From Burkholderiales bacterium (GTDB lineage: Bacteria > Pseudomonadota > Gammaproteobacteria > Burkholderiales > Burkholderiaceae_C): a stretch of DNA of 64,000 bases. The stretch is from contig JAGWTR010000003.1 in the NCBI GenBank assembly GCA_028868855.1, positions 186,001 through 250,000 of the forward strand, written 5' to 3'. Positions 1-64,000 of the stretch are shown one piece after another. A program made the translations under genes and the position numbers. The notes beneath the pieces were generated by a model. The model saw only the letters and a program-made list of their open reading frames with translations, ran no database searches and was not told the origin of the DNA. How positions within the stretch are numbered: position 1 is the stretch's first letter; every line of letters begins with the position of its first letter.

Positions 1-1135
1 CCTGGCGCTCGGCCAAGTCCAGGCCCAGGTCGAGTTCGGCTGTGTTGTGGCCGATGAGCGCCTCGCGCGTGACGCCCAGCAGTTGCGCGCAGGCCTCGTT
101 GGCATCGATGCACAGGCCATCGGGTAAACCGAAGATCGCCGCCGGCAGCGGCAAGGTGGCGAACACGCGCTGAAAGCGTTCGTAGCCCTCTTGCGCTTCG
201 CGCACGGCCAGGGCGCGCGCCGCTTCGCGGTCGATGTTCTCCAGTGCGACGCTCAGGTTGGCCACCATCTGCTCGACGAGTTCGACCATGGCGTTGTCGA
301 AGGCGCTGACTTCGCCAAAGTACAGGTTGAGGGTGCCGAAGGGCTTGCCAGCGCGCCGGATTGGAAAGGCGCCCGAGGCCTTGACGCCAAAGCGTGCGGC
401 GTTCGAGCGCCAGGGCACGGTGCTCGGGTCGGCGAAGAAGTCATTGCACACGTAGGGGCGGCCGCTGGCGAGCGCCAGGCTGGTGGGGCCGATGGTTTCT
501 GCGGTCTGGCCGGGAACGCCGATGAGGGTGTTCAGCCCTCGCGTGTACTCATGAGCGCGCCCGCCCCACGCCACCGGCACCACATGAGCGCCCTCGACAA
601 CGCCGATCCAGGCCATGGTGGCATGCCCAGACTCGACGGCGATGCGGCAGATCGAGCGGTACAGATCAAGGGGAACGGTGGCCTGGGCGATGGCCTGCCC
701 CATGTTCAGGAGCGCACGGTAAAAATCTGCCAGGCGCTGTGTGCGGGCCTCCTGCGCGCGTTGCTCGGTGATGTCGATGCCCAGCACGGACAGGCCGGTG
801 ATCTGGCCGGCGGCCTCGCGCAGCAAGCACGGGTGCCAGCGCACCAGGCGTCGGCCACCGTCGCGCTTGAGGAGCTCGCCCTCCATGGGATCGAAGGGCG
901 GCGACCCTGCCAACCAGGCCAGGAATCGCGCCCGCATCAATACGGCATCCGCGGGGACGAAGTTGTCCAGCCAGTTCAGGCCCGTGATATCGCGGCCCAG
1001 CCAGCCAGTATGGCGCTGCAACACAGCGTTGCCATGGCGGATGCGGCCATCGGGCTCCAATACCGCCGCGAGCAATTCGGCGCTTTCGAACAGTTGGGCC
1101 CAGTGGGCGGGTGGGGCGTCATGCCTATCGGGCAT
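1..1135 (-). CDS. PAS/GAF-domain sensory protein, N-terminal part (3' end outside window)
   Basis: Partial gene; 378 residues are readable from the ATG at 1135 and the frame stays open to the left edge. The order is an N-terminal PAS domain (about residues 10-135, ending in the typical 'GIDITEQR'), a GAF domain (about 150-290, with 'ASGAFPIRRAGKPFGTL') and a second PAS domain starting near 310 ('ATLPLPAAIFGLPDGLCID'). No transmembrane segment is seen, so it is probably a cytoplasmic sensor. The output module (histidine kinase, GGDEF or EAL) lies outside the window and cannot be named. It sits 91 bp downstream of yaeQ on the same strand. Confidence 0.8.
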   Translation of the reverse strand, partial: MPDRHDAPPAHWAQLFESAELLAAVLEPDGRIRHGNAVLQRHTGWLGRDITGLNWLDNFVPADAVLMRARFLAWLAGSPPFDPMEGELLKRDGGRRLVRWHPCLLREAAGQITGLSVLGIDITEQRAQEARTQRLADFYRALLNMGQAIAQATVPLDLYRSICRIAVESGHATMAWIGVVEGAHVVPVAWGGRAHEYTRGLNTLIGVPGQTAETIGPTSLALASGRPYVCNDFFADPSTVPWRSNAARFGVKASGAFPIRRAGKPFGTLNLYFGEVSAFDNAMVELVEQMVANLSVALENIDREAARALAVREAQEGYERFQRVFATLPLPAAIFGLPDGLCIDANEACAQLLGVTREALIGHNTAELDLGLDLAERQ

Positions 1136-1226
1136 GACGGGTCCGTTCTTGCATGGCAGATTCCCTGTGTTTATGTCCAAATCATGCGGACGGCGTCACA
1201 GGAAGTCAAGGCGGCGGCGGGGTCGG

Positions 1227-1784
1227 TCAATCCGGTCCCATCAACTTCACCGGCGTGATCTCGACGGACTCCTGCCCGTCATTGACCCACACGGTGCCGT
1301 CTTGCACCGTGATTTGTAGCTGCATGGTGCGCTGCGCCAGCTTGGCCAGGGCTTGACTTTGTTCGCAGGGCACTTGCCACACCGTCAGGTTGCGGGCGCG
1401 GGTGAGCTTGGTGGCGATGCTGTCCCACCACACGGGGGTGCTGCTTTGAAAGGCCCACAGGCTGACGCGGTGGGCACGGCCGCTGGCCTTCATGAGGCGC
1501 TTGTCGTCGGGTTGGCCCACTTCGACCCAGTGCAAAATTTCGCCGGAATAGTTCTTCTGCCACAGGGCCGGTTCGTCGGGCTCCCACATGTCCTTGGCCA
1601 ACTCGATCGTCCCTTGCGAGGTGTCGGCGGGCCAGCCCAGGGCCAGCGCCAGCACGCGGATCATCATGCGTTCGTCGGCTTCGGAGGGGTGGCGGGCGAT
1701 GGTCAGCGACGCCTCGGTGTAGACATGGCGGTCCATGTCGGCCAGTTGCAGCGTGGCTTTGTAAATGGTGGCTTTGATGGCCAT
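1227..1784 (-). CDS. yaeQ: YaeQ family protein
   Basis: 185 residues, the usual length for YaeQ (PF07152). It starts 'MAIKATIYKATLQLADMDRH' and carries the family's 'HPSEADERMMIRVLALAL' region near residue 40. The fold resembles PD-(D/E)XK nucleases, and E. coli YaeQ was proposed as an RfaH-bypass suppressor; the true function is not settled. The ATG at 1784 was chosen because homology begins exactly there; a longer in-frame reading up to 1982 runs into the upstream hydrolase gene. It lies 31 bp after that gene and is probably co-transcribed with it. Confidence 0.9.
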   Translation of the reverse strand: MAIKATIYKATLQLADMDRHVYTEASLTIARHPSEADERMMIRVLALALGWPADTSQGTIELAKDMWEPDEPALWQKNYSGEILHWVEVGQPDDKRLMKASGRAHRVSLWAFQSSTPVWWDSIATKLTRARNLTVWQVPCEQSQALAKLAQRTMQLQITVQDGTVWVNDGQESVEITPVKLMGPD

Positions 1785-1815
1785 GAGGTCGGGTCCTGCC
1801 AGGGCGGCGTGAGGG

Positions 1816-2694
1816 TTACAGGGTGTCGAGCCAGCGGGCCAGGTCGGCAAAGACCTGGGACTGATCGGGCTCGTTGAAGATTTCGTGCGCCATGCGCGGG
1901 TAGACATGGGTGGCGACGCGGCGCGTGGGCGCCAGGGCCGAGAAGCGGGCGCTGCCAGCGGCTTGCACGCAGCGGTCGGCACCGGCGTAGATCAGCAGGG
2001 TCGGGGTGGCCCATTGCGGCGCGCGTTGCATGACGCGTTCGCTGCCATCGAGCAAGAATTGGGTGAGCCGGCCGGTGGCGCGGTCGTGCACCAGCGGGTC
2101 GTTCACATAGGCTTGGACCACGGCCGGGTCGTTGGACACCCACTCGGGCCTGAGCCCGTTGGAGACGGGCAGGTCAGGCGCGAGTCGGCCCACGGTGGCC
2201 AGCAGCAGTTTTTGCGCGGCGTTCAGGCCGGGGTCGAGGGCGGGTGAGGACAGCACCAGGGCGTCCACCGGGCGCACCCAGCTCGCCGATTCACGCGGCT
2301 GGGCCAGGGCCGCCACAAAGCGCGAGGCGACCAGGCCGCCCAGGCTGTGGCCGATCATCAGCAGGCGCTCGCGGGGATAGGCGCTGCGCAGGGTGTCGAT
2401 CACCAGGGCCAGGTCGACCAGCAGGTCGTCGCTGCGCCTCAGGCGGCCAGGCGGGCCTTCAGAGCGGCCGTGGCCGCGCTGGTCATGCCCGACCACGGCC
2501 CAGCCCCAGTCATTGAGGTGGGCCGCCACATGCGCGTAGCGCCCGGTGTGCTCGCCCAGTCCGTGCACCAGGCATACCACCCCACGCGGCGTGACGCCTG
2601 CGGGCAGGGGCCAGTGGCGCAGGGCCAGGCGCAGTCCGTCGCGGGTGGTGACGGTGGCGGGCAGGGTGTGGGTGAGCGTTTCGGTGTTGGGCAT
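1816..2694 (-). CDS. alpha/beta hydrolase, monoacylglycerol lipase-like (Hydrolase_4)
   Basis: 292 residues with the classic serine-hydrolase layout: oxyanion region 'LVHGLGEHTGRYAHVA' near residue 42, 'GHDQRGHGRSEG' near 70, nucleophile elbow GHSLGG at 115-120 (Ser117), a late Asp in 'IYAGADRCVQ' and a C-terminal His in 'RMAHEIFNE'. The HGxGEHxxRY signature is typical of monoacylglycerol lipases and lysophospholipases, so the substrate is probably a lysolipid or monoglyceride ester. There is no signal peptide, so it is cytoplasmic. It lies between hyi-like and yaeQ genes with about 31-32 bp gaps. The ATG at 2694 fits family length; upstream in-frame extension overlaps the neighbour. Confidence 0.88.
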   Translation of the reverse strand: MPNTETLTHTLPATVTTRDGLRLALRHWPLPAGVTPRGVVCLVHGLGEHTGRYAHVAAHLNDWGWAVVGHDQRGHGRSEGPPGRLRRSDDLLVDLALVIDTLRSAYPRERLLMIGHSLGGLVASRFVAALAQPRESASWVRPVDALVLSSPALDPGLNAAQKLLLATVGRLAPDLPVSNGLRPEWVSNDPAVVQAYVNDPLVHDRATGRLTQFLLDGSERVMQRAPQWATPTLLIYAGADRCVQAAGSARFSALAPTRRVATHVYPRMAHEIFNEPDQSQVFADLARWLDTL

Positions 2695-2726
2695 GGCGGG
2701 GTGACTTTGGGAGGGCAAGCGGGTGG

Positions 2727-3551
2727 TCAGGCTGAAGCGGTGGCGGCGTGTAGCCAGGCCAGTCCGGCCGAGGTGCCGCCATGGCCGCTTTGGCGGGGCC
2801 GGTATTCGCAGCCGATCCAGCCCTCCCATTGCAGGGCACGCAGTTCGGCGAAGAGGTGAGGGTGGTGCAACTCGCCGGCGTCGGGCTCGCCCCGGTCGGG
2901 CACCGCGGCGATTTGCAGGTGGCCCACGCGGCCGGTGGGCAGCCAGTGGCGCAACTGCATGCTGATGTCGCCTTCGACGATCTGCGCGTGGTACAGGTCC
3001 ATCTGCACTTGCAGGTGCTTGGACCCAATGCGTTCGACCAGGGCGTGGGCCTGCGCCTGGTGGTTGAGCAGGTAGCCGGGCATGTCGCGCCGGTTGATGG
3101 GTTCGATCATCACGCTGATGCCCGCTTGGGCGGCTTGCGCGGCGGCCCAGGCCAGCCGTTCTTCATAGATGGCCAGGGCCCGTTCGCGCGCCTCAGGCGG
3201 ATCGGCTGGGCACAGTCCCGCCATCACATGCACGCGCGGGCACTGAAGGTGCTGGGCCAGCGTCAAGGCATCGAGCACGCTGCGTTTGAACTCGGCCTCG
3301 CGGCCGGGCAGGCTCGCCAGACCGCGCTCACCGGCCGCCCAGTCGCCGGGCGCGGCGTTGAACAGCACCAGTGGCCGGCTCAGATCGCGCAGGCGGGCCT
3401 GAATTTCGCCAACGGGGTGGTCGTGCGCAAACAGGCACTCCACCCCTTGGAAGCCGTCTCGGGCGGCGGCCTCGAAACGGTCCAGAAAGGGGAGCTCGGT
3501 GTAAAGCCAGGACAGGTTGGCCGCGAATTTGAGGGGCGGGGTGGTGCTCAC
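2727..3551 (-). CDS. hyi: hydroxypyruvate isomerase family protein (Hyi/OtnI-like TIM barrel)
   Basis: 274 residues from a GTG start at 3551; the conserved N-terminus ('KFAANLSWLYTELPFLDRF') follows directly, and no ATG is closer. The family signature 'MIEPINRRDMPGYLLNHQAQA' lies in the second half, followed by 'LQVQMDLYHAQIVEGD' and a 'GCEYRP' terminus. These residues carry the Glu/Asp/His metal site of the AP-endonuclease-2-like sugar isomerases. The likely reaction is hydroxypyruvate to tartronate semialdehyde, or 2-oxo-tetronate isomerisation as in OtnI. No glyoxylate carboligase or tartronate semialdehyde reductase is nearby, so the substrate is uncertain. It is the first gene of the minus-strand group and divergent from the porin-like gene at 3678. 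Confidence 0.8.
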   Translation of the reverse strand: MSTTPPLKFAANLSWLYTELPFLDRFEAAARDGFQGVECLFAHDHPVGEIQARLRDLSRPLVLFNAAPGDWAAGERGLASLPGREAEFKRSVLDALTLAQHLQCPRVHVMAGLCPADPPEARERALAIYEERLAWAAAQAAQAGISVMIEPINRRDMPGYLLNHQAQAHALVERIGSKHLQVQMDLYHAQIVEGDISMQLRHWLPTGRVGHLQIAAVPDRGEPDAGELHHPHLFAELRALQWEGWIGCEYRPRQSGHGGTSAGLAWLHAATASA

Positions 3552-3677
3552 GTGCGTGGTTATAACCGCACACTGCAAGCCCGGCGCCCGATGCAAGGGC
3601 GCCTGCGGCGTGATTTGTGCCGGTATTCCCCGCCTGATGCAAGCATCACCCTGCCTGGCGGTGGTGACAATGGATTC

Positions 3678-4958
3678 ATGAAGATATCGATACTTCGCAC
3701 GTTTCAATCCCAGAGTCGGGTGGCGCTGTTCGTCTTGGCCTGTCCGCTCACGGCGCAGGCCCTTGACCTGTCCACCTTGCCCAATTTGCGGCTGAATGGA
3801 TTCGGCACCGTGGGGGTCACGTCCACCGATGCGCCGGCGGACCTGGGCTTTCGGCGCGATTTGTCGCAATCGCCCAATCATGGCGGGACGCAGGTGCGGA
3901 CCGATACCCGATTGGGCCTGCAGGCCAATTACGAGGTCAATCCGCAACTGGAGCTGACCTCCCAAGTCGTGTTGCGTGACCACGTGCATGGCAGCAAGCC
4001 CTTGGACAGTGTCGAGTGGGCCTATGTCACCTACCGCCCGCGGGATGACGTGGCCGTGCGCATTGGCCGCACCAGTCCGGACCTGTTTCTGCTGACGGAT
4101 TACCGCAACGTCGGCTTTGCCTATCCGTGGGTGCGCCCCAACGTTGAGTTCTACACCCGCCTGCCCATCTATTCCATCAATGGGCTGGATGCGGCCTATG
4201 AGTGGAACCTGGGCGAGGCCCGCTGGCGCATCAAGGGGTTTGCCGGCGGCGGGGATGCCCATCCGACGGTGGCGGCTGGACAGCCGGCTGCCAAGGTGTC
4301 CCTCCGGTCGGGCCATGGGGCGGTGCTCACCCGTGAAGAGCATGGCCTGACGCTGCGTGCCTCGGTGATGAGCGCGTACGTCTCGGTGCAAAACACCGAG
4401 GCGATGGCGCAATTTGTGGACAGCCTGAACGCTGTGCAGGCCGTCCCGGATGCGACCGTGTCCAGCCAGGCGCAAGCCTTGCAGACCCAGCTGGGGCTGA
4501 TACCCGGGCGCAGCACCTTTTCCGAGCTGGGTTTCAGCTATGACGCGGCGCCCTGGCTGTTCAGTGGCGAGGTCGGTTTGGTGACCGGTCCGGTGACGGG
4601 CCGTAATGCCAAGTCGGCTTACCTCAGCGTTGGGCGCCGTTTTGACGACGTCACGCTGTACACCATCGCGGGACTCACCAAGCCTTCGAATCCGGCGGCA
4701 GTCGCGCCAGACTGGAGCGCGCTGGGGCCCGGCACCCAGTATTTGGGGCAGATAGCGGCGGCGGCGGCCAACGCCGCGCGCATCGACCAGCATTCGCTGG
4801 CGCTGGGCCTGCGCTGGGAGTTCCATCCGCAGATGGCGCTCAAGGTGCAGTTGGATCAGTACTGGAACAAGCACTACGAACTTGACCCCTCGGCCGCTGG
4901 TGGGCCTGAGGCGAACAAGTTTCGGGTCGGCACGGTCCAGCTGGACTTCATTTTCTAA
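3678..4958 (+). CDS. outer-membrane porin-like protein of the sensory module
   Basis: 426 residues. A signal peptide is visible (about residues 1-29, cut after 'CPLTAQA'), followed by a mature part rich in alternating hydrophobic/aromatic beta-strands and ending '...VQLDFIF', a terminal Phe typical of outer-membrane beta-barrels. The early mature part 'LRLNGFGTVGVTSTDA' resembles other Burkholderiales porin-like hypotheticals. The ATG at 3678 was chosen because the signal peptide begins there. It is followed after 7 bp by a periplasmic binding protein and then a diguanylate cyclase, so it is probably the outer-membrane part of one signalling or uptake unit. The transported substrate cannot be read. 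Confidence 0.7.
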   Translation: MKISILRTFQSQSRVALFVLACPLTAQALDLSTLPNLRLNGFGTVGVTSTDAPADLGFRRDLSQSPNHGGTQVRTDTRLGLQANYEVNPQLELTSQVVLRDHVHGSKPLDSVEWAYVTYRPRDDVAVRIGRTSPDLFLLTDYRNVGFAYPWVRPNVEFYTRLPIYSINGLDAAYEWNLGEARWRIKGFAGGGDAHPTVAAGQPAAKVSLRSGHGAVLTREEHGLTLRASVMSAYVSVQNTEAMAQFVDSLNAVQAVPDATVSSQAQALQTQLGLIPGRSTFSELGFSYDAAPWLFSGEVGLVTGPVTGRNAKSAYLSVGRRFDDVTLYTIAGLTKPSNPAAVAPDWSALGPGTQYLGQIAAAAANAARIDQHSLALGLRWEFHPQMALKVQLDQYWNKHYELDPSAAGGPEANKFRVGTVQLDFIF

Positions 4959-4965
4959 GGCCGCC

Positions 4966-5400
4966 ATGCATAAACTTCACCGAATGGGGTTGATGCTGTG
5001 TGCGACGCTAGCCGCGACCTTCGCGCAGGCGGATGTCTACGTCATCGTCAACGCGTCCAATCCGCAACTCAGCCTCACACACAAGGAGGCGGTCGACCTG
5101 TACATGGGTCGCACCCGCGTCTTTGCCAATGGCGACCACGTGCTGGCCTGCGACCTGCCGCGCGACAGTGCGGTGCGGGCCAGCTTCTACCGGGCCTTGA
5201 CCGGCATGAGTCCCGCACAAGTCAATAGCTACTGGTCGCGCCTGATGTTCACCGGGCAGACCATGCCACCCCAGGCCCTGCCCAATGAGGCGGCCGTGGT
5301 CGAGTTGGTCAAGCACAACCCGGGCGCCATGGGCTATGTGAGCCAGGAGCCCACCGATAAGGGCTTGCACACGGTGCTGGTTCTCAAGGAGGAGCGCTGA
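4966..5400 (+). CDS. small periplasmic phosphate-binding-like protein (PBP_like_2 / PstS-type domain)
   Basis: 144 residues with a signal peptide (residues 1-22, 'CATLAATFAQA|DVYVIVN') and one compact PBP-like domain. Visible family features are 'EAVDLYMGRTRVFANGDHV', 'RASFYRALTGMSPAQVNSYWSRLMFTGQ' and 'NPGAMGYV'. Such short PstS-like proteins lack ABC permease partners and often sit beside signalling genes; no pst genes are near. It lies 7 bp after the porin-like gene and 29 bp before the diguanylate cyclase. The inferred role is binding a small ligand and passing the signal to the periplasmic part of the cyclase. Confidence 0.8.
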   Translation: MHKLHRMGLMLCATLAATFAQADVYVIVNASNPQLSLTHKEAVDLYMGRTRVFANGDHVLACDLPRDSAVRASFYRALTGMSPAQVNSYWSRLMFTGQTMPPQALPNEAAVVELVKHNPGAMGYVSQEPTDKGLHTVLVLKEER

Positions 5401-5429
5401 ACGCCCGCTTGGGGCCGTGCGCGCACGCC

Positions 5430-7037
5430 ATGCGATTCAGAGGCTTGCAGTTCCGCATGATGGTGGCCATGTTGGCCGCCGCCGCTTTGTTTGCGGCAGT
5501 GGCCGGCCTGGTGTCCTACCGCCTGGGCTACCAGCGGGCGCTGGCCGGGGGGCGCGCCACCTTGGATGGCTTGCTCTCGGCGGTCGAAAAAACCGCCGCC
5601 ATTGGCGCGTACACGTCGGACAAAATCCTGCTGCAGGAGGTCATTGATGGCCTGGGCAGCCATGATCTGATCGCCAGTGTCGAGGTGCGCTCACCGCAGG
5701 GCGCCATCATCGTGTCGCGACAGGCCACCAAGACAAGTGGCGCGGACACCGACCCCGGCATCAGGCAGATTGTGGCCCGTCGCTTGGCCTCGCCTTTTGA
5801 CAAGAACGAGGCGGTCGGCGAGGTGCGCATCGAGGCAGACATGGCGCGCCTTCAGGCCTCGGCCTGGGCTGAAGCGGGCGAGCTGTTCCTGGTCATGGCG
5901 GGGCAGACGGCACTGCTGGCGATCGTGCTCTATGTCATGGCGGCCCGCCTGGTGTCGCGCCCCATCGTGCGGCTGGCCGATCGTTTGCGCCGCATGCGGC
6001 CGGGCAGCGATGATCGTTTGATCACCCCCGCCGGTCACTACAACGATGAGATCGGCGCGCTGGTTGAGGGCGCCAACGTCTTGCTGCAAACCAACAGGGA
6101 CGCCTTGCACAACGAGCGGGAGTTGCGCGCCGAGATCGAGAAAATGGAGGCTCAGTACCGCCAGATCTTCGACGCCAGCAGCGCGGGCATTTTTGTGCTG
6201 GACCGCGATGGTCGGCTCGTCAACTGCAACCCGACGGTGCTGCGGGTGCTGGGCCTGCAGTTGTCCGACATGAAGGCCTTGCGCGGCGACGACTTCGTGC
6301 ACAAGGTCTTTGCACGGCCCGATCGCGTCATGAACCTGATCGACGAGTCCGCCCGACTGGCCGAGACGATGGCGGACGACCTGGAGTTGCGGCAGGTGGG
6401 GGAGGCGTCACGCTGGGTCCACTGTCTGATTTCGGTGCAGTTTCCCACCAGCGCGAAGCGCTCGATTGAGGGCGTGATGTACGACATCACCGAGCGCAAA
6501 CGCGCCGAAGTGGAGACGCAGCGCCAGGCTGAGTACGATGCCCTCACCGGGCTGCGCAACCGCCGCGCCACCGATGACGTGATCGATCGCTTCATCACCG
6601 CGGCGGCGCCCGCCATGAACCCGATCAGTGTGCTCTACATCGACCTCGACGGCTTCAAGCAGGTCAACGACCAACTGGGACACAAGGCCGGCGACCAGGT
6701 GTTGGTGCATTGCGCGCAGCGCCTGCGCCACGTGTTGCGGCGCACCAGCGATGTGGTGGGGCGCATTGGCGGGGACGAGTTCGTGGCGGTGCTCAATGGC
6801 GTGGGGCCGGACGATGAGGTGCTGGGCCAGATTGCCCAGGCCATGCTGTCCGCGCTGGCCGAACCCATTGTGTTGGAAGACGGTCAGGTGGCGCGCGTTG
6901 CTGGCAGCATCGGCGTGGCATGCTTTCCGGTGCACGGGACCAACCGCAAGAGCCTGCTGCATGCCGCCGATGAGGCCATGTACGAGGTCAAGCACTCGGG
7001 CAAGAACTGCTTCGCGATGGCCTCTGGCCTGGCGTGA
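5430..7037 (+). CDS. membrane diguanylate cyclase: periplasmic sensor, HAMP, PAS, GGDEF
   Basis: 535 residues from the ATG at 5430; a TTG at 5409 is an alternative. Transmembrane helix 1 is at about 10-32, a periplasmic loop of about 120 residues (CHASE8-like in size) follows, and helix 2 is at about 152-175. Then come HAMP (about 176-228), PAS (about 240-352, ending 'YDITERKRAE') and GGDEF (about 366-535). The active site GGDEF is intact at 447-451 and the allosteric inhibition site RxxD (R438-D441) lies five residues before it, so the enzyme should make c-di-GMP and be product-inhibited. No EAL domain is present. The layout resembles YfiN, with the preceding periplasmic protein in the place of YfiR. 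Confidence 0.92.
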   Translation: MRFRGLQFRMMVAMLAAAALFAAVAGLVSYRLGYQRALAGGRATLDGLLSAVEKTAAIGAYTSDKILLQEVIDGLGSHDLIASVEVRSPQGAIIVSRQATKTSGADTDPGIRQIVARRLASPFDKNEAVGEVRIEADMARLQASAWAEAGELFLVMAGQTALLAIVLYVMAARLVSRPIVRLADRLRRMRPGSDDRLITPAGHYNDEIGALVEGANVLLQTNRDALHNERELRAEIEKMEAQYRQIFDASSAGIFVLDRDGRLVNCNPTVLRVLGLQLSDMKALRGDDFVHKVFARPDRVMNLIDESARLAETMADDLELRQVGEASRWVHCLISVQFPTSAKRSIEGVMYDITERKRAEVETQRQAEYDALTGLRNRRATDDVIDRFITAAAPAMNPISVLYIDLDGFKQVNDQLGHKAGDQVLVHCAQRLRHVLRRTSDVVGRIGGDEFVAVLNGVGPDDEVLGQIAQAMLSALAEPIVLEDGQVARVAGSIGVACFPVHGTNRKSLLHAADEAMYEVKHSGKNCFAMASGLA

Positions 7038-7664
7038 TCAGCCAGGCTCCAGCCCATCGAAGAACTCGACCTCGCCGGTCTCCAGCGAATACTCGGCACC
7101 GACGACCCTCAGGCCGTCCTGTTGAATCAGTTGCTCCAGCAGTTCCGAGCCGTGCCGCAGGTGGTCCACCGAGGCACGCACATTGGCCCGAACGGCGTGG
7201 TGCACCAGGCCGTCCATGTCGTGGCGCAAGTCGGTGTCCAGCAAGCTTTGCACCGAGGGCCGGACTCGATTGACGATTGAGCGCAGGTTGCGGGACTGGT
7301 TCTCGGCCGGCTGTTGCAGCTCTTCGATGGTGGCCAGGATGGCGCCACAGCGCGAATGCCCCAGCACCACCACCAGGGGCGTCCCGAAACGCGAGGCCGC
7401 GAACTCGACGCTGCCCACTTGCGAAGGCGCCACGATGTTGCCGGCCACGCGGATGACAAACAGATCACCCAGGCCTTGGTCGAACACGATCTCGGCCGGC
7501 ACGCGCGAGTCTGAGCAACCCAGGATGATGGCGAACGGCATTTGATCCTGGCGCAACTCCATGGGGCGGGTGGGGCTTGGCAGGCCTTGGCCGGTCTTGA
7601 GGCTGGTGACGAAGCGGCGGTTGCCTTCCTGGAGGCGTTCAAGGGCGTGCTGGGCAGAAATCAT
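7038..7664 (-). CDS. can: beta-class carbonic anhydrase
   Basis: 208 residues with all zinc and catalytic residues of beta-carbonic anhydrases: C50-S-D52-S-R54, and H103-S-R-C106 in 'GHSRCG'. The Asp/Arg dyad next to the first Cys is intact. The reaction is reversible hydration of CO2 to bicarbonate in the cytoplasm. The ATG at 7664 ('MISAQHALERLQEGNRRF') matches the family N-terminus; the frame stays open upstream to 7811 without homology. The stop codon directly abuts the stop of the diguanylate cyclase, with no base between convergent genes. Confidence 0.93.
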   Translation of the reverse strand: MISAQHALERLQEGNRRFVTSLKTGQGLPSPTRPMELRQDQMPFAIILGCSDSRVPAEIVFDQGLGDLFVIRVAGNIVAPSQVGSVEFAASRFGTPLVVVLGHSRCGAILATIEELQQPAENQSRNLRSIVNRVRPSVQSLLDTDLRHDMDGLVHHAVRANVRASVDHLRHGSELLEQLIQQDGLRVVGAEYSLETGEVEFFDGLEPG

Positions 7665-7713
7665 AGGCGGAGTGCAGTCGGGGCTGCGCTGAGGAATGGC
7701 GTATCGGCCTAGT

Positions 7714-8505
7714 TTACTTTTTTGCCTTCCTGGCCACGACGACAAGCCGCTCAAGGCCCTCGTTTTCGTGTGCGGTTTGAAAGCGGTCGATGTTTCTGAT
7801 GAGCAATTCACGCGCCCATCCGGCGGTCGACAGCAGTTGATCGAGCTCGGTCAGCGTGTAGCCATCCAAGTCGAAGGGGATCTCCGTGATGACCGTGTCC
7901 CCCCTCGTGTATCGCCACAGGCAGCGGACCGAATGCAGCCCCTCATTCCACGCGTAGTGCTCCAGCAAATCGAAGTCAGCCAGGTGGGTGGTTCGCTCAA
8001 TGACCGGATGGGCCCTGAACCACTCGGCATTGAAGGTGTCCACAATCAGGCGACCGTCTGGTGTCGAGACGTCGTGGCACGCGCGCAAGATCTGGCCCTC
8101 CACCGTGCGGCTGAAATAGCCGAGCGAGGTGTACGCCCGAACGATCACCTGGAAGTGCTGTTTGGGAAAAAAATCGCCCAGGTTCCGCATGTCACCCTTG
8201 ACCAGGGTCACGTTGCCCAGGGCTTGCGCCTCGCTCATGGCGCAAGCGAGCAACTCGGCGGAATAGTCCAGCCCGACCACCGAGGAGCCGATGTTCGCCA
8301 AGGGCCTGAGCAGGCGGCCGGCGCCGCAACCCAGATCAAGGATGGACACCCGTCGTTCGGCGCGGGGGAAGATTCGGCCCAGCCACGAAGGGTCGATGCA
8401 AGCGGGACGGCCGGCCAGGATGCGCACGAACTCGGGCGCATGCGTGCGAAACATGGCGTCCTTCCAGTCCGTCGCCGTGGCGGACGCGGGCGCGGACTGC
8501 TTCAT
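7714..8505 (-). CDS. class I SAM-dependent methyltransferase
   Basis: 263 residues. Motif I of Rossmann methyltransferases is clear ('ILDLGCGAGRLLRPLANIG', around residue 55-73), with the acidic residue after strand 2 ('VVGLDYSAELLACAM') and motif III/post-I 'VKGDMRNLGDFFPKQHFQVIVRAYTSLGYF'. The family includes CmoA- and UbiE-like small-molecule enzymes; the substrate is not readable. It overlaps the upstream membrane-protein gene by 4 bp, so the two are translationally coupled. Confidence 0.85.
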   Translation of the reverse strand: MKQSAPASATATDWKDAMFRTHAPEFVRILAGRPACIDPSWLGRIFPRAERRVSILDLGCGAGRLLRPLANIGSSVVGLDYSAELLACAMSEAQALGNVTLVKGDMRNLGDFFPKQHFQVIVRAYTSLGYFSRTVEGQILRACHDVSTPDGRLIVDTFNAEWFRAHPVIERTTHLADFDLLEHYAWNEGLHSVRCLWRYTRGDTVITEIPFDLDGYTLTELDQLLSTAGWARELLIRNIDRFQTAHENEGLERLVVVARKAKK

Positions 8506-9257
8506 CGGGACACGAGCTTGAGCCCGACGCGAGCGGCCTCGCGGGCCCAGAGCTCGTCCAGTGCCTGAAACGTCGCGTCCGGCAGCGTGCCTTCCTTGGC
8601 GATCGGAGTCCCCAACTGCAGGGGCTTTTCAGACATCAAAACGGGCACCGACAAGTACTCGCCTTCCCACGATTTGAGATAGGCGATGCCGGCATGCTGA
8701 GGTCGCAGCAGTTCGGTGGCCGTGGGGTAGACATGGATGATGGGCGGCTCGGCACCGACCGCCGCGCGCTGGATGAACATCAGGCGCGGTGACGCCAGGA
8801 AGGCCTCGACATGGTAGGTGTGTTTGGTCGCGTCCGTGCCCGTGACCTCGAACGTCGCGACCAGTTTCCGGGGGACGCGCAGCCGGGCAAAATCCATCGT
8901 TCGATAGCGCCAGATCACCTTGCCATCCATCTTGGTCATCAGGTAGTGATGCCAGACCTTTCGAAACGGATCGAGCTCCTGGTCGGGCGCATTGAACGGG
9001 TTGTGCAATGACTCTTCAATGAGCGCGGTGATGTGTTGCACCGCCGTGGCCTTGGTCAGGCTTCCAAACACCAGGCCAAAACAAGTGCCAAGGCCACTGC
9101 CGCCGAACATCAGCAAAAGCTGAGACAGGACCGGCTGATCCTTGGCGATGCGCGACCCCAACAGGGCGGCCAGGACACTGGCCAGCAAAGCGGCGCCCAG
9201 GAAGGCAAACGATTGCTGCCTGAGCAGCTTGTGGAATCGAGATTCAAGCTGTGTCAT
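8502..9257 (-). CDS. uncharacterised protein with two N-terminal membrane helices
   Basis: 251 residues. Two hydrophobic segments lie at about 16-34 and 44-68, separated by a short polar turn; the rest is a soluble domain with no motif I recognise ('VWRYRTMDFARLRVPRKLVATFEV' and 'PRLMFIQRAAVGAEPPIIHVYP' are its most structured parts). It is probably an inner-membrane protein with a cytoplasmic C-terminal domain. The 4-bp overlap with the methyltransferase gene downstream suggests a shared function. Confidence 0.75.
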   Translation of the reverse strand: MTQLESRFHKLLRQQSFAFLGAALLASVLAALLGSRIAKDQPVLSQLLLMFGGSGLGTCFGLVFGSLTKATAVQHITALIEESLHNPFNAPDQELDPFRKVWHHYLMTKMDGKVIWRYRTMDFARLRVPRKLVATFEVTGTDATKHTYHVEAFLASPRLMFIQRAAVGAEPPIIHVYPTATELLRPQHAGIAYLKSWEGEYLSVPVLMSEKPLQLGTPIAKEGTLPDATFQALDELWAREAARVGLKLVSR

Positions 9258-9380
9258 CCCTCACTCCTGAAGGTGAACTGCTGCCCGCCAAGGCATCAGT
9301 CTGCAGCACACGGCCCGGTCTGACAAGTGCACGCATGATGGGAGGCTTATGATTTTGGCGATCTCCCCTGTTGTGACACC

Positions 9381-10241
9381 ATGACCCCGAACCTGACCCA
9401 GCCCGATGCCGACGCGATCTTCCACATCGCCTTCTACCAATTCGTGACGCTGGAAGATCCCGATGCCGTGGTTGCGCACCTGCGTGAGTTGGTCCAGCCC
9501 TTGACGGGCAGCATCCTGGTGGCGGCCGAGGGCATCAATGGCGTGCTGGCCGGCACGGTGCCCGCGCTGCACGCCTTTGAGCAGGCCTTGCAGCACGACC
9601 CGCGCCTGCAAGGCAAGTTCGCCGGCATCACCTTCAAACGCAGCGCCTGCGCCACCAAACCGTTCTGGAAGGTGCGCGTGCACCGAAAGGCCGAGATCGT
9701 GGCCTTTGGTGTTGAAGGCGTCACCGGGGTGAATGCCGACGCTGACTCGGGTGCGCGGCCCCCGACCCACGTCAGCCCGCAAGCCTGGCGCGAGTTGATC
9801 GCCCGCGACGATGTCGTCGTCATCGACAACCGCAACAGCTTCGAGTTCCGCCTGGGGCATTTCAAATCGGCGCTGGACCCGAAGGTCGACACCTTCCGCG
9901 ACTTTCCCGACTACATCAAGGCCCATGCGCCGCACTGGCAGGCCACGGGCAAACGCGTGGCCATGTATTGCACCGGTGGCATCCGCTGTGAAAAAACCAG
10001 CCGCTGGATGCAAGACCTGGGACTGGACGTGGTGCAACTCGATGGCGGCATCCTGAATTACTTCCAGGCCATGCCGGATGCCGACAAGGACTGGGAGGGC
10101 GAGTGCTTCGTGTTCGACAACCGCATCGCGCTCGACACAACGCTGCACGAAACCGCCACCACCGCCGAAGACGTTTACCAGGGCGACCCTGCGGACGAAT
10201 GGCGCCTGCAGCGCGCCCGGCGCCTGGATTCGGCCGGCTAA
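9381..10241 (+). CDS. trhO: tRNA uridine(34) hydroxylase TrhO (rhodanese family)
   Basis: 286 residues. The N-terminal acylphosphatase-like domain ('AAEGINGVLAG' at about 48-58) is followed by a rhodanese domain with active loop CTGGIRCEK at 197-205 (C197 as first loop Cys, C203 as second). TrhO/YceA uses O2 to make 5-hydroxyuridine at tRNA wobble position 34. The C-terminal tail is shorter than in the roughly 350-residue E. coli protein, which carries an additional Cys-rich end; shorter forms also exist. The gene is immediately followed, with no gap, by a pseudouridine synthase. Confidence 0.92.
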   Translation: MTPNLTQPDADAIFHIAFYQFVTLEDPDAVVAHLRELVQPLTGSILVAAEGINGVLAGTVPALHAFEQALQHDPRLQGKFAGITFKRSACATKPFWKVRVHRKAEIVAFGVEGVTGVNADADSGARPPTHVSPQAWRELIARDDVVVIDNRNSFEFRLGHFKSALDPKVDTFRDFPDYIKAHAPHWQATGKRVAMYCTGGIRCEKTSRWMQDLGLDVVQLDGGILNYFQAMPDADKDWEGECFVFDNRIALDTTLHETATTAEDVYQGDPADEWRLQRARRLDSAG

Positions 10242-11144
10242 ATGGCAACGCACCAGGGGCCCGTGTGGCCCAGCAAGGACGGCGTCAGCGCCAGCTCGGT
10301 CGGCTTGCCGGTGGGGCCGTGGTCCACCCTGCTGGATTTTTTAACGCAGCGCTTCCCCGCCATCGCGCGTGAAGAATGGACGGCGCGCATGCAGCGCGGC
10401 GATGTGGTCGATGCACGGGGCATGCCCCTGCGGCCCGATCAACCCTATCAAGCGCACGGCAAGGTTCATTACTACCGCAGCCTGCCGCCCGAGCCGCACA
10501 TCCCGTTTGAGGCGGTGCTGCTGTACCAGGACGAGCACATCGTCGCGGTGGACAAGCCGCATTTCCTGCCCGTGACGCCGGGCGGGCGCTACCTGCAGGA
10601 AACGCTGCTGGTGCGCTTGAAGCGCCAGTTGGGCAACGATCAGCTGGTGCCCATGCACCGCCTGGACCGTGACACCGCCGGCGTGGTGCTGTTCACCTGC
10701 CAGCCGCTGTTGCGCGACCGTTACCACGCGTTGTTCAGGCAGCGGCTGGTGAGCAAGCATTACGAGGCCATCGCCCCGTGGCGCGCCGACCTGGCCCTGC
10801 CGACGGTGCACCAAAGCCGCCTGGTGGCGGGCGCCTCATTCCTGACCATGCAAGAGGCGGGCGGCGAACCCAATGCCGAAACCAGCATTGACGTGATCGA
10901 GGTGAAGGGGGATTTGGCGCGCTACAGCCTGCGCCCGGTGACCGGCCAGAAGCACCAGTTGCGCGTGCACATGGCGGCGCTGGGCGTGCCGATCCTCAAT
11001 GACCGGATGTATCCGCACCTTCATCCCGACGCGGCGCCCGATTACACCCGACCCTTGCAACTGCTGGCGCGGTCCATCGCCTTCCTGGACCCGGTCACCG
11101 GACAGGCGCGACACTTTGCAAGCCAGCGACAACTGGACTGGTGA
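10242..11144 (+). CDS. RluA-family pseudouridine synthase
   Basis: 300 residues. The catalytic motif is HRLDRDTAG at 139-147 with catalytic Asp142; further family features are 'EAVLLYQDEHIVAVDKPHFLPV' near 90-111 and 'RPVTGQKHQLRVHMAALGVPILND' near 225-250. It isomerises uridine to pseudouridine in rRNA or tRNA. The N-terminal region is not a clean S4 domain. Its start codon follows the trhO stop codon directly, so the two are one operon; this suggests a shared RNA-modification role, but the target base cannot be told. Confidence 0.9.
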   Translation: MATHQGPVWPSKDGVSASSVGLPVGPWSTLLDFLTQRFPAIAREEWTARMQRGDVVDARGMPLRPDQPYQAHGKVHYYRSLPPEPHIPFEAVLLYQDEHIVAVDKPHFLPVTPGGRYLQETLLVRLKRQLGNDQLVPMHRLDRDTAGVVLFTCQPLLRDRYHALFRQRLVSKHYEAIAPWRADLALPTVHQSRLVAGASFLTMQEAGGEPNAETSIDVIEVKGDLARYSLRPVTGQKHQLRVHMAALGVPILNDRMYPHLHPDAAPDYTRPLQLLARSIAFLDPVTGQARHFASQRQLDW

Positions 11145-11175
11145 GGCCGTGAGCGGGCGCTCCTGGCGCTCGGGG

Positions 11176-11985
11176 TCAGAATTTGGTCGACAGGCCGACC
11201 GTCCATAGCAGGTCCGGCGCATACCGCGTGACACCACGCATGATGGCCACGTCCACTTGGGTCGATCGGGTCAGAAGGTAGGCCGCGCCAAGGTCGCAGG
11301 TCACCACCGAGCCACCATTGGTGTCCGAGGTCAGGCGCTGGCCGGCCACTTCGATGAAGGTGCGAAAGGCATCGTTCCAGGACTTGCTCATCGTGACGGC
11401 GAGGAGGCCCGCGACAAAGCGATGGCCGTCGCTATTCGTGTCGACCAATAAGCCGGGCATCACGCCCAGCGACAGGTCATGGGGCAGATCCCATTCGGCG
11501 CTCATGCGCAGTGAAGGGCGGACGCCATCGCCGCGAAATTCCTGGGAGCCCGTGCTCAGGTCTGCGTGCAGGAGCCAGGCGATGCCGGGCGTGCCCTTCG
11601 CTTCGTCGCCATCGTGCGTGTGCCATTTCACGCCCACTGCCACGTCGGAAAATCCGCGCGTTCGGGTGCTCGTGCCCGATGCGATGTCGCTGGACTGGCG
11701 CTGAGTGAAGCCGTCGGTTTCAAGGCGCAACTCGGTGGTCTCACTCAGGCCGTAGCGCAGCAGGGTCGGGGTGGTGCGCGTCGTGGTCCTGAGGCCTTCG
11801 AAGTCGTTGCGTTCGGAGGCGAACGAGGTCTCAATCTGGAATCGGCCCGGTCCGACGACCGCGCTGGACTCGACCACGTCGGGGCGGTCCGTGTTGATGG
11901 GGTCATTGGCTTGTGCGCCGGCCTGCGGCGCCAGCAGGGCGGAGGCCGCCACGGTGAGGAGGATTGCTCGGACGTTATTTTTCAT
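11176..11985 (-). CDS. outer-membrane transporter-like protein (Phenol_MetA_deg domain family)
   Basis: 269 residues with a signal peptide (about 1-25, 'LLAPQAGAQA'). The mature protein starts 'NDPINTDRPDVVESSAVVGPGRFQIETSF', a pattern common in the PF13557 family ('putative MetA-pathway of phenol degradation'), and consists of amphipathic beta strands ending in '...GLSTKF', a terminal Phe as in outer-membrane barrels. Substrate unknown; no aromatic degradation genes are adjacent. It lies convergent with the pseudouridine synthase gene. Confidence 0.72.
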   Translation of the reverse strand: MKNNVRAILLTVAASALLAPQAGAQANDPINTDRPDVVESSAVVGPGRFQIETSFASERNDFEGLRTTTRTTPTLLRYGLSETTELRLETDGFTQRQSSDIASGTSTRTRGFSDVAVGVKWHTHDGDEAKGTPGIAWLLHADLSTGSQEFRGDGVRPSLRMSAEWDLPHDLSLGVMPGLLVDTNSDGHRFVAGLLAVTMSKSWNDAFRTFIEVAGQRLTSDTNGGSVVTCDLGAAYLLTRSTQVDVAIMRGVTRYAPDLLWTVGLSTKF

Positions 11986-12023
11986 GTCGACAGTCTAGTC
12001 CGCAGTCTCCCTAGAATCGGGGG

Positions 12024-13565
12024 ATGAGTTCTTCCCCGTCATCCGCGTCCATTTCCGCCCCGACCCAGCCCGCCCCGCCCGCCGCGCGGCGTTTGATGTT
12101 CTGGGTGGCCTTGCTGTATTTTTCAGAGGGACTGCCTCTGGGTTTGTTCTACGACCTGTTCCCGGTGCACATGCGCCAGTCGGGCGTGGGGCCGGCCGAA
12201 ATCGGCCTGCTCAGCCTGCTGGGGCTGGCCTGGACCGTGAAATTCCTGTGGGCGCCGCTGGTCGACGCCTGGCGCCACCACCGCCTGTGGATGGCGCTGG
12301 CCAATCTGGGCATGGCCGCCGTGATGGCCACGTTGGCGCTGCACCCGCAGTCCCTGGGACAGGGCGAGACCTGGCCCTGGGTGCTGCTGGCCGTGTTCAC
12401 CTTCCTGTCGGCCACCAATGACATTGCCACCGACGGCTACACCATCGAGCAATTGGCGCAGGGGCAATACGGCGTGGCCAATGGCCTGCGCATCGGTTTT
12501 TATCGGGTCGGCATGCTGGCCGCAGGGGGCTTGCTGGTGGCGGCCGGTTGGCTGGGCAGCGCGGGGCAACCCAACTGGGCGGCCGCCTATGGCCTGGGTG
12601 CCGTGCTGATGCTGTTCAACGGCATGGCCGTGTTGGCCGCGCCGGCGCAGCCCCTGCGCGCGGTTCGCCCGCAGGGCGCCTCTCGGCGCGAATGGGCCGC
12701 CCTGCGCCAGCAGCCACTGTGGCTGGCGGCCCTGGCCCTGATGATGTCCGGCCTGCTGTGGCCGGTGCTGGCGCCCCTGGCCAGGGCCTTTGACTGGACG
12801 GCGGTGCTGGCCGTCAGCGGCACCTGGTGGTTCAAGGGGGCCGTCCCGGTGGGTTTGATGTTTGCCGGGGCGGGCCTGATGGTGACCGCCGCGCGCGGCC
12901 CGCAGGCACAGGTCATGGCCGAAGGGCCGGTGTTCGGCGCCTGGGTCAGCCTGCTGGCACGGCCCGGCATGCTGTCGGTGTTGCTGTTCATCCTGCTGTT
13001 CAAGTTGGGTGATGCGGCCATGGGTTTCATGGTCAAGCCCTTTTGGGTCGACGCCGGATTCACGCCCGCGCAGATCGGGCTGGTCAGCGTCAACGTCGGG
13101 CTGGGCTTGTCGATCGTTGGCGGGCTGGCGGGCGGCTGGTATGTGGACCGCGTGGGCATCTTCAAAGGCCTGTGGGTGCTCGGTCTGGCGCAGGCGCTGT
13201 CCAACCTGGGCTACGCCGCTGCCGCCTGGGTCGTGCCCCACGCCGCCCCCGGCATGGTCGACACCCAATACCAAGTGGTGGTGTATGCGGCCAGTGGCCT
13301 GGAAAGCTTCACCGGGGGCCTGGGCACCGGGGCCTTCCTGGCCTTCCTGATGGGCATCACCCACAAGGCGCGTGCCACCACCGAATACGCCATCCTGTCG
13401 TCCATCTTTGCGTTTTCGCGCGCGGTGGCCGGTTGGGCTGGCGGGCTGGGGGTGGAACAAATGGGCTACGCCACCTTCTTTTTCTTGACGTTTTGGTTGT
13501 CTTTTCCGGCTTATTTGTTGTTGCCGGCGGTGCGCCGTATGCTTGACGGGTCCGCTGAGCGTTAA
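12024..13565 (+). CDS. MFS permease, AmpG-like (muropeptide transporter family)
   Basis: 513 residues with about 12 membrane helices. The N-terminal region 'YFSEGLPLGLFYDLFPVHMR' and the loop 'FTFLSATNDIATDGYTIEQL' correspond to the AmpG signatures (FxSGxPxxL and ATQDIxxDAY), with Asn in place of the usual Gln. AmpG imports anhydro-muropeptides for cell-wall recycling; the substitution and low-complexity N-terminus leave a related substrate possible. The stop is 6 bp before the M48 protease start, so they may be co-transcribed. Confidence 0.8.
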   Translation: MSSSPSSASISAPTQPAPPAARRLMFWVALLYFSEGLPLGLFYDLFPVHMRQSGVGPAEIGLLSLLGLAWTVKFLWAPLVDAWRHHRLWMALANLGMAAVMATLALHPQSLGQGETWPWVLLAVFTFLSATNDIATDGYTIEQLAQGQYGVANGLRIGFYRVGMLAAGGLLVAAGWLGSAGQPNWAAAYGLGAVLMLFNGMAVLAAPAQPLRAVRPQGASRREWAALRQQPLWLAALALMMSGLLWPVLAPLARAFDWTAVLAVSGTWWFKGAVPVGLMFAGAGLMVTAARGPQAQVMAEGPVFGAWVSLLARPGMLSVLLFILLFKLGDAAMGFMVKPFWVDAGFTPAQIGLVSVNVGLGLSIVGGLAGGWYVDRVGIFKGLWVLGLAQALSNLGYAAAAWVVPHAAPGMVDTQYQVVVYAASGLESFTGGLGTGAFLAFLMGITHKARATTEYAILSSIFAFSRAVAGWAGGLGVEQMGYATFFFLTFWLSFPAYLLLPAVRRMLDGSAER

Positions 13566-13571
13566 GGTTGG

Positions 13572-14480
13572 ATGATGAAAGTATTGATGTTCAGTCGGGT
13601 GGTGAAAGCCACTTTGTTGTCCCTGGCACTGTGCATGTCGACGGTGCAGGCCCGCGAGGGCGTGGATGTCGGCAAGGAGTCGGGCTTTACGCGGCTGGTG
13701 CCTGCCGATCAGGTTGAGCAGGCCGCCTCCCAGCAGTATGTGCAGTTGCAAAACCAGGCCAAGGCGCAAAACGCGCTGCTGCCTGCCAACCATCCGCAGG
13801 TGGTGCGTTTGCGGGCCATTGCCAGACAACTGATCCCCTACAGCCTGGAATGGAACCGGCGCGCCTCCCAATGGCAGTGGGAGGTCAATGTGCTGAACTC
13901 CAAGGAGATCAACGCCTTTTGCATGCCCGGCGGCAAGATCGCCTTCTACACGGGCATCCTGGATCAGTTGAAGCTGACGGACGACGAGGTCGCCATGGTC
14001 ATGGGCCATGAAATGGCGCACGCCCTGCGCGAACATGCGCGCGCCCGCATGGGCAAGACCGCCGCGACCAAGCTGGGCGCCAATTTGCTGTCCAGCCTGC
14101 TGGGCCTGGGCAACACGGGCGACGCCCTGTTGAACATGGGCGGCCAGTTGCTGACCCTGCGCTTCAGCCGTGAGGACGAGTCCGAGGCGGATCTGGTGGG
14201 CATGGAGATCGCCGCACGCTCGGGCTACGACCCGCGCGCGGGCGTGACCCTGTGGCAGAAGATGGCCGCCGCCAGCAAGGGCGCGCCGCCGCAGTGGTTG
14301 TCCACCCACCCATCGGGCAACTCCCGCATCCAGGACATCCAGGCCAACCTGCCCAAGGTCATGCCTTTGTACGAGCGCGCCGACAAACCCCGTCAGCGCT
14401 TTGATGTGCCGCGCCAGGTAGGCTCGGGCTACTTCGAGCGCCTTGAACCGCTGGCCTATTGGGCGGCAGACGGTTCTTGA
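13572..14480 (+). CDS. M48-family periplasmic metalloprotease
   Basis: 302 residues with a signal peptide (about 1-27, 'ALCMSTVQA'). Zinc motif HEMAH at 146-150 with the third ligand Glu in 'EDESEADLVG' (about 205). The Cys in 'MSTVQA' surroundings does not make a clear lipobox, so it is likely soluble periplasmic rather than a lipoprotein like LoiP. It belongs to the BepA/LoiP/YcaL group of envelope quality-control proteases. It follows the AmpG-like gene by 6 bp and faces the MBL hydrolase gene tail to tail with a 7-bp gap. Confidence 0.88.
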   Translation: MMKVLMFSRVVKATLLSLALCMSTVQAREGVDVGKESGFTRLVPADQVEQAASQQYVQLQNQAKAQNALLPANHPQVVRLRAIARQLIPYSLEWNRRASQWQWEVNVLNSKEINAFCMPGGKIAFYTGILDQLKLTDDEVAMVMGHEMAHALREHARARMGKTAATKLGANLLSSLLGLGNTGDALLNMGGQLLTLRFSREDESEADLVGMEIAARSGYDPRAGVTLWQKMAAASKGAPPQWLSTHPSGNSRIQDIQANLPKVMPLYERADKPRQRFDVPRQVGSGYFERLEPLAYWAADGS

Positions 14481-14487
14481 CCCGAGC

Positions 14488-15126
14488 TCAACGGCCCTGC
14501 AGGTGCGGGTTGTAGCGCCGCTCTTCACCCAGGGTGCTCTCGGGCCCATGCCCCGGCGTGAAGGTGACGTCGTCGCCCAGCGGCAGCAGCCTGGTCTTGA
14601 TCGCGTTGATCAAGGTGGGGTGGCTGCCCCCCGGAAAGTCCGTGCGGCCAATGCTGCCGGCAAACAGCACATCGCCCACAAACGCATGGCGCGTGGACGG
14701 GTCAAACAACACCACATGGCCGGGCGTGTGCCCTGGGCAATGCAGCACTTGCAGCGTGCACTGACCGATTTGAACGGTGTCGCCCTCATTCAGCCAGCGC
14801 GTCGGGGCAAAGTGTTCGGCCGGCGGAAAGCCGAACATCTCGGATTGCTGGGGCAGGGCATCGATCCAGAACTGATCGCCTTGGTGCGGGCCGATGATCG
14901 GCAGCGCGTGTTCGCGCGCCAGCGTGCCGGTGGCCCCGGCGTGGTCGATGTGCGCATGCGTGAGCCACAAGGCCTTGAGGTTCAACCCGCGCGCCTTGAC
15001 CTCGGCCAGCAACTTGGGCATGTCCCCGCCGGGGTCGATCAGCGCAGCGTCCTGGGTTGCGTCGCACCAGACCAGCGAGCAGTTCTGCTCGAAAGCGGTG
15101 ACGGGGATGGTGAGGCGTTGGAACAT
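14488..15126 (-). CDS. MBL-fold metallo-hydrolase (glyoxalase II-like, YcbL type)
   Basis: 212 residues. Binuclear metal motif 'THAHIDHAG' (HxHxDH) lies near residue 75, with further ligands in 'HCPGHTPGHVV' and 'FVGDVLFAGSIGRTDFPGG' and the last His in 'FTPGHGPES'. The layout and length match YcbL/GloB-like thioester hydrolases. The ATG at 15126 was chosen because homology begins there ('MFQRLTIPVTAFEQN'). The region just upstream carries a cluster of palindromic sites (15151-15230) that may control it. Confidence 0.88.
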   Translation of the reverse strand: MFQRLTIPVTAFEQNCSLVWCDATQDAALIDPGGDMPKLLAEVKARGLNLKALWLTHAHIDHAGATGTLAREHALPIIGPHQGDQFWIDALPQQSEMFGFPPAEHFAPTRWLNEGDTVQIGQCTLQVLHCPGHTPGHVVLFDPSTRHAFVGDVLFAGSIGRTDFPGGSHPTLINAIKTRLLPLGDDVTFTPGHGPESTLGEERRYNPHLQGR

Positions 15127-15150
15127 GGCTTGCGTGGAGGAATCTGAAAA

Positions 15151-15230
15151 CAAAGTTTCGAACTTTGTGTCAATGTATCGAACTTCTGGTCGGCAAGGGT
15201 GAGTGCTCGTTGACCAAAGTTTCGAACTTG
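15151..15230. promoter_or_regulatory. cluster of three related palindromic sites, putative operator
   Basis: CAAAGTT-TCG-AACTTTG at 15151-15167 is a perfect 7+7 dyad. A degenerate copy CAATGTATCGAACTT lies at 15171-15185 and a further copy CAAAGTTTCGAACTTG at 15215-15230. Centres are at about 15159, 15179 and 15223, that is 20 and 44 bp apart, near whole helical turns. The cluster begins 25 bp upstream of the MBL hydrolase start codon. It is likely the binding site of an unidentified repressor; the regulator is not evident in the window. Confidence 0.6.
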
Positions 15231-15609
15231 CATGATTGGCTTGAAAAATTTGGGCGCGCAGCAATCAGGTAGGTGTACTTGGCCGAGTGCTTGTGACCGG
15301 GTAAGGCTGGGTGCGGACAGTTACTGCAGTTCGGCCGACTGCCCTCAAACGACCCTCAGCGGACCCTCTCCTCCCAAGGGCAACAACGGCAGCTTACCGA
15401 TTTGAGCCGCCGTTCAGAGTGGTGGCTGGACGCGAACTACTCGACCCAAGCTGACCTTTTTTGCCCTCTGGCCAGAATTGGGCGGCAATACACCAGTTGG
15501 CAGTCGCTCCGCTGCTGATTGCCTTCAATGACTGCTTAGGTAACCAAACCGGCAGCAGGCCCGCTGCGGCTCAGGGCTCCAATCCTAATTGCTCGGCGCA
15601 CTATCTCAG
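15231..15609. other. intergenic stretch without recognised gene
   Basis: About 380 bp between the operator cluster and the end of the zinc-ribbon gene. Short open frames exist (for example 15461-15682 on the plus strand) but show no recognisable protein pattern, and I see no RNA gene or terminator here. Confidence 0.5.
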
Positions 15610-16746
15610 CTATGCATGTAGCCCCAAGACGTCAGTCGCAAAACACTCTGAACTTCCGGCAAACGGACGTTTGGGAACATAGCCAGCAACCTGATCGTAC
15701 GCCTGGAATACCGCTATTTCTGACTCTAGGCACTCCCTCCTTGTGCCGTTTTTTACGTGCAATAGTGTGATGGTATAGCCTGACGTCTCAAGAGTTCTCT
15801 TGCGTCGATCTACATCGTTCGAGATTCCCACCTTGTAGAAGGACTCCTCTCCATCCGTAAAATGCATGTAGTAAAACGAGCACGGTTCATTAGCAAAATC
15901 GTCGCTAAGAGTATCAGGTTGCCATCTACCAATGAGTCTCTCCCGAGCGCACTTTGGGCAACCTTGTCCAGCGAGGTGCTTATGACCACGTTGGCGAAAA
16001 AAACCATGCTTTTGACACTTGATCGAAACAGCCTCGCTCCCGCCAGAGTAGTTCGACAAGTTGTACTCGTAGCGCTCGCCGTGAACCGATATCGCTAACT
16101 GAAGCCAGTCATCCTTGGGTATGCGACGAAGTGCTCCACTGATCACTCTTGCGCACTTTGGACAACGCCTTTTGTTCCATAAATGATTGCGCGCACCGGC
16201 GAGGAATAAACCGTGGTCTGGACAAATGACACTAATGATGGAGTTTGGGCCATCGTAAGGCTGTTCTGGATAGAAATAGCGCCCTTGGTGCGCCTCAATG
16301 CAACGCTCGAAAAACTCGTTCGCATGCAATTTTCTTGACTCTTCAGTTCTGATACGACCACAGGCTGGGCAACCAAAACCCGTCAAATGATTTCCGGCGG
16401 TTTGTAAGAACGCCCCATGCACTGGACAGATAATTCGAATTTGCTGCTTCGATCCGGTGTAAATCGCCTCAGAATAATCATAGTAATTCCCATGCTTTTC
16501 GATAGCATTCTTGATGAAGTTCTCGAGATTGGACTTTCGGGCACTAGCTCTCCTTACTAGGCCGCACTGTGGACATCCGGTGCCGGAAAGGTGATGCCCG
16601 GCTGGAGTAAAAAACTCGCCGTGCTGCGGACATAGAACGCGAACTTTATCCTTCGCTGACTTGTATGTCGCATTCGAATAGTCATAGATCTCGCCATGAA
16701 CTTCTCTGGCCCTATGAACGAATTCCTGAGTGGTCATACGCTTCAT
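15610..16746 (-). CDS. four-repeat zinc-ribbon protein with C-terminal GIY-YIG-like domain
   Basis: 378 residues. Four tandem units of about 58 residues (about 4-62, 73-130, 141-198, 210-267), each with pattern F-x-x-A/C-x5-H-x-x-Y-x-Y, then I/V-x-C-P-x-H-G-x-F, then H-L-x4-C-P-x-C. Each can hold one zinc with Cys/His plus CPxC; repeat 4 has CQKHG instead of CPxHG. From about 288 a GIY-YIG/T5orf172-like domain follows: 'FYYMHF', 'SFYKVGISNDVDRRKR', and a Glu in 'LESEIAVF'. Such proteins are seen in phages and mobile regions and suggest DNA binding plus nicking. Base composition is visibly AT-richer than the surroundings. The ATG at 16746 gives repeat 1 intact. Confidence 0.75.
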   Translation of the reverse strand: MKRMTTQEFVHRAREVHGEIYDYSNATYKSAKDKVRVLCPQHGEFFTPAGHHLSGTGCPQCGLVRRASARKSNLENFIKNAIEKHGNYYDYSEAIYTGSKQQIRIICPVHGAFLQTAGNHLTGFGCPACGRIRTEESRKLHANEFFERCIEAHQGRYFYPEQPYDGPNSIISVICPDHGLFLAGARNHLWNKRRCPKCARVISGALRRIPKDDWLQLAISVHGERYEYNLSNYSGGSEAVSIKCQKHGFFRQRGHKHLAGQGCPKCARERLIGRWQPDTLSDDFANEPCSFYYMHFTDGEESFYKVGISNDVDRRKRTLETSGYTITLLHVKNGTRRECLESEIAVFQAYDQVAGYVPKRPFAGSSECFATDVLGLHA

Positions 16747-17225
16747 GGGGATTTAATATATCCGAACACGAAGGGCGCGAAGCGCCTGGCGCATTTACGA
16801 TAATGCGCTGCTATGCTAAATCACTGACCTGCGCTGGGGCAAGATGGCGTTGTTCGGGTGGCGCAGGCAGGAAAGATAAAGTCGAGGGCGTTGCTTTTGG
16901 CGTGGCTCAGTTAGTGACAAGCTAGCGAGGGTGTCCGACGGCGACACGCTAGCCGTGTAGCCAAGCCCGAATGACCGGTCCGCATGAGATTCGGGGAGTG
17001 CTGGCTGAGAATTGCGACTGGCAGCATTGGGTCGCCCCCGTCCTACGCCGATGATGGAAACGGCCATTGACTACCATGAGCTACGGATCGGCAGGTATGA
17101 GCCGCATTGCTGCCAAAATTAGGCTATGGTCCACCCTCAGCTTTGGCCGAGGTCCTTCCGCAGAAGTTCTGGCCGGTCTCAGAGCGCAGCAGCCGTTCAA
17201 GTGACGGCGAACCTAAAAAGACCAA

Positions 17226-17250
17226 TTTCCGCTTCTGGCCGAGAGCAGTC
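17226..17250. repeat. dispersed spacer repeat, copy 1
   Basis: TTTCCGCTTCTGGCCGAGAG and the bases after it share the core TCCGCTYCYGGCCGR with copies at 18167 and 39106. All three lie between genes. A weaker relative (TTCTGGCCGGTCTCAGAGCG) starts at about 17167. Confidence 0.5.
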
Positions 17251-17282
17251 GACGGCTGAGATACCACCGACCGTCGGCTATC

Positions 17283-17312
17283 GCTGCTTATGTAGATCTC
17301 TACATAAGCAGC
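17283..17312. repeat. 30-bp near-perfect palindrome
   Basis: Arms GCTGCTTATGTAGA and TCTACATAAGCAGC are perfect reverse complements over 14 bp, separated by TC. No T-run follows, so it is not an obvious intrinsic terminator. It could be a protein-binding, recombination or resolution site, or an mRNA stem ahead of the Gre-like gene that starts 149 bp downstream. Confidence 0.75.
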
Positions 17313-17460
17313 GGTTCCTGCCGTTCGATGCACCGAAATGGGCGACAGGACAGGGCCCATAGCTGAAGTTAACCTGCAGCCAGCAGAAGCGTCGAAGGAT
17401 GGTGGAGCCCTTCATAATCAAGACCTGCCCTCCGCTTGTTCGAGATGCCTACCTTTCATC

Positions 17461-17943
17461 ATGGATAAATTCTTGCTGCAGCAGCAGGTGTTGGAACGGC
17501 TCGCCGAAGACCTGCTGCAAGCCGAACAGGCAGCGCGGGCGGCCCATGAAACGGCAACTCACGAAGAAAACATCGCCGAAAACAAATACGACACACTGGG
17601 ACTCGAAGCCGCCTACCTGGCTACCGGCCAAGCTCGGCGCGCCGAAGCCATCCGCCAGGCGATGGCCAATTGGCGCCAATTCCGCCCGCGCCCCTACGAC
17701 GCCAGCAAAGGTATACAGCTCGGCGCGCTGGTCTGCCTGGTCGATTCCGACGACAAGCAGCAACAGCTCTTTCTCGGCCCGGATGGGGGCAGCATGAAGT
17801 TGGTCAGCGGCGATCAGCTTGTTCAGGTCATCAGCAGCGAAGCCCCTTTGGGCAGGGCCATGCTGGGTAAATGCGAGGGTGATGAGGTGTCGATACAGGT
17901 CGCTCCAATTCGACAGCAGTTTGAGGTGCTGCGGGTTCATTAA
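17461..17943 (+). CDS. GreA/GreB-family transcription elongation factor-like protein
   Basis: 160 residues. An N-terminal helical hairpin (about 1-75, rich in Ala/Glu/Gln, 'ERLAEDLLQAEQAARAAHETATHEEN') is followed by a C-terminal FKBP-like Gre domain with 'IQLGALVCLVDSDDKQQQLFLGPDGG' and 'GRAMLGKCEGDEVSIQV', matching the GreA/B pattern S-P-hG-x-ALhGxxxGDxV. Acidic residues at the coiled-coil tip are present ('ENIAENKYDT'). It may modulate RNA polymerase as Gre-like paralogues do. The ATG at 17461 matches the start of homology; the frame is open upstream to 17338 without pattern. It lies in the accessory patch, with no operon partner. Confidence 0.8.
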   Translation: MDKFLLQQQVLERLAEDLLQAEQAARAAHETATHEENIAENKYDTLGLEAAYLATGQARRAEAIRQAMANWRQFRPRPYDASKGIQLGALVCLVDSDDKQQQLFLGPDGGSMKLVSGDQLVQVISSEAPLGRAMLGKCEGDEVSIQVAPIRQQFEVLRVH

Positions 17944-18553
17944 TCCGCAAGCAAGTTCACGCCGAATTGGCCGAGGTCAGTAGTACTTTGAAACCGGCCA
18001 CTGGGTCCGAGATGTCACTGGCGCATGAATGACCTCTGTGTGCCCCAGACCGTGAACTCAGGGGGCCGACATCACCGGCAGCAACCGCTGCCAAACGGGC
18101 ACTCGGCCTGACGCAGCGAATGCCCGGAACGGGTCGATAGCCGCCGGCCCATGATCGCTGCGCGAACGTCCGCTCCTGGCCGGGAGTATGGGTCTATGCC
18201 TCTGCATTGATGCGGGTAAGGCCTCTTGGGTTGAACCACAGGCCGCGCATGGTCTGGTTAAACAGCTTCTTGATTCAAAGGTCCAAGGCCAGGGCTCGCC
18301 GGAGGCCAATTACCTGCTTGACCTTAAGGAAGCATTGCCCTCTTCGCTGGCACCATCTCTGAAGGCCAAGCAATCGCTGGCAGGCGTCAAGAAGGTGATC
18401 GCAACAATGGTCAGACCTATTGGAAGCGTGTTGCCTAGAAATGCCAGGAGGCGTATGGTGACTCTGCTGTGCGTCACTGCGGAATACAAGCGCTCGATCC
18501 CCGGCGGCAGTGGTCGAGATAAACCCGGTTGCGCAGGCTTGATGGAGAGCGAG
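17944..18553. other. 610-bp intergenic region with spacer repeat
   Basis: No supported gene. Open frames in 18188-18553 are continuous with the MFS reading frame but show no MFS or other protein pattern. A copy of the dispersed spacer repeat lies at 18167-18191, within a segment (about 17960-18190) typical of Burkholderiales intergenic spacer DNA. Confidence 0.5.
18167..18191. repeat. dispersed spacer repeat, copy 2
   Basis: CGTCCGCTCCTGGCCGGGAG shares the TCCGCTYCYGGCCGR core with copies at 17226 and 39106. Confidence 0.5.
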
Positions 18554-20020
18554 ATGAATGCCCGCATTCAACCCACGGTGGCGTACAAGGGCAACGACCG
18601 ACTGCTATTGGGCATCATCATGGGCGTCATCGCGTTCTGGCTGTTTGCCCAGACCACGCTCAACATCGCGCCCGACATGAGTCGCGACCTCGGCATGGAT
18701 GCCACCATGATGAACGTCGCGGTGGCCATCACCTCGCTGTTCTCTGGCATTTTCATCGTGGTGATGGGAGGCTTGGCCGACCGTGTGGGCCGGCTGAAGA
18801 TCACGCGCATTGGCTTTTACCTGAGCATCGCTGGCTCGTTGCTGGTGGCCATCACGCCCCAGGGTCAGCTGGCTGCGCCAGTCATGCTGCTGGGCCGTGC
18901 GCTGCAAGGCCTGTCGGCGGCCTGCATCATGCCGGCCAGCCTGGCGCTGGTGAAGGCTTTTTGGGATGGCCCCGAACGCCAGCGTGCCATCAGCATGTGG
19001 TCGATCGGGTCGTGGGGCGGCTCTGGCCTGTGCGCGCTGTTCGGCGGCTTGATGTCGCAGCACTTCGGCTGGCGCTCGATCTTCTGGGTGGCCATCGCTG
19101 TGAGCGTGCTCGGCCTGTGGATGATGCACGGCACGCCCGAGAGCAAGGCTGAAACCAGGGGCGAGTACAGGTTCGACCTGCCTGGCGTGCTGGCCTTCAT
19201 GGTCACCATGGTGGCACTGCAGGTGCTGGTGACCCAGGGCAACAAGCTGGGGTGGACCAGCCCGGTGGGCCTGGGGCTGCTGGTGGTGACGGCGGTGTTC
19301 GGCTGGCTGTTCTTGCGCATCGAAGGCAAGGCGTCCAATGCGTTCTTCGACTTCAGTCTGTTCAAGAACGCGACCTACACCGGTGCGACGATTTCCAACT
19401 TCCTGATCAACGGAACGGCCGGCACGCTGATCGTGTCGCTGCAACTGGTGCAGCTCGGCGGCGGCATGAACGCCCAACAGGCCGGCTTTCTGACGCTGGG
19501 CTACGCGATTGCCATCATTGCCTTCATTCGCGTGGGCGAGAAGTTGCTGCAGCGCTTCGGTCCACGCAAGCCGATGATCTGGGGCTGCCTGATCACGGGC
19601 CTGGCGATCCTGTTGGTGTCGCCCGCCAACCTGCTGCTGTCGGACTACAAGATCCTCGCGAGCGTCGGCTACGCGCTGTTCGGTGTCGGCCTCGCGTTCT
19701 ACGCCACCCCCTCGACCGATGCGGCGCTGTCGAATCTGCCAGCGCCCCAGGCGGGGTCGGGTTCGGGCATTTACAAGATGGCGTCGTCGCTTGGCGCCGC
19801 CTTCGGCGTGGCGATTTCCGCCGCCATTTTCACCGCGCTCAGCGGCGACCGCACGAGCGTGCACTGGCTTGAGGGCGTGATCACCTTCAGTGGCCGCCAG
19901 GACAACCTGGCCGTGCGGGAAGCGGCCATCGTTGCGCTGGGCTTCAACGTGCTGATGGTCGTGATCGCCATCGTCTCGATCATGCTCACGGTGCCCAAGG
20001 GCGCGAAGGCACAGGCTTGA
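18554..20020 (+). CDS. MFS multidrug-type exporter, DHA2 family
   Basis: 488 residues with about 14 hydrophobic segments. The loop 2-3 motif is 'GGLADRVGRLKITRIG' (G-x-L-a-D-r-x-G-r-k/r), and motif C-like glycines occur in 'SIGSWGGSGLCALFGGLMSQHFGWRSIFW', typical of drug/H+ antiporters of the EmrB/QacA/SmvA group. The ATG at 18554 follows the ribosome binding site GGAGAGCG; an ATG at 18542 is also in frame. The M20 amidohydrolase gene starts 62 bp downstream on the same strand, suggesting export or uptake linked to an amidated compound. Confidence 0.88.
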   Translation: MNARIQPTVAYKGNDRLLLGIIMGVIAFWLFAQTTLNIAPDMSRDLGMDATMMNVAVAITSLFSGIFIVVMGGLADRVGRLKITRIGFYLSIAGSLLVAITPQGQLAAPVMLLGRALQGLSAACIMPASLALVKAFWDGPERQRAISMWSIGSWGGSGLCALFGGLMSQHFGWRSIFWVAIAVSVLGLWMMHGTPESKAETRGEYRFDLPGVLAFMVTMVALQVLVTQGNKLGWTSPVGLGLLVVTAVFGWLFLRIEGKASNAFFDFSLFKNATYTGATISNFLINGTAGTLIVSLQLVQLGGGMNAQQAGFLTLGYAIAIIAFIRVGEKLLQRFGPRKPMIWGCLITGLAILLVSPANLLLSDYKILASVGYALFGVGLAFYATPSTDAALSNLPAPQAGSGSGIYKMASSLGAAFGVAISAAIFTALSGDRTSVHWLEGVITFSGRQDNLAVREAAIVALGFNVLMVVIAIVSIMLTVPKGAKAQA

Positions 20021-20082
20021 ATCTCCCACCGTCATGTCCAGCGCCGACCATTCCCGCTTGCTTCGCCACTTCTGGAGTTGTC

Positions 20083-21354
20083 ATGAATGCCCTCACCCAA
20101 GCTCTCAGTTCCGCCGAGCCGGCCCTGATGGCCGACCTTGAAGCGCTCTACAAGGACCTTCACCGGCATCCCGAGTTGTCGATGCAGGAAGTCCGCACCG
20201 CGAAGATCGTCGCCGACGCGATGCAGGGCCTCGGCTACGAGGTGACGCGCAACGTCGGCGTAACCGGCGTGGTCTGCGTCATGAAGAACGGCGTTGGCCC
20301 GACCGTGATGCTGCGCGCGGACATGGATGCGCTGCCGATGGCCGAGAACACCGGGCTGCCCTATGCCAGCACCACGACGGCACGTGACGCGGACGGAGTC
20401 GAGGTCGGCGTTGCCCATTCGTGCGGACACGATATGCACGTGACCTGGATGATCGGCGCCGCGCGCATCCTGTCCGCGAATCGTGCCGCCTGGCAGGGCA
20501 CACTGATGATCGTGTTCCAGCCCGGCGAGGAAACAGCCGAGGGCGCGAACGCCATGGTGCGTGACTGGGGCGAGGGGCGCTTCCCCAAGCCCGACATCAT
20601 CCTCGGCCAGCATGTGATGGTTGGTGCAGCCGGCACCGTGAGTTACCGGCCCGGCGTCACACTGTCTGCCGGAGACAGTCTGAAGATCAAGCTGTTCGGG
20701 CGCGGCTCGCATGGCTCGCAGCCGCAAACTTCGATCGATCCGGTCATCATGGCCGCCGCGACCACGCTGCGTCTGCAGACCATCGTCTCGCGAGAAATCG
20801 CACCGACTGAGCCGGCCGTGCTCACGATTGGCTCGCTGCAGGCTGGCACCAAGGAAAACATCATCCCGGACGACGCCACCATCAAGCTGAACATGCGCAC
20901 CTTCAGCGAGGACACGCGCGAGTACATGCTCAAGTCGATCCGCCGGATCTGCTGTGCCGAGTGTGACGCCTCCGGTGCCGAGCGGCCGCCCGAGTTCACC
21001 ACCATCAACAGCTACCCGCTGACCGAAAACGACCTGGTCGCGACGCAAAAGATGGCGCAGGCGTTCGGTCAGCAGTTTGGCGCACATGCCTTGCTGGCAC
21101 CCAGACCGGCGTCAGCCAGCGAAGACTTCAGCGTCTTCGGTCGAAGCTGGGGTGTGCCTTATGTGTTCTGGTTCGTCGGCAGTACCGACCCAGCGGTGTA
21201 CGCCAAAGCCCAGCAGGAAAAGACCGTCAACAAGATCCCCAGCAACCACTCGCCAAAGTTTGCGCCGCAGCTTCATCCGACGCTCGAGACCGGCTTGCAG
21301 GCCATGCTGAGCGCCGCTGCCGCGTGGCTGTGCCCCCCTGTCGCCGCTGCCTAA
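20083..21354 (+). CDS. M20-family amidohydrolase (hippurate hydrolase-like)
   Basis: 423 residues. Metal-binding pattern of M20D enzymes: 'LRADMDALPM' near 85, 'HSCGHDMH' near 117-124, 'VFQPGEETAEGAN' near 148, and a C-terminal 'SEDFSVF' plus 'NHSPKF'. These enzymes cut N-acyl amino acids or related amides (hippurate hydrolase, IAA-amino-acid hydrolase). No signal peptide, so cytoplasmic. It follows the MFS exporter and lies 9 bp before the TRIC gene, so the three may be one transcript. Confidence 0.9.
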   Translation: MNALTQALSSAEPALMADLEALYKDLHRHPELSMQEVRTAKIVADAMQGLGYEVTRNVGVTGVVCVMKNGVGPTVMLRADMDALPMAENTGLPYASTTTARDADGVEVGVAHSCGHDMHVTWMIGAARILSANRAAWQGTLMIVFQPGEETAEGANAMVRDWGEGRFPKPDIILGQHVMVGAAGTVSYRPGVTLSAGDSLKIKLFGRGSHGSQPQTSIDPVIMAAATTLRLQTIVSREIAPTEPAVLTIGSLQAGTKENIIPDDATIKLNMRTFSEDTREYMLKSIRRICCAECDASGAERPPEFTTINSYPLTENDLVATQKMAQAFGQQFGAHALLAPRPASASEDFSVFGRSWGVPYVFWFVGSTDPAVYAKAQQEKTVNKIPSNHSPKFAPQLHPTLETGLQAMLSAAAAWLCPPVAAA

Positions 21355-21363
21355 AATGAACAC

Positions 21364-22029
21364 ATGAATGTCCCCGACTTGGCACTGGCCGGCCTGAACG
21401 ACCACCGCTTGTTCACCACGCTGGATCTGGCGGGCACGTTCGCCTTTGCCATCAGCGGCGCCGTCGCGGCCAGAGACCGCGGTCTCGATTGGTTCGGCGT
21501 CGCAGTCATCGCGTTCACGGTCGCGTGCGGCGGGGGCGTGCTGCGCGACCTGTGCATCGGCGCCGTGCCGCCGGCCGGGCTGACCGATTGGCGCTACCTT
21601 GCCGTTGCCATGGCAGCGGCATTGATGACGATCGCCGCCAACAAGTTGGTCGCGCACCTGGCGCATCCGGTGACCCTCTTCGACTCCATCGGCCTGGGTC
21701 TCTTTGCCGTGACCGGCGCGCAAAAGGCCATGATTTTGGGCCATAACGCGGAGGTGGCGGTGCTGCTGGGCATGGTCACGGCCGTGGGCGGGGGCGTGGC
21801 GCGAGACGTGCTGCTCAATCGCGTGCCGGTGATTCTTCAGCGTGAGATCTATGCGTCGGCTGCGCTGGTCGGCGCCAGCATTGAGGTGGTGGGCGAGCGC
21901 CTGGGATGGCTGTCGAGTGGACGAACCTGGGTCGCTTTGGCGGCGTGCTTCGCGCTCCGCTACCTATCGCTGCACTACAAGTGGAACCTGCCGCACTTTT
22001 CCGGACACAACGATGAGGGCGGGGACTAG
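21364..22029 (+). CDS. TRIC-type cation channel family protein (UPF0126/YicG)
   Basis: 221 residues, about seven hydrophobic helices in two homologous halves. Each half carries the family glycine motif: 'FTVACGGGVLRDLCIGAVPP' near 57 and 'VTAVGGGVARDVLLNRVPVIL' near 138. Bacterial members form trimeric monovalent-cation channels or glycine-related transporters. The gene is 9 bp downstream of the amidohydrolase. Confidence 0.92.
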   Translation: MNVPDLALAGLNDHRLFTTLDLAGTFAFAISGAVAARDRGLDWFGVAVIAFTVACGGGVLRDLCIGAVPPAGLTDWRYLAVAMAAALMTIAANKLVAHLAHPVTLFDSIGLGLFAVTGAQKAMILGHNAEVAVLLGMVTAVGGGVARDVLLNRVPVILQREIYASAALVGASIEVVGERLGWLSSGRTWVALAACFALRYLSLHYKWNLPHFSGHNDEGGD

Positions 22030-22217
22030 GATCGGCTTCACGGCCGATCCCGACTGCGCAGAGACCGTGCTCATGCTTGCGCGTCAGCATCACCCATGGA
22101 GCCCTGGCCATGGATTAGTATGCCGTTGGGCGCATCGCGGGACCTCATTGGGCGCGACCCAGGCCATGCATTGACGAACGGAAGCACCTTTGTCACGCTG
22201 TCAGCGAGGGTTTATTC
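22030..22217. other. short intergenic region
   Basis: 188 bp; no gene, terminator or repeat recognised. Confidence 0.4.
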
Positions 22218-23357
22218 ATGAGCAGCTTGTCCTCACTCATCACCGATCCGTCGAGCGCATTGAGTTACCGACTCTGCGAGCCCGCACCCGCGCACCCATC
22301 GGCCTTGCTGATCCTGTTGCACGGCGTCGGGGGCAATGAAACCAACCTGGCCGAGATGGTGGCAACCGCCCCGGCCGATGCTTTGGTCGTCCTGGCACGA
22401 GGCCGGCTGACGCTGGGGCCTGGGCAATACGCCTGGTTCCGCGTGGCCTTCACCACAGCAGGGCCTCAGATCGTGGCGAGCGAAGCCGAGGAGAGTCGGC
22501 TGGCCTTGATCCACCTTGTCAAGCACTTGCAGGGCTTGTACGGCATTGAACCGATGCGCACCGTGATGGCCGGCTTCAGCCAGGGCGGCATCCTCAGTGC
22601 CAGTGTGGGGTTGTCGGCTCCGGAGTCGGTGAAGGGCTTTGTCGTGCTCGCCGGCCGCATCCTGCCTGAGCTTGAGCCGGTGCTCGCCCCACGTGAACGA
22701 CTGACGAGCCTGCGAGCCTTGATTGCGCATGGCCAAGCCGATGACAAGCTGCCCGTGAGTTGGGCCGAGCGCGCCCACGCCTGGCTGGATCAACTTGGCG
22801 TTTCGCATGCGTTGAAACTCTATCCGGGTGGGCACGGCCTCAGCAGCGCCATGGTGAGTGACTTCAAAGCCTGGCTGCAAGGGGTTTTGCCGCCGCCATC
22901 AAGCGCAAACATGATGACGCTGCATCTGGAGGCCGACGCAGTCCGGCTGAGCGGGGGCAGTTTGGGCAGCCCTGGCCTGCGCATCGCGCCGGGCATCAGT
23001 GAGATCGTGCGGGCACACCTTGCGCAGCAGGGGTCGCTGGCCTTGACCATGGAGGCCGCCATCGCCGCCATAGAAGACGAACTGGCACTTGTGCCCAAGG
23101 CACTGCATCGCAGCCGCGTGGCAAGCAGCAGCGCCAGTCTGCGCACCATCGCTCGGGCGGCCGGCCTGAACGACTCAGCCAGCGTCCTCAGTCGAGAGGC
23201 TGTCGAGCAAGTATTCGCCCGCCAGTCTGCGGTGGCACTGGGGCGTCCTGCAACGTCCGACTGGCTGCCGCCAGACCTGTCGTTCGTGGCCGAACTGCTC
23301 CTCGCACGCGAACTGATGCACCACCTCGACATCGACTCGATCAAGCTGATGCACTGA
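22218..23357 (+). CDS. phospholipase/carboxylesterase-type hydrolase with unknown C-terminal domain
   Basis: 379 residues. Residues 1-225 form an alpha/beta hydrolase of the carboxylesterase (acyl-protein thioesterase-like) group: 'LILLHGVGGNETNL' near 31, nucleophile GFSQGG at 119-124 (Ser121), Asp in 'AHGQADDKLPV' and His in 'YPGGHGLSS'. Residues 226-379 form an extra region of about 150 residues that I do not recognise: a beta-like stretch ('LHLEADAVRLSGGSLGSPGL'), a helix-rich middle ('LTMEAAIAAIEDELALVPKALH') and a polar end. The family normally ends after the hydrolase. The fusion is in one open frame without interruption. Confidence 0.8.
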   Translation: MSSLSSLITDPSSALSYRLCEPAPAHPSALLILLHGVGGNETNLAEMVATAPADALVVLARGRLTLGPGQYAWFRVAFTTAGPQIVASEAEESRLALIHLVKHLQGLYGIEPMRTVMAGFSQGGILSASVGLSAPESVKGFVVLAGRILPELEPVLAPRERLTSLRALIAHGQADDKLPVSWAERAHAWLDQLGVSHALKLYPGGHGLSSAMVSDFKAWLQGVLPPPSSANMMTLHLEADAVRLSGGSLGSPGLRIAPGISEIVRAHLAQQGSLALTMEAAIAAIEDELALVPKALHRSRVASSSASLRTIARAAGLNDSASVLSREAVEQVFARQSAVALGRPATSDWLPPDLSFVAELLLARELMHHLDIDSIKLMH

Positions 23358-23458
23358 GACCGGACAACACGAACCAATGGTGCGATAGAAGGCATGCGCC
23401 GGAATTGGGCTTGACGAGGGCAGTGGGTCCGTTGTGACGGGGGGCAGCGGAGATCAGA

Positions 23459-24577
23459 ATGAAAATGAAGCTGAGGTATTCAATGGCGTGGTTGAGGCAT
23501 CGGAAGACGTTGCAGGCGCTGATGCGTGAAGAGGTGCGTCATCTGACGACGATCCACGCCAGTGACCGGCGATGGCAGATGCCCTTCGCTGCCGCGCTTG
23601 CTTCGGGGCTGCCGCTACTCGTCGGGGCGCATTTCAACCGCTTGGATTACGGGCTGGTTTCATCGCTCGGCGGGCTCGTGTTTCTCTACATGCCCAACAC
23701 GCCCTTGTATCACCGCATGATTTCGGTGATGGCTTGCGCGTTCGGCATGGCCGCTTGCTATGCGCTCGGATTGATGAGCCACTTCTATGCGCCGGTCATG
23801 ATGCCCGCGCTGATCTTTACCGCCATCTTGGTGACGATGGTCTGCCGCTTTTATAGCCTAGGGCCGCCAGGTAGCCTGTTTTTCATCATGACCGCATCGA
23901 TTGGGGCCTATTCGCCGGTGGACGTGTTGCAGCTACCGCTGATGGTGGGGCTGCTCACCATGGGCGGTCTGCTCGCTTGCCTGATCGGCTTGGTCTATAG
24001 CCTCTATATATTGCGCATCCAGGCGCCCAAGCCCGTGTCGCCATTGCCGCCCGCGACCTTTGATTTCGTGGTGTTCGACTCGGTGGTGATCGGCGTGTTC
24101 GTGGGCATCTCGCTGGCAGCGGCGCAGCTGCTGCAATTGCAAAAAGCCTACTGGGTTCCGGTCAGTTGCCTGGCCGTGATTCAGGGCGCCTCCCTGCGCG
24201 CCGTGTGGAGCAAGCAACTGCACCGGGTGATCGGTACAGGCATCGGGCTTCTGGTGTCCTGGGCCTTGTTGTTGCTCCCGCTGGACCAATGGAGCATCTC
24301 CCTGACGATGATGGCGCTGACCTTCGTGGTCGAGTTCACGGTGGTAAGGCACTATGCCTTTGCCGCCATCTTCATCACGCCCTTGACCATCTTGCTAGGA
24401 GAAGCGGCCACCTTGGGGCACGGTTCGGCTTCCGCTCTGATCCAGGCACGGTTCTGGGATACCGTCCTTGGGTGCTTCGTGGGCCTTGTCGGTGGCATCT
24501 GCCTGCACAACCCGCAATTTCGGGACGTGGTTGGCAGCGGCATGCGGCGCCTGATGCCATCACGTCTCGAAAATTGA
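23459..24577 (+). CDS. FUSC-family inner-membrane protein
   Basis: 372 residues with about ten hydrophobic segments in two blocks (about 45-180 and 205-350), as in the fusaric-acid-resistance-like FUSC_2/YccS-YhfK group, but without the large soluble domains of AaeB. Conserved-looking 'QLQKAYWVPVSCLAVIQGASLRAVWSKQLHRVIGTGIGLL' in the second block matches the FUSC core. It is likely an efflux or envelope-support protein. A hydrophilic N-terminal 45 residues precede the first helix. The ATG at 23459 is the first of two close Met codons. Confidence 0.82.
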   Translation: MKMKLRYSMAWLRHRKTLQALMREEVRHLTTIHASDRRWQMPFAAALASGLPLLVGAHFNRLDYGLVSSLGGLVFLYMPNTPLYHRMISVMACAFGMAACYALGLMSHFYAPVMMPALIFTAILVTMVCRFYSLGPPGSLFFIMTASIGAYSPVDVLQLPLMVGLLTMGGLLACLIGLVYSLYILRIQAPKPVSPLPPATFDFVVFDSVVIGVFVGISLAAAQLLQLQKAYWVPVSCLAVIQGASLRAVWSKQLHRVIGTGIGLLVSWALLLLPLDQWSISLTMMALTFVVEFTVVRHYAFAAIFITPLTILLGEAATLGHGSASALIQARFWDTVLGCFVGLVGGICLHNPQFRDVVGSGMRRLMPSRLEN

Positions 24578-24688
24578 ATTGACCGGCCGATCGACCACCC
24601 AGCCATGTCGCGATGTTGAGTTTGATGCACGAGCGTCGCTACTTAGATGCGCACATCATTGGCTTGGGGCATTTTGCGGCCAGTTGAG

Positions 24689-26347
24689 TCATGGCGCGGC
24701 GTGTGGGGCTGCGGGTTGGTGTTTCCTGGCAGATTGAATCTTCTTGAGCAGCGGCCACATCCGGCGCATGCCCGCCACCGAACTGGCCGTCATCACGCCG
24801 CTCATCATGGCGCCGACGACGCCGCACGACATGATGTCCTGCCCGGTGAGCCACAGGCCCGGAATGCGCGTGCGCGGTGTCAGCCAATCCTGCTGGAAGC
24901 GTTGCGGGTTGTGGTCGATGCCGTACAGCTCGCCACGCGCATAGGCGCCAAACCAATCGGTGGACAAGGGGGTGGACACTTCGTGGAAATCGACCCGTCC
25001 GCGCAGTTGCGGCAGCTTGTCATACAGGTGCGCCATCAGGCGCTCACCGAACGCCGCCTTCAACGCTTCGTAGTCGGCCCCCCGTTGGCCCCAGGTGCTG
25101 TCGCGCCACTGCGCGAACCATTCGTAGGAGGCCGGCGCGACGATCTCGATGGTGGCGCGGCCCGGGTGGCGCCGCGCAAAGTCGGGGTCCTTGGCCGACG
25201 GGAAGGAGATGTAGACCACCGGAAATGGCGCGTGCCGGTCCTCCAGGAAGCGCGCCGTGTCGCCTTCGTAGTCGGCGCTGGGGTAGATCCAGAAGTTCGT
25301 CTTGGGCAAACCCAACTCTTCGGCGCTGCCCTTGAGGCCGACGTAGACGCCGATGTGGGCGACGCTGGGCCGCACGTGCTTGAGCTGCTGCGCGTAGCCC
25401 GTCTGGCGCGCCACGTCGGCAGGGAGCAGGCGCTCAAACGTGTTGAACACCCCGGCGCTGGAGATGACGCAATCACAGTCGATGCGCGTGCCATCGGCCA
25501 TCAAGACGCCGCGTGCCCTGCCTTCGCTGACGATGATTTCCTGAACGCGGGCGTAGGTGAACACTTCGCCACCCGCGGATCGAATCCTGGGGAGGATCGA
25601 CTCCGCAATGCGCCAGCTGCCACCCACCGGGTAGTAGGCCCCGTGCATGTAGTGATTGGCGATCAGGGCATGGATGATGAAGGACGATTGCTTGGGCGGT
25701 AGGCCCATGTCGCCCCACTGCGCGGTGAGCACGGCCATCAGCTCGTGATTGCTGGTCAACTCCGCCAGCACTTCAGCGGTTGTTTTTGAGAAAGCCTTCG
25801 GCAACTTCCAGCGCAGCAGGGGTTGCAGCAGGGCGCGCAGCCAAGGCGTGAGCAGGCGCCCCGTGACAAAGAAGGGAACGGCTTTCTTCGCCTGGGCCAG
25901 CAAGTCCATGTAGCGATCAATGGCCTGCGCCTCCGCCGGGAAGTGGCGCACCAGGTTGTCTCTGAACTGCTGCGTGCCCGCCATTGCTTCATAGACTTTG
26001 TCGCCAATGTGGAAGCGGTCGTACTCGGGCGCCATGGGGGCCCACTTCAGTTGCCCGTCGCTGAGGAAGTCCATGAAGCGGCTGGGGATCGTGGGGGCCC
26101 CCATCTCGCCGATGTAGTGCAGGCCAACATCCCACTCGTAGCCCTGGCGCTCGTAGCTGTGCGTGTAGCCCCCGGCGGTGTAGTGCTGCTCCATCACGGC
26201 CACCTTCCAGCCCAACGCCGACAAGAGGGCTGCGCTGGTCAGGCCGCCCATGCCGGAGCCGATGACGATGGCGTCGTAAGGGCCCTTCAGGCGCTCGGCC
26301 CGATAGCGATGCCCGATGCGAACAGAGGGGGGCTTGAGTCGGGTCAT
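24689..26347 (-). CDS. FAD-dependent oxidoreductase, carotenoid isomerase / retinol saturase-like
   Basis: 552 residues. The FAD-binding beta-alpha-beta motif is at 26-54 ('AIVIGSGMGGLTSAALLSAL', then 'VAVMEQHYTAGGYTHSYER'). 'YEWDVGLHYIGEMG' and the C-terminal 'PGLWLTGQDIMSCGVVGAMMSG' are features of the CrtI/CrtISO/RetSat family. Members saturate or isomerise polyene or unsaturated lipids; no other carotenoid gene is nearby. The start at 26347 has GAGG upstream; an in-frame start at 26377 is possible. It is divergent from the thioesterase gene. Confidence 0.85.
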   Translation of the reverse strand: MTRLKPPSVRIGHRYRAERLKGPYDAIVIGSGMGGLTSAALLSALGWKVAVMEQHYTAGGYTHSYERQGYEWDVGLHYIGEMGAPTIPSRFMDFLSDGQLKWAPMAPEYDRFHIGDKVYEAMAGTQQFRDNLVRHFPAEAQAIDRYMDLLAQAKKAVPFFVTGRLLTPWLRALLQPLLRWKLPKAFSKTTAEVLAELTSNHELMAVLTAQWGDMGLPPKQSSFIIHALIANHYMHGAYYPVGGSWRIAESILPRIRSAGGEVFTYARVQEIIVSEGRARGVLMADGTRIDCDCVISSAGVFNTFERLLPADVARQTGYAQQLKHVRPSVAHIGVYVGLKGSAEELGLPKTNFWIYPSADYEGDTARFLEDRHAPFPVVYISFPSAKDPDFARRHPGRATIEIVAPASYEWFAQWRDSTWGQRGADYEALKAAFGERLMAHLYDKLPQLRGRVDFHEVSTPLSTDWFGAYARGELYGIDHNPQRFQQDWLTPRTRIPGLWLTGQDIMSCGVVGAMMSGVMTASSVAGMRRMWPLLKKIQSARKHQPAAPHAAP

Positions 26348-26463
26348 CGGTGGCCTCGATGTTGTCGCTGTAATCATTTGAATTTGATCACACACGGTGC
26401 GGGGGTGAACGGCGGCCCAAGTCCGGCACGGCCCGGTGACCGACATTGCGTAGACTTGGGCGC

Positions 26464-26925
26464 ATGAACAGTGCCTTGACCTGGGACCACCCCCATCCCC
26501 ACATCCTGTCGATCAGCGTGCAAGCGCAACACATCGACCTCATGCAGCACACCAACAACGTGGTCTACCTGCAATGGGTGAGTGATGTGGCCTGGGATCA
26601 CTCACACCAACTCGGCCTGGGGCCGGACGACTACGCGGCGCTGGGGCACGGCCTGGTGGTGCGTCAGCACGAACTCCACTATTTGGCGGCCACCCGGCTG
26701 GGCGAGCGCCTGCTGCTGGCCACTTGGATCACCCATGTCGACAAGCTCTCGCTGCACCGGCACTACCAGTTCATCCGCGAAGGCGACGGCCTGACGGTGT
26801 TTCGTGGCACCACGCACTATGTCTGCGTGGACATCGTGCAAGGCAAAGTGCGCCGCATGCCGGGGGCTTTTTTCGACACCTATTCGGCCGCTGCCTTGCC
26901 GCCTGCCGAGGTCCCGTCCGATTGA
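26464..26925 (+). CDS. acyl-CoA thioesterase, hotdog fold (YbgC/FadM type)
   Basis: 153 residues. The hotdog pattern of 4-hydroxybenzoyl-CoA-thioesterase-like enzymes is visible: 'ISVQAQHIDLMQHTNNVVYLQWV' near 18-41 (here Q-x-x-D, in place of the usual D-x-x-G, before HxNN), then 'HELHYLAATRLGERLLLATWI'. It would hydrolyse acyl-CoA thioesters in the cytoplasm. The ATG at 26464 was chosen; an in-frame TTG lies at 26446. The gene is divergent from the flavoprotein gene with a 116-bp gap. Confidence 0.85.
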   Translation: MNSALTWDHPHPHILSISVQAQHIDLMQHTNNVVYLQWVSDVAWDHSHQLGLGPDDYAALGHGLVVRQHELHYLAATRLGERLLLATWITHVDKLSLHRHYQFIREGDGLTVFRGTTHYVCVDIVQGKVRRMPGAFFDTYSAAALPPAEVPSD

Positions 26926-27011
26926 CCGGTCGGGGCGCGGCGCAGCGCACCATTTTGCTCGAATCTGGCGCACAATTTCCCCATTACCCCGACACAGCAG
27001 GAGTCCACATC

Positions 27012-27350
27012 ATGGCGATCCCACATGCAGTCTCCGGTGACTTGGTCAAGGTTCACCCGGCGGCCGAGTCCTTGCCCGGCATGTTCAGCACAGCCATTGT
27101 CAAAGGCGCGCACCTGGAGGTGATCCGGGTGGTGCTGCCGGCAGGCAAGGCGTTTCCTGAGCACCGTGTGGCTGGCGAAGTCACCGTGCAATGCATCAAG
27201 GGCGTGTTTGAATTCAGGGCGCACGGACGAACGCAAACCCTCGCCGATGGCGACATGCTGTTTCTGGCGGCTCACGAACCCCATGAGCTGCTCGCCATCC
27301 AGGATGCCGCCGCGATCGTCACGATCTCCCTGAACGGCACATCGGCCTAG
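27012..27350 (+). CDS. small single-domain cupin protein
   Basis: 112 residues. Cupin motif 1 appears as 'VVLPAGKAFPEHRVAGEVTVQCIKGVFEF' (G-x5-H-x3-x-E) near 40-68 and motif 2 as 'DGDMLFLAAHEPHELLAIQDAA' (P-replaced G-D-x4-x-x-x-H) near 76-97. The function is unassigned; small cupins bind a metal and serve as sensors or enzymes. The reading frame is open upstream, but the RBS AGGAG before the ATG at 27012 supports this start. An inverted repeat follows about 13 bp after the stop. Confidence 0.82.
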   Translation: MAIPHAVSGDLVKVHPAAESLPGMFSTAIVKGAHLEVIRVVLPAGKAFPEHRVAGEVTVQCIKGVFEFRAHGRTQTLADGDMLFLAAHEPHELLAIQDAAAIVTISLNGTSA

Positions 27351-27354
27351 CCTG

Positions 27355-27390
27355 GAAAACAAATGCCGACGATGAAATGCATCGTCGGCA
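27355..27390 (-). terminator. putative intrinsic terminator (minus-strand transcript)
   Basis: Stem TGCCGACGATG / CATCGTCGGCA (11 bp, 27364-27374 with 27380-27390), loop of 5 bases. Read on the minus strand it is followed by TTTGTTTTCC, a usable U-rich tract; read on the plus strand there is no T-run. It lies between the convergent cupin and LysR genes, 146 bp after the LysR stop. Confidence 0.65.
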
Positions 27391-27535
27391 CTGTGGGTGT
27401 TCACCCCGCCGTGTTTGTGGGCCTTCAACGGTGACCGAATGAAAGCCTCGGTGGCGGAGAACCCGTAATGTAGTCAAGGGCAGGACCTCCGTAAGTTTGG
27501 TGAAGCACGGCAAAAACCGTGCATTTCTCACGCGC

Positions 27536-28432
27536 TCACGCGCTGAACAGTTCGCCGCGTGCCGCCTGGGTGATGGCCACGACGCAGGGGTGCGTGATGC
27601 GCCGCTCGACCGAGATGGCGTAGAACTCCTCCACCAGCTCCGACGTGCGTCCGAGCACGCGCACGCCGTACTGGGCGCATGTTTCGGCCTCCAGCACGGT
27701 CGGCGCCATGAACACGCCACGCCCTTCGGCACCAAACGCCTTCATCAGCGCAGCGTCATCAAATTCGCCAATCGCGCGCGGGTGCAAGCGCTGCTGCGCC
27801 AGCCAGACATCAAGGCGTTGCCGCATCGCCGTGGCGGCGCCTTGCAGCAGCATCGGCGCGCCATCCAGGCAGCGCGGGAAGGCGCGCTTGAGGGTGTTTT
27901 TCAAAGGGGGCGTGGCAAAAAAACTCATGGCCGTGGTCCCCAGCGCGTGGTTGTAGGCCTTCACGCTGAGCTGCTTGCCCATCGGCTCATTGGCAATCAC
28001 CAAGTCCAGCCGGTGCACCGAGATCTGCGCCAGCAGGCTCTGAAAGTCCCCTTCATGACAGATCAGCCGCACCGGCTCGGCTAAGCCGAGTGCCGGCTCC
28101 AGCAGGCGATAGGCAATGGCCTTGGGCACCGAATCGGCAATGCCGACCCGAAAGTCAAGCGCGGTGGGCCCGCGGCGCGCTTTGCCGATGGCCGCCTCCA
28201 GCTCGGTACTCAAGGCGAAGATCTGATCGGCGTAGCCCAGCGCCACGCGGCCTTCGTCGGTGAGCTCCAGGCCGCGCCCGGCCTTGCGAAACAAGGCGCA
28301 CCCCAGCTGCGCCTCCAGCAGTTTGATCTGCCCTGACAGGGTTTGCGGCGTGGTGTGCAACTGCTCGCCAGCGCGCATGACGCCGCCCGACTTGGCCGTT
28401 GCCCAGAAGTAGTAGAGGTGTTTGAAGTTCAC
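27536..28432 (-). CDS. LysR-family regulator, NhaR-like
   Basis: 298 residues. The N-terminal winged helix-turn-helix starts 'MNFKHLYYFWATAKSGGVMRAGEQLHTTPQTLSGQIKLLEAQLG', the form typical of NhaR (HLYYFW...AGGxxxAxExLxxTPQTLSxQI). The effector domain follows from about 90. NhaR in enterobacteria senses Na+/Li+ and controls nhaA; no antiporter gene is here. It is divergent from terC with a 96-bp gap, so it probably controls the terC-yccA genes and itself. Start at 28432 matches the family N-terminus. Confidence 0.88.
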   Translation of the reverse strand: MNFKHLYYFWATAKSGGVMRAGEQLHTTPQTLSGQIKLLEAQLGCALFRKAGRGLELTDEGRVALGYADQIFALSTELEAAIGKARRGPTALDFRVGIADSVPKAIAYRLLEPALGLAEPVRLICHEGDFQSLLAQISVHRLDLVIANEPMGKQLSVKAYNHALGTTAMSFFATPPLKNTLKRAFPRCLDGAPMLLQGAATAMRQRLDVWLAQQRLHPRAIGEFDDAALMKAFGAEGRGVFMAPTVLEAETCAQYGVRVLGRTSELVEEFYAISVERRITHPCVVAITQAARGELFSA

Positions 28433-28467
28433 TTGCTGCGACTTTATCGAAGGTTTACTTCAGAAAA

Positions 28468-28483
28468 TTCGACTTTACGCGAA
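28468..28483. promoter_or_regulatory. putative LysR-type operator between lysR and terC
   Basis: The inverted repeat TTCG-N8-CGAA fits the LysR T-N11-A box (arms TTCG and CGAA, 16 bp). A further half-site TTCG occurs at about 28490 and CGAA at 28448. It lies 45 bp upstream of the GTG start of terC, a typical LysR position. Confidence 0.45.
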
Positions 28484-28528
28484 GTATTGATTCGCCTAGA
28501 TTAGCCTTTGTTTTAAACAGGGACCCCC

Positions 28529-29275
28529 GTGGAATTTCTGCTCGACCCCAATACCTGGATCGCCTTCGCGATGCTCACCGCCCTGGAGATTGTCCTGGGT
28601 GTGGACAACATCATCTTCATCTCAATCCTGGTGGGTCGACTGCCTGCGGCCGATCGCGACCGGGCGCGCCGTCTCGGCCTGGCTTTTGCGATGATCTCGC
28701 GTCTGATGCTGCTGTTCTCGCTGAGTTGGGTCATGGGCCTGACCGCCGACCTGTTCAGCGTGGCCGGTCACGGCATCAGCGGACGCGACCTCGTGCTTTT
28801 GCTGGGGGGATTGTTTTTGCTCTACAAGGCCTCTCACGAAATCTTCGTTGAGGTGGAGGCGCGTGAGCAGGACGGCCCCCCCGCCACCGACCAGGCGGCG
28901 CTCAAGGCCGCCGGACGGCGCTTGATGTGGAGCATCGTTGGCCAGATCGCGATCATCGATATCGTGTTCTCGCTGGATTCGGTCATCACGGCGGTGGGCA
29001 TGGTCGATCACATCAGTGTGATGGTGGCCGCTGTGATCACCTCGGTCGGCGTGATGATGTTTGCCGCCAAGCCGATTGGCGAATTCGTCGATCGTCATCC
29101 GTCGGTGAAGGTGTTGGCGCTGGCCTTTTTGGTGATGGTTGGCATGGCCCTCACCGCCGAAGCCTTCGATACCCACATGCCCAAGGGCTACATCTATGCC
29201 GCGATGGCGTTCTCGCTGGTCGTGGAGGCGCTCAACATCCGTGCCCGCGCCAAGCGCCAGTTGAACGCCCTCTGA
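28529..29275 (+). CDS. TerC-family integral membrane protein
   Basis: 248 residues with seven or eight hydrophobic helices. Family patterns: 'LTALEIVLGVDNIIFISILVGRLP' near 17-40, 'LLLGGLFLLYKASHEIF' and 'QIAIIDIVFSLDSVITAVGM', with the conserved Asp/Asn residues in membrane helices that characterise TerC. TerC proteins act in metal (Mn, tellurite stress) homeostasis and metalation of exported proteins. The GTG start at 28529 gives the family N-terminus; no ATG fits. No yybP-ykoY riboswitch can be placed in the 96-bp upstream gap. Confidence 0.92.
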   Translation: MEFLLDPNTWIAFAMLTALEIVLGVDNIIFISILVGRLPAADRDRARRLGLAFAMISRLMLLFSLSWVMGLTADLFSVAGHGISGRDLVLLLGGLFLLYKASHEIFVEVEAREQDGPPATDQAALKAAGRRLMWSIVGQIAIIDIVFSLDSVITAVGMVDHISVMVAAVITSVGVMMFAAKPIGEFVDRHPSVKVLALAFLVMVGMALTAEAFDTHMPKGYIYAAMAFSLVVEALNIRARAKRQLNAL

Positions 29276-29310
29276 TTTTCACCACCCGTTTGTTTCCACT
29301 GGAGGATTCG

Positions 29311-30000
29311 ATGAATCACACCTTGCAAAACACCGCCCCGGTCTACGAGGCCTCCGTTGCGCAACGCCACCGCGTTCTGCGCAACACCTACGCCCTGCTG
29401 GCGCTGTCCATGTTGCCCACCGTCATGGGGGCCTGGCTGGGCGTGGCCACCGGCCTGACCAGCCTCATGTCGCCCGGCATTGGGGCCGTCGTGTTCCTGG
29501 CCGGCGCCTTCGGCTTCATGTTCGCGATCGAAAAAACCAAGAACTCGGCCGCCGGTGTGCCCGTGCTGCTGGCCTTCACCTTCTTCATGGGCCTGATGCT
29601 GTCGCGTCTGGTGGGCACCGTGCTGGGCCTGTCCAATGGCGCCGGCCTGATCATGACGGCATTTGCCGGCACGGGCGCGATCTTCCTGGGCATGGCCACC
29701 TTGTCGACGGTGATCAAGCGCGACCTCACCAGCATGGGAAAGTGGCTGTTCATCGGCGTCATCATGATGTTGGTGGCGGGCATTGCCAACATCTTCATCC
29801 AGTCCAGTGCCCTCATGATCACCTTGTCAGTGCTGGCCATCGGCGTCTTCTCGGCCTTCATCCTGCACGACCTCAAGCGCGTTCAGGACGGTGAGGAGAC
29901 CAACTACATCAGCGCCACGCTGGGGGTCTACCTGAGTCTCTACAACGTGTTCCAGTCGCTGCTGTCCCTGCTGGGCATCTTCGGCGGACGAGACGACTGA
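29311..30000 (+). CDS. yccA: Bax inhibitor-1 / YccA family membrane protein
   Basis: 229 residues with seven hydrophobic helices. A hydrophilic head of about 22 residues is followed by 'HRVLRNTYALLALSMLPTVMGAW', and the C-terminal half carries 'ISATLGVYLSLYNVFQSLLSLLGIF', the BI-1 signature with Tyr/Asn. YccA modulates the FtsH protease and BI-1 relatives act as H+/Ca2+ leak channels. The start at 29311 has a strong RBS GGAGG 10 bp upstream. It follows terC by 35 bp and is probably co-transcribed. Confidence 0.9.
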   Translation: MNHTLQNTAPVYEASVAQRHRVLRNTYALLALSMLPTVMGAWLGVATGLTSLMSPGIGAVVFLAGAFGFMFAIEKTKNSAAGVPVLLAFTFFMGLMLSRLVGTVLGLSNGAGLIMTAFAGTGAIFLGMATLSTVIKRDLTSMGKWLFIGVIMMLVAGIANIFIQSSALMITLSVLAIGVFSAFILHDLKRVQDGEETNYISATLGVYLSLYNVFQSLLSLLGIFGGRDD

Positions 30001-30006
30001 TCCTGG

Positions 30007-31395
30007 TCAATGAGGTGCTGGGGCCAGCGTGAACATGAACGTGGCGCCAGCGCCTTCGCTGGATTGGACCCATACCCGGCCGCCATGGCGCTCGATGATG
30101 CGTTTGACGATGCTCAGGCCGACCCCGTGTCCCTCGAAGCGTTGACCGTGGAGGCGATCGAAGGGCTCGAACAGTTGCACCGCTTTGGTGGGGTCGAAGC
30201 CGACACCGTTGTCGCGCACATAAAGAACGGTTTCAGGGCCTGCGCTCATCGCGCCGACCTCCACCTCAGGGTGCGGTTGGCTTCGGCTGAACTTGATGGC
30301 ATTGGCAATCAGGTTGATGTACACCTGCCCGAGCAGGTCCGGGTCGGCGTGCACCTCCGGCAAGGAGCCCTGGATGCGCACGGGCAGCATTTTGGCCTCA
30401 GGGTCTTCATGCCGTATGCGCTCGAGGATGGTGGGCACCAATTCGGCCAGTTTGATGGGCCGAGTCACCAGCGGCGTGTCGCCGGCTCGCGCCAGGGCCA
30501 GGAGCGCCGCTACCAGGTTCGTCGACGAGTCCGCCTGGGCGGCGATGGCCGACAGCCCCCGCGCCGCAGTGGTCTGGTCTTGGCGTGCCAGCGCAGCCAA
30601 GGCCATGCGCGCCACGCCGGCGATCCCACCCAAGGGGCCACGCAGGTCGTGTGACACGCTGCGGTTGAAGCTCTCCAGCCCGGCCACCATCTGGTGCAAA
30701 TCGGCGGTTCGTTGCGCGACGCGCTGTTCCAGCGTGGCATTGAGTTCGCGCAAGGCCAGTTCGACTTGCTCGCGTCGGCGCAAGGCCTCCTGCGTGAGGT
30801 GTTGCGCGCGCATCAGCCCGGTGGTCAGCAGCGTGATCCCTGCCACACTGGTGGGAATGGCCGCGAGGTAGCGCAACAGCAGAGGGTCCAGCCAACCCAC
30901 CTGCGATGCCGCCACAAACACCGGGAAGGGGATGAGGGAGGCAAAGACCAGTGCGTGGCCCGCGCGGCGCTCCTGCGTGGCCGCCCACAGTGCCAACAGG
31001 GCCCAGCACGTCACAAAGCTGGCGAAATGAAGGCTGGCGCCCCGAGCGGAGAGGCCCGACGACAGGCCGATCAAAGGAGCAAGGGCCCCGCCGCCCAAGG
31101 CCAGCCATTGCAGGACTTGTTTGGGACGGCCCCCCAGTCCGACATAGTCGATCATGCCGTAGCTCATGGCGACGAGGGCCGGAAATGTCAGCAGGTGGCT
31201 CACGGTGCTGGCTTGGCCATCGACGGGCCTGGCGTAGGGCAGCGCGTAGCGCAGGGTGTGAAGCAGGAAGGTCAAGGCAAAGCAGCCGGCCCAGTATTGC
31301 CGCTGGTCTCGCCACAAAACGCTGTAGAGAATCGTCAGCGTTCCGAGTGAGAGGGCGCCCGCCAGGGCATAGAGTTGGAAAGACTGCATGATCAC
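30007..31395 (-). CDS. membrane sensor histidine kinase (orphan)
   Basis: 462 residues. Six to seven helices (about 5-195) form an integral membrane sensor; a coiled coil (about 200-235) follows, then HisKA with H-box 'SHDLRGPLGGIAGVARMAL', N-box 'LLGQVYINLIANAIKFS', G1 'LYVRDNGVGFD' and G2 'GHGVGLSIVKRIIERHGG'. It should autophosphorylate on the H-box His. No response regulator gene is adjacent, so it is an orphan in this window. It is convergent with yccA (6-bp gap) and divergent from the ABC transporter gene. Confidence 0.9.
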   Translation of the reverse strand: MIMQSFQLYALAGALSLGTLTILYSVLWRDQRQYWAGCFALTFLLHTLRYALPYARPVDGQASTVSHLLTFPALVAMSYGMIDYVGLGGRPKQVLQWLALGGGALAPLIGLSSGLSARGASLHFASFVTCWALLALWAATQERRAGHALVFASLIPFPVFVAASQVGWLDPLLLRYLAAIPTSVAGITLLTTGLMRAQHLTQEALRRREQVELALRELNATLEQRVAQRTADLHQMVAGLESFNRSVSHDLRGPLGGIAGVARMALAALARQDQTTAARGLSAIAAQADSSTNLVAALLALARAGDTPLVTRPIKLAELVPTILERIRHEDPEAKMLPVRIQGSLPEVHADPDLLGQVYINLIANAIKFSRSQPHPEVEVGAMSAGPETVLYVRDNGVGFDPTKAVQLFEPFDRLHGQRFEGHGVGLSIVKRIIERHGGRVWVQSSEGAGATFMFTLAPAPH

Positions 31396-31501
31396 ACCAA
31401 GGTAGCACTAACGGGCAAGCCATTCAACAGCCTGCGCAGCGCGTAAAGTACCAGAGGGTGCGCCGCACGGTCTTGCTGCCCCTTGAGATGAATTGCCGAG
31501 A

Positions 31502-33205
31502 ATGAAGACAATCAACCGCCATCTGTGGCAACGGTTTTGGAGCCTGGCCGCGCCCTATTGGCGCCAGGACGAAAAATGGAAGGCCTGGGGGCTCCTGGTC
31601 CTGCTGATTGTGCTGCTGTTGGGGCAGACCGGATTTGCGGTGCTGTTCAATGAGCAGACGGGGGAGTTCACCTCGGCCCTGGCGGCACGCAACGGCGCGC
31701 GCTTCTGGCATGCCATCAAGTATTGCCTGGGCTTGCTCGCGGTGGCGGTGCCGATCTATGCCCTGTACTACTACGTGCGGGACCACCTCGGCAACCAATG
31801 GCGGCGCTGGCTCACCAGCAGCTTCCTTGATCGGTATTTCAAGGATCGGCATTTCTACGAGTTGAACGCCAACGCCGCCATCGACAACCCCGACCAGCGC
31901 ATTGCCGAGGACATCAACACCTTCACCCAGCGCTCGCTTTACTTCCTGTTGATCGGCATCGGCTCGATTTTGCAACTGGTGGCCTTCAGCAGCGTCCTGT
32001 GGGCCATCTCCAGGGAACTGGTTTATTTCCTGGTGCTCTACGCGGTGGCCGGGACGCTGATCACGGTCTATGGCTATGGCAAGGTGCTGATCCGCCTCAA
32101 TTTTCGCCAACTCCTGCTGGAGGCGGATTTCCGCTTCAGTCTGGTGCGGGTGCGCGAGAACGCCGAATCCATCGCCTTCTACCGCGGGGAAACGCAAGAA
32201 TTACGGCAGGTCAAGCGCCGTTTTGCCGGGGCCTTCGGCAACTACAACCAGCTCATCACACGGCAGTTGTTCCTGAATCTTTTTCAGTATGGTTTCAGCA
32301 TGCTGACCATTGTTTTGCCCAGTGCCATCATGGCCTCGCGGGTGCTGTCGGGTGAGCTGGAGGTGGGCCGCGCCATCCAGGCTGCGGGCGCCTTTGCGGC
32401 CGTTCTCAGTGCCATTTCATTGATTGTGGACAATTTCGAAAGCCTCAGTCGCTTCGCTGCCGGGATCAATCGCCTGGACACTTTTTCAAAGGTGCTGGAC
32501 GACCTGCCGCCAGGACGGGTGGCGAGCGGCGGGGTGATCGAGTCGGTGGAGGGCGCGCGGTTGGCACTGGATCGCGTCACCGTGCAGACGCCCAATCACG
32601 AGCGCATTCTGGTCAGGGATCTCTCGATTGCCATTGAGCCGGGGTGCGGGTTGATGATTGTCGGGACCAGCGGCAGCGGCAAAAGTTCACTGCTGCGCGC
32701 CATCGCGGGCCTGTGGTACGCCGGCAGTGGCACCATCGTTCGACCGCGTCCCGAGGATCTGCTGTTTCTGCCCCAGCAGCCCTACATGCTGGCGGGCACG
32801 CTGCGCAGCCAGCTTCTGTACCCCAACAAGGACTTGCAGGTGATGGATGCCGAGCTCCTTGAGGTATTGGAGCGCGTGAACCTGCCTGGCATGGCCGCGC
32901 GATTTGGTGGGCTGGATGTCGAAATCGATTGGGAAAAGGTGCTGTCCATCGGCGAGCAGCAACGCCTGGCGTTCGCCCGTGTGCTGTTGACCCGGCCCCG
33001 CTTTGCCATGCTGGATGAGGCCACCAGTGCGCTGGATGTGGCCAACGAGGCGAGTCTTTACCGCCAGTTGATGGCCACCAACACCACGCTGGTCAGCGTG
33101 GGGCACCGCTCCACGATCCTGAAGTACCACAAGCGGGTGCTGGAGCTCACCGGCGATGGCCAGTGGCAGGCTCAGGACGCAGAAGGTTATCTTTTTAACC
33201 AGTAA
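31502..33205 (+). CDS. SbmA/BacA- or YddA-like ABC transporter (fused permease and ATPase)
   Basis: 567 residues. A transmembrane part (about 1-330) carries the ABCD/SbmA-type cytoplasmic signature 'EADFRFSLVRVRENAESIAFYRGE' at 207-230. The ATPase domain has Walker A GTSGSGKS at 388-395, signature LSIGEQQ at 481-487, and Walker B 'FAMLDEATSALD' at 501-512. In this family (YddA, Rv1819c, ABCD) the substrates are vitamin B12, peptides, or fatty-acyl-CoA. The ATG at 31502 is preferred; an in-frame TTG is at 31493. Confidence 0.9.
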   Translation: MKTINRHLWQRFWSLAAPYWRQDEKWKAWGLLVLLIVLLLGQTGFAVLFNEQTGEFTSALAARNGARFWHAIKYCLGLLAVAVPIYALYYYVRDHLGNQWRRWLTSSFLDRYFKDRHFYELNANAAIDNPDQRIAEDINTFTQRSLYFLLIGIGSILQLVAFSSVLWAISRELVYFLVLYAVAGTLITVYGYGKVLIRLNFRQLLLEADFRFSLVRVRENAESIAFYRGETQELRQVKRRFAGAFGNYNQLITRQLFLNLFQYGFSMLTIVLPSAIMASRVLSGELEVGRAIQAAGAFAAVLSAISLIVDNFESLSRFAAGINRLDTFSKVLDDLPPGRVASGGVIESVEGARLALDRVTVQTPNHERILVRDLSIAIEPGCGLMIVGTSGSGKSSLLRAIAGLWYAGSGTIVRPRPEDLLFLPQQPYMLAGTLRSQLLYPNKDLQVMDAELLEVLERVNLPGMAARFGGLDVEIDWEKVLSIGEQQRLAFARVLLTRPRFAMLDEATSALDVANEASLYRQLMATNTTLVSVGHRSTILKYHKRVLELTGDGQWQAQDAEGYLFNQ

Positions 33206-33308
33206 GCGCAACCCCTGATCGCCCGCCTTGATGGGGGGTATTGATAATGTGCGCCGCAGTCCGTGCCAGGGCATGGGCCGCGTACATCAACACTCATCAG
33301 GGAACCCC

Positions 33309-35174
33309 ATGAAAAACGTGATTCATCACCCGGCTTGGCTATTGTTGGCCGCCGCCGCATCAGCCAGCTGCGCAGCCAATCCGACCGACAACGGCAGTTA
33401 CGGGTACAAGCACATTTACGTTGACAACCTGGCCAGCTGCAAGTTGCCCAGCACCTGCGGGACGCAAACCAACCCGTATAAAAACCTGCGTGAAGCCCTG
33501 TCCATGGTCGAGCCTGGGTCGGAGGTCATCGTTGCGGGGCATGCCGGGACGGCTTATTACAACGAGGACGATGGTCAGCCGGGCGCCACGCCGTTTGCCC
33601 GTCAGCAGTTCATGCAGTTCCCCAAGTTAAGCAAGGGTGGGTCGGCCAAAGCCACGGGCAGTAATCAAGCGTCGACCATTGTGCGGGCATGGAAAGGCAC
33701 GGGCATGGTCAGGCCAGTCGTGCGCGGCACGATGAAATTCGGGGCCTGGCAATCCATGGCGGCCCAGACGGGCGTGAGCAACTTGTACGCCCTGTCGTGG
33801 ACGGTCAAAGGTGAAGGTCTGGGGACGCCGGATGCGGCGCACCCTGGCGCCTACACCTTTCCCGTGGTCGGCCCTCAGCAGCTCTACCGGGGCGGCGTGG
33901 CCCTTCAGCAGGTCGGCGGCTTTCTCTATCACAAGGACAGCTATGACGCAGAGACCCAATACCAATGGCCGGCGCGCACGGCCACGCGCTTGATCGGCCG
34001 AATTGAACCCGCGAGTGGCGCGACCCCTTGGCTGAATCTGAGTGACAACCAGTTCTACTACGCCTACGACAAGGCCGCTGATGTGGCCACGCTCTATGTG
34101 AGGCTGGCCAGCCCCCTGGCTGCCAACGAAACCCTGGAGGCAAGCGTCCAGCAGTTCCTGCTTCAGGCCAGTAACGTCAACAACCTGACGGTCAAAGACC
34201 TCGTGATTGAGCGCAGCAACGGCAGCGCTTACTCGTCGCAAAACTCGGCCGTCATGTTCAATGGCAACAACATCGTTGTCGATGGCATCACGGTGCAGGA
34301 CGCCGATGCGATCTGCGTTTACTTGGCGGGCACCAAACTGACCTTGAAAAACTCGGTGTTGCAACGTTGCGGGCAAATGGGCCTGGCTGCATCAGGTTCC
34401 AATCAGACGGTCAGCAATAACACCATCAACTACAACAACGCCAAAGGTTTCAATGAGTGGTGGGCCGGCAGTGGCATCAAACTCATCGGCAATGGCGCGC
34501 TCACCAGCTCGACCTTTGATGGCAACCAGGTGGCCTACAACTACGGACACGGCATCTGGCTGGACACCGACCCGACCATGATCACGATCAAAAACAACAT
34601 CGTGGCCTTCAACGGCGATCTGGGTACCGGGGGTATTGGGGTCTTCATCGAAATATCCAACAGCAACACGATCACCAGCAACCAGATCTTTGGCAACACC
34701 AACCAGGGCATTCAGTTGAAGGGCACCGGCAACACGGTCAACTCCAACCTCATCGCCGGCAATCGGGCGACGGGGATTGCGCAGCCAGATGATGCACGCA
34801 TCACCGCCTCGTCCGGCAACACCATGAAGCTGAACAAATTCGCCTGGAATGATGAGGTGGTGAATGGGTCGAGCAACTACCGGTTCGCTGTTCAACTGGC
34901 CAAGGGCAACACGGTCAACGACAACAAGTACTGTGGGTCGGGGCCCTTCTTGTCGGTGGGCGGCGTGAATGCCTATGACTTTGCGACCTGGCGCGCGAAC
35001 GGGATGGACACGTCCAGCCTCTCATCGAGCAAGACGGTGGCCTATCCCTATGAGACCAACCTCACCAAGCCGGCCTTGCTGGGCAACAAGATGGTCGGCC
35101 GGTCGACGCAGCTGATCGCCGATGCCAAGAGTGGGGCGCTGCAGACCTCCATTGCCTCCTACTGCGGTTGGTAA
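33309..35174 (+). CDS. secreted right-handed parallel beta-helix protein
   Basis: 621 residues with a signal peptide (about 1-22, 'LLLAAAASASCAA'). It begins with 'YVDNLASCKLPSTCGTQTNPYKNLREAL', the DUF1565-type start of beta-helix proteins, then has many PbH1-like turns of N/T/S-rich strands ('LTLKNSVLQRC', 'VSNNTINYNNAKGF', 'ITIKNNIVAFNG', 'TITSNQIFGN', 'NTVNSNLIAGN'). Such folds occur in polysaccharide lyases, surface adhesins and carbohydrate-binding secreted proteins. Six Cys are visible in the mature part. The catalytic type cannot be read. The ATG at 33309 has AGGGA upstream. Confidence 0.8.
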   Translation: MKNVIHHPAWLLLAAAASASCAANPTDNGSYGYKHIYVDNLASCKLPSTCGTQTNPYKNLREALSMVEPGSEVIVAGHAGTAYYNEDDGQPGATPFARQQFMQFPKLSKGGSAKATGSNQASTIVRAWKGTGMVRPVVRGTMKFGAWQSMAAQTGVSNLYALSWTVKGEGLGTPDAAHPGAYTFPVVGPQQLYRGGVALQQVGGFLYHKDSYDAETQYQWPARTATRLIGRIEPASGATPWLNLSDNQFYYAYDKAADVATLYVRLASPLAANETLEASVQQFLLQASNVNNLTVKDLVIERSNGSAYSSQNSAVMFNGNNIVVDGITVQDADAICVYLAGTKLTLKNSVLQRCGQMGLAASGSNQTVSNNTINYNNAKGFNEWWAGSGIKLIGNGALTSSTFDGNQVAYNYGHGIWLDTDPTMITIKNNIVAFNGDLGTGGIGVFIEISNSNTITSNQIFGNTNQGIQLKGTGNTVNSNLIAGNRATGIAQPDDARITASSGNTMKLNKFAWNDEVVNGSSNYRFAVQLAKGNTVNDNKYCGSGPFLSVGGVNAYDFATWRANGMDTSSLSSSKTVAYPYETNLTKPALLGNKMVGRSTQLIADAKSGALQTSIASYCGW

Positions 35175-35279
35175 GTCGGCGCCTCACGCCACATCACCGC
35201 GCGGCTGGTTGGCCAGGATGCGCCGGATGCTTTGGATGGCCTGCTGTACGGGACTTGACATGCAGGGGGAGTGGTCAAT

Positions 35280-35303
35280 AAGATAGTAATAACTTACTAT
35301 CTT
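35280..35303. promoter_or_regulatory. 24-bp palindromic operator, probably for the TetR regulator
   Basis: Perfect 10-bp arms AAGATAGTAA and TTACTATCTT separated by TAAC, ending 4 bp before the ATG of the TetR gene. Such a dyad over the start region is typical for autorepression by TetR regulators. Confidence 0.75.
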
Positions 35304-35307
35304 TCCC

Positions 35308-35910
35308 ATGAGCACCAAGCACCTTCCCGCAGACGAACGCCGCGCCGCCACGGTGGAGGCGGTAATGCAACTGGCCGCGCAGCACAACCCCAGCGAGATC
35401 ACCACCACCTGGATTGCGCGACAAATGGGCGTCACGCAAGGGGCCCTTTTCAAGCATTTCCCCACCAAGGAGGCCATCCTGGAGGCAGTGATGAACTGGG
35501 TGGCCGAACGGCTGCTGACGCGCATCGATCAGGCGGCACAAGGCCAGACGTCTCCGCTGGCGGCGCTGGAGGCCATGTTCCAGGCCCACATCGGTTTTGT
35601 GTCCGAGCACCCCGGCGTGCCTCGCATGCTGTTTGGCGAGTTGCAGCGCCAGGGCGACACCCTGCCCAAGAAGATGGTGCAGACGCTGATCGCTCAGTAC
35701 CGTGAACGGCTCAGTCAGGTGCTGGCGCGCGGCCAGGCGACGGGTGAACTGGATGCCCGCCTGGATGTCGATGCCGCCGCCGTGCTGTTCATCGGCTCCA
35801 TTCAAGGCCTGGTGATGCAGTCCCTCATTGCCGGTGATGTGGCGCGCCTGCGCGCCGATGCGCCGGGGGTGTGGGCCATTTACCGTCGCGGCATCGGGGG
35901 CGTGCAATGA
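35308..35910 (+). CDS. TetR-family transcriptional regulator
   Basis: 200 residues. N-terminal HTH 'SEITTTWIARQMGVTQGALFKHFPTKEAILEAVMNW' at about 28-64 is typical of TetR/AcrR; the C-terminal ligand domain is helical and ends 'DAPGVWAIYRRGIGGVQ'. It opens an operon with a periplasmic adaptor, an FtsX-type permease and an ATPase, and probably represses it through the palindrome at 35280-35303 until an exported compound binds. Its stop overlaps the adaptor start by 4 bp (ATGA). Confidence 0.9.
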   Translation: MSTKHLPADERRAATVEAVMQLAAQHNPSEITTTWIARQMGVTQGALFKHFPTKEAILEAVMNWVAERLLTRIDQAAQGQTSPLAALEAMFQAHIGFVSEHPGVPRMLFGELQRQGDTLPKKMVQTLIAQYRERLSQVLARGQATGELDARLDVDAAAVLFIGSIQGLVMQSLIAGDVARLRADAPGVWAIYRRGIGGVQ

Positions 35911-37058
35911 CCTTTCCCCGTGTTCAACGCCGCACCCTCGCGGTCATCGCGGTGGTGCTGCCCTTGCTGCTGGTGTTCATCTACGTCGCCATGCGCTCCG
36001 GCCCCTTGGCGCCGGTGGCGGTCACCGTGACCACGGTCGAGCGCCTCGCGGTCACGCCGGCTTTGTCCGGCATCGGCACCGTGCAGGCGCGCTTCACCCA
36101 CAAGATCGGCCCCACGGCGGCGGGCCGACTGCAGCGGCTGGACGTGCATGTGGGCGACGCGGTGCGCGCCGGCCAGGTGCTGGGCGAGATGGACGCCGTG
36201 GACCTGAACGACCGCATCGCGGCCCAGCAGGCCGCGATCCAGAGCGCCCAGGCTGCCTTGCGGCAGGCCGAGGCCAAGCGGGCGTTCGCGCAGACCCAGG
36301 CCCAACGCTACGAACAACTGCTGCCCGCCCGCGCCGCGACCGAGGAATACGTGGCCACCAAACAGCAGGACCTGTTGCTGGCCCAAAGCGCGCTGGCGGC
36401 CGCGCGCGAAGATGCCCGCCGTCTGCAGGCCGAGTGGCAGGCCTTGCAGGCCCAGCGTGGCAACCTGCGGCTCATCTCGCCTGTAGCCGGCATCATCGCC
36501 GCCCGCGAGGCCGACCCGGGCTCCACCGTGGTGGCCGGGCAGCCGGTGATCGAGGTGTTCGACCCCGCCAGCGTGTGGGTGGATGTGCGCTTTGATCAGG
36601 TCAACGCCGAAGGCTTGGCGCCGGGCTTGCCCGCTCAGGTGACGCTGCGCTCGCGCCGCAGCCAGCCCATCGCGGCGCGCGTGCTGCGCATCGAGCCTCG
36701 CGCCGATGCCGTCACCGAAGAAACCTTGGCCAAGGTGGTCTTCGCGCAGATGCCTTTGCCGCTGCCCCCGCTGGGTGAGCTGGCCGAGATCACCGTGCAG
36801 TTGCCGGCCTTGCCCGCAGCCCCGGTCATCGCCAATGGCGCCATCCGCACGGTCGACGGCCGCCGCGGCGTCTGGAAGCTGGTGGGCGACGCTCTCGCCT
36901 TCACCCCCGTCACCCTGGGCCGCTCCGACCTTGATGGCCGCGTGCAGGTCACGAAGGGCCTGGCGGCGGGAGACCGCGTGGTGCTCTACAGCGAGAAGGC
37001 GCTGACGGCACGCAGCCGCGTCCACATCGTCGAACGCCTCAACGGCGTGGCGCCATGA
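35907..37058 (+). CDS. HlyD/MacA-type periplasmic adaptor (membrane fusion protein)
   Basis: 383 residues. One N-terminal membrane anchor (about 10-30), a beta-barrel/lipoyl part ('IGPTAAGRLQRLDVHVGDAVRAGQVLGEMD' near 67-96), a long Ala/Gln-rich coiled-coil hairpin (about 100-180), second lipoyl half ('LRLISPVAGIIAAREADPGSTVVAGQPVIEV') and beta-barrel C-terminus. It links an inner-membrane pump to an outer-membrane channel. It overlaps TetR by 4 bp and the permease by 4 bp. No outer-membrane channel gene is present here. Confidence 0.92.
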   Translation: MTFPRVQRRTLAVIAVVLPLLLVFIYVAMRSGPLAPVAVTVTTVERLAVTPALSGIGTVQARFTHKIGPTAAGRLQRLDVHVGDAVRAGQVLGEMDAVDLNDRIAAQQAAIQSAQAALRQAEAKRAFAQTQAQRYEQLLPARAATEEYVATKQQDLLLAQSALAAAREDARRLQAEWQALQAQRGNLRLISPVAGIIAAREADPGSTVVAGQPVIEVFDPASVWVDVRFDQVNAEGLAPGLPAQVTLRSRRSQPIAARVLRIEPRADAVTEETLAKVVFAQMPLPLPPLGELAEITVQLPALPAAPVIANGAIRTVDGRRGVWKLVGDALAFTPVTLGRSDLDGRVQVTKGLAAGDRVVLYSEKALTARSRVHIVERLNGVAP

Positions 37059-38257
37059 TCAGCCTGGCCGGGCGCGACATCCTGCATGCCTGGGGCAAGT
37101 TCGTGTTCACCGGCATCGGGCTGGGCCTGCTGATCGGCGTGACCTTGACCATGGCCGGGGTCTACCGCGGCATGGTCGATGACGGCATGGTGCTGCTCGA
37201 CAACAGCGGCGCCGACCTGTGGGTGGTGCAGCAAGACACGCTGGGCCCGTATGCCGAATCATCGAGCATCCCGGATGACCTGTGGCGCAGCATCCGCACC
37301 ATGCCGGGGGTGGCGCAGGCGGCCAACGTCACCTACCTGACGATGCAGGTGGGCAAAGGCGACCAGGATGTGCGCGCCATGGTGGTCGGCATCATGGCCG
37401 GCGAGCCGGGCACGCCGGGCTGGCCGCCCCAGCTGATTGCCGGGCGCCAGATCACCCGCAGCCACTACGAAGCCGTCGCCGATGTGGCCTCGGGCGCGCA
37501 ACTGGGCGATGTGCTCAAAATCCGCCGCAACCACTACACCGTGGTGGGCCTGACCCGGCGCATGGTGTCCTCCAGCGGCGACCCGATGGTCTTCATCCCT
37601 TTGAAAGACGCCCAGGAAGCGCAGTTCCTCAAGGACAACGATGCCATCCTGATGCAACGCCGCCGCACCGAGGCCAACCCCGCCTTCAACCGGCCGAACG
37701 TGCCCGGCCTGCTTGATGCCGTGATCGACTCGCAGACCCGCAACAGCGCCGTCAACGCGGTGCTGGTGCGCATCCAGCCCGGCGCCTCGCCGCAAGAGGT
37801 GGCCGAGCCCATCCATCGCTGGAAGCGCTTCACCGTGCATGCGCGCGCCCAGATGGAAGGCATCCTGGTGGGCAAGCTGATTGCCACCTCGGCCAAGCAG
37901 ATCGCCATGTTCCTGGTGATCCTGTCGATGGTCAGTGCGGCCATCGTCGCCTTCATCATCTACACGCTGACGATGGACAAGATCCGCGAGATTGCGGTGC
38001 TCAAGCTCATTGGCACGCGCAACCGCACCATCGCCGGCATGATCCTGCAGCAGGCCCTGGTGCTGGGGGTGATCGGCTTCGTGGTGGGCAAGATTGCCGC
38101 CACCTTTGCGGCGCCGATGTTCCCCAAGTACGTGCTGCTGGTGCCGGGTGACTCCATCATCGGCTTCTTCGTCGTGCTGGGCATTTGCATGGTGTCGAGC
38201 CTGGTGTCCATCCGCATGGCACTGCGTGTGGACCCCGCCGAAGCGATCGGAGGCTGA
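37055..38257 (+). CDS. FtsX-family ABC permease (DevC/MacB-like)
   Basis: 400 residues. One N-terminal helix (about 17-40), a large periplasmic domain (about 45-270), and three C-terminal helices ('LVILSMVSAAIVAFIIYTL' near 300, then 'VLGVIGFVVGKIAATFAA' and 'IGFFVVLGICMVSSLVSI'), ending 'MALRVDPAEAIGG', the typical FtsX-family terminus. The 'LLDNSGADLWVVQQDTLGP' segment resembles DevC. With the adaptor and ATPase it forms a tripartite exporter. Starts 4 bp before the adaptor stop. Confidence 0.9.
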   Translation: MISLAGRDILHAWGKFVFTGIGLGLLIGVTLTMAGVYRGMVDDGMVLLDNSGADLWVVQQDTLGPYAESSSIPDDLWRSIRTMPGVAQAANVTYLTMQVGKGDQDVRAMVVGIMAGEPGTPGWPPQLIAGRQITRSHYEAVADVASGAQLGDVLKIRRNHYTVVGLTRRMVSSSGDPMVFIPLKDAQEAQFLKDNDAILMQRRRTEANPAFNRPNVPGLLDAVIDSQTRNSAVNAVLVRIQPGASPQEVAEPIHRWKRFTVHARAQMEGILVGKLIATSAKQIAMFLVILSMVSAAIVAFIIYTLTMDKIREIAVLKLIGTRNRTIAGMILQQALVLGVIGFVVGKIAATFAAPMFPKYVLLVPGDSIIGFFVVLGICMVSSLVSIRMALRVDPAEAIGG

Positions 38258-38259
38258 GC

Positions 38260-38970
<711 letters not shown>

Positions 38971-39105
38971 GACCGGCCTGGCGTTCATGCGGGAGGACGA
39001 GCAACTGGCGCATGACGTCCATGCCGTCAGCGCGACCATCCCGGCCAAAGCACCCGTGAATGATCCGTGTGAAGCCTTCACCGGACATTGCCTACATTGA
39101 GGTGG

Positions 39106-39130
39106 CGTCCGCTTCCGGCCGATTGCGGTC
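39106..39130. repeat. dispersed spacer repeat, copy 3
   Basis: CGTCCGCTTCCGGCCGATTG and following bases match the TCCGCTYCYGGCCGR core shared with 17226 and 18167. It lies in the 177-bp gap between the export operon and xth. Confidence 0.45.
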
Positions 39131-39147
39131 TTCGCCCCTGCGCGCAC

Positions 39148-39960
39148 TCACAAACTGAAATCGTAATCAATGGTCAACGGCGCATGGTCACTGAACCACT
39201 GCTCCTTGAACACGCTGGCATGGCGCGCGGTAGCCGCCAACCCAGGTGTCGCCAGGTGGTAGTCAATCCGCCAGCCCACGTTCTTGGCCCGCGCCTGCCC
39301 CCGGTTGCTCCACCAGGTGTAGCACTCGTCGGTGGTGTCGGGGTGCAGCGTGCGGTACACATCGACCAGGCCGATGGGGCCGGACGGGTCGAGCAGGGTG
39401 CTCATCCAGGCGCGCTCTTCGGGCAAGAAGCCGCTGTTCTTGAGGTTGCCCTTCCAGTTCTTCAGGTCCTTTTCGTGGTGCGCGATGTTGACGTCGCCCA
39501 CCAGGATGAATTCGCGCTCGGCCTTCAGGCGAGCCAGGTGCGGCGCGATCATGCCCAGGAAACGAAACTTGGCCTGCTGGCGGTCTTCCGAGCTGGAGCC
39601 GCTGGGGAAGTAGCAGCTGATCAGGGACAGCTTGCGGCCCGGTTTGTCAAAACGCAGCTCCACCCAGCGCCCCTCGGCGTCGAATTCGGTGGTCACATCG
39701 TGCGTGCCCAGGCCGATCAGCACGTCCGAGGGCTCATGCCGGCTGTACAGGCCCACGCCCGAATAGCCCTTCTTTTCAGCGTGATGGAAGTGGCCCCTCA
39801 TGTCGGCAAATGCCTTGAGCGGCTCAGGCATGTCGTCGACATGGACCTTCAGTTCCTGCACGCCCATACAATCGGCGCTGAGTTCTTCCGCCCAGGGCAC
39901 GAGCCCTTTGGTGGCAGCCGAGCGGATGCCGTTGAGGTTGAGGGACACGAGTCGAAACAC
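39148..39960 (-). CDS. xth: exodeoxyribonuclease III
   Basis: 270 residues. EEP-superfamily active-site residues: N10 ('LNLNGIRSA'), E36 ('VQELK'), D/N in 'VGDVNIAH' near 156-158, and the terminal 'SDHAPLTI'. It cleaves 3'-blocked DNA and AP sites in base-excision repair. A GTG at 39960 gives the family N-terminus 'FRLVSLNLNGIR'; no ATG fits. It is divergent from pyrE with only 14 bp between the two start codons. Confidence 0.95.
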   Translation of the reverse strand: MFRLVSLNLNGIRSAATKGLVPWAEELSADCMGVQELKVHVDDMPEPLKAFADMRGHFHHAEKKGYSGVGLYSRHEPSDVLIGLGTHDVTTEFDAEGRWVELRFDKPGRKLSLISCYFPSGSSSEDRQQAKFRFLGMIAPHLARLKAEREFILVGDVNIAHHEKDLKNWKGNLKNSGFLPEERAWMSTLLDPSGPIGLVDVYRTLHPDTTDECYTWWSNRGQARAKNVGWRIDYHLATPGLAATARHASVFKEQWFSDHAPLTIDYDFSL

Positions 39961-39974
39961 AAGGCACTTTCATC

Positions 39975-40652
39975 ATGAGCAACACCCCTTCTACCAACGC
40001 GCTGGCCCAGGAATTTGTGGCCTTTGCAGTGCAATCGCAGGTGTTGCGGTTCGGGGAATTCAAGACCAAGGCGGGGCGCTTGTCGCCCTATTTTTTCAAC
40101 GCCGGTTTGTTTGACGATGGCGCCAAGCTGGGCCGCCTGGCGCAATTCTATGCACAGCGCCTGGTGGCGTCCGGCCTGCAGTTTGACATGCTGTTCGGCC
40201 CGGCCTACAAGGGCATCACGCTGGCGGCAGCGGTGTCGATTGAGCTTGCGCGCCTGGGGCACAACAAGCCTTTCGCCTACAACCGCAAAGAGGCCAAAGA
40301 CCACGGCGAAGGCGGCACCCTGGTGGGCGCGCCCGTCAAAGGCCGGGTGCTGATCATTGACGACGTGATCTCGGCGGGCACCTCGGTGCGCGAATCCATC
40401 GACCTGATCGCCGCCGCCGGGGCCACCCCCTGCGGGGTCACCATCGCCCTGGATCGTCAGGAAAAAGCCACCCTCAATGGACAGGACTGTGAAGAAAGCG
40501 CGGTTCAGCAAGTCGAACAACGCTACCAATTACCGGTTGTTTCCATTGCGGCTTTGGTCGACCTGATGCACTATCTGAACACTCAGTCAGACCCTGCGTT
40601 GGCGGCGTTCTACCCGGCCGTGCTGGCCTATCGCCAGCGCTATGGGGTCTGA
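39975..40652 (+). CDS. pyrE: orotate phosphoribosyltransferase
   Basis: 225 residues. PRPP-binding motif 'GRVLIIDDVISAGTSVRESI' near 118-137, the orotate-binding 'FKTKAGRLSPYFFNAG' near 27-42 and 'GPAYKGITLAAAV' near 75. It makes OMP from orotate and PRPP in pyrimidine synthesis. It is divergent from xth; AAGGCA acts as a modest RBS. Confidence 0.96.
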   Translation: MSNTPSTNALAQEFVAFAVQSQVLRFGEFKTKAGRLSPYFFNAGLFDDGAKLGRLAQFYAQRLVASGLQFDMLFGPAYKGITLAAAVSIELARLGHNKPFAYNRKEAKDHGEGGTLVGAPVKGRVLIIDDVISAGTSVRESIDLIAAAGATPCGVTIALDRQEKATLNGQDCEESAVQQVEQRYQLPVVSIAALVDLMHYLNTQSDPALAAFYPAVLAYRQRYGV

Positions 40653-40682
40653 GAACAGCGAGAAATTGCAGTGCAAAGACCC

Positions 40683-41387
40683 ATGAAATGGATGTTGTTG
40701 GTGGCGACTCTGAGCGCCCCCTTGTGTGGGGCGACTGTCGCCCTGGCGGCGTCGGGCATCTACACCTGCGTGGACGATCACGGGCGCAAGCTGACGTCGG
40801 ATCGGCCGATTCAGGAGTGCCTGGACCGCGAGCAGCGCCTGCTCAATAAGGACGGTTCGCATCGTCAGACGATGTTGCCGCGCATGAGTGCCGAAGAGAG
40901 CGCTGCCTATGACGAGCTTCAGCGCCAAAAGGCCGCGCAAGAGCTTGCCCGCAAGGATGCAATCCGCCGCGACCGCAACCTGATGCTGCGCTACCCCAAC
41001 CAGGCCGCGCACAACAAGGCGCGTGAAGCGGCCCTGGACGATTTGCGCAAGGCCGTCAAGGTGTCCGAGGCTCGTGCGGTCGAATTGCAGGCCGACCACA
41101 AGGACCTGCAGAGCGAGGCCGAGTTTTTCAAGGGCAAGCCCCTGCCGTTCAAGTTGCGCTCGCGCGTGGAGGCCAATGAGGCCACGCAGCAGGCGCAGCG
41201 CGACATCATCCAGAATCAAAAGGACGAGATGGTGCGCATCAATGCCCTGTACGACGCCGAACTGGCGCGTCTGACCCGCTTGTGGGCGGGTGCGCCGCCG
41301 GGGTCTGTGCCCGATGTCGCGGCGGCCTCGGCCCCCGCGACGCCTGCGGTCGTCAGCCGCCCAGCTTCTTCTTCAAAAGCTCGTTGA
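40683..41387 (+). CDS. DUF4124 domain-containing exported protein
   Basis: 234 residues from ATG 40683 (a GTG at 40671 is an alternative). Signal peptide about 1-23 ('CGATVALAA'), then DUF4124 ('[24 protein letters not shown]', about 24-50), followed by a long charged helical part (about 70-200). The C-terminus is Ala/Pro-rich. Function unknown. The final 35 bp overlap the 3' end of gatB on the other strand. Confidence 0.82.
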
Positions 41388-42846
41388 CCGCGGCCGGATT
41401 GGCCTTGCCCTTGGTGGCCTTCATGGCCTGACCCACCAGGGCGTTGAAGGCCTTGTCCTTGCCGGCGCGGAACTCTTCCACCGATTTGGCGTTGGCGGCC
41501 AGCACCTCGTCGAGGATCTTTTCCAGCTCGCCGTTGTCGCTCATCTGTTTCAGGCCCTTGGCCTCGATGACCGTGTCCACGCGGGCCTGCGGGTTGGCCG
41601 TTTGTCCCGAGTTGCCGATCCACAAGGCCTCGAATACCTGCTTGGCGCCGTTGTTGGAGATGGTGCCGTCGGCGATGCGCACGATCAGGGCCGCCAGCAC
41701 CTCGGCGCTCACCGGGCTGGATGCAATGCCTTGTTCACCGGCATCGCTGGCATTGAGGCGGCGCGAGATCTCGCCCATGATCCAGTTGGACACCAGCTTG
41801 GGCTGGCCACAGGCCTTGGTCGCCATTTCAAAGAAGGCGCCCACGGCCTTGGATTGCGTCATCAGCGTGGCGTCGTAGGCGGGCAGCCCGTAGTCGCCCT
41901 GAAAGCGCTGGGCCATGGCGGCGGGCAGCTCGGGCATTTCGCCACGCACGCGCTCGATCCACTCTGGCGCGATCATCAGCGGAGGCAGGTCGGGGTCGGG
42001 GAAATAGCGGTAGTCGTGCGCGTCTTCCTTGGTGCGCATGGCGCGTGTCTGGCCGGTGTCGGCGTTGAACAGCACGGTGGCTTGCTGGATGGCGCGGCCA
42101 TCTTCGATCTCATCGATCTGCCATTGGATCTCGTAGTCCACCGCTTGCTGGATGAACTTGAAGCTGTTGAGGTTCTTGATTTCGCGGCGCGTGCCAAAGG
42201 GCGCGCCGGGCTTGCGCACCGACACGTTGGCGTCGCAGCGGAACGAGCCTTCTTGCATATTGCCATCGCAGATGCCCAGCCACACCACCAATGCATGCAG
42301 GGCGCGCGCGTATTCGGCCGCCTCGATGCTGGCGCGCATGTCGGGCTCAGTCACGATTTCAAGCAGGGGCGTGCCGGCGCGGTTCAGGTCGATGCCGCTG
42401 GACTTCTCGCCATTGAAGCCGATGAAGTCGTCGTGCAGGGACTTGCCTGCGTCCTCTTCCAGGTGCGCCCGCGTCAGTTGCACGGTGTGCTCCTGGTCGC
42501 CCACGAAAAAGCGCACATGCCCACCTTGCACCACCGGGATCTCGTACTGGCTGATCTGGTAGCCCTTGGGCAGGTCGGGGTAGAAGTAGTTCTTGCGCGC
42601 GAAGATCGAGCGCGGCGCCACGGTCGCGCCGACGGCCAGGCCAAACGCAATGGCGCGGTCCACAGCGCCGCGGTTCATCACCGGCAGCGTGCCGGGCAGG
42701 GCCAGATCGACGGGGCAGGCCTGTGTGTTGGGCTCGGCGCCGAACTGGGTCGAAGCGCCGGAGAAAATTTTGGAGCGGGTCGACAGCTGGACGTGGGTTT
42801 CCAGGCCGATGACGACTTCGTAGCCGCGAATGAGTGCAGGTGTCAT
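41353..42846 (-). CDS. gatB: aspartyl/glutamyl-tRNA amidotransferase subunit B
   Basis: 497 residues. N-terminal '[19 protein letters not shown]', the kinase-like '[20 protein letters not shown]', and '[12 protein letters not shown]' are GatB hallmarks; the C-terminal YqeY/tail part ends '[15 protein letters not shown]'. With GatA and GatC it converts Glu-tRNA(Gln) or Asp-tRNA(Asn) to the amide form. It follows gatA by 39 bp. Confidence 0.97.
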
Positions 42847-42886
42847 GAGGCGTGTGCTGCGTGAGGGTGTTCAGGGCGGGTGGGGC

Positions 42887-44407
42887 TCATGCCAGGCTGC
42901 TCGGCGTGCGCTGATGCCAGTCGGTGGTTTGCTGGAAGGCATGCGCGGTGTGCAGCAGCGTGCCTTCCTGCCAGTAGTTGCCGATCAGTTGCAGGCCCAC
43001 GGGCAGGCCGTGCTCGCCAAAGCCGGCGGGCACACTCATGCCGGGCAGGCCGGCCAGGCTGGCGGGCAGGGTGAAGATGTCGGCCAGGTACTCGGCCAAG
43101 GGGTCGGCCTGGTGACCGCTGTCGCCAGCGATCTGGCGCGCCACGGTGGGCGCCACCGGGCCGGCGATCACGTCGCAGTGCTGGAAGGCCGATTGAAAGT
43201 CGTCGGCAATCATGCGGCGCAGTTTTTGCGCCTGCAGGTAGTAGGCGTCGTAGTAGCCGTGCGAGAGCACATAGGCGCCGATCATGATGCGGCGCTTGAC
43301 CTCGGGCCCGAAGCCTTCGGCACGGGTCTTTTTGTACATGTCGGCCAAGTCGGTGTAGTGCTTGGCGCGGTGCCCGAACTTGACGCCGTCAAAGCGGCTC
43401 AGGTTGGACGAGGCCTCGGCCGGCGCGATGATGTAGTAAACGGGGATGGACAGCTCGGTGTGCGGCAGGCTCACGTCCACCAAGGTGGCGCCCAGCGCCT
43501 GCAGTTGCGCTAAAGCCTGACGTGTCGCCTCCAGAACGTCTGCCGCCACGCCCTTGCCAAAGAACTCGGTGGGCACACCCACGCGCAGGCCCTTGAGGGG
43601 TTGCTCGGCGGTGGCACCGGCGCGCACGGCATGCAGGCCGGTCACGAAGTCGGGCACGGCTTGTTGGGCGCTGGTGGCATCGCGTTCGTCAAAACCGCTC
43701 ATGGCCTGCAGCAGCAGGGCGCAGTCCTCGGCGGTGCGGGCCAGCGGGCCAGCCTGGTCCAGGCTGGACGCGAAAGCGATCATTCCGTAGCGCGAGCAGC
43801 GGCCGTAGGTGGGCTTGATGCCGGTGATGCCGGTCAGCGCCGCGGGCTGGCGGATCGAGCCGCCGGTGTCGGTTCCGGTGGCGCCGGCCACCAAACGCGC
43901 GGCCACCGCCACGGCCGAGCCCCCCGATGAGCCGCCCGGGATGCGGTCCAGCGCCCAGGGGTTGCGGGCCAGCTGATAGGCGGAGTTTTCGTTGGCCCCG
44001 CCCATGGCGAACTCGTCACAATTGAGCTTACCCAGCGACACGGTGCCGGCGCTTTTGAGGCGCGCCACCACGGTGGCGTCAAAGGGGCTGACATAGCCTT
44101 CGAGCATTTTGGACGCGGCCGTGGTCGGTTGGTCTTGCGTGACAAAGATGTCCTTGTGCGCAATCGGAACGCCGTCCAGCGGACCCCGCGCCTGACCGCT
44201 GGCACGGCGCTGGTCGGAGGCGGCCGCCAAGGCCAGGGCGCCGTCAGCATCGACGTGCAGGAAGGCGCCCAGGTTCTGGTGGGCGGCGATGCGATCCAGC
44301 GCGTGGCGGGTCAGGGCCACGCTGGAGACTGCGCCGGTGGTCAGCTGATGGCTGGTTTGCGCCAGCGTCAGGTCATGGGGTTTCACAATGGTTGTGGACG
44401 CGTTCAT
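42887..44407 (-). CDS. gatA: aspartyl/glutamyl-tRNA amidotransferase subunit A
   Basis: 506 residues. Amidase signature with Ser-cisSer-Lys triad: Lys in '[13 protein letters not shown]', Ser pair in '[13 protein letters not shown]' and '[17 protein letters not shown]'. It releases ammonia from glutamine for the GatB active site. Its start overlaps the gatC stop by 4 bp. Confidence 0.97.
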
Positions 44408-44703
44408 TCAATCACCTTGGGCACCAGGAACAGGCCGCCGTCCTGGGCGGGGGCATTGCGCATATTGGCCTCGCGATGGTTGGTCTCGGTCACCGCGTCA
44501 TCGCGCAGGCGCAGGGTCACGTCCTCGATGGCCGACAAGGGGGTGTACAGCGGCTGGACACCCGAGGTGTCCACCGCGCGCATTTTCTCGACGATGGCGA
44601 AAAAATCGTTCAACTGGGTCAGCATGGCGGCTTGCTCGTCGCTGCGCAACTCAAGGCGCGCAAGCTGGGCAATCCGACTGACGTCGTCAGGGGTCAGGGC
44701 CAT
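44404..44703 (-). CDS. gatC: aspartyl/glutamyl-tRNA amidotransferase subunit C
   Basis: 99 residues, normal GatC length. '[17 protein letters not shown]' at the N-terminus and '[23 protein letters not shown]' at the C-terminus are typical. The ATG at 44703 was preferred over an upstream TTG (44724). First gene of the gatCAB operon, divergent from mreB. Confidence 0.95.
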
Positions 44704-44774
44704 GGGGTCATCCAAGCGTGTCAAAGGGTGTCAAAGGGTGCTTTTTGGGGGACATCCCCCCCGAGCATGGAGTA

Positions 44775-44793
44775 TTATCCAAGGTTATCCACA
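44775..44793 (+). promoter_or_regulatory. two tandem DnaA-box-like sequences
   Basis: TTATCCAAG (44775-44783) and TTATCCACA (44785-44793) are 10 bp apart in the same direction; the second is a perfect match to the DnaA box TTATNCACA. They lie between gatC and mreB, about 190 bp upstream of mreB. They may give DnaA-dependent control. Confidence 0.5.
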
Positions 44794-44961
44794 GGCTGTG
44801 ATTGCGCATCATTTGCGTGATTTCCGGTTGAGGGGTTTTGAAGATTTTGGATCGCTGCTGACGCTGGTGCGCCACGCAGCGTGTCTTGTTTAAATGGCTT
44901 TGCTCGGGATGGACGGTTCGGCAGTGCGGTCAAGCAGCACGGCGGACTTTCCATGGCTTGA

Positions 44962-46029
<1,068 letters not shown>

Positions 46030-46090
46030 CTTGACGTCATGGTGAGTGCGCCCGGCGGGGTGCACTGGCCCTTTTGCGCGGGAGCGCTGC

Positions 46091-47062
46091 ATGCCCCTGG
46101 CCACCTTCGACCGGACCCCGCCGCCCTTCTTCAAGCAAGGGCCGTCGGCCTTCACTCGCCTGATGTTTTTCTCGGCCCTGGCCATCTTCTTGATGGTGGC
46201 CGACACGCGCTGGCGTGTGACGCAACCCTTGCGTGCGGTGGTGGCCACCGCCTTGCAACCGGCCCAGAGTGCCTTGCTGGCCCCGCAGGCCTGGTGGGAC
46301 GAGGCGGGGCATTACGTGGCGGGACTGCAAGAGGCGCGAGCCGCGCAGCTTCGCGCCCAAAGGCAGTCGGTGGCGCAGGCCGAGCGCATGATGCGCGTGG
46401 ATCAGCTGGAGCGCGAAAATGCCCGCTTGCGGGCCTTGCTTTCCTTGCGTCCGCGACTCAATGTGAAGTCGCTGACCGCCGAAGTGCTGTACGACGCCCC
46501 CGACCCCTTCACCCGCAAGGTGGTGATCGACCAAGGCAGCACCCATGGGGTGATTCTGGGCGCGCCCGTGATTGACCAGGTGGGTGTGCTGGGGCAGGTC
46601 ACGCGGGTCTATCCCCTGACCTCGGAGGTGACCCTGGTGACCGACAAGGATGCCGCGGTGCCAGTCGTCAACAGCCGGACCCGCCAGCGCGGTGTGGCCT
46701 ATGGCACGCCCCAGGCCTTGTCCATGGAGTTGCGCTTCATGGCGGGCAATGCCGATGTCCAGGTGGGCGATGAATTGCAGACCTCCGGTCTGGATGGCGT
46801 CTATCCGCCCGGGCTGCCCGTGGCGCGGGTCGCGCAGGTGGACCGCCGCGCGGACTCGGCCTTTGCGCGCATCGTGTTGGTGCCCAAAGCCGAGCCCGAC
46901 GATTCGCGCCATGTGCTGCTGATCATGCCGCTGGCCCAGCAATTGCCCGAACGTCCAGCGGCCGCGGGACAGGCCTCGTCGGCCCCAGTTCTAGGCGGCA
47001 GTCGGCACGGCAGGGGCGAGTCTGCGGCGGCACGTGCCAGCGACACGGGGGTCAAGCCATGA
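46091..47062 (+). CDS. mreC: rod-shape determining protein MreC
   Basis: 323 residues. One membrane helix at about 20-37 ('LMFFSALAIFLMVAD'), a coiled coil at about 85-130, then two beta domains ('DPFTRKVVIDQGSTHGVILGAPVID', 'VPVVNSRTRQRGVAYG', 'VGDELQTSGLDGVYPPGLPV'). The C-terminal 40 residues are low-complexity. The ATG at 46091 was chosen by the length of the N-terminal cytoplasmic part; an in-frame start lies at 46046. It activates PBP2/RodA in the elongasome. Confidence 0.93.
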   Translation: MPLATFDRTPPPFFKQGPSAFTRLMFFSALAIFLMVADTRWRVTQPLRAVVATALQPAQSALLAPQAWWDEAGHYVAGLQEARAAQLRAQRQSVAQAERMMRVDQLERENARLRALLSLRPRLNVKSLTAEVLYDAPDPFTRKVVIDQGSTHGVILGAPVIDQVGVLGQVTRVYPLTSEVTLVTDKDAAVPVVNSRTRQRGVAYGTPQALSMELRFMAGNADVQVGDELQTSGLDGVYPPGLPVARVAQVDRRADSAFARIVLVPKAEPDDSRHVLLIMPLAQQLPERPAAAGQASSAPVLGGSRHGRGESAAARASDTGVKP

Positions 47063-47574
47063 TGCCGCGTGGCAGTGTGCTGCTGATGCCGGTCAACCCG
47101 GTGTTCATCTGGGCCACCTTGCTGGTCGCCTTTGTCCTTAACCTCATTCCTTTGGGGCGTTCGGCCGCCTTGCCCGACCTGCTGGCCGTGGTCCTGGTGT
47201 TCTGGAACGTGCACCAGCCGCGCCGTGTGGGCGTGGGGGTGGCTTTTGCTTTTGGCCTGTTCATGGATGTGCATCAGGGCGCCTTGCTCGGCCAGCATGC
47301 CTTGGCGTACACCCTGCTCAGCTACTTTGCCATCGCGGTGCACCGGCGCCTGCTGTGGTTCACGGTGGGCTCGCAGGCCGTTCAGATCCTGCCCTTGTTC
47401 ATCGCGGCCCATGTGGTCTCGCTGCTGGTGCGCCTGATCGCCGGGGCGGGGTTTCCGGGCTGGGGCCTGCTGGTCGCGCCGCTGCTGGAGTCGGCGCTGT
47501 GGCCCGTCGTCACGGTGGTCCTGCTGGCGCCGCAACGCCGCGCGCCGGATCGCGACAAGAACCGCCCCCTGTGA
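47059..47574 (+). CDS. mreD: rod-shape determining protein MreD
   Basis: 171 residues with five hydrophobic helices and the typical 'LPDLLAVVLVFWNVHQPRRVGVGVAFAFGLFMDVHQGALLGQHALAY' core. Overlaps mreC by 4 bp. Integral membrane partner of MreC. Confidence 0.94.
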   Translation: MMPRGSVLLMPVNPVFIWATLLVAFVLNLIPLGRSAALPDLLAVVLVFWNVHQPRRVGVGVAFAFGLFMDVHQGALLGQHALAYTLLSYFAIAVHRRLLWFTVGSQAVQILPLFIAAHVVSLLVRLIAGAGFPGWGLLVAPLLESALWPVVTVVLLAPQRRAPDRDKNRPL

Positions 47575-47605
47575 ATGACCCAGGCAATGAGGTGCTGACC
47601 CGCTC

Positions 47606-49708
47606 ATGACCGAACTCAAGAACATCGAGCAGGAGCTGAGCCGCTTTCGCGCTCGGGTGTGGGCGGCTGTGGCCTTCGTGTTGCTCTGCTTTGTCTTGCT
47701 GGCCTTTCGCCTGATGGTGCTGCAGATCACCCGTCACGAAGACTTGTCCACCCAGGCCGAGAACAACCGCATTGCCGTGGTGCCCATCGTGCCCAACCGG
47801 GGGTTGATCGTGGACCGCAACGGCGTGGTGCTGGCCAACAACTACTCGGCCTATACGCTGGAGATCACGCCTTCCAAGGTCGATGACCTGGAGGCCACCA
47901 TTGATGCCCTGGCGCAGATCGTCGAGATCGCCCCGCGCGATCGACGCCGCTTCAAGCGTCTGCGCGAGGAGTCCCGCAGCTTCGAGTCCATTCCCATCCG
48001 CACGCGCCTGACCGACCAGGAAGTGGCCCGTTTCACGGCCCAGCGCTTTCGCTTCCCGGGCGTGGACATCCAGGCGCGCCTGTTTCGCCACTATCCCTAT
48101 GGCGAGCTGGCCAGCCATGTGCTGGGCTACATCGGGCGCATCAACCAGAAAGAAAAAGAAGCCATTGAAGACTGGCCGGACGAAGTGCAGGCCAACTACC
48201 GGGGCACCGATTACATCGGCAAGCTGGGCATTGAGCAGAATTACGAAAAAGAGTTGCACGGCCTGACCGGCGTTGAAGAGGTCGAGACCAGCGCGGGCGG
48301 TCGCGCGGTGCGGCGCTTGCGATCGCACCCGCCCACGCCGGGCGACACGGTGCACCTGTCCATTGACATCAAACTGCAAGCCTTGATCGAGCGCCTGTAC
48401 GGCGATCGACGCGGTGCGCTGGTGGCGATCGATCCGCGCAGTGGCGAAGTGCTGGCCTTTGTCAGCAAACCCACTTTTGATCCCAACTTGTTTGTTGATG
48501 GCATTGACAGCGAGAACTGGCGCGAGCTCAATGAGTCCGCCGACAAGCCGCTGCTGAACCGCGCGTTTCGCGGCACCTATCCGCCGGGGTCGACCTACAA
48601 GCCCTTCATGGCCCTGGCCGCGCTGAACACCGGCAAGCGCAGCACCACCATGACCATGTACGACGGGGGCTTCTTCATGTTTGGTGGGCACAAGTTCCGC
48701 AGCCCCGAACACGAGCAGACCGGCATGTTCGACATGCGCCGCGCCATCGTCAAATCCAGCAATGTGTACTTCTATTCCTTGGCCAACGACTTGGGGGTCG
48801 ATCTGATCCATGATCAGTTGGCGCCCCTGGGTTTTGGCCGCCAGACCGGCATCGACCTCAAGGGTGAGTTGACAGGCGTGCTGCCATCGACCGATTGGAA
48901 GCGGCGCGCCTACAAGCGACCGGAACAGCGCCGCTGGTATGCCGGCGAGACGATTTCGCTGGGCATTGGCCAGGGCTACAACAACTTCACCATGCTGCAA
49001 ATGGCCACCGCCTTGTCCACCCTGGTGTCCGACGGGAAGCGCTACGAGCCCCGTCTGGTGCGTGAAATCGAGGGCGTGTTGACCCGCGAAAAGCATTTGG
49101 TGTCCAGTCAGGCCTTGGAGCCTCTGGTGTTCAAGCCTGGGGCCGCGGCCTTCATTCGCGAAGCGATGTATGGCGTGACGCAAGAGGGCACCTCCACGCG
49201 CGTGTTCGTGGGGGCGCCCTACCAGAGTGGCGGCAAGACCGGGACCGCGCAAGCCGTGGGTCTCAAGCAGAACGAAAAATACGTGGCCTCGCGGATGGAC
49301 GAATACCAGCGCGACCATTCACTGTATGAAGCCTTCGCGCCGCTGGACGACCCCCGCATTGCCTTGGCCGTGATCGTTGAGAACGCCGGCTTTGGCGCGG
49401 AGGCGGCCGCGCCCATCGCACGCCGCGTGTTGGACTATGTGCTGCTGGGGCAATACCCCAGTGAGGAGGACATCGAGGCCGTGCGGCAAGGCAAGGCCAG
49501 TGCGCCGCTGGGCACGCCGCGCCGGGCCGAGGACGTGCCCTTGCCTCAGGGGCAGGACGCGTTTGGCGCGGAGGTGCCCATGCCAGTGAATGAGGCTGCT
49601 TCGAGTTCGGCCCCTGCGTCGGGGGCCGCCTCCGCGTCGGCCTCCATGGCGATGGCTGCATCCCGGCCCCGGACCATCGCGCCCGCATCCACTCCGAGTG
49701 CGCCATGA
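47606..49708 (+). CDS. mrdA: penicillin-binding protein 2 (peptidoglycan transpeptidase)
   Basis: 700 residues. N-terminal membrane helix at about 19-40, dimer domain with 'VVPIVPNRGLIVDRNGVVLANN', and transpeptidase motifs STYK at 329-332 (catalytic Ser329), SSN at 384-386 and KTGT at 544-547. The C-terminal tail from about 640 is Ala/Ser/Pro-rich and longer than in E. coli PBP2 (633 residues). It crosslinks lateral-wall peptidoglycan with RodA; its start is 31 bp after mreD. Confidence 0.97.
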   Translation: MTELKNIEQELSRFRARVWAAVAFVLLCFVLLAFRLMVLQITRHEDLSTQAENNRIAVVPIVPNRGLIVDRNGVVLANNYSAYTLEITPSKVDDLEATIDALAQIVEIAPRDRRRFKRLREESRSFESIPIRTRLTDQEVARFTAQRFRFPGVDIQARLFRHYPYGELASHVLGYIGRINQKEKEAIEDWPDEVQANYRGTDYIGKLGIEQNYEKELHGLTGVEEVETSAGGRAVRRLRSHPPTPGDTVHLSIDIKLQALIERLYGDRRGALVAIDPRSGEVLAFVSKPTFDPNLFVDGIDSENWRELNESADKPLLNRAFRGTYPPGSTYKPFMALAALNTGKRSTTMTMYDGGFFMFGGHKFRSPEHEQTGMFDMRRAIVKSSNVYFYSLANDLGVDLIHDQLAPLGFGRQTGIDLKGELTGVLPSTDWKRRAYKRPEQRRWYAGETISLGIGQGYNNFTMLQMATALSTLVSDGKRYEPRLVREIEGVLTREKHLVSSQALEPLVFKPGAAAFIREAMYGVTQEGTSTRVFVGAPYQSGGKTGTAQAVGLKQNEKYVASRMDEYQRDHSLYEAFAPLDDPRIALAVIVENAGFGAEAAAPIARRVLDYVLLGQYPSEEDIEAVRQGKASAPLGTPRRAEDVPLPQGQDAFGAEVPMPVNEAASSSAPASGAASASASMAMAASRPRTIAPASTPSAP

Positions 49709-50865
49709 ACGTATCGTTTCAAAAGCCATCCCTGCGCCAGCGCATCAAGCCGATCTTTCAGGGCTTTGACTTGCCCTTGCTGGTCGTGGTGCTGGTGCTG
49801 TGCACCATCGGTCTGATCACCATGTATTCGGCCGGCTATGACAACGGCACCCGGTTTGTCGACCAGTCACGCAACATGATGCTGGCGTTTGTCGTGATGT
49901 TTCTGGCGGCTCAAGTGCCGCCACAGCGCATGATGGCCCTGGCCGTGCCTTTGTACGCCGCCGGGGTGTTTCTGTTGATCCTGACGGCGCTGCCCCACGT
50001 GGGCATCACCAAGAAGGGCGCCACGCGTTGGCTCAATGTGGGGATGGTGATCCAGCCCAGCGAGGTGCTGAAGATCGCCATGCCGTTGATGCTGGCGTGG
50101 TGGTTTCAGCGGCGAGAAGGGCAGTTGCGCGGCTTGGATTTTGTCGTGGCGGGCCTGCTGCTGGCGATTCCGGTCGGTTTGATCATGAAGCAGCCCGACC
50201 TGGGCACGTCCTTGTTGGTGTTGTCATCGGGTCTGTATGTGATTTTTTTCGCCGGACTGAACTGGCGTTTGATTCTTCCCGTGTTTGTCGTCGCGGGCAT
50301 CGCAATCAGCGCCTTGGTGATGTCCGAGGAAAAAATTTGCCAACCGGAGGTCAACTGGGTGGTGTTGCATGAATACCAGAAGAACCGCATCTGCACCTTG
50401 CTCGACCCCACCACCGACCCGCTCGGCAAGGGCTTTCACATCATCCAGGGCATGATCGCCATTGGCTCGGGCGGCGTCATGGGCAAGGGCTTCATGAAGG
50501 GCACGCAGACCCACCTGGAGTTCATCCCCGAGCGCACCACCGACTTCGTGTTCGCGGCGTTTGCAGAAGAGCAGGGTCTGGTGGGTTGCCTGGTCCTGAT
50601 GAGCGGATTCCTGGTGTTGATTTTTCGAGGGTTGATGATCGCGGCCCAGGCGCCCACGCTGTTTTCGCGGCTGCTGGCTGGCAGCGTGTCGCTGAGTTTC
50701 TTCACTTACGCCTTTGTCAACATGGGCATGGTCAGTGGCATCTTGCCCGTGGTGGGCGTGCCCCTGCCATTCATCAGTTACGGGGGGACCGCCATGGTCA
50801 CGCTGGGCTTGGCGCTGGGCATCCTGATGTCCATTGCCAAGAGCCGCGGGATGATGCAGCGCTGA
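49705..50865 (+). CDS. rodA: SEDS-family peptidoglycan polymerase RodA
   Basis: 386 residues with ten hydrophobic helices and SEDS patterns 'VGMVIQPSEVLKIAMPLMLAWW', 'GSGGVMGKGFMKGTQTHLEFIPERTTDFVFAAFAEEQGL' and 'LPVVGVPLPFISYGGTAMVT'. It is the glycan polymerase partner of PBP2. Overlaps mrdA by 4 bp. Confidence 0.97.
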   Translation: MNVSFQKPSLRQRIKPIFQGFDLPLLVVVLVLCTIGLITMYSAGYDNGTRFVDQSRNMMLAFVVMFLAAQVPPQRMMALAVPLYAAGVFLLILTALPHVGITKKGATRWLNVGMVIQPSEVLKIAMPLMLAWWFQRREGQLRGLDFVVAGLLLAIPVGLIMKQPDLGTSLLVLSSGLYVIFFAGLNWRLILPVFVVAGIAISALVMSEEKICQPEVNWVVLHEYQKNRICTLLDPTTDPLGKGFHIIQGMIAIGSGGVMGKGFMKGTQTHLEFIPERTTDFVFAAFAEEQGLVGCLVLMSGFLVLIFRGLMIAAQAPTLFSRLLAGSVSLSFFTYAFVNMGMVSGILPVVGVPLPFISYGGTAMVTLGLALGILMSIAKSRGMMQR

Positions 50866-50925
50866 GGTGCTGCGGCGCCCGATGCCTTGGCGTACCATGA
50901 ATCACCACGGTTGCTGGGTTTCTTC

Positions 50926-51597
50926 ATGACTGCTTCGCCTTCATCGCCGCCAATCTCGAATGGCCGGGATCACTCCCCGGTGGACCATCTGTTGATCGCG
51001 CTGGATTCGGCGTTGCGCACCGTCTTTGCCGAGCACAGCGCCGCGCGCCCGAGTCCGCAACCCGTCGATGATGGCAGCCCCTTGACGGCCCCAGAAAAGC
51101 GCCATGCCGCCGCCCTGATGCGGGTCAACCACGTGGGCGAGGTGTGCGCGCAGGCCTTGTACGCTGCGCAAGCACTGGGCACCCACAACCCGGCCTTGAA
51201 GGACCAGTTCGAGGCCGCCGCCCGCGAAGAGACCGATCACCTGGCCTGGACCGAGCAGCGCCTGCGCGACCTCAACGGCCGCCCCAGCGTGCTCAACCCC
51301 CTGTGGTACGCCGGCGCCTTTGGCCTGGGCCTGCTGGCCGCACGCGCGGGCGATCAGGTCAGCCTGGGTTTCGTGATGGAAACCGAGCGTCAGGTGGCCG
51401 AGCATCTGCATGGCCACATGGAGCGTCTGCCCCCTGGTGACCAGGCCTCACGGGCCATCGTGGCGCAAATGCGCGACGACGAGGCGCAACACGCGCAAAT
51501 GGCTCAGCAGGCCGGCGGCGTCGAATTGCCCGCGCCGGTGCGTGGCCTGATGCGCCTGGCCGCCAAGGTGATGACGACCACTGCGCATTACCTTTGA
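50926..51597 (+). CDS. coq7: 2-polyprenyl-3-methyl-6-methoxy-1,4-benzoquinone monooxygenase (Coq7)
   Basis: 223 residues. Di-iron ligands of Coq7: 'NHVGEVCAQ' (first Glu), 'REETDHLAW' (ExxH), '[11 protein letters not shown]' and '[10 protein letters not shown]' (ExxH). It hydroxylates the quinone ring in ubiquinone synthesis. The N-terminal 13 residues of the open frame (TTG at 50887) are excluded because the ATG at 50926 begins the conserved region sooner. Confidence 0.95.
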
Positions 51598-51612
51598 TGC
51601 AATCCCTTTGAT

Positions 51613-52035
51613 TCAGACCGCCACGAGTTCGAAGCTGGTGGTGATCTCGGCGGTCTTGCCCAGCATGATGCTGGCCGAGCAGTATTTTTCGTGGGACATC
51701 TGGATGGCCCGCTGCACGGCGGCCTCAGGCAGGTTCACCCCCGTGACCACAAAGTGCATGTGGATTTTGGTGAACACCTTGGGGTCGGTTTCGGCGCGCT
51801 CGGCGGTCAGTTTCGCTTGGCAGCCGCGCACGTCGTGGCGGCCCCGCTTGAGGATCAGCACCACGTCGTAGGCCGTGCAGCCGCCGGTGCCAGCCAGCAC
51901 GGTTTCCATGGGGCGCGGGGCCAGGTTGCGGCCACCGCCGTCGGGCGCGCCGTCCATGCTCAGGACGTGGCCGCTGCCGGTTTCAGCCAGGAAGGCCATG
52001 CCCGCCGAGGGCTGCCAGTGGATGGTGCATTCCAT
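51613..52035 (-). CDS. OsmC-family protein (YhfA type)
   Basis: 140 residues. OsmC core with two conserved Cys: 'ETVLAGTGGCTAYDVV' and 'MSHEKYCSASIMLGKTAEI'. YhfA-like members are peroxide-related, but a function is not defined for this subfamily. The ATG at 52035 ('MECTIHWQP') marks the start of homology. Confidence 0.9.
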   Translation of the reverse strand: MECTIHWQPSAGMAFLAETGSGHVLSMDGAPDGGGRNLAPRPMETVLAGTGGCTAYDVVLILKRGRHDVRGCQAKLTAERAETDPKVFTKIHMHFVVTGVNLPEAAVQRAIQMSHEKYCSASIMLGKTAEITTSFELVAV

Positions 52036-52105
52036 GCGATCTATCTCCAGAAAACTCAAAATTGGGCTGAACGTGGGCGCAAGGGGACAAATTCAGGGGC
52101 GACCC

Positions 52106-52134
52106 TTGTGTCCGCTTCGCGCGTTAGATACAAT
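52106..52134 (+). promoter_or_regulatory. predicted promoter of the 52.1-kb small RNA
   Basis: -35 TTGTGT (52106-52111), 17-bp spacer, -10 TACAAT (52129-52134; five of six). It would start transcription at about 52141. No coding gene in sense follows within 2 kb, which supports a dedicated small transcript. Confidence 0.45.
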
Positions 52135-52143
52135 TTGCAACAG

Positions 52144-52230
52144 ATGTGTGGAACTTTTCACTGTGTGAGCGCACTCACCCATTGCATGTTTCGTTTGTCT
52201 ACTCCACTCCTCCATTTTTTGGTGGATTAA
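52144..52230 (+). CDS. possible 28-residue leaderless peptide within the small RNA
   Basis: ATG at 52144 lies only about 3 nt after the predicted transcription start, so there would be no RBS. The frame begins MCGTFHC and ends TAA, which abuts the terminator stem. Three Cys (2, 7, 14) and two His are present. It may be a leaderless micro-peptide or chance; there is no independent coding evidence. Confidence 0.3.
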   Translation: MCGTFHCVSALTHCMFRLSTPLLHFLVD

Positions 52231-52259
52231 GCCCGAAGTTTCGCTTCGGGCTTTTTTTT
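52230..52259 (+). terminator. intrinsic terminator
   Basis: Stem AGCCCGAAG / CTTCGGGCT (9 bp) with a 5-base loop followed by eight T. A very strong rho-independent terminator downstream of the candidate small RNA; it also lies 25 bp beyond the rep stop codon on the opposite strand. Confidence 0.92.
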
Positions 52260-52284
52260 CGCCAAGTGTCGCCGTGTGGCGGTT

Positions 52285-54393
52285 TCAGGGGGCATTCATG
52301 GCCGCTTCGCCGGCTTTGGCCTTGGCCGCCATCTCTTCACGCAGCCGCTTGAGTTTCTCGCGCGGGTTTTCGGTCGGCCCGCCTTCGCCCAGTTTCATCT
52401 CGCCAATGAAGCGGCTGGGAATGGCGGGCACCAGTTCGCGGCCCTTCTTGCGGCGCTTGAGGGTGCTCACCGACAGGCTCAGGCGAGCCCGCGTGATGCC
52501 CACGTACATCAGGCGGCGCTCTTCTTCCAGGCGCTCGGGCGTGATCTCGTTTTCTTCATTGTTGAAGGGCAGCGAGCCTTCGTTGACGCCGCCCAGCACC
52601 ACATGCGGCCATTCGAGGCCCTTGGACGCGTGCAGGGTCGACAGCGTCACCACATTGGGGTCGCCGCCGCGGTCCGCCAGGCTGGTGATCAGCGAGATGG
52701 TCTGCGCCACATCGATGACGCTTTTCTTTTCCGTCTCGACCGACATGCCGCCATCGTTTTCGATCTCGCCGCCGCAACGACGCGCGATCCAGTCCACGAA
52801 GTCCATCACGTTGGACCAGCGGCTGGCAGCGATCTTCTCGTTGTCTTCGCCGTCGTAGAGGTGCTGCTCGTAGCCGATGTCCTTGAGCCAGTCCATCAGT
52901 AGTACCTTGGCGTCCTCGCCGCCCAGGGTGGTGCGGGCGCGGTGCTCCAGCTCGTTCACAGCGCGGCCAAATTCGTGCAGCGAGTCAATGGCGCGCTTGT
53001 TCATGCAGGCCGAGAGCGACTCGGCAAACAGCGCTTCGAACAGGCTGACCTTCCATTTGCCGGCGAACTCGCCCAGCGCGCCCAGCGTCTGGTGGCCGAT
53101 GCCGCGCTTGGGTGTGGTGATGGCGCGCAGAAAGGCCGGGTCGTCATCGTTGTTGACCAGCAGGCGCAGCCACGCGCACAGGTCCTTGATCTCGGCCTTG
53201 TCGAAAAAACTCTGGCCGCCCGACACCTTGTAGGGGATGTTGGCCTTGCGCAGCGCCTTTTCAAACGACTTGGCCTGGAAGTTGGCACGGTACAGGATGG
53301 CGAAGTCACTCCAGTTGCTGGTGCTGGCCAAGCCGTCGGGGCCCACCGTGGCGGTGCGCAGGGACTGGATGCGGGCCACGGCGCGCTCGGCTTCGTGCTC
53401 TTCGTTGTCGCACTCCACCACCCGCACCGGCTCGCCCTCACCCAGGTCGCTCCACAAGGTCTTTTGGTACAGCTTGGGGTTCAGGGCGATGACGTGGTTG
53501 GCGGCCCGCAAGATGGCGCTGGTGGAGCGGTAGTTCTGCTCCAGCGGGATCACCTTGAGTTGCGGGAAGTCCTGCGGCAGGCGCTTGAGGTTGTCCAGCG
53601 TGGCGCCTCGCCAGCCGTAGATGGACTGGTCGTCGTCGCCCACGGCGGTGAAGATGCCACGCTCGCCCACCAGCAGTTTGAGCATGTCGTACTGGGTGGC
53701 GTTGGTGTCCTGGTATTCGTCGACCAGCACGTGGCGCAGATTGGTTTGCCACTTGGTGCGCACCTGCTCGTGGTCGGCCAGCAGCTTGGTCGACAGGCCG
53801 ATCAGGTCGTCAAAGTCGACGGCCTGGTACGCCAGCAGGCGTTCCTCATACAGGCGCATCACGCGGGCGCAGATGCGCTCGTCATCATCGCTTGCGGCCG
53901 CTTCGGCCTGGGCGCTGTTCAGGCCCATGTTCTTCCACAGGCTGATGGTCCACTGCCAGCGCCTGGCCTGTTTGGGGTCGGTGGTGCCGCCGGCGTCCCG
54001 CAGGATGCCCAGCACGTCGTCGCTGTCCAGGATGGAAAACTTCGGTTTCAGCCCCAGGGCCTCACCGTCCTCGCGCAGCAGGCGCACCCCCAGCGAGTGG
54101 AAGGTGCACACCAGCAACTTGCCGGCGGCGCGGGCGCCCACCAGGGCCTTGGCGCGGTCGCGCATTTCGAGGGCGGCCTTGTTGGTGAAGGTGATGGCAG
54201 CGATCTGCGACGGGGCCAGGTCGGCGCCTTGGCCCGGTTGCAGCAGGCGGGCGATCTTTTGGGTGATGACCCTCGTCTTGCCCGAACCGGCACCCGCCAG
54301 GACCAGGCACGGACCGTCCAGGTGCAGAACGGCGGCCATCTGGGCCGGATTGAGGGTGGCGGCGGTACTGGAGGGGGAGGGGGTGGCGGACAC
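52285..54393 (-). CDS. Rep/UvrD-family superfamily 1A DNA helicase
   Basis: 702 residues from a GTG at 54393. Motif I 'VLAGAGSGKTRVI', Ia 'AITFTNKAALEM', II 'HVLVDEYQDTN', III 'AVGDDDQSIYGWRGA', IV 'LEQNYRSTSAIL', V 'VVTLSTLHASKGLEWPHVVL', VI 'EERRLMYVGITRAR'. All seven SF1A motifs are intact; the protein unwinds DNA 3'-5'. It is closer in length to Rep (about 670) than UvrD (about 720); I leave the symbol open. The C-terminus is a charged Lys/Arg/Glu tail. Upstream, reading continues open to 54498 without pattern. Confidence 0.92.
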   Translation of the reverse strand: MSATPSPSSTAATLNPAQMAAVLHLDGPCLVLAGAGSGKTRVITQKIARLLQPGQGADLAPSQIAAITFTNKAALEMRDRAKALVGARAAGKLLVCTFHSLGVRLLREDGEALGLKPKFSILDSDDVLGILRDAGGTTDPKQARRWQWTISLWKNMGLNSAQAEAAASDDDERICARVMRLYEERLLAYQAVDFDDLIGLSTKLLADHEQVRTKWQTNLRHVLVDEYQDTNATQYDMLKLLVGERGIFTAVGDDDQSIYGWRGATLDNLKRLPQDFPQLKVIPLEQNYRSTSAILRAANHVIALNPKLYQKTLWSDLGEGEPVRVVECDNEEHEAERAVARIQSLRTATVGPDGLASTSNWSDFAILYRANFQAKSFEKALRKANIPYKVSGGQSFFDKAEIKDLCAWLRLLVNNDDDPAFLRAITTPKRGIGHQTLGALGEFAGKWKVSLFEALFAESLSACMNKRAIDSLHEFGRAVNELEHRARTTLGGEDAKVLLMDWLKDIGYEQHLYDGEDNEKIAASRWSNVMDFVDWIARRCGGEIENDGGMSVETEKKSVIDVAQTISLITSLADRGGDPNVVTLSTLHASKGLEWPHVVLGGVNEGSLPFNNEENEITPERLEEERRLMYVGITRARLSLSVSTLKRRKKGRELVPAIPSRFIGEMKLGEGGPTENPREKLKRLREEMAAKAKAGEAAMNAP

Positions 54394-54548
54394 AGGATTC
54401 AATCGAACAGCGCAACTCAAATAACACCGATCCCGGGGGGACTCAGCGCCTACAGCATAGTGCACAGTCAGGGCTAGGCCAGCGTCCAAGGAGCACATTG
54501 CATTGTGGACGCCGGATCCCCCGCGAATGAGGGGGCGGGCAAATCCTC

Positions 54549-54577
54549 TTGGTTACCACTTCACGCAAAGTTACTAT
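54549..54577 (+). promoter_or_regulatory. possible promoter of the PEP-CTERM gene
   Basis: TTGGTT (54549-54554), 17-bp spacer, TACTAT (54572-54577). It would start transcription about 70 nt before the ATG at 54655. Both boxes are only partial matches; no sigma-54 -24/-12 site was seen. Confidence 0.3.
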
Positions 54578-54654
54578 TTGCACAGTCGGGGATAAACCAG
54601 GAAGCGTTTGACGAATAACCCGCTCCGACATCTTCCTTGAGGAGAGGAGTTCCA

Positions 54655-55284
54655 ATGTTTATGAAACTGCGAAAAATCGCGTTGGCGGCAGGCTTGACCG
54701 CAGTGGCATCGATGGCTTCGGCCGCGACCGTCACTTACGACTTCAAGACCTTCTTCGACACGTCGACGCCCTTGAATTTGCTCGATAAAGCGACGCTGAG
54801 CTATTCGCTGGCGACGCTGAAGATTACGGACATCACCGGTGGGGTTCAAGTGAGCTTGAGCAGCCTGAACACGGCGTTCCCCGGCGCCCCGGTGCTGGAC
54901 GCCCTGTGGTTGAACGGCAAGTGGGGCACGGTGGCGGGCGTTTCCGGCACAGGCGTGTCTGGTGGCTCCAGCTTGTTGCCCATCGTTCAGGATGCCCTCC
55001 TGACCTACAACGGTAAGGCCACCTTTGCCGGCTCAGGCATTGCTGAAGGCGGATCTTCGGTGTTCACGATCAAAGGCACGGGCGTTACCGCCGCCGCCTT
55101 TGCTGCGACCACCAATGTGCCGATGATCGAGTTCACCGGCGTGGGCGCGCCCTATAAGGGCCTGCTGTCGTCCGCCGTGCACTTCGTCGGCACCCCTGCG
55201 GTTCCCGAGCCTTCCACGTACATGCTGATGGGCCTGGGCCTGGTTGGCGTGGCGGTGGCTGCTCGCGCACGTCGCTCGGCCTGA
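54655..55284 (+). CDS. PEP-CTERM sorting-signal exported protein
   Basis: 209 residues. Signal peptide about 1-24 ('AVASMASA|A'), a mature part rich in Gly/Ser/Thr/Ala, and a C-terminal PEP-CTERM signal 'VPEPSTYMLMGLGLVGVAVA' then 'ARARRSA' (PEP box, helix, basic end). An exosortase (EpsH/XrtA) elsewhere would process it; none is in the window. The protein is probably surface or EPS-associated. A strong RBS (GAGGAGAGGAG) precedes the ATG at 54655; an in-frame start at 54637 is less likely. Confidence 0.9.
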   Translation: MFMKLRKIALAAGLTAVASMASAATVTYDFKTFFDTSTPLNLLDKATLSYSLATLKITDITGGVQVSLSSLNTAFPGAPVLDALWLNGKWGTVAGVSGTGVSGGSSLLPIVQDALLTYNGKATFAGSGIAEGGSSVFTIKGTGVTAAAFAATTNVPMIEFTGVGAPYKGLLSSAVHFVGTPAVPEPSTYMLMGLGLVGVAVAARARRSA

Positions 55285-55308
55285 TCGACACTGATTAATT
55301 TCAGCCAG

Positions 55309-55338
55309 AAAAAACCCCGCTCAGGCGGGGTTTTTTTT
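55309..55338. terminator. bidirectional intrinsic terminator
   Basis: Stem CCCCGC / GCGGGG with loop TCAG, with six A on the left and eight T on the right. It serves the PEP-CTERM gene in plus direction and the CMD/hydrolase gene in minus direction. Confidence 0.92.
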
Positions 55339-55352
55339 GTTTCTGGGCGGCC

Positions 55353-56621
55353 TCAAAGACCGGCCACGAATTCGCCGACCAGCTCTGAAAATGCGCCGGG
55401 CTGCTCGACTGCGCTGAGGTGCGCGCAACCTTCCAAGGTCACTAACTGGGCGCGGGGAATGTGGCGTGCCAGGGCGAGGGCCATGTCAACGGGGGTTCCC
55501 TCATCAAGGCTGCCGGCCACCACGAGGGTGGGCACGCGGATCTGACCGAGTCGTCCTGAGGTGTCTGCATCGCACAGCGCGGCGGCGCAGGCGGTGTAGC
55601 CCTCGGGGTCGGTGGCTTCCAGCAGGCGCTGGTGGCGGGCCACGGTGGCCGCCTGCTCCTGGCGGAAGGCCGGGCTGAAAAAGCGCGCCATGGTGGGGGT
55701 GCTGATGGCGCTCAGGCCATGTGATTCAACCGTGGCAATGCGCTGGCCAATGGCTTCGCGGCCCGCAGCAGGGTACGTGCTGGTCGTGTTGGCCAGCACC
55801 AGGGCTTTGACCTTCTCTGGGTGGCGGAGCGCCAGTTCCTGGCCAATCAGGCCGCCCATGGACAAGCCCACCCAGATCACCGGCTCGCCATCGGCGACCT
55901 CGTCAATCAGTCGGGCGGCATCGGCCGCCAGTTCGGCCAGCGTCAAGCCATCCGGGGGTATTTGCGAACGGCCATGACCGCGCGTGTCCGGACAGATCAC
56001 GCGACACGTGGTGGCCAGTTCGTTGGCCACCAGGTCCCACATCGAACCATCCTGGCCGAGCGCATGGCTGAGCACGAGGGTGTGCGCCGCCTCGCCATGG
56101 CGCGCTTCGCGCACCGTGGTGTGCAGCTTGGGTCGGGTGCTGGTGAACACGGAGCGCCCCACCCCCGGGTGCCAGGACTGGTCGGCGGGGTGGGCTGGCG
56201 GCGCCATGCCCAGTTCCTTCATGATTCCCAAGGCGCGGGCGAAACCCGTGTTGGCGGCCGGCACACCCGCGTAAATGGCAATTTGGATCAGGGCCTCGCG
56301 CACCTCGTCGAGGCTGAGCGGGTGCTCATTGCCTGGGGTGAGCGCGCCACGCAGGTGAATTTCGAATTCGTCCCAGCGCCCCAGCGCGCTGGTCACGGCC
56401 AGCACAATGATGCGGCGGGTTTTCCAGTCAAGACCGGGACGCCCCCACACACCATGCCAGGCGTAATCGGTGATGAAGTGCTGAAACTCGGCGTTGAAGG
56501 CATTGGCCTTGGCCACGGATTGGTCGACCCAGGCATCGCCCAGGGCGGCCCGGCGATTGCGCATGCCGCGCTCGAATGGATGGTCAAACGGGTGTTCAAG
56601 GGCGGAGGACATGGCGGGCAT
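55353..56621 (-). CDS. fused carboxymuconolactone decarboxylase-like + 3-oxoadipate enol-lactonase-like protein
   Basis: 422 residues. Residues about 10-140 are a CMD domain ('DYAWHGVWGRPGLDWKTRRI', 'EFEIHLRGALTPGNEHPLSLDEVREALIQIAIYAGVPAANTGF'), the PcaC form. Residues about 165-422 are an alpha/beta hydrolase like PcaD: 'GLSMGG' with Ser254, Asp in 'VVAGSLDEGTPV' and His in 'LEGCAHLSAVEQP'. In protocatechuate breakdown these catalyse two successive steps. The order CMD then hydrolase is the reverse of the PcaL fusions of actinobacteria. No other pca gene is nearby, so the real substrate may differ. Confidence 0.85.
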   Translation of the reverse strand: MPAMSSALEHPFDHPFERGMRNRRAALGDAWVDQSVAKANAFNAEFQHFITDYAWHGVWGRPGLDWKTRRIIVLAVTSALGRWDEFEIHLRGALTPGNEHPLSLDEVREALIQIAIYAGVPAANTGFARALGIMKELGMAPPAHPADQSWHPGVGRSVFTSTRPKLHTTVREARHGEAAHTLVLSHALGQDGSMWDLVANELATTCRVICPDTRGHGRSQIPPDGLTLAELAADAARLIDEVADGEPVIWVGLSMGGLIGQELALRHPEKVKALVLANTTSTYPAAGREAIGQRIATVESHGLSAISTPTMARFFSPAFRQEQAATVARHQRLLEATDPEGYTACAAALCDADTSGRLGQIRVPTLVVAGSLDEGTPVDMALALARHIPRAQLVTLEGCAHLSAVEQPGAFSELVGEFVAGL

Positions 56622-56735
56622 TTTTCAAAGTTCAACGCGGCTATTGTGCCGTGCATGGGCAATATTTTGCGTTAGATGAAAACCACTTTTCGGGTGGGCT
56701 CAGGCTGGCCGTCAAGCTCGTGTATGGTGCGGGCC

Positions 56736-57710
56736 ATGCCCGTCTCTGTCCATGGCCCACGTGCCCTTGTATCTTCGCTGCTGATCGCCGCCTTGGGGCT
56801 GGTCCTGGCGGGGTGCGCCACGCCACCCATGTCCGCCACGCCCGGTCGGCCTTCCGGTGGCCAGGACGGCCCGCCCTCGCAGACGCCGGCCAATCTGGCC
56901 GACACACCCGATCCTGAACCTCGCATTGAGCCCATCAAGCGGGGCGGCCCCAACAAGCGCTATTCCGTGCTGGGGCGCAGTTATGAGCCGGTTGCCTTCG
57001 ATGTGCCCTGGAAAGAGCGTGGCATCGCCTCCTGGTATGGGCAAAAGTTTCAGGGCCGTCGCACGGCCAGCGGTGAGTTGTTCAGCCTGTATGGCCTGAC
57101 GGCGGCGCACCCCACCTTGCCCATCCCCAGTTATGCCCGGGTGCGCCATGTGGCCACCGGCAAGGAGGTCATCGTGCGCGTCAATGATCGCGGGCCTTTT
57201 CATTCATCCCGGGTGATGGACCTGAGTTATGCCGCAGCGTTGAAACTGGGCATCGTCAATGCGGGCAGTGCCGAGGTCGAAGTCGAGCGCTTGACTTTCG
57301 AGGACATCCGCACGGGGGCTTGGCGCAAGCGCGTTCCGGGCGCAGTTGACGGGGCGGTGGACGACCCCATCATGGCCTTGGCGGCGGCCTCGAACTCGGG
57401 GGGGGTGCCAGCGTCGTCAACGGGCAGTCCCGACCCTGTGTCCGAATCAACCGGGCGGGCCTACACCTCGGCTGCGCAAGGCTACTGGGTACAGCTGGCG
57501 GCTTTCAGTCAGCGCGATGGGGTTGAAAAATTGCAGCAGCGGGTCACGGCGGAACTGGCGTCGCTGACGCCCTTGTTGGCGGTCTTCAAGGAGGCGGCCT
57601 TGTTCCGCCTGCAGGTGGGCCCTTACGAAAGCCATCAACAGGCGCAAAGCGTGGCCCAGGCGGTGCGCGAGGCCTTGGATTTGAACCCGATGGTGATTGA
57701 ACGACGCTGA
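56736..57710 (+). CDS. rlpA: septal-ring lytic transglycosylase RlpA family lipoprotein
   Basis: 324 residues from ATG 56736; an in-frame ATG at 56724 is possible. Lipobox LAGC puts the lipidated Cys at 27. The double-psi beta-barrel domain ('GIASWYGQKFQGRRTASGELFSLYGLTAAHPTLP' to 'VNDRGPFHSSRVMDLSYAAALKLG') is the RlpA catalytic core; the C-terminal SPOR domain ('YWVQLAAFSQRDGVEKLQQRV' ... 'RLQVGPYESHQQAQSV') binds denuded septal glycan. It cleaves glycan strands. Its stop overlaps the next start by 1 bp. Confidence 0.93.
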   Translation: MPVSVHGPRALVSSLLIAALGLVLAGCATPPMSATPGRPSGGQDGPPSQTPANLADTPDPEPRIEPIKRGGPNKRYSVLGRSYEPVAFDVPWKERGIASWYGQKFQGRRTASGELFSLYGLTAAHPTLPIPSYARVRHVATGKEVIVRVNDRGPFHSSRVMDLSYAAALKLGIVNAGSAEVEVERLTFEDIRTGAWRKRVPGAVDGAVDDPIMALAAASNSGGVPASSTGSPDPVSESTGRAYTSAAQGYWVQLAAFSQRDGVEKLQQRVTAELASLTPLLAVFKEAALFRLQVGPYESHQQAQSVAQAVREALDLNPMVIERR

Positions 57711-58567
57711 TGCCCTACCTTGGTCTGATTTTCAATGCCATGGTGTGGGGCTTGTCGTGGTGGCCCTTGCGCCAATTGCACGCTCTGGGGCTGCATCCCT
57801 TGTGGGCCACGGCGCTGTTTTTTTTGATCGGCTTGGTGCTGACCCTGGCCTGGCAGCCGTCGGCCTGGACGGATTTTCGACGTTGCCGAGCCCTTTGGGT
57901 TCTGGCGTTGGCGGCGGGGGCCACCAATACAGCGTTCAACTGGGCCGTGAGCATCGGTGAAGTCGTGCGCGTGGTGCTGCTGTTCTACCTGATGCCCTTG
58001 TGGGCCGTGCTGCTGGCCTGGCTGATGTTGGGTGAGCGTTTGACTTGGGCTGCGCTGGGCCGCGTGCTGCTGGCTTTGGCGGGGGCCTGGCTGGTGCTTC
58101 GCCCCGTCGATGCGGCGTGGCCGGTGTTCTCGGGGCTGCCTGATGTGCTGGCGGTGGGGGGCGGCTTCGGCTTTGCTCTGACCAATGTGTTGTTGCGCCA
58201 GCAGGCGCATCGCAGTGCCTCGGCGCGCAGTCTGGCCATGTTTCTGGGCGCCGCATTGCTGCCGGGGGTGCTGGCTTATGGCCTGGCTGCTCAAGGGATC
58301 ATCCCGTCGTGGCCGGCCTGGGATGTGCGTTGGGTACTGGGCGCCGCGGCGTTGGGCTTGACGGTGGTGGCCGCCAACGTGGCGCTGCAATACAGCGCGG
58401 CGCGCCTGCCGGTGCAGATCAGCTCGGTCGTGATGCTGACCGAGATTCTGTTTGCGGCGGGCTCGGCCGTCTGGCTGGCCGGAGAAATGCTGACGCCCAC
58501 GCTGTTGATTGGCGGGGCGTTGATTTCGCTGGCGGCCCTGCTGACTGCCCGCGAAGGCGTGAGCTAG
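57710..58567 (+). CDS. EamA-family (DMT) transporter
   Basis: 285 residues with ten hydrophobic helices in two EamA halves ('[12 protein letters not shown]', '[22 protein letters not shown]' and '[22 protein letters not shown]'). These export amino acids or metabolites. It shares its first base with the rlpA stop codon and overlaps hemE by 4 bp at the convergent end. Confidence 0.9.
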
Positions 58568-59673
58568 CCTTGACGCTGTCGGCGTGAATACTCATGCACG
58601 GTGTCGACCAGGGTCGTGACGTGCTCGGGCGGCGTGAACTGGCTGATGCCATGCCCCAGGTTGAAGACATGGCCGCTGTGCGCGCCGGGGATGCCAAAGC
58701 TGTCTAGCGTCTTGATCACTTCAGCGCGAATTTGCTCGGGCTGCGCAAACAGCACGTTCGGGTCCAGGTTGCCTTGCAACGCCACGCGCTCGCCCACGCG
58801 GGCGCGGGCCTGGCCGAGGTTCACCGTCCAGTCCAGGCCGACCACATCGCAGCCGCTGTCGGCGATCTCGTCCAGCCACAAACCACCGCCCTTGGTGAAG
58901 ACGATGTGCGGGATGCGGTAACCGTCGTGCTCCTTCTTGAGTTGCGCCAGCACGCGCCGGGTGTAGGCTAGGCTGAATTCCTGGAAGGCGCCATCGGCCA
59001 GCACGCCGCCCCAGGAGTCAAAAATCATCACGGCCTGTGCGCCCGCTTCGATCTGGGTGTTGAGGTAGAGCGCCACCGAGTCGGCGTTCACCGCCAGGAT
59101 GCGGTGCATCAAGTCGGGGCGTTGGTACATCATGGTCTTGACCAGGCGATAGTCGTCTGAGCCGCCGCCTTCGACCATGTAGCAGGCCAGCGTCCATGGG
59201 CTGCCTGAAAACCCGATCAGGGGCACGCGTCCGACGCCTTGCGCATCGCTCAAGGCTCGGCGGATGGTGCTCACCGCGTCGAAGACATAGCGCAGCTTGT
59301 CCATGTCCGGCACGGCCAGTTTGGCCACGGCGGCTTCGTCGCGCACGGGGTGGGCAAAGCGTGGGCCTTCGCCCGTCGCAAAACTCAGCCCCAGTCCCAT
59401 GGCGTCGGGCACGGTCAAGATGTCGCTGAACAGAATGGCGGCATCCAGGGCATAGCGCTCCAGCGGTTGCAGGGTCACCTCGCAGGCGGCCTCGGGATTG
59501 GTGGCCAGGCCCATGAAGCTGCCCGCCTTGTCGCGCGTGGCGCGGTACTCGGGCAGATAGCGACCGGCCTGCCGCATCAGCCACACGGGCGTGTGCTCGG
59601 TGGGCAGGCGCAGGCAGGCGCGCAAAAAGGTGTCGTTGGTCAGCGGAGGAAGGGAGGGGGCTACAGTGCTCAT
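58564..59673 (-). CDS. hemE: uroporphyrinogen decarboxylase
   Basis: 369 residues. HemE signatures '[16 protein letters not shown]' near 30-45 and '[16 protein letters not shown]' near 155-170; the active-site Asp lies in '[15 protein letters not shown]'. It makes coproporphyrinogen III in heme synthesis. The ATG at 59673 was chosen by family length; reading continues open to 60363 without pattern. Confidence 0.96.
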
Positions 59674-59724
59674 GCAGGGATTGTAGGCAGGTGCGCGCTC
59701 CAGCCTTTCTGGCACCATCAAGCC

Positions 59725-61089
59725 ATGCCTGAAGTTGTCGATGCCCTCATCCCCCTGAACCGCTCCGAGCACGGCTACGCCGCCATTGATGGCTTGGCCG
59801 GAACCATGATCCAGCCCTACCTGCTGCGCTTCAATGTGCCCATCGCGGTGGCCGAGATGCGCCAGGCCTTGCGCGAACTGCTCAGCGCCTGTCCCCGGCT
59901 GCGCGGGGTGCTGGACCCGGGCCTGCACCTTTACCGACTGCGCATCCTGCCCGACGACACGGTGGTCGATCAGCTGTTCGACGTGGCCTTTCGGGTCGAG
60001 GCGCACCTCGATGCCGACGACCCGGCGCAGATGGAGTCCTATCACGGGCAAATGCTCAACGAGCCCATGCCATTGGAGCGTGGCCTGGGTGCGCGGTGGC
60101 GTTTTGTGCCGCACCCCACCCAGCCGGTGCTGTTTTTTGGTGTGCACCACATGCTGCTCGACGGCAAGTCCATCTACCAATTGCTGGGCGACCTGATCAA
60201 AAGGCTCAATGGCCATCCCATCCCGCAGCAGCCGCTGGAGCCCCTGTCCATGCTGGGCTCGATTGCGCCGCATCACTGGTGGCAGTGGCCGGTGCAGGTG
60301 TGGCGCTCGCGTCGCCACAAGGTGGCCGAAGCGCGTCGTCTGGCGGCCTTGCACATCCAGCAAGTGCCGACGCGGGTCGCCTCGAATTTTTCAAGCAACG
60401 CGATCCGGCATCACGTCGTGCCGCTGGGCACGGCAGACATGCGGCAGGCCGCGCGGAAATTGGGGGTATCGCTCAACACCTTCCTGATCTCGGCCCTGTC
60501 GCAGTCGTTTCTGGACCTCGCGCCGAGCGATCCGCAGGCCGCCGCCGTCATTCGCATTTCGGTCGACTTGCGCAAGTACTACCCGGCCAAGGAAGGGCGC
60601 GGCCCTTTGCTGGGCAACCACGTTGGCGCCTTCCTGGTCATCGAGCAAGGGTCGGCCAAGTCGGTGGCCGATCGTGTGCGCTCGGTGGATGCGCAGATCA
60701 AGGCTGGCCAAGAGCGCTACGCACGCCGTGAGATGTGCTGGACCTATCTCTTCGATGAACTGCTGCCGTTGGCGGGTCGAACGCTGATCGGCCATGTGGC
60801 TCGCCAGTTGCAGCGCAAGGATCGCTTTCCCCGCATCAGTTGCCACGCCACCAGCGTGGGTGATGCGAGCGCCCTGAACCCGCCAGACGCCACGATCCGA
60901 CTCGTTCAGATCATCCCGGCGGTACCCAGCATTTCGCTGCTGCCGGTGGTGGCTGAACTCGATGGGCGGTTGTACATCCCGATGAGCTGGCAACGCGCCC
61001 ACACCACGGTGGATGAGGTCGATGCCTACCTGAGCCGACTGGATGCCACCATCGCGCGACTGGTCGATGAGGCCAAGGCGGCGACCTAG
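59725..61089 (+). CDS. condensation-type acyltransferase (PapA/WES-like)
   Basis: 454 residues. The acyltransferase motif HHxxxDG is intact as HHMLLDG at 141-147. The N-terminal '[15 protein letters not shown]' and the second half ('[27 protein letters not shown]') fit the chloramphenicol-acetyltransferase-like fold of condensation and polyketide-associated acyltransferases. It would join an acyl-CoA or carrier-bound acyl group to an alcohol or amine. It stops 1 bp before the convergent GNAT gene end. Confidence 0.8.
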
Positions 61090-61090
61090 G

Positions 61091-62188
61091 TCACAGGCGG
61101 GCGAGCTCGGCGTACAAAGGACGGTCGTCGATGCTCGGGCGCGGATCCTCGCCATAGCTGAGCCAGAAGTTGCTGGAGAACAGCTTTTGACGCTTGTAGC
61201 CGCGGGGCACGTTTTCCAGGGGATCGCCATGCGTCACCGCGCAGGCCAGGGCGTCGTACTTCTGACCCTGATGGGCCATGATCCAGTCGATCAACGCCCG
61301 ATAAACGGCAGGATCGTCGTTGGCGATCAGCGTGGTGTGCAGCGTCAGGTAGTTCAGCATGCCCCCAACGGCGGGCAGCTTGAAACCGCCGACCAGCGCC
61401 ACATACAGGTTGTACACCGGGCGCAACGCCGCTAGCCATGGCTTGAAGCCCATGATGCGGGTCTGCTTGTACGCCTTCTGGTCCCAGCCGCCCAGGATGC
61501 CGATGATCTGTCCGTTGCGCAGTGCCAGCGCGTAGTCGCCAATCGACAGCCCCGCGTAATACGGGTCGCCGGCCATCATCCTGGCGAAGTCGTACACCGG
61601 ATAGCCATTGCGACGCGGCGCTTCCACATCAAAGAAGGCCTGCATCGCCGCCACATCGGCTGCTGAGGCCTGGCGAATCTGCACGCCCTCGGGGATGCGC
61701 GGAGTGCTCTTGCGCACGAAGATGAAGCTGGTTTCGATGGTGTGGCTGATCCAGTAGCGAAACAGCACGCCCTCGGCGGTTTTGGCGGCCGCATCCAATG
61801 GGGCGGTATTCTCCTTCAGCACAATGCCCTGCAGCAAGTCCTCGGTCGTGCGGAAGGCCTTCTGCGCATGAATGAGGCTGGAGGCAATGCCCAGGCGGCG
61901 ATAGCTCGGGTCCACGCGCGTATCCCCCGAGTAGTACACACGGCGTTTTTTGCCGCTGATGAACAGATCGCGCCCCGAAATCACCGTCAGACCGGCCAGC
62001 ACATCGGGACGCTCTGAGTCGTCCGCCACGGTCATGATGAACTCGTCACCGATGACCTTGGATCCCACAAAGAAATTCGGGGCACGCTGAAAGCACATCT
62101 GCGCCAGGCCCGGCATGGTGATCTTGGCCACCAGGTCTTGAATTTTGGGGTTGTCGGCTTCGGTGCCGAGTCGCACGGTGATGGCCAT
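61091..62188 (-). CDS. GNAT-like protein, double-domain
   Basis: 365 residues. The N-terminal half has a GNAT acetyl-CoA motif ('VYYSGDTRVDPSYRRLGIASSLIHAQKAF', R-R-x-G-I/A) near 83-112; a second, weaker GNAT-like unit ('RQASAADVAAMQAFFD', 'YALALRNGQIIGILGGWDQ') starts near 172. It may acylate an amine. It overlaps no gene but ends 2 bp before the GH3 gene's last base, so both are one operon. The specific function is unknown. Confidence 0.65.
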   Translation of the reverse strand: MAITVRLGTEADNPKIQDLVAKITMPGLAQMCFQRAPNFFVGSKVIGDEFIMTVADDSERPDVLAGLTVISGRDLFISGKKRRVYYSGDTRVDPSYRRLGIASSLIHAQKAFRTTEDLLQGIVLKENTAPLDAAAKTAEGVLFRYWISHTIETSFIFVRKSTPRIPEGVQIRQASAADVAAMQAFFDVEAPRRNGYPVYDFARMMAGDPYYAGLSIGDYALALRNGQIIGILGGWDQKAYKQTRIMGFKPWLAALRPVYNLYVALVGGFKLPAVGGMLNYLTLHTTLIANDDPAVYRALIDWIMAHQGQKYDALACAVTHGDPLENVPRGYKRQKLFSSNFWLSYGEDPRPSIDDRPLYAELARL

Positions 62189-62190
62189 GG

Positions 62191-63867
62191 TCAGAAGGTG
62201 TGGTTAAGGGGGTGTCGGTGACCGGGTGAGTCGCCCGGCGCTGGTGCATCCAGCACGTTTCGCAACACGGCGGGCACCTCGCCGCGCCAATGACGCAGCG
62301 GCTCGATCTTGATGTTGCCCTCGATCATGCCGCGCAGACGGCATTGGTCAAGGTAGATGTCGCGCATGCGCGGCAGCGCCACACATGCTGCCGGCTGCAA
62401 CTGTCCGAGCTCACGCGCCAGCTTGTAATGGAAGTTGCCTTGCAAAGCATTTTCAACCTGGCTGGCCAGCGACTGCTGCAAAGCCTGCGGGTCGATGTGG
62501 TGGCCGCACTCCACCAGCAACACATAACCAGGGGCCATGCGTGTGCTGTGGTCCAGGGCCAGCAAGGTCACCGGCAGGGCCTCATCCAGGCGCAAACCAT
62601 CCTGCACCTGTTGTGCTGTGGTGGCGCTGATCTTTTCGCCCACCAGGTCGACGCCGTCGTTGCGGCCCAGGAAGGTGAAGCTCGGCACCTGGCCCAGGAA
62701 GCCATCGACACGCAGGACATCGCTCATCTTGTAGCGCGCAAAGCCGCTGCCGGTGGTCATGATGGGGATGAGATCCTGGCCCGCGCGGACTTGCCAAGGC
62801 GCCAGCACCCGGCCATCCTGGGCGTCTTCGAATTCATAGACATGGCTCAGGTACGCGAGCGGGTACTGGCCCTGGAAAGGGAAGGTCACCACGCCCTCCG
62901 TGGCCCACAAGCCCTTGCCCTGAAAGCCAGCATGGGGCAACAGTGCTTTGAGCTTGTTCGCCCAGGGTGCTGCCGCCGCCGTGTCCCACGCGCTCAGCAC
63001 GGCCAGTTGTGGCCACAGCTGCGCGAAGAAGTTGGCGTTCATCTGACCGTTCCAGTCGCGCAGCAGGCGTGCCGCCCGCGCCGATTGGGGGCAAGGTAGT
63101 CCGGCCATGTGGCGGGTGCGGGCGCCCCACTGGCCACGCACCAGGACGGCGGCCAATTCTTCGCGCCACACGGACATCTGCTCCAGCAGACCCAGACCGA
63201 AGGTGGGGCTCCACACTGAAATGAAGCCCAGTGCAGGATCCGCCACCAGATAGGCCAACGTGGCAAACAGCGAATCGTCCGACGTTTCGGCCAAGGCAAT
63301 GTCTTGCGGCGCCGCCTGGGTCAGGTGGGCCAACAGGCGCTTGCCCCAGGACAACATCTTCATGTCGTCATTGATGTCGCCGGCGGTTTGGCTGCGCATG
63401 TCGGTGGGAATCCACGACAGCGACCAGTAATGCGTCCCCGTGGCCTGTCCGGGATACTGCCGGTATAGGTCCCCCACCCAAGCGGTGATCACCTGGTCCA
63501 GCTCATCGAGGAACATCTTGGTGTAGGGGATCCACTTCACGGCCGAGGTTGATCCGCTGGTGGGTTGGTAGCGCATCACCGGCGAGTCGATCAGCAGATT
63601 TTGTTTGCGCTCACGCTGCGCAAGCAACAACTCGGCGTAATCGTTGTAGGTCGTGACCGGCAGCTGGCGGGCAAACTCTTCCCAGGACCAATCCGCGCGG
63701 AGGCCCCGGCGCTGCCCCTGCGGCGCGCGCGATGCGGCAAGCAGCCAACGCGACAACCGTGCGCGCTGGATGGACTCCAGCTCGCCCAGGTGCCTTTCAA
63801 AACGACGTCGCCCCGGGGCGACCAGCAGTTTGAGTAGTTGGTGTCCTAAGCTTGTGCCTGCCCCCAT
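62191..63867 (-). CDS. GH3-family acyl-adenylate/amide synthetase
   Basis: 558 residues. The ATP-binding motif 'QPTSGSTSAVKWIPYT' (TSGSTSA at 103-109) and 'LPHAGFQGKGLWATEGVVTFPF', 'FTFLGRNDGVDLVGEKISA' fit the GH3 (auxin-responsive promoter) family of the ANL superfamily. Plant members join acids to amino acids; bacterial members have few assigned substrates. No signal peptide, so cytoplasmic. It forms an operon with the GNAT-like gene and, upstream, the unknown gene at the right edge. Confidence 0.88.
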   Translation of the reverse strand: MGAGTSLGHQLLKLLVAPGRRRFERHLGELESIQRARLSRWLLAASRAPQGQRRGLRADWSWEEFARQLPVTTYNDYAELLLAQRERKQNLLIDSPVMRYQPTSGSTSAVKWIPYTKMFLDELDQVITAWVGDLYRQYPGQATGTHYWSLSWIPTDMRSQTAGDINDDMKMLSWGKRLLAHLTQAAPQDIALAETSDDSLFATLAYLVADPALGFISVWSPTFGLGLLEQMSVWREELAAVLVRGQWGARTRHMAGLPCPQSARAARLLRDWNGQMNANFFAQLWPQLAVLSAWDTAAAAPWANKLKALLPHAGFQGKGLWATEGVVTFPFQGQYPLAYLSHVYEFEDAQDGRVLAPWQVRAGQDLIPIMTTGSGFARYKMSDVLRVDGFLGQVPSFTFLGRNDGVDLVGEKISATTAQQVQDGLRLDEALPVTLLALDHSTRMAPGYVLLVECGHHIDPQALQQSLASQVENALQGNFHYKLARELGQLQPAACVALPRMRDIYLDQCRLRGMIEGNIKIEPLRHWRGEVPAVLRNVLDAPAPGDSPGHRHPLNHTF

Positions 63868-63869
63868 GG

Positions 63870-64000
63870 TTAGGAGACCTTGGAGCGCTCGATGTCCTCA
63901 GCGACATCGAGGTCCAGCCATTTTTTGGGGGCGCTCACGTGGGCCGCTTGGCGCCTGGACAGATCCAACCCTTCTGGGTGGTGCGTGCCCAGCACATGCT
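63870..64000 (-). CDS. C-terminal end of an unidentified gene (partial)
   Basis: Stop TAA at 63870-63872; 42 codons are readable to the right edge, starting HVLGTHHPEG and ending 'DVAEDIERSKVS'. The upstream part lies outside the window. Its stop is 2 bp before the GH3 start, so it is the first known member of that operon. I do not recognise the family from this tail. Confidence 0.55.
   Translation of the reverse strand, partial: HVLGTHHPEGLDLSRRQAAHVSAPKKWLDLDVAEDIERSKVS

Follow-up and report, generated by a model that had tools for sequence, protein, structure and literature searches.

The window analysed here, a 64-kb stretch of a Burkholderiales genome, carries on its minus strand, at 15610-16746, a gene for a protein of 378 amino acids, and the open reading frame that the initial annotation had placed at these positions appears intact, running through 378 codons with no stop or frameshift. 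The protein is predicted to consist of an array of zinc ribbons followed by a nuclease domain, with the following parts:

15610-16746, minus strand: whole gene, four predicted zinc-ribbon repeats and a predicted T5orf172-type GIY-YIG nuclease (open reading frame, Pfam, PHROG, homologues and motifs)
16561-16731, minus strand: zinc-ribbon repeat 1, approximately residues 6-62, putative ligands C39/H42/C58/C61 (alignment and motifs)
16357-16527, minus strand: zinc-ribbon repeat 2, approximately residues 74-130, putative ligands C107/H110/C126/C129 (alignment, motifs and model)
16150-16323, minus strand: zinc-ribbon repeat 3, approximately residues 142-199, putative ligands C175/H178/C195/C198, with the motif ARNHLW at 185-190 (alignment and motifs)
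15946-16116, minus strand: zinc-ribbon repeat 4, approximately residues 211-267, putative ligands C244/H247/C263/C266 (Pfam, alignment and motifs)
15613-15909, minus strand: predicted GIY-YIG/T5orf172 domain, residues 280-378, with Y292, K305, G307, R315 and E343, then FxGxxEC at 362-368 (alignment, model and fold matches)

The first residues of the CxxHG motifs are 39, 107, 175 and 244, those of the CPxC motifs are 58, 126, 195 and 263, and the repeat period is therefore 68, 68 and 69 residues; the four Cys/His-CPxC repeats described initially are all present, and the length of 58 residues given for them is roughly that of one unit rather than of the period. The CHCC ligand sets are complete in 4/4 tandem repeats (all sixteen ligands), and zinc binding by the four ribbons is expected from the families to which they belong. 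Repeat 1 is modelled as a helix, two strands, a short helix and a further helix. The tandem CxxH/CxxC ligands are accompanied by Pfam profiles above cut-off, namely DUF723 (E 1.5e-9, 38.1 bits against a cut-off of 20.9) and DUF4379, a ‘probable treble clef zinc finger’ (E 9.9e-7, 29.3 bits against 24.5), and PHROG 681, ‘endonuclease’, matches the protein at 2.2e-84, with its best stretch at residues 75-372. Because of these three scores and the 432 homologues found at E<=1e-3, the match of the protein to these families is, as judged by sequence comparison, far from chance.

The C-terminal domain contains FYYMHF (291-296), YKVGIS and a late glutamate (E343), as had been noted initially, and is predicted to fold with a pLDDT of 88.5 and a pTM of 0.80. 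The model has a GIY-YIG-type fold: the nearest solved structures are Slx1, HIGLE and UPF0213, with modest Z scores, and the modelled domain is clearly similar to models of phage T5orf172/CapR-repeat proteins. In alignment A1 (16 sequences), Y292, K305, G307 and R315 are invariant and E343 is nearly so, whereas among 11 diverse aligned C-termini G307 and E343 are invariant and Y292, K305 and R315 nearly so; the window protein thus has the catalytic Tyr, Arg and Glu together with the K-x-G core, residues that, to judge by their pattern, would fill the canonical GIY-YIG roles. The T5orf172 profile itself touches the window protein weakly and below cut-off (residues 296-322, E 0.044, 14.7 against a cut-off of 20); 15/16 members of A1 are touched at E<=0.1, and two relatives matching over the full length, P0032 and P0017, score above the two Pfam cut-offs (T5orf172/MUG113). 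The reading as a zinc-ribbon array joined to a T5orf172/GIY-YIG domain is supported because fold, residues and transfer from relatives above the Pfam cut-offs agree, and the protein is very probably a GIY-YIG nuclease of the T5orf172 type. The resemblance proposed in the initial annotation accordingly holds on both points on which it had been staked, with a GIY-YIG fold match and with Y292, R315 and E343 in place, though the T5orf172 score of the protein itself stays under the cut-off.

Relatives are found in proteins, phages and plasmids. Among the matches listed (the best 120 of 432), three other proteins show 61-63% identity over 99-100% of the window protein, and a profile of seven relatives yielded 4155 matches at E<=1e-60 among 7999 candidates scored. 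Matches are mostly to the zinc repeats, and a GIY-YIG-like C-terminus was recognized by motif pattern in 20/219 fetched proteins; P0030, P0046 and P0075 match Vsr or MTES_1575 nuclease profiles weakly, with scores under the Pfam cut-off. A relative occurs in 860/50,697 phage records, 326 of them over >=80% of the query, and in 26/72,556 plasmid records, three of them over >=80%; among the phage matches listed (40 of 860), up to 12 places were hit per record and identity was at most 37.1%. In phage Mangalyan, the relative comes after two fragments that are annotated as anaerobic ribonucleoside triphosphate reductase and that flank an HNH endonuclease. Vibrio phage 141O35-1 has a GIY-YIG and a DUF723 gene one gene apart, within a few kb of tail genes. 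Single-protein scans of IMG/VR returned no relative with the window protein as query and one with P0032.

Several such systems have been described. T5orf172 is a subfamily of GIY-YIG, and phage T5orf172 genes are treated as homing endonucleases (Barth et al. 2023, PMC10448857), of which 200/229 carry CapR, DUF723 or ‘DUF4397’ (DUF4379 in one legend) zinc fingers, often repeated (PMC10448857). Repeat recombination and domain swapping have been reported for these enzymes, and the authors warn that sequence by itself is often not enough to infer active homing (PMC10448857). The architecture of array plus T5orf172 domain is therefore already published, and the novelty implied by the initial annotation falls away: the window gene is a further member of a described kind. 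Like the phage enzymes of Barth et al. 2023 (PMC10448857, PHROG 681), it is a free-standing gene with a zinc-finger array at one end and a T5orf172-type GIY-YIG domain at the other; unlike them, it lies on a large bacterial contig, in single copy, and belongs to a fixed four-repeat subset for which homing is argued by analogy. Odn/Gp88 of phage ICP1, a T5orf172 nuclease turned against the origin of a satellite, is likewise a stand-alone gene with a conserved Arg and Glu, but it is a phage gene that reads DNA through a RepA_N domain instead of zinc ribbons (PMC8263062). In group II intron homing endonuclease genes, similar zinc-ribbon arrays are joined to a Vsr-like domain (PMC12350094), and these Vsr/EDxHD-type arrays, to which P0030, P0046 and P0075 appear to belong, place the same CapR/DUF723/DUF4379 repeats of about 60 amino acids before a nuclease that is Vsr- or MTES_1575-like rather than GIY-YIG.

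The setting of the gene points to acquisition. Its GC content is 0.49 against 0.64 for the window, and its GC3 is 0.51 against 0.77-0.88 in five neighbouring genes. The profiled neighbours are a rhodanese, a pseudouridine synthase, a MetA-pathway protein, an MFS transporter, an M48 peptidase, a metallo-beta-lactamase (MBL)-fold protein, a GreA/GreB-like protein, a second MFS transporter, an M20 peptidase, a glycine transporter and an esterase. Initially described as chromosomal and stand-alone, the gene does stand alone, as the sole match in its own 3.4-Mb assembly and with no intron detected; its chromosomal location is inferred from the contig of about 419 kb and the housekeeping-type neighbours. 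Among same-genus and related genomes it was found in 0/60, 36 congeners included (E<=1e-3), and at E<=1e-40 it was not found in any of three overlapping samples: 398 further genomes from the order, 397 from the phylum and 389 from the order to which the genome of the Pseudohongiella locus L049 belongs. Of 14 congener stretches, 11 have both the M48 and the MBL gene and one ends at the MBL gene; the nuclease gene is present in none of them, and neither are the genes to its right in the window. The left flank therefore looks ancestral, and the right flank differs. Because of its low GC, its housekeeping-type neighbours, the missing intron match and its absence from all 36 congeners, the gene is probably a recent, isolated acquisition.

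Candidate routes of insertion were considered separately. An intron-encoded homing endonuclease was rejected, with no group I or II intron match at the gene (no Rfam match in 14400-18700 at E<=1, and none to an intron in the window at gathering score), and a tRNA insertion site was ruled out, with no tRNA gene matched in the 64-kb window. A flanking repeated element was also discarded: both intergenic flanks are single-copy in the genome, save for a palindrome matching itself, and a motif at 17233 has one occurrence. Elsewhere, window positions 52196-52259 match Rfam RF02278, Betaproteobacteria toxic small RNA, at 55.7 bits (gathering score 50).

Some features of the flanks deserve description in their own right. 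Next to the nuclease gene, at 17338-17943, lies a gene for a small protein whose sole Pfam match is the GreA/GreB C-terminal domain (1.5e-8); none of the congener MBL stretches showed it, and upstream of it, at 17265-17330, is an inverted repeat whose 32-nt arms are separated by 2 nt and are 78% complementary. On the other side, the MBL-fold open reading frame at 14488-15264 is probably over-extended, with its true start likely near 15132, as read from the alignments: these start at residue 40-46 in 13/21 same-genus best matches, and several longer same-genus MBL matches read through stops. Three 15-nt direct repeats (two exact) with the near-palindromic core AAGTTCGAAACTT are found at 15151-15229. 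The two exact copies, the only ones in the 3.4-Mb genome, lie 380-460 bp beyond the 3' end of the gene; allowing one mismatch adds two more copies, which is not above three control matches, and relaxing the motif brought up no copy in 13 congener MBL stretches. The repeats, located in what is probably the MBL promoter, could be an operator; we do not claim them as the nuclease target.

On this basis the window protein is likely to be a free-standing homing-type endonuclease, and a homing role for the gene, argued by analogy with the phage family, appears a fairly likely one. In the proposed model, the four ribbons would lie end to end along a long, asymmetric DNA target, and their placement would position the C-terminal GIY-YIG domain, which would cut the DNA with the aid of metal via Y292, R315 and E343. 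The cut would then be repaired from a DNA copy carrying the gene, by which the gene would spread, as in the phage family. In this bacterium it would be a probable recent lone arrival, apparently intact, between the MBL-fold gene and the GreA/GreB-like gene. Of the functions left open initially, homing endonuclease is the best supported; a defence effector finds little support in the window, and nothing was found for RNA targeting.

The main alternative is that a branch of the homing family has been domesticated in bacteria as a chromosomal nuclease, and would keep its fixed four-ribbon reader in order to guard against a fixed mobile-element sequence, as Odn acts against a satellite origin; we consider this unlikely, although several observations argue for it. 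Repeat 3 of the closest relatives has the motif ARNHLW in common, which is present in 13/219 fetched proteins (a count that takes in the window's own protein and P0018, a shorter fragment of 330 aa), in L049 and in the loci of the window's own genome. It is found in 0/80 IMG/VR loci, though the scan that yielded 79 of them included an ARNHLW pattern; phages with this form may simply escape sampling. In a scan of 84,980 species genomes with two short patterns, which diverged copies will escape, only L049 among 8 loci had it. The 12 full-length ARNHLW proteins (the window's included) each have four motif-complete repeats of near-constant size, one of the proteins with three extra residues in repeat 1, and their order of repeats appears fixed: the best-matching repeat lies at the same position in 483/528 comparisons, against 267/728 in 14 other four-repeat proteins, the first such proteins found, a figure raised by several near copies of each other among the 14 and lowered by their somewhat lower mean identity (0.46 against 0.50 in the ARNHLW subset). 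Some members lie on chromosome-sized contigs, others being known from short contigs only: P0032, a full-length ‘GIY-YIG nuclease family protein’ with 44% identity, is on a 4.2-Mb contig of Polaribacter sp. L3A8, a genus that we place in Bacteroidota, and L049, on the chromosome of a Pseudohongiella metagenome-assembled genome, encodes a full-length relative with 42% identity; the ARNHLW form is therefore spread over two phyla, yet rare. At L049, moreover, positions 5319-9394 hold a defence-like cluster (an M78 gene matching PD-Lambda-2_B at 6.2e-51, DUF6527, DUF6791-ThiF and an HTH gene).

Against domestication stand the rarity in the genome samples above and the lack of defence signals: in PADLOC-DB 2.0.0 no family matches the window protein at E<=0.01, the L049 relative is also without a match, and there is no defence gene among the eleven window neighbours listed above, rhodanese to esterase. 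Mapping the neighbours of homologues, as suggested initially, gave a mixed picture, since L049 lies beside defence-like genes but L050 and L051, bacterial copies without ARNHLW, are likewise alone among genes that look ordinary by eye (two neighbours profiled). In the L049 copy the fourth repeat no longer has its His (CKKRG); this copy also differs from the window gene by an N-terminal extension and by its neighbourhood. Nor do the ARNHLW rows form one clade in a tree of 29 C-terminal domains, in which only 3/26 inner branches are well supported and these rows group in only 16% of the 200 bootstrap replicates; what defines the subset is therefore its signature, repeat order and full-length identity rather than the tree. 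Among the papers listed in searches of mainly open-access literature on these domain families, none was plainly about such a chromosomal subset. A bolder reading, which we consider quite unlikely, would make the ARNHLW subset a branch of the zinc-array GIY-YIG nucleases that is found in bacteria and not in phages: its repeats would no longer be shuffled, its four-ribbon reader would be fixed on one target, and what was a selfish homing enzyme would now act alone to guard distant phyla against a mobile element that they have in common.

An inactive passenger, a homing gene that came from a phage or plasmid, was left behind in the chromosome and is now in decay, would fit the single match, the low GC, the isolation and the absence from congeners, but is very unlikely: the reading frame is unbroken, the catalytic residues and all sixteen ligands for zinc are retained, and conservation with three other proteins is near full-length. 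A non-nuclease regulator is extremely improbable: CapR, a transcriptional satellite repressor, uses the same kind of zinc finger (PMC10448857), and 5/16 A1 members touch its model at E<=0.1, but the conserved GIY-YIG catalytic residues would be superfluous for repression alone.

Here a probable nuclease of a kind described as selfish in phages lies on a large bacterial contig, in an unusually fixed four-module form. Zinc-ribbon arrays resemble modular readers of DNA whose base code, to our knowledge, has yet to be worked out; this compact enzyme, in which the ribbons number exactly four and keep a fixed order, is together with its diverged relatives a good object for the question of how many bases each ribbon reads. 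Should the chromosomal subset really prove to be domesticated, bacteria would have a counterpart to Odn, the nuclease that a phage directs against the origin of a satellite.
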